Assembly (NCBI GenBank): GCA_027064085.1
Contig: JAMOQH010000187.1
Location: 1-26,292, forward strand
Length of the DNA stretch: 26,292 nucleotides
Direction of reading: 5' to 3'
Source: a bacterium
GTDB lineage: Bacteria > UBP6 > JAFGXH01
Part shown: piece after piece, positions 1 through 26,292 of the stretch
Layout of the letters: every line of letters starts with the position of its first letter
How positions within the stretch are numbered: position 1 is the first letter of the stretch
The notes under the pieces: model-generated
The model's database searches: none
Seen by the model: the letters and a program-made list of their open reading frames with translations, nothing else
Told to the model about the DNA's origin: nothing
Program-made: the position numbers and the translations under genes

Positions 1-38
1 TGTCTTAATTTTTATTTATTTATCCTACATGTTATGAA

Positions 39-62
39 AAAAAATACATTTTCGTATTTTTT
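39..62. terminator. AT-rich terminator-like hairpin
   Basis: A 9-bp perfect inverted repeat (AAAAAATAC / GTATTTTTT) flanks a 6-base loop. It has T-rich sequence at its 3' side and A-rich sequence at its 5' side, so it could stop transcription in either direction. It lies just before the promoter at 66, so it would insulate the amidase gene from whatever lies left of the window. The stem has very few G-C pairs, so this is only a plausible terminator. Confidence 0.4.
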
Positions 63-65
63 CTC

Positions 66-82
66 TTGACACACTGCGTCAA
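66..82. promoter_or_regulatory. 17-bp palindrome overlapping the -35 box (candidate operator)
   Basis: The sequence TTGACACACTGCGTCAA is an inverted repeat around a central C at 74, with seven of eight positions pairing (only 71/77 mismatch). It covers the whole -35 box and part of the spacer of the promoter at 66-94. That is where a repressor would block RNA polymerase. It is relatively GC-rich compared with its surroundings. No regulator gene is adjacent, so the binding protein is unknown. Confidence 0.45.
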
Positions 83-94
83 ATACTATATAAG
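66..94 (+). promoter_or_regulatory. sigma70-type promoter of the Tae4-like lipoprotein gene
   Basis: A perfect -35 box TTGACA (66-71) is followed by a 17-bp spacer and a near-consensus -10 box TATAAG (89-94). The predicted transcription start is about 30 bases upstream of the ATG at 136. An AAGAGG ribosome binding site lies at 125-130. Confidence 0.75.
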
Positions 95-135
95 TTATTT
101 GTTTGATAAATTTATAGTCTTTTCAAGAGGTTACT

Positions 136-1650
136 ATGAGAGTTCTGTTAGCTATTGTTTTGTTTTCTTTAATTTTTATTTCCTGTGGCACTGAAGAAAA
201 CAATCTTAAAAAACCAAATTCACAGGAGTTAGAAGAAACAAGATTACCCAATAATCTTTTAAATTGTCTTAGAGGTGGCAACTGTGGTGATGAACTTAAA
301 ATAATCAATAAAAACCTTACTTTAAGAAAATTAATTAATTTTAATGATATGTGGGAAAATTATCTTGGACATGATTATTCTTTAGAGGAAGTAAAAGAGT
401 TAATTGGTGGACAACTTAATGTTGATTGGATTACTAATAGTTGTACAATTAGATTAAGTAGAGCAATGAATTATTCTAATAATAAAATTTCAAAATGGGG
501 ATTTAATAAATATGCTGGTCAATATGGTAATCCTGGTTTAATTTTAAAAGGTGGTGATAATTTAAATTATGCAATTAGAGTAAGAGAAATGGCTAAATAT
601 CTCTTAAAGTTTTATAATGCAAGACCACTTCATTTTAGTAAAAGTGAAAGAGTTAGAAATTTGTTAAAAGGAACAGAACATCTTTATGATGATGCAAATT
701 TAAGTGAAACAGAAGAATTAGAAAAGAAATTAAGACTTACTGGTAAAAAAGGTATTTTAATGTTTAATGTTGCTCTTTGGAGTGATGCTACAGGGCATTT
801 TGAAGTTTGGAATGGTGAAGAGTCAAAAGGTCATTCAAGATTTCTAGAGGCACAAGAAGTGTTTTTATGGGTGATAGAAAATAATACTTGTGAATCTCCT
901 AATATGCATTATGATGTAAATTCTGATGCATGTATTTGTAATGATGGTTATGAAGAAGTTCATGTTGGATATTGTACAGTGGTTGATTGTCCTGAAAATT
1001 CACATTGGGATAGTTTACATAAAATATGTAGTTGTGAAGATGGTTATAAAATGAATGATGAACAGACTGAATGTGAAATTGTTTTCCAAAATTCTGCAAT
1101 GACTTCGATTGATGTTAATCATGATTATATGGGAAACTGGACAGAAGAATCTGTTAATTATATTTACTGGCATGTAAATCCTAATCTTGGAGGAAACTTT
1201 AATTGTAGAGCAGGAGCAGGAACAAATAATAGAGTTTTAACCACGCTAACTCCAAGTGAAAATATAGACTCAAGAAGGGAAGTTCAGTATGATAGGAATA
1301 ATAATCCATGGTTTAAAGTTGTAACAAGAGAAGGAATAGAATGTTTTGTAAGAGCAAAAAATAGATATATTGAGCCTTCTTTATTTACTGATCATAATGG
1401 AAATTGGGAAACGGAAACTGTTCTTTATAGATATTGGAAAATTACAAATAATGTAAGTTCTTTAAATTGCCGAGCAGGTGCAGGAACAAATAATGAAATA
1501 TTAACATCTCTTGCTTCTGGTGATTACTTTTTTAGTATTGGAAAGTATGACTATGATAATAATAATAATATCTGGTTTAAAGTACAGACAAGAGAGCATA
1601 TTCAGTGTTTTGTAAGAGCAAAAGACAGATATATTGAACCTATTAAATAA
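136..1650 (+). CDS. Lipoprotein with Tae4-type peptidoglycan amidase domain, EGF-like segments and two SH3b domains
   Basis: The N-terminus is a lipoprotein signal peptide with lipobox FISC (Cys17). Residues about 65-250 match the T6SS amidase effector 4 (Tae4) family. The diagnostic features are the IIGG-like 'LIGG' segment near 89-92, the catalytic-Cys motif SCTIRLSRAMN (Cys103), 'RVREMAKYL' near 148-156, and GKKGILMF followed by SDATGHFEVWNG (His221). Known Tae4 enzymes are cysteine amidases that cut the gamma-D-Glu-mDAP bond of peptidoglycan peptides. The third catalytic residue is unclear because the short disulfide loop seen in the Salmonella enzyme is missing. Residues 252-315 form two short EGF-like Cys segments. 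Residues about 325-413 and 417-504 are two SH3b-like repeats, each with LNCRAGAGTNN-type motifs. Unlike T6SS effectors, this protein carries a lipoprotein export signal, and no Tai4-like immunity gene or T6SS gene is adjacent. It may be a self cell-wall hydrolase or a surface weapon. The start is supported by an AGAGG site. Confidence 0.8.
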   Translation: MRVLLAIVLFSLIFISCGTEENNLKKPNSQELEETRLPNNLLNCLRGGNCGDELKIINKNLTLRKLINFNDMWENYLGHDYSLEEVKELIGGQLNVDWITNSCTIRLSRAMNYSNNKISKWGFNKYAGQYGNPGLILKGGDNLNYAIRVREMAKYLLKFYNARPLHFSKSERVRNLLKGTEHLYDDANLSETEELEKKLRLTGKKGILMFNVALWSDATGHFEVWNGEESKGHSRFLEAQEVFLWVIENNTCESPNMHYDVNSDACICNDGYEEVHVGYCTVVDCPENSHWDSLHKICSCEDGYKMNDEQTECEIVFQNSAMTSIDVNHDYMGNWTEESVNYIYWHVNPNLGGNFNCRAGAGTNNRVLTTLTPSENIDSRREVQYDRNNNPWFKVVTREGIECFVRAKNRYIEPSLFTDHNGNWETETVLYRYWKITNNVSSLNCRAGAGTNNEILTSLASGDYFFSIGKYDYDNNNNIWFKVQTREHIQCFVRAKDRYIEPIK

Positions 1651-1716
1651 ATTCTTGTAAAATAGTCCTAAAATATTACATATCAAATAAATAAACTTCA
1701 TTTTAAAATACAGGTT

Positions 1717-1745
1717 TGAATGCAGGGCGTAAGCTCTGCGATTCA
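1717..1745 (+). other. GC-rich intergenic hairpin with GNRA-type loop
   Basis: A 12-bp stem (TGAAT plus GCAGGGC pairing with GCTCTGC plus ATTCA, one G-T wobble and one bulged G at 1740) closes a GTAA tetraloop at 1729-1732. It stands out in a very AT-rich intergenic stretch. No T-run follows it on the plus strand, so it is not a standard terminator for the upstream gene. It could be a structured RNA element, an mRNA 3' end stabiliser or a REP-like unit. No other copy was noticed in the window. Confidence 0.45.
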
Positions 1746-1784
1746 GGAGTAAAAAAAGCATAAAAAAAATTCAAAAATCAATAA

Positions 1785-1813
1785 TTGATAATTATATGTA
1801 TATCTGTTATAAT
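1785..1813 (+). promoter_or_regulatory. Extended -10 consensus promoter of the lipoprotein-ychF-mnmM operon
   Basis: TTGATA (1785-1790), a 17-bp spacer and a perfect TATAAT (1808-1813) preceded by TGT form an extended -10 element. The predicted start is near 1820. A direct repeat GGATTAATT (1820-1828 and 1831-1839) occupies the short leader right up to the ATG at 1840. The GGA of its second copy is the only ribosome-binding-like sequence present. Confidence 0.75.
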
Positions 1814-1839
1814 GCACGCGGATTAATTTTGGATTAATT

Positions 1840-2979
1840 ATGAAAATAATAATTATAGTGCTTATTTCTTTATTTTTTATATCATGTGCAAGTGAACAAC
1901 TCAGTGACCCCACCCCTAAAGATAAATTGATATATCCTGTTACTCTTTCTATAAGTAAAGATGGTAATAGGCTTTTTGTTGCAAATTCTAATTTTGATTT
2001 AAGATATAGAGGTGCTTCTATCGTAGTAATTGATTTAGAAACTCAAAAAATAATACCTGAGGAAACAAAAACTTTAGATTCTTTTTTATCTGATATGGAA
2101 ATAGATAAAGATGAAAATTTACTTTTTGTTGTAAGTAAAGATAGTGGTAAATTATATGCTTATAATATATCTGAAACATCTCCTTATTTGTCTTGTAATG
2201 AGTATGAAAATGGTAGTTGTAATGTGAATAATATTTTACAATTAAGTTTTGATTCCCCTGCATCTATGACTATTGATAGAACTAGAAAATTAATATATAT
2301 TGCTCATAAAAGTGGAGCTAATGTTTCTATTGTGAAATATGAAAAAAAAGATGGCATTTTAAGTTTAAGATTACTTAAATCTCTCACTGTTAAAGACCTT
2401 ACGGGTAGAGCATCTGATATTGAATATAATAAAAATTTAGATAGAGTTTTTATTACAAGTGATTATACAAAGTATGTTATAGCCTTTAAACCTTTAATGG
2501 ATTATTATGGTAATATAAATAAAGTGAAGTATTTTCCTTTAATTAAAGTTACAAATAGGGCATTATTGTTAAATTCCTACTCTCAGGTAGAAGATATTTC
2601 ATTTTTTGAAGATAAAATGTTCTTATCTATATCAAATCCATCGTCAATATCAATATTAACTAAACAAAAATCTGATAATGGAGATGTTTTTTCTTTTGAT
2701 AAGTCTATTTATACTGATTATTTTCCAGTTAGAACATTATGTACTGATAATGGTGTTTGTTTAAGTTCTTTATATGAGTCAAGAAAACTCGCAGTCCTAG
2801 ATATTAGTAAGGGCTTGTTATTGAATAATCTTAATATAGAGAAAAGAGGATATGATATGGCTTATTCAAGTATTAAAAAAGAAATATATATAACTCTTTT
2901 TGTTGATAATTCTATTATGATTTTAGATGTAGATCCTAATAGTTCAACATTTTTACAAATTAAAAATTTAATTTATTAA
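1840..2979 (+). CDS. Lipoprotein with YVTN/YncE-like beta-propeller
   Basis: The signal peptide ends in lipobox FISC (Cys16). The mature protein repeats short blade-like motifs such as 'SKDGNRLFVANS', 'DKDENLLFVVSKDSGKLYAYN' and 'RTRKLIYIAHKSG'. This pattern fits YVTN/lactonase-type beta-propellers, probably around seven blades in about 360 residues. No catalytic residues are recognisable, so a binding or scaffolding role at the periplasm or cell surface is more likely than an enzyme. It is the first gene of a packed operon, and the next gene begins 19 bases after its stop. The AT-rich codon use matches its neighbours. Exact ligand and function are not known. Confidence 0.7.
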   Translation: MKIIIIVLISLFFISCASEQLSDPTPKDKLIYPVTLSISKDGNRLFVANSNFDLRYRGASIVVIDLETQKIIPEETKTLDSFLSDMEIDKDENLLFVVSKDSGKLYAYNISETSPYLSCNEYENGSCNVNNILQLSFDSPASMTIDRTRKLIYIAHKSGANVSIVKYEKKDGILSLRLLKSLTVKDLTGRASDIEYNKNLDRVFITSDYTKYVIAFKPLMDYYGNINKVKYFPLIKVTNRALLLNSYSQVEDISFFEDKMFLSISNPSSISILTKQKSDNGDVFSFDKSIYTDYFPVRTLCTDNGVCLSSLYESRKLAVLDISKGLLLNNLNIEKRGYDMAYSSIKKEIYITLFVDNSIMILDVDPNSSTFLQIKNLIY

Positions 2980-2998
2980 ACTTATGTATAGAGAAATT

Positions 2999-5071
2999 AT
3001 GATAAAATTTAAAAAATATTTGCTAGGATTATTATTATTGGTCTTTATTGCATCAAGCTTTGCATGTGATCAAACTCAAGATATTGAAGTTGGATATTTT
3101 AAAAAACCTATTGATATTGTATCAATTAACAATGCTGATAACTCAGCTTTATTAATTTTAGATAATAAAGCAAATCAATTATTTTTATATAATCTAAAAG
3201 ATAAGTGCTTTGTTGACTTTTCTAAAAAAATACCATTAAGAAATGGTTTGATTTTACCCAAATATCCTTATAAAGTTGTAACATCAAGTGATAATAAAAA
3301 GGCTGTGGTTGTATCTTCAAATGGTGTTTTGTCTATAATTAATTTAAAACCATATTTTGATTTTTACCAAAAAGATTGTAAACAGACAACAATTCCTTTT
3401 ATTGAATATTCTAAGCAATTAAAAGAATTGCCAAGTGATATTATAATTAGAAAATCAACAGGCTTTAGCTATGAGCTACTCCTTGTTAATAAAACAGCTA
3501 GAAAAGTAGAATTTTATAATTATGATGGAAATGATTTTACTCTTTCACATAATAAAACTTACAATGAGAAAATTAATTATTTATATTATAGTAACAATAA
3601 CTATTATATAAGCTTAAAAAATCAAAAAAGTATAATAAAAATAGCAAGTGATGGGGCTGAAACTATTATTGATCTTACTGACATTTCCATTAATTATGCT
3701 AATATAGATAAATTTATAGTAACAGATGAAAAAATATATATATACAGTCAATATGAAAATATTTTTTTAATATGGGATAGAGTAGAAAATAAGTATATTG
3801 AAATCCCTGCTTCCTATAATCCTCTTGACTCAGAAAGTGATGAACACTCCAAATCATTAAAATTATCTTACAATTTAAACTCTATGTCTTTATATAAACA
3901 AGAGTATAATATTGCTGATGATAAACTTTTAAATGATTTAGGGTATTTAAAAGAAAACCAATTACTTGAGGGAAATTATATTTTATTAACAGATGTTGGG
4001 GGATATTTTTATTTCTTAACATTAGATACTGATAAAAAATTAATTACAGAATTCTTTGAAGATGATTTTGATAGTTTAAATGATTATAAAGATACGCTTG
4101 ATAAAAGATTTTTAAAGTATCATATTCCATTACAAACAGATTATAAAGCTGAAATCATATCTGTAATTCAATCTGATTATTGTACTCAATTTAATAAACA
4201 TGAAGCTAACCAATGTTTTTCTGTTGTAAATGAAGATGAAAATTCAACAGATAACAGATACATAATACTAAAAGATAAAGTGAAAGATAGAGAATATGAT
4301 CTTGCAAATAATTATTTTAAATTTACATTTGAAGCAGGATTAGAAAATTTTATTTCAGATGATGGTAGCTTTATTTCAAACAATAAATTATTCTCTAGCT
4401 CTATAGATTTTTCAAAATTAACAATTGAGTCTCAAAATTTACAATTAGAGATTATTTCAGAGCTTCCTGAAAGTAAAATAGATGATGTGAAGTGTGAAAA
4501 GTATAAAACAAATGAGGAAGAATTAAAAGAAGGTGAAACAAATAGAAAATATTTTAGATTAGTTCCTATTGGTGTAATAGATGGTCATGAGTTAACCCTT
4601 GATGTTAGCAATGATCCGAATTTATCATATTGTTATGATGAAGCTATTGCGTTTCAGGTAAGAGTTAAAAATTTATTTTTGGTAACAACAACACAGAATG
4701 GTGAAATTGGAACTACTTCATATTGTACTAATAATAAAGAGATTAATCCTTTTTGTAATGGTGAAGATACCGAATTATGCCCTATAGAATGCGAAAATGC
4801 TCCTTTTTATGAAAATGATTTGTTTAAAGTGAAAATTTTTTCAGATAAGGGGGATATGAGTATTGATAGTTATATTTCTTTTTCTTTAGGTGTAACATCT
4901 ATAATGTCAAGATATCGTAGTTCAATAATATCTCCATTAAAAGCAACAATATTTAAAAATACTGATACTAACCAAAGTAAGAATGGCATTGCAATTGTTG
5001 ATTCTTATGGAAATGACATATTTGTAGTAGATACAAATTCTTTTAGTGAAATGTTAACAATTATTCAATAA
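2999..5071 (+). CDS. Large lipoprotein, N-terminal propeller-like region, function unknown
   Basis: I place the start at the ATG at 2999. It is preceded by a GAGA ribosome-binding-like sequence and gives a standard lipoprotein signal ending in SSFAC (Cys23, 690 residues). A longer reading from the ATG at 2984 has no such site. Residues about 30-370 contain propeller-like strands ('SALLILDNKANQLFLYNL', 'KKAVVVSSNGVLSIINL') and resemble the preceding gene product in style. The C-terminal third has paired cysteines (CTNNKE...CNGEDTELCPIEC) and hydrophobic beta strands. It lies between another propeller lipoprotein and ychF, 13 bases before the latter. The two lipoproteins may form a complex, but that is inferred only from adjacency and similar architecture. 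I do not recognise a named family. Confidence 0.65.
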   Translation: MIKFKKYLLGLLLLVFIASSFACDQTQDIEVGYFKKPIDIVSINNADNSALLILDNKANQLFLYNLKDKCFVDFSKKIPLRNGLILPKYPYKVVTSSDNKKAVVVSSNGVLSIINLKPYFDFYQKDCKQTTIPFIEYSKQLKELPSDIIIRKSTGFSYELLLVNKTARKVEFYNYDGNDFTLSHNKTYNEKINYLYYSNNNYYISLKNQKSIIKIASDGAETIIDLTDISINYANIDKFIVTDEKIYIYSQYENIFLIWDRVENKYIEIPASYNPLDSESDEHSKSLKLSYNLNSMSLYKQEYNIADDKLLNDLGYLKENQLLEGNYILLTDVGGYFYFLTLDTDKKLITEFFEDDFDSLNDYKDTLDKRFLKYHIPLQTDYKAEIISVIQSDYCTQFNKHEANQCFSVVNEDENSTDNRYIILKDKVKDREYDLANNYFKFTFEAGLENFISDDGSFISNNKLFSSSIDFSKLTIESQNLQLEIISELPESKIDDVKCEKYKTNEEELKEGETNRKYFRLVPIGVIDGHELTLDVSNDPNLSYCYDEAIAFQVRVKNLFLVTTTQNGEIGTTSYCTNNKEINPFCNGEDTELCPIECENAPFYENDLFKVKIFSDKGDMSIDSYISFSLGVTSIMSRYRSSIISPLKATIFKNTDTNQSKNGIAIVDSYGNDIFVVDTNSFSEMLTIIQ

Positions 5072-5084
5072 ATAAGGATGTAAT

Positions 5085-6182
5085 ATGGGTTTTAATGCTG
5101 GAATTATAGGATTACCTAATGTTGGTAAAACAACAATTTTTAATGCAATTACAGGTGCTGATGCAGAAGTAACAATTTATGGGTTTTCTACAACAAAAAC
5201 TGATTCAAGAACAGTATTTGTTCCTGATAATAGAATAGAAGAAATTCAGAAAGTTGTAGAAGCAGATAAGTTGGTTTATACAACTATGGAAATTGTTGAT
5301 GTTCCCGCTCTTGCACAAGGAGCATCAAAGGGTGAAGGTCTTGGAAATAGATTTTTATCTGATATTCAAAAACTAGATGCTTTACTTCATGTAGTTAGGT
5401 GTTTTGAAGATGAAAATATTATACACATTGATGATAAAATAGACCCCATTAGAGATGTAGAAATTGTAAACGGAGAATTGATACTTGCTGATTTGGAAGC
5501 TGTTACTGGTCAAATTGACAGATTACAGAAAAAAGTAAGAGCTCATGATAAAGAAGCAATAAAAAAAACTGAAGTTTTAAGTAAGTGTCAAGAACACCTT
5601 TTTGAAGAGAAACCTATTTCTGAGCTAGATTTATCTGAAGAAGAAAAGTATGCAATTAGGGATACAAGTTTATTAACTTTTAAGCCAATGTTATATGTTG
5701 CAAATATTCCAGAAGATGCTATTAGTGAAGATAATAAATATGTAAAAGCATTAGAAGAATATGCTAAAAAAGAAGGAAAAACATTAATTAAAATAAGTGG
5801 CCAAATTGAAGCGGATATTGCAGCAATTGAAGATGAAGAAGAAAAACAGGAATTTCTTGATGAAATGGGATTAAAAGAACCAGGGCTTTATCAACTTTTG
5901 AGAGAAGGATATGCTTTGCTTGACTTGATTACTTTTTTTACTGTAGGTGGTAAGGAAAACAGAGCCTGGACAATAAAAAATAATTCAACAGCGTGGGTTG
6001 CTGCTGGTAAAATTCATTCTGATATACAAAGAGGTTTTATTAGAGCTGAAGTTTACCATTATGAAGATTTAATAAAATTTAAGTCCGAGCCTGCAATTAA
6101 GGATAACGGTAAGTTTAGACTTGAAGGAAAAGATTATATTGTGAAAGATGGGGATATTTTACATTTTAGATTTAATGTATAA
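5085..6182 (+). CDS. ychF: Redox-associated ATPase/GTPase YchF (OLA1 family)
   Basis: This is a full-length 365-residue member of the YchF/Obg-like ATPase family of cytosolic, ribosome-associated P-loop proteins. The G1 loop is GLPNVGKTT (residues 8-16), the switch-II region is DVPALAQGASKGEGLGN, and the G4-equivalent reads 'YVANIPED' rather than NKxD. That change fits the ATP preference known for YchF. A coiled-coil insert lies around residues 125-180 and a C-terminal TGS domain ends in 'VKDGDILHFRFNV'. The start is supported by AAGGA about 8 bases upstream. It sits in an operon behind two lipoprotein genes, which is unusual company for this housekeeping gene. Confidence 0.95.
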   Translation: MGFNAGIIGLPNVGKTTIFNAITGADAEVTIYGFSTTKTDSRTVFVPDNRIEEIQKVVEADKLVYTTMEIVDVPALAQGASKGEGLGNRFLSDIQKLDALLHVVRCFEDENIIHIDDKIDPIRDVEIVNGELILADLEAVTGQIDRLQKKVRAHDKEAIKKTEVLSKCQEHLFEEKPISELDLSEEEKYAIRDTSLLTFKPMLYVANIPEDAISEDNKYVKALEEYAKKEGKTLIKISGQIEADIAAIEDEEEKQEFLDEMGLKEPGLYQLLREGYALLDLITFFTVGGKENRAWTIKNNSTAWVAAGKIHSDIQRGFIRAEVYHYEDLIKFKSEPAIKDNGKFRLEGKDYIVKDGDILHFRFNV

Positions 6183-6202
6183 ATTCACAATAGGAGAAAA
6201 TT

Positions 6203-7051
6203 ATGAAAAGAATACTTATATTGGATACAAAAAGTCATCAATATGATGTTAGAGAAGCTCTTAGTGAAGTTGGGAGTTTTTTAATTGATAATACTGATTC
6301 TGTAGATGAATTTAGATTAAAACTATATGAAAATGATCCTGATTTAATCTTATATTATACTAATTCAAATATAAGTATTCATGATATAATAGAATTAATG
6401 TTTAATACAGACTATGTAAGTACTCCTGTTTTGTTTTTTAAAGATAATGAAATTAATGAGTTCTATAAACACAACTTGCTACTTGGACCTTTTAATATAA
6501 ATGAGGAATCATTTTCTTCAATAATAAATATAGGATTAAAGTATAAGGAAATTTACTCCAGTTATAAGGAATTAGAAGAAAAAGTTGTATCTTTAGAAGA
6601 AGGTTGTAATAGTAACGAAACAGGATTTCATAATTTTTCTTATTTTAGTGCACAGGTTATTCAAGAGTTTAAAAAAGCAAAAAGATTTAATCATCCTTTG
6701 TCATTAGTTATAATACAAATTGATTCAGAAGAAAGATTAAAGGACGAATATCCTAAAGATATAGTGGAAAAATTCATGAAATCTATTGTTAATTCAATTA
6801 AACAGGCAATAAGAGATACTGATATACCTACTTCTTATGATGGTAATAAGGTTTTGATTTTAATGCCTCTAACAGATGAAACTGGTATTGAATTAGCAAT
6901 AAATAGGCTTAAATCAAATATAGAAAAAACGGTGTATAAAGATAATGGTTTAGAAATAAAAACAACTGCAACAATAGGTAGTGCTACTATGAATGATGAA
7001 ACCTCAAAGTTTTCAGAAATGGTAAAAAAAGCAATGGCGACATTTAAATAA
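6203..7051 (+). CDS. Degenerate receiver plus degenerate GGDEF domain protein
   Basis: Residues 1-110 resemble a response-regulator receiver but have lost the conserved chemistry. The N-terminal acidic pair is reduced to 'LDTK', the phospho-acceptor Asp position in 'LILYYTNSN' has none, and the usual Lys-Pro is Gly-Pro ('LLGPFN', residue 95). A coil (about 113-134) links to residues 140-282, which follow a GGDEF fold ('PLSLVIIQID', 'RDTDIPTSY', 'IKTTATIGSATM'). The signature itself reads YDGNKV instead of GGDEF. It therefore should neither accept phosphate normally nor make cyclic di-GMP, and may act as a protein-binding or effector module. A strong AGGAG site precedes the ATG. It ends directly against the next gene (TAA then ATG), implying translational coupling. 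Confidence 0.75.
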   Translation: MKRILILDTKSHQYDVREALSEVGSFLIDNTDSVDEFRLKLYENDPDLILYYTNSNISIHDIIELMFNTDYVSTPVLFFKDNEINEFYKHNLLLGPFNINEESFSSIINIGLKYKEIYSSYKELEEKVVSLEEGCNSNETGFHNFSYFSAQVIQEFKKAKRFNHPLSLVIIQIDSEERLKDEYPKDIVEKFMKSIVNSIKQAIRDTDIPTSYDGNKVLILMPLTDETGIELAINRLKSNIEKTVYKDNGLEIKTTATIGSATMNDETSKFSEMVKKAMATFK

Positions 7052-7588
7052 ATGAGTGTAATTCTTGATTTATCAAAATTATTAATTGATAGATATATAA
7101 ACAAAGATAGTTTTGTTATAGATGCTACATGTGGAAATGGATACGATACAAATTATTTAGCTAGTAAAATAAAAAAAGTTTATACTTTTGATATTCAAAA
7201 AAAAGCAATTGAGAATGCAAAAATTTTAAATAAAAATTTTAATAACATTTTATATTTTTATGATGGTCATGAACATATTGATAAATATATAAAAACTCAT
7301 CTTGACTTGGTGGTATTTAACCTCGGTTATTTGCCTAATTCAGATAAGAGTATTACAACTAATTTTAATACAACAAAGCAGGCGATAGAGCAGTCTTTCG
7401 GTTTATTAAACAGAAAAAAAGCAATAATTATTATCGTTTATCATGGTCATGAGGCTGGGGAATTAGAGGCAAAACAATTATCTGAATATTTATCAAGTAT
7501 AGATAAAAATGAAGCAGATATTTTTGAGCATAAACTAATCAATAAACCCAATACTCCACCTTTTATATATGAAATTATAAAAAGATAG
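7052..7588 (+). CDS. mnmM: MnmM/YtqB-type SAM-dependent tRNA methyltransferase
   Basis: The 178-residue protein matches the YtqB (putative rRNA methylase) family. The SAM motif is VIDATCGNGYDTNYLA (residues about 24-39), followed by 'FDIQKKAIENA', the family signature FNLGYLPNSDKSITTN (about 89-104) and VYHGHEAGELEAKQL (about 129-143). In Bacillus subtilis and related bacteria YtqB is MnmM, which methylates 5-aminomethyl-(2-thio)uridine at tRNA position 34. The ATG immediately follows the stop of the preceding gene with no good ribosome binding site of its own, so translation is probably coupled. The window also encodes MnmA, which makes the 2-thio group on the same nucleotide. Family assignment is firm; the exact substrate is inferred. 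Confidence 0.85.
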   Translation: MSVILDLSKLLIDRYINKDSFVIDATCGNGYDTNYLASKIKKVYTFDIQKKAIENAKILNKNFNNILYFYDGHEHIDKYIKTHLDLVVFNLGYLPNSDKSITTNFNTTKQAIEQSFGLLNRKKAIIIIVYHGHEAGELEAKQLSEYLSSIDKNEADIFEHKLINKPNTPPFIYEIIKR

Positions 7589-7598
7589 TTATTCATAT

Positions 7599-7627
7599 TT
7601 GACAATATCTCATTTTAATAGTATATA
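7599..7627 (+). promoter_or_regulatory. sigma70-type promoter of the small barrel gene
   Basis: A perfect TTGACA (7599-7604), a 17-bp spacer and TATATA (7622-7627) lie between the mnmM stop and the next ATG. The predicted start is about 20 bases before the ATG at 7655. Confidence 0.7.
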
Positions 7628-7654
7628 TAGTTTTTGTTATTTATAGGAGTTTTT

Positions 7655-8152
7655 ATGAAGAAAATTTTAATAGTGCTAATATTTTTATGTACATTACAAA
7701 TAACTGCTACTGAGAAACAGTTTGGTGTTGGTCTTGGAGGAGGAAATATTGTTAGTGGTATTTCTGGTAAGTATCTTCTGGGTAATCATACTGCATTACA
7801 AGGAGTTGTTGGGGTAAGAGGTAATGATGGTTTTGCTCTTTCGTTAGATTTTATTATGGAATTTCCACCTTATTTAGTTAAAAATAAAGATGTTACTTTA
7901 GCATGGTATGCTGGTGCAGGAGCATTTTGGTGGCATTATAGTCATGATTATGGCAAAGATAATTATAATTGGGAAATATTTGGTATTAACGGAGTGGTTG
8001 GTTTATCATTAATGTTGCAAAAAGTACCACTAGAGTTTGCTATTGAATGGAGGCCTGCTTTCTTTATTTCTAATAGTGATTATGATTGGTATAACGGTTA
8101 TAGTGGGTTATATTTGGGTGGAGCTGGAGGAGCGATAAGATGGTATTTCTAA
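7655..8152 (+). CDS. Small outer-membrane beta-barrel-like protein
   Basis: I choose the ATG at 7655. It has a strong TAGGAGT site and opens with a Sec signal peptide (MKKILIVLIFLCTLQITA) of 18-20 residues with no lipobox. The ATG-less extension from 7634 has no support. The mature part of about 145 residues alternates Gly-rich turns and amphipathic aromatic strands ('GVGLGGGNIVSGISGKY', 'TLAWYAGAGAFWW', 'LEFAIEWRPAFF') and ends in 'RWYF'. The terminal Phe is typical of substrates of the BAM outer-membrane assembly machine. It resembles the small BAPKO_0422-like barrel family seen in Borrelia, but that match is from memory and moderate. Its TAA overlaps the stop of convergent prfB by sharing the four bases CTAA. 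Confidence 0.65.
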   Translation: MKKILIVLIFLCTLQITATEKQFGVGLGGGNIVSGISGKYLLGNHTALQGVVGVRGNDGFALSLDFIMEFPPYLVKNKDVTLAWYAGAGAFWWHYSHDYGKDNYNWEIFGINGVVGLSLMLQKVPLEFAIEWRPAFFISNSDYDWYNGYSGLYLGGAGGAIRWYF

Positions 8153-9258
8153 CCACCAAATTCAAGCAGATAAGACTTTATAAAACCATCTAAGTTTCCA
8201 TCTAATACAGCATTTACATTTCCTGTTTCAAAATTAGTCCTGTGGTCTTTAACCATTTTATAAGGATGTAAAACATAAGATCTTATTTGTGAACCCCATG
8301 TAATTTCTTTTTTATTTGCATTAAATTTATCTGTTTCTTCTTGTTTTTTTTGTAATTCTAGTTCATAAAGGCGAGATTTTAGAACTTTAAATGCTGCTTC
8401 TTTATTTTTATGTTGAGATCTTTCATTTTGGCAAGAAACTACAATTCCACTTGGATTATGTGTAAGTCTAATTGCAGAGTCAGTTTTATTAACATGTTGG
8501 CCACCTGCTCCACTTGCTCTAAAAGTATCTACTCTTACATCTTCATCACGAATTTCTATTTCTATGTCATCATCAATTTCAGGAACAACAGAAATTGATG
8601 CAAATGAAGTATGTCTTCTAGCAGAGGAATCAAATGGAGAGATTCTAACTAATCTATGAACTCCGTTTTCTGATTTTGTTAGGCCATAAGCATATTCACC
8701 TTCTGCTAAAAAAGTAATAGACTTGATACCATTTTTTCCTGCCTCATCACCAGATTGATAATCTAATATAGATAGTTTATACTTTTTCTTTTCACAATAC
8801 ATATTTAACATTCTATAAAGCATTCCTGCCCAATCCTGTGATTCAGTTCCTCCACTTCCCGCATTAATACTTATAATTGCATTATTAAAATCAAGTTCTC
8901 CACTAAGCATTCTGTTAAACTCTATTTCATTGACAACTTTTTCTAATTTTTTTATAGATATTTCTATTTCAGTAAAGTTTTCAGTATTGTTATCATCTTC
9001 ATAAAACTCATAATAAACTTCATAATCTTCTTTCAGTATTAACGATTTTTTGAACAGTTTTAAAACATTATCTAATTTTGACTTTTCTTTTGTTAGTGGC
9101 TTAACTCTTTCTGTATCATTCCAAATGCTTCCGTCTTCAAATTCTTTATTTATTTCTTCTAATCTTTTTGTTTTTTTATCTATCTCAAGATATTGTTCCA
9201 GTTTTTCTATTTTACTACTTAAAGTTTTATATAAATTCTTAATTTCAAATAGTTCCAT
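8149..9258 (-). CDS. prfB: Peptide chain release factor 2 (RF2), frameshift-free
   Basis: The 369-residue protein recognises UGA/UAA stops on the ribosome. It has the RF2 tripeptide anticodon SPF (residues 207-209, in 'RISPFDSSARRHTS') and the peptidyl-hydrolysis motif GGQ (252-254, in 'RASGAGGQHVN'). The GSGGTE segment lies near 134-139. Most bacterial prfB genes need a +1 frameshift at an in-frame UGA after CUU near codon 25. Here the reading is continuous through TAT CTT GAG (codons 23-25), so autoregulation by that route is absent. I prefer the ATG at 9258 over 9264, because AGGA is about 6 bases from the former and touches the latter. It is convergent with the barrel gene, with stop codons overlapping. 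Confidence 0.95.
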   Translation of the reverse strand: MELFEIKNLYKTLSSKIEKLEQYLEIDKKTKRLEEINKEFEDGSIWNDTERVKPLTKEKSKLDNVLKLFKKSLILKEDYEVYYEFYEDDNNTENFTEIEISIKKLEKVVNEIEFNRMLSGELDFNNAIISINAGSGGTESQDWAGMLYRMLNMYCEKKKYKLSILDYQSGDEAGKNGIKSITFLAEGEYAYGLTKSENGVHRLVRISPFDSSARRHTSFASISVVPEIDDDIEIEIRDEDVRVDTFRASGAGGQHVNKTDSAIRLTHNPSGIVVSCQNERSQHKNKEAAFKVLKSRLYELELQKKQEETDKFNANKKEITWGSQIRSYVLHPYKMVKDHRTNFETGNVNAVLDGNLDGFIKSYLLEFGG

Positions 9259-9280
9259 AATCATTCCTACACAAAATTAA

Positions 9281-9310
9281 ATATTAGCATAACTTGGCTT
9301 ATTATTACAA
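9281..9310 (-). promoter_or_regulatory. Candidate extended -10 promoter of prfB
   Basis: On the minus strand, TTGTAA (9310-9305) is separated by 18 bp from TAATAT (9286-9281), which is preceded by TGC as an extended -10. It lies 22 bases upstream of the chosen prfB start. Confidence 0.5.
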
Positions 9311-9341
9311 TAAAGGATTTTTATTTTTAGTTTATAAATAA

Positions 9342-9363
9342 AAAAGGGGCCTAAGCCCCTTTT
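9342..9363 (-). terminator. Intrinsic terminator of the large lipoprotein gene
   Basis: A perfect 9-bp stem (AAAAGGGGC / GCCCCTTTT) with a CTAA/TTAG tetraloop ends in a T-run when read on the minus strand. It lies about 25 bases past the stop at 9387. A weaker T-run on the plus strand makes it possibly bidirectional. It also separates the lipoprotein gene from the prfB promoter. Confidence 0.85.
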
Positions 9364-9386
9364 AAAATTACTTGTAATTATTGTTC

Positions 9387-12368
9387 TTAATAATTAATCA
9401 TAACATTATCAAGTAAAGCATTAAATTCTGTATTCTTACCAGCTTTAATTTCTAGTCTACAGTCAACTCCTGCTTTCCAGAAATCATTAAGCTCATCACC
9501 AGTTGTAATTGTGTATGTAGTCCAATCAGCTTGGTTAAATTCAACATAAGAATTGCTTCCTGAATTAGTAAAAGTAGTTGATGTTGCATCAGCTAGATTA
9601 TAGAATTTTTGTTCTCCTGTTGTATAGGTATCAGCATTTAAATCACAAGCTATGTTAACTGTAATTTTACCACTTCCTTTCATTTCAAAAGATATAGAAG
9701 CAGGCTTGGTATCAGTCATAGTTGTAAGAGCTGTACTAATAACATATTTGTTTCCAGTTTCTGTACCAATAACAGATAATGCGAAGTCAGAATCTCTTAC
9801 TGTTTTTAACATTGCAAATCCTGAGTTACCAATTTTCCAATCTGTAGGTGTTGAGTCATCTGTCCAAGTTGCAAAGTTAGCATTTGGAAATTGAGGAGCT
9901 GTTCCACCAACACAAACATTATTGTCGCATGAAGTTGCACCATTTGTACAATCTTCTACTGCATTACACATACCTGGTTTTAAAGTACAAGTGTCAGTAG
10001 CTGTACATTCTTCCCAAGCATTACATGCTGGATTACATGTTGCTGCAGGAACTTCACAAGTATGATTTGTATTACATTCTTCTCCTGCCGTTGTATTACA
10101 ATCATTATTATCTGCACACATTCCAGGAGTTGTTGTACATGTATCAGTTGCTGTACATGTTTCCCATGCTTCACATGGAGTAGCACAAGTAAAAGTAACC
10201 AATTCCATATCAGTAGCAACTCTTAATACTAGCCTATAGTTAGTATCATATTGACCAACAACACCATCTAATTTAGATAAAACATTACCAACCACTAAAT
10301 CACCACTTAAAGAACCCTTTTTAAGTAAAAATGGGTTTCCGTCTTTATCTGTGATAGTAAAATCATATTGTCCCGCTTCAGTAACAGTAAAAGGTTGACC
10401 TGTTAAGCTTACATACATAGATTCATGAGTTTCAGCCATTGCATTACCAGCAACAGAAATAGCTGTAGGCATAGTTCCAGCACCACCATCTGTAACAGTA
10501 GCTTCTTTTAATTCCATAAAATTATGATATTCATCTAATTTACCTGTTACAGTAACATTATTACCTGCAACTACAGTTGGAGCAGAACCTAAGAATACAT
10601 ACATTCCAGCATTAGCATCTTGAAAATAAAAACCTTTACTATCAACACCTGTTACAGTACCTTCAGTAGTATAAACATTACCTACAGTTCCTGCTCTTAC
10701 TTGTGTAATTGTAATAGTTGCAGGGGCCGCAACACAATTCCCTGTAGCTGGGTCACATATTTTACCATCTGCAGCACAAGTATTTCCTGCACATAAATCA
10801 GTATTTCCACATACAGTAATAGCCGCGTTTTGTGAACAATCATAATCGTCACAGTCTATATGTCCATCATTATCGTTATCTACACCATCAGAACATTTTG
10901 CATCAGTATCTTCTGCTGAAGAATCAGTACAAGCATCATTTACACATACTTGACCAGCAGCACAGGTAACTCCACCACAAGTAACAGCACAAACTGTAAC
11001 ATTAGCATTTCTTGAACAAGACCAGTCTTCACAATCAGTATGTCCATTACCATCATTATCTATACCATCAGAACATTTTGCATCAGTATCTTCTGCTTCA
11101 GTAGCAACACAAGCATCATTTACACATACTTCACCAGTTGCACATTCAACTCCACCACATAAAACTTTACATACAGTTACTGCGGCATTTCTTGAACAAC
11201 TATGATCATCACAATCTGTATATCCATTACCATCATTATCAATACCGTCACTACATAAAGCATCTGTATTTTCATCAGCTTTTGCAACGCAAGTATCATT
11301 AGCACATACTTGATCTGCAGTACATTGAACTCCACCACATAAAGAACCATCGCTTACAACATCTGCTTTACTTGTAGGGAAAATAACGATTTCACCATAA
11401 TCAAGAGTCATAACTCCTTTAATAGCTGTAATCTTTTCATTTTGAGTAAAATCAACTCTTGGATATGAAAATGATGTTCCAATTAAAATTGATTTGTCTG
11501 CACTATCTTTTGCTGTAAATGTAAATTTACTATCTTTTCCGCATATTTTTCCTTCTTCACAGCTATCACCATTAGGGCAAGTACCATCTGTTCCACATTT
11601 AACCATATTTGTTAACTCAGTTACTGTAAAAGGAGCGTTTGTTAAGTTAACTAACATTGACTCATATTTTTCTTCGTAACTTACAGATGAAATATAAACT
11701 GCAGTAGGTATAGTTGCAGTTGCTGCACTAATTTCAACATCAGCTGTTGTTTGAGGGCTTAGTTCTGTTCTGTCAAAATATTCACTTAATTTACCACTTA
11801 TTTTAACTAGGTTACCTACAGCTAAATCTTTGAAATCTGCTTCAGTTTTAATAGTATCAAGATTTACATATATAGCGGCAAATTCAGTTTCTCCAGCTTG
11901 TTGAATAATAACTGCATGATGGCTTGAGGTTTTTAAACCTTTTACTCCAACAACAACACCTTCGAGTTTTTTAGTTAATATTTTACCTTTTTGATCACCG
12001 TAGTTACTACTCCATTTTCTTGCTTTAACAATAGTATCTAAGTCTTCTACATTAAAATCAACACATGAACCATCAGCTGGGTCACAAACTTGATCTTCAC
12101 CACAACTATTTCCTGCACATAAATCAACAGTATTAGATTCACATTCTCCAGTTACAGTATTACATGTTTCATCAGATTTACATTCAGGTGTACAAGCTTG
12201 TACTTCAACACATTCACCACTACCTGGGTCACAAACTTTACCTTCTGATGCACAAGTATTACCTTTGCATTTGTCTTGGGTAGTTGTACCATCATTACCA
12301 TCATCACAAGCGGTAAAAATCAGTGTCATTGATGCTATCAACAACATCAAAAAATAGGATATTTTCAT
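9387..12368 (-). CDS. Large repeat-rich surface lipoprotein with two OB-fold domains and C-terminal jelly-roll-like domain
   Basis: I start at the ATG at 12368, which has AAAGGAG upstream and a signal peptide ending in FTAC (Cys21). The longer reading to 12431 has neither. The 993 residues contain, in order: N-terminal Cys-rich 'CxGNxC...VCDPxxGxCV' modules (34-103); an OB-fold/DUF5689-like domain (about 111-338); three exact 60-residue repeats with CGG...CVNDxC and SDGIDNDGNGxTDC calcium-type loops (343-522); another 'CAGNTC...CDPATGNCV' module; a second OB-fold domain (551-726, with 'VYTTEGTVTGV' and 'FYFQDANAGMYVF'); Cys-rich 'CxxWExC' modules (727-820); and a jelly-roll, carbohydrate-binding-like end. 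No catalytic domain is recognisable. It likely acts in adhesion or binding on the cell surface. It has its own promoter and terminator. Confidence 0.75.
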   Translation of the reverse strand: MKISYFLMLLIASMTLIFTACDDGNDGTTTQDKCKGNTCASEGKVCDPGSGECVEVQACTPECKSDETCNTVTGECESNTVDLCAGNSCGEDQVCDPADGSCVDFNVEDLDTIVKARKWSSNYGDQKGKILTKKLEGVVVGVKGLKTSSHHAVIIQQAGETEFAAIYVNLDTIKTEADFKDLAVGNLVKISGKLSEYFDRTELSPQTTADVEISAATATIPTAVYISSVSYEEKYESMLVNLTNAPFTVTELTNMVKCGTDGTCPNGDSCEEGKICGKDSKFTFTAKDSADKSILIGTSFSYPRVDFTQNEKITAIKGVMTLDYGEIVIFPTSKADVVSDGSLCGGVQCTADQVCANDTCVAKADENTDALCSDGIDNDGNGYTDCDDHSCSRNAAVTVCKVLCGGVECATGEVCVNDACVATEAEDTDAKCSDGIDNDGNGHTDCEDWSCSRNANVTVCAVTCGGVTCAAGQVCVNDACTDSSAEDTDAKCSDGVDNDNDGHIDCDDYDCSQNAAITVCGNTDLCAGNTCAADGKICDPATGNCVAAPATITITQVRAGTVGNVYTTEGTVTGVDSKGFYFQDANAGMYVFLGSAPTVVAGNNVTVTGKLDEYHNFMELKEATVTDGGAGTMPTAISVAGNAMAETHESMYVSLTGQPFTVTEAGQYDFTITDKDGNPFLLKKGSLSGDLVVGNVLSKLDGVVGQYDTNYRLVLRVATDMELVTFTCATPCEAWETCTATDTCTTTPGMCADNNDCNTTAGEECNTNHTCEVPAATCNPACNAWEECTATDTCTLKPGMCNAVEDCTNGATSCDNNVCVGGTAPQFPNANFATWTDDSTPTDWKIGNSGFAMLKTVRDSDFALSVIGTETGNKYVISTALTTMTDTKPASISFEMKGSGKITVNIACDLNADTYTTGEQKFYNLADATSTTFTNSGSNSYVEFNQADWTTYTITTGDELNDFWKAGVDCRLEIKAGKNTEFNALLDNVMINY
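10803..11342 (-). repeat. Three in-frame 180-bp tandem repeats inside the large lipoprotein gene
   Basis: Residues 343-402, 403-462 and 463-522 of the encoded protein align without gaps as 60-residue units. Each starts with a CGGVxC motif, continues through CVNDxC and an Asp/Asn-Gly-rich loop (SDGIDNDGNG), and ends with a V-T-V-C-type strand. Copies 1 and 2 are closest; copy 3 diverges in the acidic loop (DNDNDG). The exact length conservation suggests one structural unit per repeat, and the Asp pattern suggests calcium binding. Confidence 0.85.
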
Positions 12369-12402
12369 ATCAACTCCTTTAAAAAAAATTAAACCTCGTT
12401 GT

Positions 12403-12431
12403 CTTTTATCGTAAATTCTTAAAATTGTCAA
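12403..12431 (-). promoter_or_regulatory. Candidate promoter of the large lipoprotein gene
   Basis: On the minus strand a perfect TTGACA (12431-12426) is followed by 17 bp and TAAAAG (12408-12403), a weak -10. A start near 12396 would leave a leader of about 28 bases containing the AAAGGAG site. Confidence 0.5.
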
Positions 12432-12543
12432 TGTTTTTTATCGGTTTTTTCATAAGTTTTTGTGTTTTTTTCTATTTTTTTTTGTTGCTTGTTTTTATGT
12501 TTTTATTTATGTTAAGATGTTTTGTTTTTTATGTGGGGATATA

Positions 12544-13659
12544 ATGAAGAATCATGAAAGAGTCAGAAAAGCAATTGATGCTATTAAAAGTGGAGAAATG
12601 GTTATTTTGGTAGATGATGAAGCTAGAGAAAATGAAGGAGACTTATGTTTTGCTGCTGAATTTGCAACTCCCGAAAAAATAAATATGATGGCAAAATATG
12701 CAAGGGGGTTAATTTGTTTAACTTTAACTCCTGAGTGGACAGACAAACTAAATTTACCTATGATGGTTACTGATAACCATTCTAGATATAAAACAGGATT
12801 TACTATTTCCATTGAAGCAAGAGAAGGCGTTACAACAGGAATTTCTGCTGCTGACAGAGCACATACTATTCTTACAGCGATAAAAGATGATGTTGTTGCA
12901 TCCGATATAGTAAAACCAGGGCATATATTTCCATTAAGAGCAAAAAAAGGTGGTGTATTGGCAAGAACAGGGCAAACTGAAGGTTCTGTTGATTTAGCAA
13001 AACTTGCTGGTTTAAAGCCAGCAGGGGTGATTTGTGAAATAATGAATGAAGATGGAACTATGGCTAGAATGCCTCAACTTGAGAAATTTAGTGAAGATTT
13101 TAATATCCCCATTGTAACAATAGAAGATATCATTGCTTTTAGGCTTCAATATGAAACACTAGTAAAATCTAAAATTGAAACTAAATTATCTACTGTTTTT
13201 GGTGATTTTAAAGCATTTGTTTACGAAAGTAGCGTGTCAAATAAAGAGCATTTAGCTTTAGTAAAAGGTGATATTGCTAATGATGAACCGATATTAACAA
13301 GAGTACACTTAGAGTGTTTAATGGGAGATATTTTTGGTATTTACAGCAAAAAATGTTCTTCACCTTTAAAAAAATCTATGGATTTAATAAATAAAGAGGG
13401 ACGAGGCGTTATACTTTACTTGAGAGATAATTCTGAAGAAGATTATTTAAGTGAAGCAATAAAGGAATTTGCAGGAAAAGAAAAAGAAACGGATTTAGCG
13501 ATACTCCCTAAAGAGGAAGAGTTAAGGGATTTTGGTATAGGTGCTCAAATTCTAAGGGATTTAGGGGTTAAAAATATTAAATTACTAACTAATAATCCTA
13601 AAAAAGTAATTGGACTAGAAGGTTATGGTTTAAAAATTATTGAAAGGATTGGATTATAA
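12544..13659 (+). CDS. ribBA: RibB (DHBP synthase) fused to a degenerate GTP cyclohydrolase II domain
   Basis: Riboflavin pathway enzyme, 371 residues. I start at 12544 (GGGGAT upstream); in-frame sequence before it is low-complexity. Residues 1-205 are an intact 3,4-dihydroxy-2-butanone-4-phosphate synthase, with DDEARENEGD (24-33), TGISAADRAHTI (98-109), RTGQTEGSVDL (141-151) and GVICEIMNEDG (161-171). Residues about 215-371 follow the GTP cyclohydrolase II fold ('RVHLECLMGD', 'DFGIGAQILRDLG', 'LLTNNPKK') but key chemistry is missing. In the zinc motif the first Cys is kept (258), the second is Lys269 and the third is Cys271. The catalytic QEGRGIG stretch after 'YLR' is DNSEED. The usual C-terminal tail is also absent. 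RibB activity is expected; GTP cyclohydrolase activity is doubtful. No FMN riboswitch is seen upstream. Confidence 0.88.
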   Translation: MKNHERVRKAIDAIKSGEMVILVDDEARENEGDLCFAAEFATPEKINMMAKYARGLICLTLTPEWTDKLNLPMMVTDNHSRYKTGFTISIEAREGVTTGISAADRAHTILTAIKDDVVASDIVKPGHIFPLRAKKGGVLARTGQTEGSVDLAKLAGLKPAGVICEIMNEDGTMARMPQLEKFSEDFNIPIVTIEDIIAFRLQYETLVKSKIETKLSTVFGDFKAFVYESSVSNKEHLALVKGDIANDEPILTRVHLECLMGDIFGIYSKKCSSPLKKSMDLINKEGRGVILYLRDNSEEDYLSEAIKEFAGKEKETDLAILPKEEELRDFGIGAQILRDLGVKNIKLLTNNPKKVIGLEGYGLKIIERIGL

Positions 13660-13838
13660 ATTTTATTTTATATCAAAGCTCCTATTGAATTCAATTTCAT
13701 AGAAACATTGTCATTGAAACTTGTTTTACATGATTATTCAGTGTAATGATAAAATCTTGCATGATCTTAATACTTGGTATATTTTTGTTTAAGCTATATT
13801 CTTGTATTCTTTTGCTTATTTGATAAAAATCTAAAATT

Positions 13839-13866
13839 TTGACTTTTTTCTATTATAAGTTATATT
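13839..13866 (+). promoter_or_regulatory. Promoter of the NlpC/P60 gene, possibly giving a leaderless mRNA
   Basis: TTGACT (13839-13844), a 16-bp spacer and TATATT (13861-13866) would place the transcription start near 13873, about two bases before the ATG at 13875. No Shine-Dalgarno-like sequence lies upstream of that ATG. Upstream of this, 13660-13838 holds no gene I can support. Confidence 0.45.
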
Positions 13867-13874
13867 TAATATAT

Positions 13875-14666
13875 ATGAGGAGTTTTTTTTTATTTTTATT
13901 ATTACTGATTTCAATATTCTACATAACATCATGTGGTGGATATCATAATATTGAGAAAAAAAGAAATTTTGAATTACAAATGAAAAGTCCTATGACTAAA
14001 AATATTACTCCTGCTTATGTTTTTTTTGATACCCCAAATAATTATAGAGTGAATAAAAAATATTTAAGTAAAAATAAAACATTAAAAGATGGTAAGAGGG
14101 AAAAAATTGTTGAATATGCTCTTAAATTTAAAGGTAAATCAAGAGTAAAAAAAGATAAAAAGTTTAGAAATGATTGTTCTGGTTTTGTAAGGTCTATTTT
14201 TGATAATTTTAATATTGAATTATATAATACAGCAAAAGTGAAAAGAAATGGTAAATGGCTTTCTGGAACAGAAGTTATATATAACTTTATAGAAGATAAT
14301 GGAGAAGTATTTTCAAATAGGCTTCCCCAAATAGGTGATATTATATTTTTTGATAATACAACTGATAGAAACAGAGATGGAAAAGTTAATGATAGCTTTA
14401 CTCATATTGCAATAGTGGTAAATGTTCTTGCAAATGGAACAATATATTATATTCATAAGTCTCACCGAGGGATAAATATACAAAAAATGAATTTAAAATA
14501 TCCCAATGATGTTTATGTAAAAAGAGGTAAAAAGAAAATAAAAGTAAATTCTTATCTAAGAAAAAGAAGACGAAAGGATAAAAAAGATACTCCCTATTTA
14601 TCATCTCAAATGTTCAGAGCTTTTGGTTCGGTTTTTAAGTCTTATAGTTTAAGTCAAAATGAGTAA
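13875..14666 (+). CDS. NlpC/P60-family peptidoglycan hydrolase lipoprotein
   Basis: I use the ATG at 13875 because it opens a clean lipoprotein signal ending in ITSC (Cys20); the TTG at 13839 is more likely part of the promoter. The 263-residue protein has an NlpC/P60 domain at about 75-215. It shows the catalytic Cys motif RNDCSGFVRSIF (Cys101), the 'PQIGDIIFFDN' strand (151-161), the His motif FTHIAIVV (His177) and a likely third residue at His194 or His197. Such enzymes cut D-Glu-mDAP or similar bonds in cell-wall peptides. Between the strands is an EF-hand-like insert, DRNRDGKVND (164-173), suggesting calcium binding. The C-terminal 50 residues are strongly basic. It stands alone between ribBA and the TonB operon. 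Confidence 0.82.
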   Translation: MRSFFLFLLLLISIFYITSCGGYHNIEKKRNFELQMKSPMTKNITPAYVFFDTPNNYRVNKKYLSKNKTLKDGKREKIVEYALKFKGKSRVKKDKKFRNDCSGFVRSIFDNFNIELYNTAKVKRNGKWLSGTEVIYNFIEDNGEVFSNRLPQIGDIIFFDNTTDRNRDGKVNDSFTHIAIVVNVLANGTIYYIHKSHRGINIQKMNLKYPNDVYVKRGKKKIKVNSYLRKRRRKDKKDTPYLSSQMFRAFGSVFKSYSLSQNE

Positions 14667-14673
14667 GCAATTG

Positions 14674-14720
14674 TAAACTTTTTATGAATTATTGTAGTTT
14701 GAAATAAAAGTTTATTTTTT
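14674..14720 (+). terminator. Weak terminator-like hairpin after the NlpC/P60 gene
   Basis: TAAACTTTT (14674-14682) pairs with AAAAGTTTA (14706-14714), and a six-base T-run follows (14715-14720). The stem is AT-rich and the loop is long (23 bases), so efficiency is uncertain. Confidence 0.35.
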
Positions 14721-14780
14721 ATGTTGTAATTAATTATGAGATAGATTATTCTAATTATAGTTAAGTATTTGGGAGTTTAA

Positions 14781-15485
14781 ATGTTAACACATGAAATATT
14801 AAAGGTTACGAATTTTGGTGCAGAGTTTATTTTATGGTTATTAATTATACTATTTACCCTTGAAATAGCTATAATGATAGAAAGAATAATTTTTTATAAA
14901 AAATATGAATTAAATTTAAAATTATTTAATAAAAAATACAAAAAACTCCTTTTTGAAAATAAGATAGATGAATTAAAAAAAGAGCTTGAAAAAAGTACAA
15001 CATTTGAATCTCATGCTTTACTTGAAGGATTAACTGTTATTGATAGAGGTCCTGCTTCAGTTGAAGAAGCTATTGAGGCCGCAAAAGGAGAAAATAGAAT
15101 CGCATTAGAGAAAAATTTAACAATTTTGGGTACTTTGGGTAGTAATACTCCTTTTATTGGATTATTTGGAACAGTTGTTGGTATTATTAAAGCGTTTAAA
15201 GATTTGGCTACAGCATCAAAAGGTGGTGAAATGCTAAAAAATGGTCAAGCATCTGTTATGGCTGGGATTAGTGAAGCTCTTGTAGCTACAGGGGTTGGAC
15301 TTTTGGTTGCAATTCCTGCAGTTATTGCATTTAATTATTTTATGAGAAAAGTAAAAGTTATAAATCATAATACTGATATTTTATCATCTATATTAATGAG
15401 TTATTTAAAAACAGAGGGTAGGGATAATTATATGGCTTCTTCTTTAGAAGATGCTAAGCATTCTAATAAAAAAGGAAAAAAATAA
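14781..15485 (+). CDS. exbB: ExbB/TolQ-family proton channel subunit
   Basis: The 234-residue inner-membrane protein forms, with ExbD, the proton-driven motor that energises TonB. One N-terminal transmembrane helix (about 13-35) is followed by a cytoplasmic loop, then two helices carrying the family signature LGSNTPFIGLFGTVVGIIKAF (in two parts around 114-134) and ISEALVATGVGLLVAIP (about 157-173). The C-terminal tail is basic. A GGGAG site precedes the ATG. Its TAA shares its last A with the ATG of exbD (TAATG), so translation is coupled. The following TonB gene favours ExbB over TolQ or MotA. Confidence 0.9.
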   Translation: MLTHEILKVTNFGAEFILWLLIILFTLEIAIMIERIIFYKKYELNLKLFNKKYKKLLFENKIDELKKELEKSTTFESHALLEGLTVIDRGPASVEEAIEAAKGENRIALEKNLTILGTLGSNTPFIGLFGTVVGIIKAFKDLATASKGGEMLKNGQASVMAGISEALVATGVGLLVAIPAVIAFNYFMRKVKVINHNTDILSSILMSYLKTEGRDNYMASSLEDAKHSNKKGKK

Positions 15486-15988
15486 TGGCAGGAAAACAAA
15501 AAGGTTCAGATGACATGATTAATGATATTAACATTACTCCCATGGTTGATATTATGTTGGTTTTATTGATAATATTTATGGTTACAGCAAGTATAATTGT
15601 AACTCCTTCAATACCTGTAAAATTGCCTTCTGCTGCAACAGGAGAAGAAACCAAAACTAAAACTGTTTCTATTGTTATAACTAAAGATAATAAATACTTT
15701 GTAGAAGGAAAATCAATTAAACTTGATAAACTAGAAGAATATCTTAAAAATAAAAAGCTATCTCTTACTAATACAGATGTTAAGAATAAGGTGGTGCCTT
15801 ATTCTCCAGCTAATAATAAAGATGATATTGCTGATAGCAACAAGTTGGCAACTTCTTTACCAACAAAACTACAAATAGTTATAGCCGCAGACCAAAAGGC
15901 ATATCATGGAAAGGTTATGAATGTTGTTGATATTTTGAGAAAAATTGGAATTACTGATTATGCATTTAGTGTAGAGGATAAAAAATAA
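15485..15988 (+). CDS. exbD: ExbD/TolR-family motor subunit
   Basis: The 167-residue single-pass protein has the ExbD signature DINITPMVDIMLVLLIIFMV, including the essential transmembrane Asp (Asp22). The periplasmic domain has the usual beta-alpha fold ('TVSIVITKDNKYFVEGK', 'LQIVIAADQKAYHGKVMNVVDILRKIGI'). Between them is an extra hydrophilic segment of about 30 residues (roughly 96-130, rich in Asn, Asp, Lys and Ser) that makes it longer than typical ExbD proteins of about 140 residues. It overlaps exbB and tonB by one base on each side. Confidence 0.9.
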   Translation: MAGKQKGSDDMINDINITPMVDIMLVLLIIFMVTASIIVTPSIPVKLPSAATGEETKTKTVSIVITKDNKYFVEGKSIKLDKLEEYLKNKKLSLTNTDVKNKVVPYSPANNKDDIADSNKLATSLPTKLQIVIAADQKAYHGKVMNVVDILRKIGITDYAFSVEDKK

Positions 15989-16833
15989 TGTATGATTCTT
16001 CAAAAGGAATGCTAATTGGATTTATTATTGCAATATTAATTGTGGGGTCATTAGGGTTTTCAGTAAAAGAGTATAAACCTAAATTTGAAAAAAGAAAAAA
16101 ATATAAATTAGTGAAGATGAAAATTCTTCCTAAAAAAAAAGAAAAGGTAGTTCCTCCTAAAAAAGAGGTAAAGAAAGAAGTGAAGAAGGATATTAAACCT
16201 CAAAAAGTAGAAAAAAAGGAGAAAATAATTATAAAGAAAAAGAAAAAAAAGTATAAAAAGAAGAAAAAAATACAAAAAAAGAAAGTTGTGGCAAAAAATC
16301 CTATAAATAAAAAGAAGGAAGAAGCTAAAAAAGAAAAGCCAAAAGAAAAAGCACCTCCTGTTTTTGGGGTAACTATGAATTCTGTTAGTAAAACGGGAAC
16401 AAGTGGATTCAAAGTTAAAGTTGGGAATACTCTTATGACTGATGATAAAACAGGTTGGGAAAATGGAAAACCTAAAAAAATTGGTAAATTTGTAGGAGAA
16501 GCAGATGAGGCTCAAGATGGAAGTAATGAGCCTGAAGACAGTGGGCCTCCTCCTAAAATTGTAACTAAACCAATTCCTAAAAAAGTATTTAGACCAAAAT
16601 ATACTAAGCTTGCAGAAGAAGAAGAAATTGAAGGAAAAATTATTTTGAGTCTTACAATAGATAAAAAAGGAAATGTTATAAAAGCTAAAATAATAAAAGG
16701 TTTAGGTTATGGTTTAGATGAAAATGCATTAAAGGCGGTTAAGAAGTTTAAATTTCTTCCAGCAGTACTCAGTAATGGAAAAACCAAGAAAACAAGGATC
16801 ACTTATACAATTAATTTCATTTTAGAAGAATAA
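15988..16833 (+). CDS. tonB: TonB-family energy transducer with lysine-rich linker
   Basis: The 281-residue protein has an N-terminal transmembrane anchor (about 8-25), a long periplasmic linker and a C-terminal TonB domain (about 200-281: 'EEEIEGKIILSLTIDKKGNV', 'LDENALKAVKKFKFLPAV', 'ITYTINFIL'). TonB contacts outer-membrane receptors and passes on energy from ExbBD. Linkers are normally Pro-Lys/Pro-Glu rich. Here residues about 30-122 are dominated by Lys runs, with few prolines, giving a very strong positive charge. The gene starts on the exbD stop (TAATG). No receptor gene lies in the window. The next gene, a glucoamylase-type lipoprotein, begins 68 bases later with no clear terminator between them. 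Confidence 0.85.
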   Translation: MYDSSKGMLIGFIIAILIVGSLGFSVKEYKPKFEKRKKYKLVKMKILPKKKEKVVPPKKEVKKEVKKDIKPQKVEKKEKIIIKKKKKKYKKKKKIQKKKVVAKNPINKKKEEAKKEKPKEKAPPVFGVTMNSVSKTGTSGFKVKVGNTLMTDDKTGWENGKPKKIGKFVGEADEAQDGSNEPEDSGPPPKIVTKPIPKKVFRPKYTKLAEEEEIEGKIILSLTIDKKGNVIKAKIIKGLGYGLDENALKAVKKFKFLPAVLSNGKTKKTRITYTINFILEE

Positions 16834-16901
16834 ATCAATAAAAACTTTAAAAAAAATTATAATTAAGCTAAAATACTAAGGTTTATTTTTTTGAGGGCTT
16901 T

Positions 16902-19727
16902 ATGTTTAAAAAATATAGTTTTTTATTACTTATCTTGAGTTTTTTTATTATTTCATGTAATGAGGATAATGTTGTTCATAATGATTTATGTGATAATAAA
17001 GATTGTGTTGTTCATAGTAGTTGTAAAGTTGAAAATAACAAAGCTGTTTGTTTATGTGATGCCGGTTTTCATGATGATAATGGAACATGTGTTGAGAATA
17101 CTGTTAAATGTGAAGCAAATAGTTGTACAGAAGAGCATAAAACAGTTTGTAGTGTTGAAAATAATGCGATAGTGTGCTTATGTGATGCTGGCTTTCATGA
17201 TGATAATGGAACATGTATTGAGGATACTGTTAAATGTGAAGCAAATAGTTGTACAGAAGAGCATAAAACAGTTTGTAGTGTTGAAAATAATGTGATTGTT
17301 TGTTTATGTGATGCTGGCTTTCATGATGAAGAAGGAAGTTGTGTTGTCGATACAGTAGTATGTCAAAATGATAGCTGTATTGATGCTCATAAATCTATCT
17401 GTTCTGTTGAAAATAATAAAATAGTATGTTCATGCGATGATGGGTTTCATGATGAAGGTGGAGCATGTATTGAAGATAGTGAACCTAAATGTAATCCTGA
17501 GTGTAAGAGTTGGGAAATATGTGATACCCGTCCAATGACTCCTATTTGCAAATTAAAAGAAGATAGGTGTAATGATAATCATGATTGTAGTGATATGATT
17601 TGTGATACAGATAGTCATTATTGTTATCCTGTAAAAACATCATGGAGTGTAATGCCCTCTGCAAATGGCTTTGGAGCTATTTTATTTGATAAAAATGAGA
17701 AAAAAATAAAAACCTATTATCCTCATATATATAAGCAAATGAATGAGAACTCTCCAGTAACGCCTAATTTAGTTTATGATTTTTATTTTGGAATAAGAGT
17801 AAATGGACAAAATACTTGGCTTAATGAAGTTGATGTAACTAATATGGAGTATATTGCAGGAACAGGAATAATAAAAGTAATAAGAGAGCTTTCGGGCTTG
17901 GAAATAACAGAATATTATTGGATGAGTATGCTTAGTGAGGCTCCTATTAGTGTGGCTGGTATTACAGTTAAAAATAAAACTGCTGATGTTTTAAATGATG
18001 TTTCTATATTTACTCTAGGTAATTTTAGAGTTGGAGCAGATAATAATAATGATGGAATACATATAAAAAATGAAAAAGCTGATTATGATGATACTCTACA
18101 TGGTTTTTACGAAAGAAATTGGGTATATCAATATAGTTATTATCAGATTTTTATGATGAGTGGTGGAGGAGCTCCAACTGTTGTATCAACTAATGCAAGT
18201 ACATATAATCCATGGCAAGAGGTTAAAAATAATAATATATTAAATGAATATAAATCAAGTGGAGAAACTGGAAAGGATGATGTAGCATTGTTTTATCAAA
18301 AGGACTTTACAACTATAAATTCAAATGAAGAAAAATCATATTATGTAGCTTGGAATGCTCAGTATACAAATAATGGTGCAGATGCTACTACTATTGCAAA
18401 TCCTATAAAAGACTTAATAGATAGTAAAAATTTTGAAGATGTTCTTAATGATGAAATAAATTATTGGAGTAATTGGCATAGTGTTGAAAACCTACCCGAA
18501 AATTTGACACCAAGAGAAGAAAAACTAGCAATTCAGTCTTCTGCTTTTATAAAAATGGGACAAATAAGAGAAGATATCAATGGTTATGGTCAAGTTTTAG
18601 CGTCATTACCTCCTGGAATATGGAATGTATCTTGGATAAGAGATATGAGCTATGCTGTTGTTGGTATGGTTAAGGCTAATCATATGAGTGAGGCTGTTGA
18701 TGCTTTAGAGTTTATTTTCGGAGATAAGGTAAATACAGGAAGGTATCAAGGAAGCGAATGGAATACTATAGGTCATGATTATCAAATTTCTGTTTGTAGA
18801 TATTTTGCTAATGGAGATGAAGAAACAGATTGGAATAGTGCTGGGCCTAATATAGAATACGATGGTTTTGGTTTAGCATTGTGGATATTAGATGAGTATA
18901 TTAGTGCAAATGGAGATGATACTGCTTTTTTAAATCAGTATAGTGATAATATTTTTACTAAAACAGCAGATGTTTTAGTGGCTTTAATAGATAATAATGG
19001 ACTTATCGCTCCCGATTCGTCTATTTGGGAGTACCATTGGACTGATGATGGTTATAATGGTAAAAGACATTTTGCTTATACCTCAATTACTGCTTACAGA
19101 GGCTTAAAGGCAGCAGAAAGGCTTGGAAATTTAATTGGAATGGATACAACGATATATCATGATACAGCAGAAAGTTTAAAAACTGCAATTGAAACCAATT
19201 TGGTAAAAAACCATGTGTTAATTAACTTTACTGATGAAGATGTTTCTAGTTTAGCTCCTGAAAACGGACAAAATATTTATAATATTGATGCATCAAGCGT
19301 AGAGGCATTTAATTTTGGTGTTTTTGAGCCAAATTCTCAAATTGCATCATCAACATTATCTGCTTATGAACAAGAATTAGGTAATTTATTATCAAATAGC
19401 CCTGGTTTTAAAAGAACAAATAAAAGATGTAATCCTTCTGCTCATGCTTCTTGTGTAGGAACAGCAGGTGGTGTTATGGCTAATGAATATGACATTAAAG
19501 AATGGATAATGGTTGACTTTAGAATTTTAAGCTTTTTAAGAAAACGAACAGATGAAGCTTCAAAAGAAAAGGCAAATAAGTTATATAATTGGATTTTAAC
19601 TCAAACAGAACATAATTATTACCAAATTGCAGAATTATATAATGAACAAACAGGTGATTATGCAGGTTCTGTTCCTATGTGTGGTTTTGGTCCAGGAGCT
19701 TATCTTATTGACTTAAATGAAAGATAG
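16902..19727 (+). CDS. Lipoprotein with EGF-like repeats and GH15 glucoamylase-type domain
   Basis: The signal peptide ends in IISC (Cys19) and the ATG has GAGGG upstream. Residues 26-192 are four EGF-like repeats of about 42 residues ('CSVENNxIVCLCDAGFHD'). Residues 197-241 form another Cys-rich module (CNPECKSWEIC). From about 250 to the end is a glycoside hydrolase family 15-like protein: a beta-sandwich then an alpha/alpha barrel with WIRDMSYAVVGM (578-589), IWEYHWTDDG (708-717, Glu710 the likely general acid) and NEQTGDYAGSVPMCGFGPGAY (in two parts from 914, Glu915 the likely base). GH15 enzymes release glucose from alpha-1,4/1,6 glucans or split trehalose-like sugars. A surface- or periplasm-anchored saccharide-degrading enzyme is expected; substrate is not determined. 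Placement after exbB-exbD-tonB hints at, but does not prove, coupling to TonB-dependent uptake. Confidence 0.85.
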   Translation: MFKKYSFLLLILSFFIISCNEDNVVHNDLCDNKDCVVHSSCKVENNKAVCLCDAGFHDDNGTCVENTVKCEANSCTEEHKTVCSVENNAIVCLCDAGFHDDNGTCIEDTVKCEANSCTEEHKTVCSVENNVIVCLCDAGFHDEEGSCVVDTVVCQNDSCIDAHKSICSVENNKIVCSCDDGFHDEGGACIEDSEPKCNPECKSWEICDTRPMTPICKLKEDRCNDNHDCSDMICDTDSHYCYPVKTSWSVMPSANGFGAILFDKNEKKIKTYYPHIYKQMNENSPVTPNLVYDFYFGIRVNGQNTWLNEVDVTNMEYIAGTGIIKVIRELSGLEITEYYWMSMLSEAPISVAGITVKNKTADVLNDVSIFTLGNFRVGADNNNDGIHIKNEKADYDDTLHGFYERNWVYQYSYYQIFMMSGGGAPTVVSTNASTYNPWQEVKNNNILNEYKSSGETGKDDVALFYQKDFTTINSNEEKSYYVAWNAQYTNNGADATTIANPIKDLIDSKNFEDVLNDEINYWSNWHSVENLPENLTPREEKLAIQSSAFIKMGQIREDINGYGQVLASLPPGIWNVSWIRDMSYAVVGMVKANHMSEAVDALEFIFGDKVNTGRYQGSEWNTIGHDYQISVCRYFANGDEETDWNSAGPNIEYDGFGLALWILDEYISANGDDTAFLNQYSDNIFTKTADVLVALIDNNGLIAPDSSIWEYHWTDDGYNGKRHFAYTSITAYRGLKAAERLGNLIGMDTTIYHDTAESLKTAIETNLVKNHVLINFTDEDVSSLAPENGQNIYNIDASSVEAFNFGVFEPNSQIASSTLSAYEQELGNLLSNSPGFKRTNKRCNPSAHASCVGTAGGVMANEYDIKEWIMVDFRILSFLRKRTDEASKEKANKLYNWILTQTEHNYYQIAELYNEQTGDYAGSVPMCGFGPGAYLIDLNER
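17100..17351 (+). repeat. Two near-identical 126-bp EGF-like tandem repeats
   Basis: Units 17100-17225 and 17226-17351 encode residues 67-108 and 109-150. Their first 67 bases are identical and most remaining differences are at the end of the unit. More diverged copies flank them (about 16977-17099 and 17352-17477). The high identity points to recent duplication or gene conversion. Confidence 0.85.
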
Positions 19728-19732
19728 AAATT

Positions 19733-19760
19733 TTTGATAAATAATATATTATTTATCAAA
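19733..19760. repeat. Perfect 28-bp palindrome after the GH15 gene
   Basis: Every base from 19733 to 19760 pairs with its mirror: the left arm begins TTTGATAAATAATA and the right arm is its exact reverse complement. It begins five bases after the GH15 stop. It could act as a weak terminator hairpin, but it lacks G-C content and a following T-run, so it may instead be an AT-rich protein binding site. Confidence 0.6.
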
Positions 19761-19848
19761 TGATATTAATATGGAAAAATAGTAAAAACTTATTTACAAA
19801 TACATAAATTTTATTATATACATTTAGTTGTTCAATTGGAGTGAAATA

Positions 19849-20910
19849 ATGCATATAATAAATAAGAAGAAAATAATAATTGCAATGAGTGGTGGAGTTG
19901 ATAGTTCTGCTGCTGCTTGGATATTAAAAGAACAGGGTTATGATGTAATAGGAATGATGCTTAAAATATGGGATGATTTAAGTAAATGTTGTAGTTTAGG
20001 AGATATTGCAGATGCAAGGTTTGTTGCAAATAATTTAAAAATACCATTTTACTTAAAACAATATCAGCCTCTTTTTGAAAAAGAAATTGTAATTCCATTT
20101 GTAGAAAGTTATTTAAAAGGAGAAACACCTCTTCCATGTGCTCACTGTAATTCAAAAATAAAATTTCCTGTAATTATAGAAGAAGGAAAAAAACTTGGTA
20201 GTGATTTACTTGCAACAGGGCATTATGCAAAGATAAAAAAGCTTGCTAATGGAACATATTCTTTATTTAAAGGAGATGATCCCAAAAAAGACCAAACTTA
20301 TTTTTTATTTCAATTAAAGCAGAATGAATTGAAGCATTTGGTGTTCCCGGTGGGAGATATGAATAAATCTCAAGTAAGAGAAATTGCAAAAAATATTGGT
20401 GTAAATATGGCTCAAAAGAAAGAAAGCCAAGAGGTTTGTTTTGTGCAAGATGATTACAAGGGATTTATTGAGGGCAGAGCTCCTAAGGGGGTATTGAAAC
20501 CAGGGAATATTATTACTAAAAAAGGCGAAATTATTGGGAAACATACAGGGATACACAGATATACTATAGGACAAAGAAAAGGGCTAGGGATTTCTTGGAA
20601 ACACCCTCTTTATGTAATTAAAATAGATGCTATAAACAATAATATTATTGTTGGGAAAAATGATGATTTATTTACTCCTATTGTTAAAGCTAGTAATTTA
20701 ACTTGGTTAAATAAAAAACCTCTTTTAGATGAAATTGTAACTGCAAAAGTAAGATACTCTCAAATAGCAGAAGAAGCAAAAATTATAGAAATAAATGATG
20801 ATATAATAAAATTAAAGTTTAAAGAACCACAAAGAGCTGTTACAAAAGGGCAGGGATTAGTTTTATATAGGGACGATTCAGAGTTATTAGGTGGTGGGTT
20901 TATTCAATAA
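19849..20910 (+). CDS. mnmA: tRNA-specific 2-thiouridylase MnmA
   Basis: This cytosolic enzyme activates U34 of Lys, Glu and Gln tRNAs with ATP and inserts sulfur. I start at 19849, with TTGGAG 7 bases upstream; the in-frame TTG at 19828 lacks support. The 353 residues show the PP-loop SGGVDSS (14-20), the first catalytic Cys in LPCAHCNSKIKF (Cys97), ATGHYAKI (122-129), DQTYFLFQL (148-156) and the second catalytic Cys in KESQEVCFVQDDYKGFIE (Cys197). The C-terminal beta domain follows ('HRYTIGQRKGLGI'). Length fits the family. An MnmM-type methyltransferase acting on the same nucleotide is encoded at 7052-7588. Confidence 0.96.
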   Translation: MHIINKKKIIIAMSGGVDSSAAAWILKEQGYDVIGMMLKIWDDLSKCCSLGDIADARFVANNLKIPFYLKQYQPLFEKEIVIPFVESYLKGETPLPCAHCNSKIKFPVIIEEGKKLGSDLLATGHYAKIKKLANGTYSLFKGDDPKKDQTYFLFQLKQNELKHLVFPVGDMNKSQVREIAKNIGVNMAQKKESQEVCFVQDDYKGFIEGRAPKGVLKPGNIITKKGEIIGKHTGIHRYTIGQRKGLGISWKHPLYVIKIDAINNNIIVGKNDDLFTPIVKASNLTWLNKKPLLDEIVTAKVRYSQIAEEAKIIEINDDIIKLKFKEPQRAVTKGQGLVLYRDDSELLGGGFIQ

Positions 20911-20915
20911 ACCCA
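20895..20915 (+). terminator. Hairpin overlapping the mnmA stop
   Basis: TGGGTTTATT and AATAAACCCA form a perfect inverted repeat around one central C, and the TAA stop lies inside the right arm. No T-run follows, so it may be a weak or Rho-assisted terminator or an mRNA end-stabilising hairpin. Confidence 0.4.
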
Positions 20916-20937
20916 AACATTAAAATCTAAAAATTCA

Positions 20938-20966
20938 TTGATTTATGAAACAGTAATGAGTATAAT
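20938..20966 (+). promoter_or_regulatory. sigma70-type promoter of the SPFH gene pair
   Basis: TTGATT (20938-20943), a 17-bp spacer and a perfect TATAAT (20961-20966) precede the first SPFH gene. The predicted start near 20973 leaves a short leader with an AGGAG site. Confidence 0.7.
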
Positions 20967-20997
20967 ATAGAATCACAAATATATTTTAGGAGTATAT

Positions 20998-22059
20998 ATG
21001 AATTTAAAAACTAAAATTTCACTTTCTAGCTTAGCATTTGTTGGAATTGTTGTTCTTTATCTAATGTTTACCGGGCAATCAGGCTTTGTCTATATTGAAC
21101 CAACAGAAATAGGGGTAAAAGTAAACAGGATAACTGGTTCTTTTGAAGTTCTTGAAAGTTCAGGTAACCATATTTTTATGCCCATAATTGAGCAGGTTTT
21201 TATTCTTGATTCTTCCCCTCAGAAATTTGTTATGTCTGGTAATAAGGATTTAAATGCTAATCATGTTAGAAAGCTAACTGTCAGGGCAAAAGATGGTAGT
21301 AATTTTTATTTTGGTGAAATAGAAATACAATATCAGATTATGGCATCAAAGGCAGAATTAATCGTTAGGGATTCTGGAGTGGGCGATTCATATAAAAGAA
21401 AATGGTTAAAGCCAATATCAAGAATGGTTTTGAGAAATGAATTTGGTAGATATTCATCAGAAGAGATAGCAAATCCAACTCAATATGGCTCTGCTGTAAC
21501 CAAATCAAAGGAAGAGCTTAATTTAATGCTAAATAATCATGGTATAAAAATTATTGATATTTCAACTCCAAAGCCTCACTTTGATCCTGTTTATGAAAAA
21601 ACTATTGAAACTAGAATTAATGCAGACCAAGAAGTCGCTAAACAAAAAGTTAAAAGAGAAAAATTAAATGCGGAGAAAAAATTTAGGGTGGATAAAATAA
21701 AAAATGATAAGGAAATAGAATATAGACAGATTGAAGGAGAATTAAAAAGAAAATTAATTGATATAAATAAACAATTTATTATGGTTAAAAAAGAAGCTGA
21801 AAAATATAAAATTGAACAAACAGGTATAGGAGAGGCTAAAAAGTCAGAACTTGAAACTATGGCTAAGGCAAGAATAGAACAATTTAAAATGGATGCAGAA
21901 GCTCTTTCTTCTAAAATTAAGGCCATGGAAGAACAAGGAAATGCTATAGTTTATAAAATTTTAGCAACTAAATATAGGAATATGAAAATTCACCTTCAAC
22001 CCTATACAACCGATGCAAGTCCACAGAGAGTTCAAGTTGAAAGTGTAGTAGCAAAATAG
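20998..22059 (+). CDS. SPFH/band 7 (prohibitin-like) membrane protein, first of a pair
   Basis: The 353-residue protein has one N-terminal membrane helix (about 9-27), a band 7/SPFH domain (about 30-200; 'YIEPTEIGVKVNRITGSFEVLESSGNHIFMP' read in parts, 'NNHGIKIIDISTPKPHFDPVYEKTIE') and a long charged coiled coil (about 200-325). SPFH proteins form large ring or cage assemblies at membranes that organise proteases or lipids (HflK/HflC, prohibitins, flotillins). An AGGAG site precedes the ATG. The second SPFH gene follows after 10 bases, so the two likely co-assemble as HflK and HflC do. No FtsH gene lies nearby, so an HflKC role is not assigned. Confidence 0.8.
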   Translation: MNLKTKISLSSLAFVGIVVLYLMFTGQSGFVYIEPTEIGVKVNRITGSFEVLESSGNHIFMPIIEQVFILDSSPQKFVMSGNKDLNANHVRKLTVRAKDGSNFYFGEIEIQYQIMASKAELIVRDSGVGDSYKRKWLKPISRMVLRNEFGRYSSEEIANPTQYGSAVTKSKEELNLMLNNHGIKIIDISTPKPHFDPVYEKTIETRINADQEVAKQKVKREKLNAEKKFRVDKIKNDKEIEYRQIEGELKRKLIDINKQFIMVKKEAEKYKIEQTGIGEAKKSELETMAKARIEQFKMDAEALSSKIKAMEEQGNAIVYKILATKYRNMKIHLQPYTTDASPQRVQVESVVAK

Positions 22060-22069
22060 AGGAGTAAAT

Positions 22070-23218
22070 ATGAGTAAATTAAAAAAGATACCTATAATTT
22101 TGTCAATAGTAGTATTAGCATTAATTTTGTTAAACAGTATGCTTTTTACTATGGTGCCAATTGATAAAATTGGAGTTAAGATAAATAAATGGGGTGGAAT
22201 AGTTGAAGAGGACTATGTTGTAGGATTAAAGTTTTCATTAGTTGGTATATATGAATGGAAATTTTTAGATGCGACAACACAATTTATTAATTTTTCTAAA
22301 CATGAAAGGGGGTCTGATCCATTAATCATTAGAACAGAAGATAATAATGAAGTTTATATAGATGTAACTGTTCCATATAAAATAATTAAGGGTGAAGGTT
22401 ATCAATTGGTAAAAGGTGGATTAGAAAAAACATATAAAGATAGAGTGGAATTGATAACTAAATCAGTATTAAGATCTGAATTGGCAAATTTATCTTTAAC
22501 AAGTAAAAAAGAAAAACAAAGGCAAAAAAAAGAACAAGATAATAGAGATAATAATATAAAGATAGATACTCAAAATGTCAAATCCAATACTAAAAATAAT
22601 GAAGAAACAATTATTGATACTGATTACAGAGAAAAGATAGCAAAAGAAGCTCTTAATAAATTAAATATTAAATTAAAAAAAGTTCATGTAAAAGCAGATT
22701 ATATCTTAATTAGGAGTTTTTATTTTATAAATAAAAAAGTTGAAAGAACAATTCAGGAAAAGCAATATCTTCGTCAAGAAAAGCTTCTAAAGCAAGCTCA
22801 ACTTAGAGAAAATGAAGCAAAATTAGCTACAAATAAAATAGAAACAGGAATAGTAAACGCAGAAAAGGCCGAAATTGAAAATGGTAATAAAAGAATAGAA
22901 GAGTTAAAGTCAAAGTATGAAATTCAAATAGCTGAAATAGAAAGAACTAAAAATAATTATGATAAAAGAGTAAGGGCAGAAGGAGATGCTAAAAGGGCTA
23001 TACTTGAATCACAAGGAAGATTAAAAATGGCTAAAGCTGATGCTTTAAAAATTAAACTTGAAGCCAAATTATTAAAATCAAAAGGTGGTAAAATTTTTAT
23101 TGCAAAACAAGTTGCAGAAAATCTTGATATGGGTGAAGTTTGGTTAAACTCTAACACTAAAAATCCTCTAAATATAGTTTCTTTAAAGTCTTTGCTAAAT
23201 TTAGTTACTCCTAAATAA
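22070..23218 (+). CDS. SPFH/band 7 (prohibitin-like) membrane protein, second of a pair
   Basis: The 382-residue paralogue of the upstream gene has an N-terminal membrane helix (about 8-30), an SPFH domain ('MVPIDKIGVKINKWGGIVEE', 'ITKSVLRSELANLS', 'VHVKADYILIRSFYFINKKVERTI') and a long coiled coil (about 215-345). Its SPFH domain is interrupted by a hydrophilic insert of about 45 residues (roughly 145-190) rich in Lys, Glu, Asn and Asp, absent from the first protein. Such a loop may project from the assembled cage. A GAGGAG site precedes the ATG, and the gene is co-transcribed with its partner. Confidence 0.8.
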   Translation: MSKLKKIPIILSIVVLALILLNSMLFTMVPIDKIGVKINKWGGIVEEDYVVGLKFSLVGIYEWKFLDATTQFINFSKHERGSDPLIIRTEDNNEVYIDVTVPYKIIKGEGYQLVKGGLEKTYKDRVELITKSVLRSELANLSLTSKKEKQRQKKEQDNRDNNIKIDTQNVKSNTKNNEETIIDTDYREKIAKEALNKLNIKLKKVHVKADYILIRSFYFINKKVERTIQEKQYLRQEKLLKQAQLRENEAKLATNKIETGIVNAEKAEIENGNKRIEELKSKYEIQIAEIERTKNNYDKRVRAEGDAKRAILESQGRLKMAKADALKIKLEAKLLKSKGGKIFIAKQVAENLDMGEVWLNSNTKNPLNIVSLKSLLNLVTPK

Positions 23219-23219
23219 C

Positions 23220-23238
23220 CCACATCCGTGGATTTTAT
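23220..23238 (+). terminator. Weak terminator-like hairpin after the SPFH pair
   Basis: CCAC (23220-23223) and GTGG (23228-23231) enclose a 4-base loop, followed by ATTTTATT. It begins two bases after the second SPFH stop. The short stem makes it a weak candidate. Confidence 0.3.
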
Positions 23239-23338
23239 TCCTAGTTTATTAATAATAAAGTTTATTTATTTAACTTGTTATATGTAAGAATTTCTAAAAT
23301 TTATGAAAAAGTTTGTGCTTTACGCTGTGGAGAAAAAA

Positions 23339-24214
23339 TTATAATTCTACAATTAAATTCCATGGGCAATGAGAAACACACTCTCCACATTTTGTACACT
23401 TATCTTGGTCAATGAAGGCTTCTCCATTTACCATATGTAATGCATCATGATCACAAGAGCTTATACATCTACTACAACCTCTACAAGATGAAACAAAATA
23501 TTTAACAGGCACTTTGTTACCTTGATAGATAGCCTTTTCTGGGCATAATGGTTCACATTTACCACACTGAGTACATAACTCTGTATCTATAATTGCTTTA
23601 CCGTTAACCATGGTAATTGCATGTTCAGGGCAAGTACTAATACATTCTTCGCAACCTGTACACCAAGAAGATTTAACATGATAGTCAAGTGCTGGGTCTT
23701 TAGGTTCTGGCAAAGGTCCTCTAGTTATAGTTTCTTGAGGGCATATTTCTAAGCATTTATTGCAGTGAACACAAGTGTTTTGAGTGATTTCAGCTTTGCC
23801 ATTAGTTACAATTATTGAAGCTGTTGGACAAACATCTTCACAGTCTTTACAGCCTGTACAATTTTTTTCAACTACATGTAGAATATCATCTTTAGTTATT
23901 TTTCTATCATCATGAATAATTGCATCATAGGGGCAAATAACATAACATTCTCCACATTCAACACATAAATGTTCGTGAATTTTAACAGTATTTTCTTCTT
24001 GGGTTATTGTATCTCTTTCTATTTCAGGGCAAACAGCAAAACATTTTAAACAAGATGTACATAAATTATCTATAACTTTATATGGTCCTCCTGGAGCAAT
24101 CTTTTTATTTTTATTGTCATTAGTATTTGTTGAGTCACCATCTCCACAAGATGTTAAAAATGGCATAGTTATACTAAAAATAGATAAAGTTTTAATAAAA
24201 TCTTTTCTGTTCAT
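23339..24214 (-). CDS. Ferredoxin-like lipoprotein with eight predicted [4Fe-4S] clusters
   Basis: The 291-residue protein begins MNRKDFIKTL, then a hydrophobic stretch and lipobox LTSC (Cys23). The rest is four bis-ferredoxin modules holding eight complete CxxCxxCxxxC motifs whose first cysteines are at 52, 84, 119, 148, 185, 214, 244 and 273. All 32 non-lipobox cysteines are used; seven motifs end in CP and the seventh ends in CD. Each pair has the classic ferredoxin spacing with 'VNGKAxI' hairpins between. It should carry a chain of low-potential clusters outside the cytoplasm. The RKDFIK sequence resembles a Tat signal with Lys for the second Arg, which would suit export of a folded Fe-S protein. 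No hydrogenase, oxidoreductase or cytochrome is adjacent. A perfect-consensus promoter drives it. Confidence 0.88.
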   Translation of the reverse strand: MNRKDFIKTLSIFSITMPFLTSCGDGDSTNTNDNKNKKIAPGGPYKVIDNLCTSCLKCFAVCPEIERDTITQEENTVKIHEHLCVECGECYVICPYDAIIHDDRKITKDDILHVVEKNCTGCKDCEDVCPTASIIVTNGKAEITQNTCVHCNKCLEICPQETITRGPLPEPKDPALDYHVKSSWCTGCEECISTCPEHAITMVNGKAIIDTELCTQCGKCEPLCPEKAIYQGNKVPVKYFVSSCRGCSRCISSCDHDALHMVNGEAFIDQDKCTKCGECVSHCPWNLIVEL

Positions 24215-24235
24215 AAGTGCCTCAAGTAAAAAGGT

Positions 24236-24264
24236 ATTATAAAGACCTTATAGAAAAATGTCAA
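24236..24264 (-). promoter_or_regulatory. Perfect-consensus promoter of the Fe-S lipoprotein gene
   Basis: On the minus strand TTGACA (24264-24259), exactly 17 bp, then TATAAT (24241-24236): both boxes match the sigma70 consensus at every base. The start would be near 24229, with a 15-base leader containing GAGG before the ATG at 24214. Confidence 0.85.
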
Positions 24265-24266
24265 AT

Positions 24267-24295
24267 TTGATAAAATTATAGAAAGATGTTATACT
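24267..24295 (+). promoter_or_regulatory. Divergent promoter of the rhodanese lipoprotein gene
   Basis: TTGATA (24267-24272), 17 bp and TATACT (24290-24295), with an extended -10 TGT just before it. Its -35 box is only two bases from the -35 box of the opposite promoter, and the two together form a near-palindrome TGTCAAATTTGATA (24259-24272). Confidence 0.75.
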
Positions 24296-24320
24296 GATGT
24301 ACTTATTTAGGGAGATTGCT

Positions 24321-25661
24321 ATGAAATTTTTTCTATTTTTAATTATTTTAATAACTTTTTTAGCTGTTTCATGTATTGGAGAGAAGCTAAGTTCTAATGA
24401 AATAGGTTCAGATTGTACAACGAAAATATGTATGGAAAATAGTAATTGTACTATTGAAAATGATATGGCTGTTTGTAAATGTAATGAAGGATATGAACTT
24501 AAAAATGATAAATGTATTAATCCCGATAATTTAGAGATTCATCATTTGTTTGTAACTGGAGAAACAAAAACCGAAATAGAAAATGATGATGGTTATACTC
24601 AAAGAGGAATACAAAGAGCCTATAAAGAGGACAATGATTTAATTATTGATTCTAATACGGGGCTTTACTGGCAAAATAATGATAATGTTTCTGTAAAAAC
24701 ATGGGAAGAAGGTAAAAATTATTGTAAGAATCTTAATTTAGGTATAAATAAATGGAGATTGCCCTCCTATGAGGAATTATTAACTTTAATTGATTTAAAA
24801 TTTATTCCAACTGTTAATCCTATATTTTCACATATCTCACAAGGTAAATACTGGACTGATATTGAAGGTGATTTTAGTTATTCATACTATATTGATTTTT
24901 CAAATGGGGAAACGGGAAATTCTATTAAAAGTGAAAGTTATAATATTATTTGTGTTACCGGTGATTTTAAATTTAGTAGAAATAGTTTTTTAAATAATGA
25001 AAATGAAACATATACAGACGAAACAACTGGGCTTACATGGATAGAAAATTTAGAACAAAAAAATTGGGAAAATGCTGTTAAATACTGTGAAAATCTTGAT
25101 TTTGCAGATTATTCAGATTGGCATTTACCTAATATAAATGAATTATATACATTAATATATTCTTCTGTTATAGAGCCATTTGGTTTTTGGTCTTCAACTA
25201 CTTCATTTAACGATAATCAGTCAAGGGTTTTTGATATTGTAGGCCGAAAAAGTTATTCAGTTGATAAAAATGAGTTATTACAGGTAATATGTGTAAGAGG
25301 TGATAATTTTGCATCTTATGATAAAGGAAAATGGGGGGAGATTATTTTAAATAATAGATATGTTATCCCTAAAGATGTAACTTTTATTGATATCAGAACT
25401 CAATCAGAAAGAGATGGAGGCTGGCCTGAAAATTCTGTTTTTGGTGCAACTTATTCATCAGATAAAGATAAGTTTATTTCTGATATTTCAAATATTGTAA
25501 ATAATGATAAATCAAAACATATAATTTTAATTTGTGCATCAAGCGAGCATTCAAGTCATGCTGTTGAGATACTTTCAAATGCGGGATTTACCTATATTGA
25601 ACATATCATTGGTGGTACAAATAAGTGGAAAAGTTATAATCTGCCTTGGGTTACAGAATAG
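24321..25661 (+). CDS. Lipoprotein: EGF-like module, two DUF1566/Lcl domains, C-terminal rhodanese domain
   Basis: I start at 24321 (GGGAG upstream; lipobox AVSC, Cys18). Residues 32-65 form an EGF-like module (CTTKICMENSNC...CKCNEGY). Residues about 105-215 and 228-328 are two Lcl/DUF1566 domains, with 'DSNTGLYWQNN', 'NKWRLPSYEELLTLID' and 'DETTGLTWIEN', 'DWHLPNINELYTLI'. Residues about 335-446 are rhodanese-like: 'TFIDIRTQSERDGGWPENS', then the active-site loop CASSEHSS (Cys405) and 'GGTNKWKSYNLPW'. The loop differs from the usual CRxGxRS, with His410 in place of Arg. Rhodanese domains carry persulfide or sense sulfur and redox state. Export as a lipoprotein suggests an extracytoplasmic sulfur or thiol role. 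It is divergent from the eight-cluster Fe-S lipoprotein. Confidence 0.82.
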   Translation: MKFFLFLIILITFLAVSCIGEKLSSNEIGSDCTTKICMENSNCTIENDMAVCKCNEGYELKNDKCINPDNLEIHHLFVTGETKTEIENDDGYTQRGIQRAYKEDNDLIIDSNTGLYWQNNDNVSVKTWEEGKNYCKNLNLGINKWRLPSYEELLTLIDLKFIPTVNPIFSHISQGKYWTDIEGDFSYSYYIDFSNGETGNSIKSESYNIICVTGDFKFSRNSFLNNENETYTDETTGLTWIENLEQKNWENAVKYCENLDFADYSDWHLPNINELYTLIYSSVIEPFGFWSSTTSFNDNQSRVFDIVGRKSYSVDKNELLQVICVRGDNFASYDKGKWGEIILNNRYVIPKDVTFIDIRTQSERDGGWPENSVFGATYSSDKDKFISDISNIVNNDKSKHIILICASSEHSSHAVEILSNAGFTYIEHIIGGTNKWKSYNLPWVTE

Positions 25662-25945
25662 TTTATGCCATTTCAACCAAGTTAAAACTTGTTTTACATG
25701 GAAAATTAAGCTAAAATCTTAATTTTAAGGTGCAAACAAAGAAAATGAAAATAAAGAGACAGAAGCTATACAAAGAAGACGACTTACTGTATTTTTATTT
25801 TTAGCGAATTATTTTTTCTACAGTATTAAGAACTTCTTCTTTTGAATTTCTAGAAGTTTTTCATTAGTGAAATCAATAGGTTGGGGTTTGGTTCTATTGA
25901 ATGTGAAACTAGTGAAATCAATGGATTACTGGTGTTATAAAAAAC
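25662..25945. other. Intergenic stretch without a supported gene
   Basis: These 284 bases lie between a plus-strand gene end and a minus-strand gene end. I see a 13-bp direct repeat TAGTGAAATCAAT (25865-25877 and 25910-25922), and short open fragments (for example one on the plus strand at about 25729-25845) without a start codon or ribosome binding site. This could be decayed sequence beside the Rpn-type gene, but nothing here is firm. Confidence 0.4.
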
Positions 25946-26292
25946 TTACCGAACTATTGCTATATTTAACTCTTTTTGTAATTCTTTAACTTTTTTAATA
26001 GATAATTTAGTATATTTTTGTACAAATGCTATTTCGGCACCATCTTTTAACATCTCAATTGCTGTTTCTATTTTACCCTTTTCTATACCCTTTTCTATAC
26101 CTTTTTCTATACCCTTTTCTATGCCTTTTTCTATACCCTTTTCTATGCCTTTTTCTATACCTTTTTCTATGCCTTTTTTTTCTCCTCTTTCTTCTATTTC
26201 GTTAAGTAATCTCATCATTCCACCCATTTTATCCTCCTTATTTAATGTTTGTAGTGCATCTTCAACATTTATTCTATCACTTGATATTAATT
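25946..26292 (-). CDS. Rpn/PD-(D/E)XK nuclease family protein, C-terminal part (5' end outside the window)
   Basis: The reading frame stays open from the stop at 25946 to the window edge (first whole codon at 26290), so only the last 115 or so residues are seen. An ATG at 26227 with GGAG upstream is internal or an alternative start. The segment has 'RLLNEIEERGEKKG', eight GIEK units, then 'KIETAIEMLKDGAEIAFVQKYTKLSIKKVKELQKE'. This is the typical tail of Rpn-family recombination-promoting nucleases (transposase_31 type), with a repetitive helix followed by a small helical motif. The nuclease core is not in view. These proteins are usually multicopy mobile-like genes. Confidence 0.7.
   Translation of the reverse strand, partial: LISSDRINVEDALQTLNKEDKMGGMMRLLNEIEERGEKKGIEKGIEKGIEKGIEKGIEKGIEKGIEKGIEKGKIETAIEMLKDGAEIAFVQKYTKLSIKKVKELQKELNIAIVR
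26076..26171 (-). repeat. 12-bp tandem repeat, eight units, inside the Rpn-type gene
   Basis: Eight contiguous 12-bp units of the form CC(C/T)TTTTCTAT(A/G) on the plus strand encode Ile-Glu-Lys-Gly in the minus-strand gene. Unit length is a multiple of three, so copy-number change would keep the frame. Variation is limited to the third positions of the Lys and Gly codons. Confidence 0.9.

Follow-up and report, generated by a model that had tools for sequence, protein, structure and literature searches.

A probable exported, lipid-anchored polyferredoxin with eight [4Fe-4S] motifs in a bacterium of the UBP6 lineage

Introduction

To our knowledge, almost all known trans-envelope electron conduits depend on multihaem cytochromes. 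In porin-cytochrome systems of the Pcc/MtrAB type, a barrel-like outer-membrane protein is encoded beside exported multi-centre redox proteins, some of which are lipoproteins (PMC4245776). In the polyferredoxins FwdF/FmdF and MvhB/VhuB of methanogens, tandem 2[4Fe-4S] modules on one chain act as an electron relay. These polyferredoxins are subunits of cytoplasmic enzyme complexes. FwdF is described as containing six [4Fe-4S] clusters per monomer (PMC11656701). In the filaments of AOR and HDCR, the ferredoxin subunits AorA and HycB3-HycB4 are aligned as an electron-conducting chain (PMC10413684). The quinol dehydrogenase NapG/NapH pairs a periplasmic [4Fe-4S] protein exported by Tat (NapG) with a ferredoxin of the membrane (NapH) (PMC5449189).

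The 26,292-nucleotide stretch of bacterial DNA analysed here (the window) encodes a 291-residue protein that appears to be an exported lipid-anchored polyferredoxin. The sequence observations on which the first-pass annotation based this description were confirmed, and its interpretation is partly supported. The protein resembles the methanogen polyferredoxins in its tandem 2[4Fe-4S] modules, single chain and proposed electron relay, but, unlike FwdF and MvhB, it is a lipoprotein without an adjacent enzyme partner. MvhB (E=2e-27) and FwdF (E=4e-18) are its best matches by sequence among solved structures, and it falls far below the NCBIfam cut-offs of both VhuB (100 versus 600 bits) and FwdF (88 versus 375 bits). 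The chains of AorA and HycB3-HycB4 polymerise from small enzyme-decorated subunits, whereas the window protein is one polypeptide with an export and lipidation signal. NapG has four predicted clusters, whereas the window protein has eight motifs and a lipobox, and its genome lacks a detectable Fer4_5/NapH protein; the likeness to NapGH lies in relatives from Bacteroidota, which are encoded beside NapH-like proteins. The likeness to Pcc/MtrAB similarly concerns the gene logic of the relatives, which combine barrel-like with exported redox proteins; there, however, ferredoxin motifs replace haems, and the source genome of the window lacks the barrel. Our searches of the open-licence literature turned up neither an exported polyferredoxin lipoprotein nor a porin-ferredoxin cluster.

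Results

A solitary gene with a consensus promoter match

The polyferredoxin gene is preceded by a sigma-70-type promoter-like sequence that ends 21 nt ahead of the start codon (Table 1). The gene is solitary, flanked on one side by a tandem pair of SPFH genes and on the other by a divergent lipoprotein gene. It is unlinked to any enzyme, which bears out the earlier claim that no partner enzyme is adjacent. The two adjoining SPFH/Band 7 genes (20998-22059 and 22070-23218, + strand) belong to PF01145, and the product of the divergent gene (24297-25661, + strand) is composed of two Lcl_C domains and a C-terminal rhodanese domain. The window also contains a small open reading frame with tandem GIEKGIEK repeats (25946-26227, - strand) and two large lipoproteins with cysteine-rich repeats, which are of the CSDGIDNDGNGHTDCEDWSC type in one (9387-12431, - strand) and comprise four N-terminal EGF-like repeats in the other (16902-19727, + strand).

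Table 1. Coordinates of the polyferredoxin gene, its signals and modules, and of related loci.
Feature	Position	Strand	Description
Eight-cluster polyferredoxin lipoprotein gene	23339..24214	-	291 aa + stop; Pfam Fer4 families throughout
Consensus promoter TTGACA-17-TATAAT	24236..24264	-	12/12 matches; consensus match only
Likely ribosome-binding site GAGG	24220..24223	-	5 nt ahead of ATG
Putative signal peptide, residues 1-23	24146..24214	-	Tat-like N-R-K-D-F-I-K, weakly hydrophobic TLSIFSITMPFL, lipobox LTSC
Polar linker, residues 24-51	24062..24145	-	GDGDSTNTNDNKNKKIAPGGPYKVIDNL; putative lipoprotein tether; +2 residue Gly, not Asp
Predicted bis-[4Fe-4S] module 1	23924..24061	-	motifs at 52, 84
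Predicted bis-[4Fe-4S] module 2	23732..23860	-	motifs at 119, 148
Predicted bis-[4Fe-4S] module 3	23528..23662	-	motifs at 185, 214
Predicted bis-[4Fe-4S] module 4	23351..23485	-	motifs at 244, 273
Ferredoxin clusters within the phylum	L097:9858-11899; L098:7371-10138; L099:7189-9213; L101:1-1698; L141:2564-4916; L142:7384-9054
Bacteroidota three-gene loci	L007:49-3196; L008:407-5084

Orphan electron carriers are common, which counts in favour of the window protein being a periplasmic electron-transfer subunit, similar to NapG or NrfC, of a respiratory enzyme encoded elsewhere, with no role at the cell surface. The source genome offers such an enzyme on contig C6, where an operon codes for a PhsA-like molybdopterin enzyme bearing a canonical Tat signal, together with a cytochrome b, a ferredoxin and a cytochrome c that contains four CxxCH motifs; this cytochrome c matches the MtrC/MtrF domain below threshold. 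The products of this operon are possible partners of the window protein. NapG, being Tat-dependent and periplasmic with four predicted [4Fe-4S] clusters, provides a precedent (PMC5449189). However, the operon already includes a 211-aa ferredoxin subunit and cytochromes. In addition, eight clusters and a lipid anchor are atypical of a NapG/NrfC-like subunit, and the window gene has no linkage to an enzyme. We therefore consider such a function unlikely. The operon on contig C6 is tandemly duplicated (L092:8084-20000); the three downstream genes do not differ between the copies, and a long methionine-rich insertion (MMKQLLPLMNPQMMKDMTP...) is found in one of the catalytic subunits.

Eight motifs arranged as four modules

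The protein contains 33 cysteines, of which Cys23 belongs to the lipobox and the other 32 form eight CxxCxxCxxxC motifs, with none to spare. The motifs start at residues 52, 84, 119, 148, 185, 214, 244, and 273, and the last ends at residue 283. The first-pass annotation, which had placed a lipobox at Cys23 and eight motifs within residues 52-283 using all other cysteines, was correct in every detail. Shuffling of the mature sequence yielded on average 0.043 motifs and at most two in 20,000 trials, versus the eight observed. The CxxCxxCxxxC motif is absent from all other open reading frames of at least 40 codons in the window. Only Fer4-type domains of Pfam match the protein (Fer4, E=4e-41).

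The starts of consecutive motifs are separated by 32, 35, 29, 37, 29, 30, and 29 residues, and the eight motifs thus group into four bis-cluster modules. Clostridial 2[4Fe-4S] ferredoxins have a motif spacing of 29 residues, the value seen within modules 2-4; the spacing within module 1 is 32. The four bis-[4Fe-4S] modules proposed at first reading are borne out by these spacings and by the Fer4 families. From this arrangement, we infer a wire of four modules, in which each motif would be occupied by a cluster and the eight-cluster chain would have a wire-like geometry. An AlphaFold2 model of the polyferredoxin, computed from an alignment of three rows (A1), has a pLDDT of 36 and gives no usable distances between clusters.

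A Tat-like signal peptide and a lipobox

The export route, which bears on whether an Fe-S protein can function outside the cytoplasm, was not addressed in the first-pass annotation. The N-terminus of the protein, MNRKDFIKTLSIFSITMPFLTSC, begins with MNRKDFIK and has the twin-arginine layout R-K-x-F-I-K, with lysine replacing the second arginine. The Tat motif RRxF[LIV]K thus reads RKDFIK in the window protein, an RK variant, whereas its Bacteroidota relatives L007 and L008 carry RR. The lipobox LTSC is formed by residues 20-23. As a control, we compared the Kyte-Doolittle hydropathy of the best 12-residue stretch of each signal. The value for the window protein is 1.62, within the range of signals with the RR motif (1.51-1.72; L007 1.72, L008 1.67, and a molybdopterin enzyme from the same genome 1.51) and far under that of five Sec lipoproteins from the same window (2.96-3.63). 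Low hydrophobicity is a determinant of Tat over Sec handling (PMC5449189). The source genome encodes TatC (E=7.5e-60) and a canonical Tat substrate, the molybdopterin enzyme with the signal TRRAFLK. Export and lipid anchoring, as claimed originally, are supported by the Tat-like signal, the lipobox, the presence of TatC and the hydropathy control. We conclude that the window protein is likely to be exported by Tat and then lipidated, the chief caveat being its RK motif. The Tat-like signal implies that the Fe-S protein would be exported folded. According to the E. coli sorting rule, aspartate after the lipidated cysteine causes retention in the inner membrane. The residue at position +2 of the window protein is glycine, so inner-membrane retention would not be expected under this rule.

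The RK motif in place of RR would also fit a protein that uses the Sec route or stays unexported, and whose cysteines do not hold [4Fe-4S] clusters in vivo or bind another metal, as in a metal-buffering lipoprotein. Relatives within the phylum export ferredoxin-like lipoproteins by clear Sec signals, and the unfolded export of such sequences therefore seems to occur in the phylum. Against this stand the hydropathy of the signal, which is that of Tat and not of Sec lipoproteins, and the strict CxxCxxCxxxC spacing, the bis-module spacing and the Fer4 scores, which are those of [4Fe-4S] ferredoxins and not of metallothioneins. These features make this alternative very unlikely.

Longer polyferredoxins in Bacteroidota

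Exact back-translated patterns searched against 84,980 genomes identified two full-length relatives, L007 and L008, both from Bacteroidota metagenome-assembled genomes. The L007 protein is 337 residues long, has the signal ERREFIKK...LKAC, and contains 41 cysteines, one in the lipobox and 40 sufficient for ten clusters. The L008 protein is 672 residues long, has the signal SRRKFLK...LSGC, and contains 82 cysteines, namely C3, that of the lipobox, and 80 for twenty clusters. The first-pass annotation had named homologues encoded as cytoplasmic subunits of a known complex as evidence against its reading; both proteins instead have canonical RR-Tat signals and lipoboxes. Two other loci that at first resembled long matches, L012 and L079, are cytoplasmic Nuo-type gene sets and were rejected. 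No relatives were found in viral or plasmid collections.

In both Bacteroidota loci, the gene of a NapH-like membrane ferredoxin is followed tightly by those of a barrel-like protein and of the Tat lipoprotein polyferredoxin. The NapH-like proteins are 33% identical to each other and match TIGR02163 with E of about 1e-20, under the curated cut-off. The barrel-like proteins (418-476 residues, 27% identical, E=2e-49) have signal peptides and match no Pfam family; an AlphaFold2 model of the barrel from an alignment of two rows (A2) has a pLDDT of 28. Since NapG and NapH are an established pair of Tat-exported and membrane ferredoxins, the two loci resemble a lengthened NapGH system, perhaps provided with an exit at the outer membrane.

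We did not accept orthology of the window protein with L007 and L008: the full-length identity of 28-30% is driven by cysteines, and the proteins are placed apart in a tree of modules. We therefore treat the Bacteroidota proteins as a parallel case. Proteins of the L007 type were found neither in the 386 genomes of the relatives sample nor in 395 Bacteroidota genomes, and the Bacteroidota barrel was not found in 294 genomes; both negatives are weak, as the searches had no positive-control genome and scored few candidates per genome.

The cluster number varies among relatives (8, 10, and 20), which would fit capacity as well as length, and the gene in the source genome has no adjacent partner, but a chain serving as an electron reservoir, a storage device or capacitor instead of a two-ended wire, is highly improbable given the directed transfer suggested by the three-gene order in Bacteroidota (NapH-like protein, putative barrel, polyferredoxin) and by the adjacency of ferredoxins to barrels within the phylum.

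Exported ferredoxins beside putative barrels within the phylum

The eight-cluster protein is absent from the other 27 phylum genomes in our collection (28 with the source genome). Seven of them, from three families (G010, G012, G014 with two loci, G017, G019, G020, and G024), carry clusters of genes for smaller exported ferredoxins. These gene clusters code for a ferredoxin that has a Sec signal and two to four [4Fe-4S] clusters, and for a two-cluster lipoprotein ferredoxin, also with a Sec signal (e.g. MRLLLCALLFVGMLVSCGMDPS...). Some loci add a longer lipoprotein whose C-terminus carries a bis-cluster module (e.g. MYRLLIVLIFLILAGCGDNFERDK...). In G020, the ferredoxin reading frame crosses an assembly gap, and its cluster number is therefore uncertain. 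Because their signals are of the Sec and not of the Tat type, these ferredoxins are not simple orthologues of the window protein. The apparent Sec export of [4Fe-4S]-type lipoproteins is puzzling, as Fe-S clusters would then have to be assembled outside the cytoplasm. In G024, two lipoprotein genes are located just upstream of the ferredoxin cluster (L097:6897-9838), and the second encodes an arylsulfotransferase (PF05935).

The lipoprotein ferredoxin is directly adjoined in all eight loci by a protein of about 400-420 residues (family A4) that has a signal peptide, usually a C-terminal phenylalanine, and the appearance of an outer-membrane barrel; the G012 copy is cut by the contig end. Queries with the ferredoxin and with the barrel return the same eight places, and the A4 profile has no matches beyond them in 386 genomes. 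The β-amphipathicity of the barrels is weakly above that of shuffled sequences (z 1.2-2.3, with one control at 1.4). No homology to any Pfam porin was detected, nor any relation between the barrel families of the phylum and of Bacteroidota. Judged by its sequence, the A4 protein may be an outer-membrane barrel.

We compared 42 ungapped bis-modules in a tree; the similarities span about 42 positions and are modestly supported. Modules from L086, L088, and L106 belong to exported clusters despite their CYT label in the tree. Among the modules compared, the nearest to module 3 of the window protein are those of exported ferredoxins from these gene clusters; it shares 19 of 42 non-cysteine positions with the lipoprotein ferredoxin of G014, with which module 4 also pairs (support 0.79). 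Module 2 more closely resembles ferredoxin domains of cytoplasmic proteins. Because the library is small and biased, a kinship of modules 3 and 4 with the exported lipoprotein ferredoxins of other families in the phylum is suggestive only.

Discussion

We conclude that the window protein is probably a Tat-exported polyferredoxin, lipidated at Cys23, whose four clostridial-type bis-[4Fe-4S] modules would relay low-potential electrons in the cell envelope. The eight clusters would be loaded and the chain folded in the cytoplasm. The folded chain would then cross the membrane by the Tat route, using the RK variant of the twin-arginine motif. Lipidation at Cys23 would tether it to the periplasmic face of the inner membrane or to the outer membrane, where low-potential electrons could pass along the eight clusters between redox partners of the envelope. 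The membrane of destination, the partners and the direction of electron flow are inferred parts of this scheme.

The proposal of the first-pass annotation that the protein is an electron wire of the envelope was partly supported: export, anchor, modules, the lack of an adjacent enzyme and the non-cytoplasmic homologues agree with it. An envelope-spanning role gains comparative support, from evidence outside the view of that annotation, in the barrel-adjacent exported ferredoxins of the phylum and of Bacteroidota. No electron-transfer partner was found in the source genome. At 94.7% completeness, this genome contains no match to a NapH-type or Fer4_5 protein, and a profile search found the A4 barrel neither in it nor in its two family members.

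Within its lineage, the window protein appears to be a one-chain counterpart of the small ferredoxins that are exported by relatives in the phylum and encoded there beside the putative barrel. As such a counterpart, its most interesting function would be trans-envelope electron transfer, and we hypothesize that extracellular electron transfer by the window protein is plausible. More tentatively, we speculate that the phylum may possess a haem-free conduit across the outer membrane, in which lipoprotein ferredoxins and a lineage-specific barrel replace multihaem cytochromes, with the window protein as a single-chain version. Bacteroidota would then have evolved a parallel system composed of a NapH-like input, lipoprotein wires of 10-20 clusters, and a different barrel. 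This broader proposal draws comparative support from the relatives and is possible, although we regard it as doubtful at present. If true, it would provide a haem-free alternative to the known conduits, running at lower potential. Genome screens that search for electroactive bacteria by counting CxxCH motifs would overlook such ferredoxin systems.
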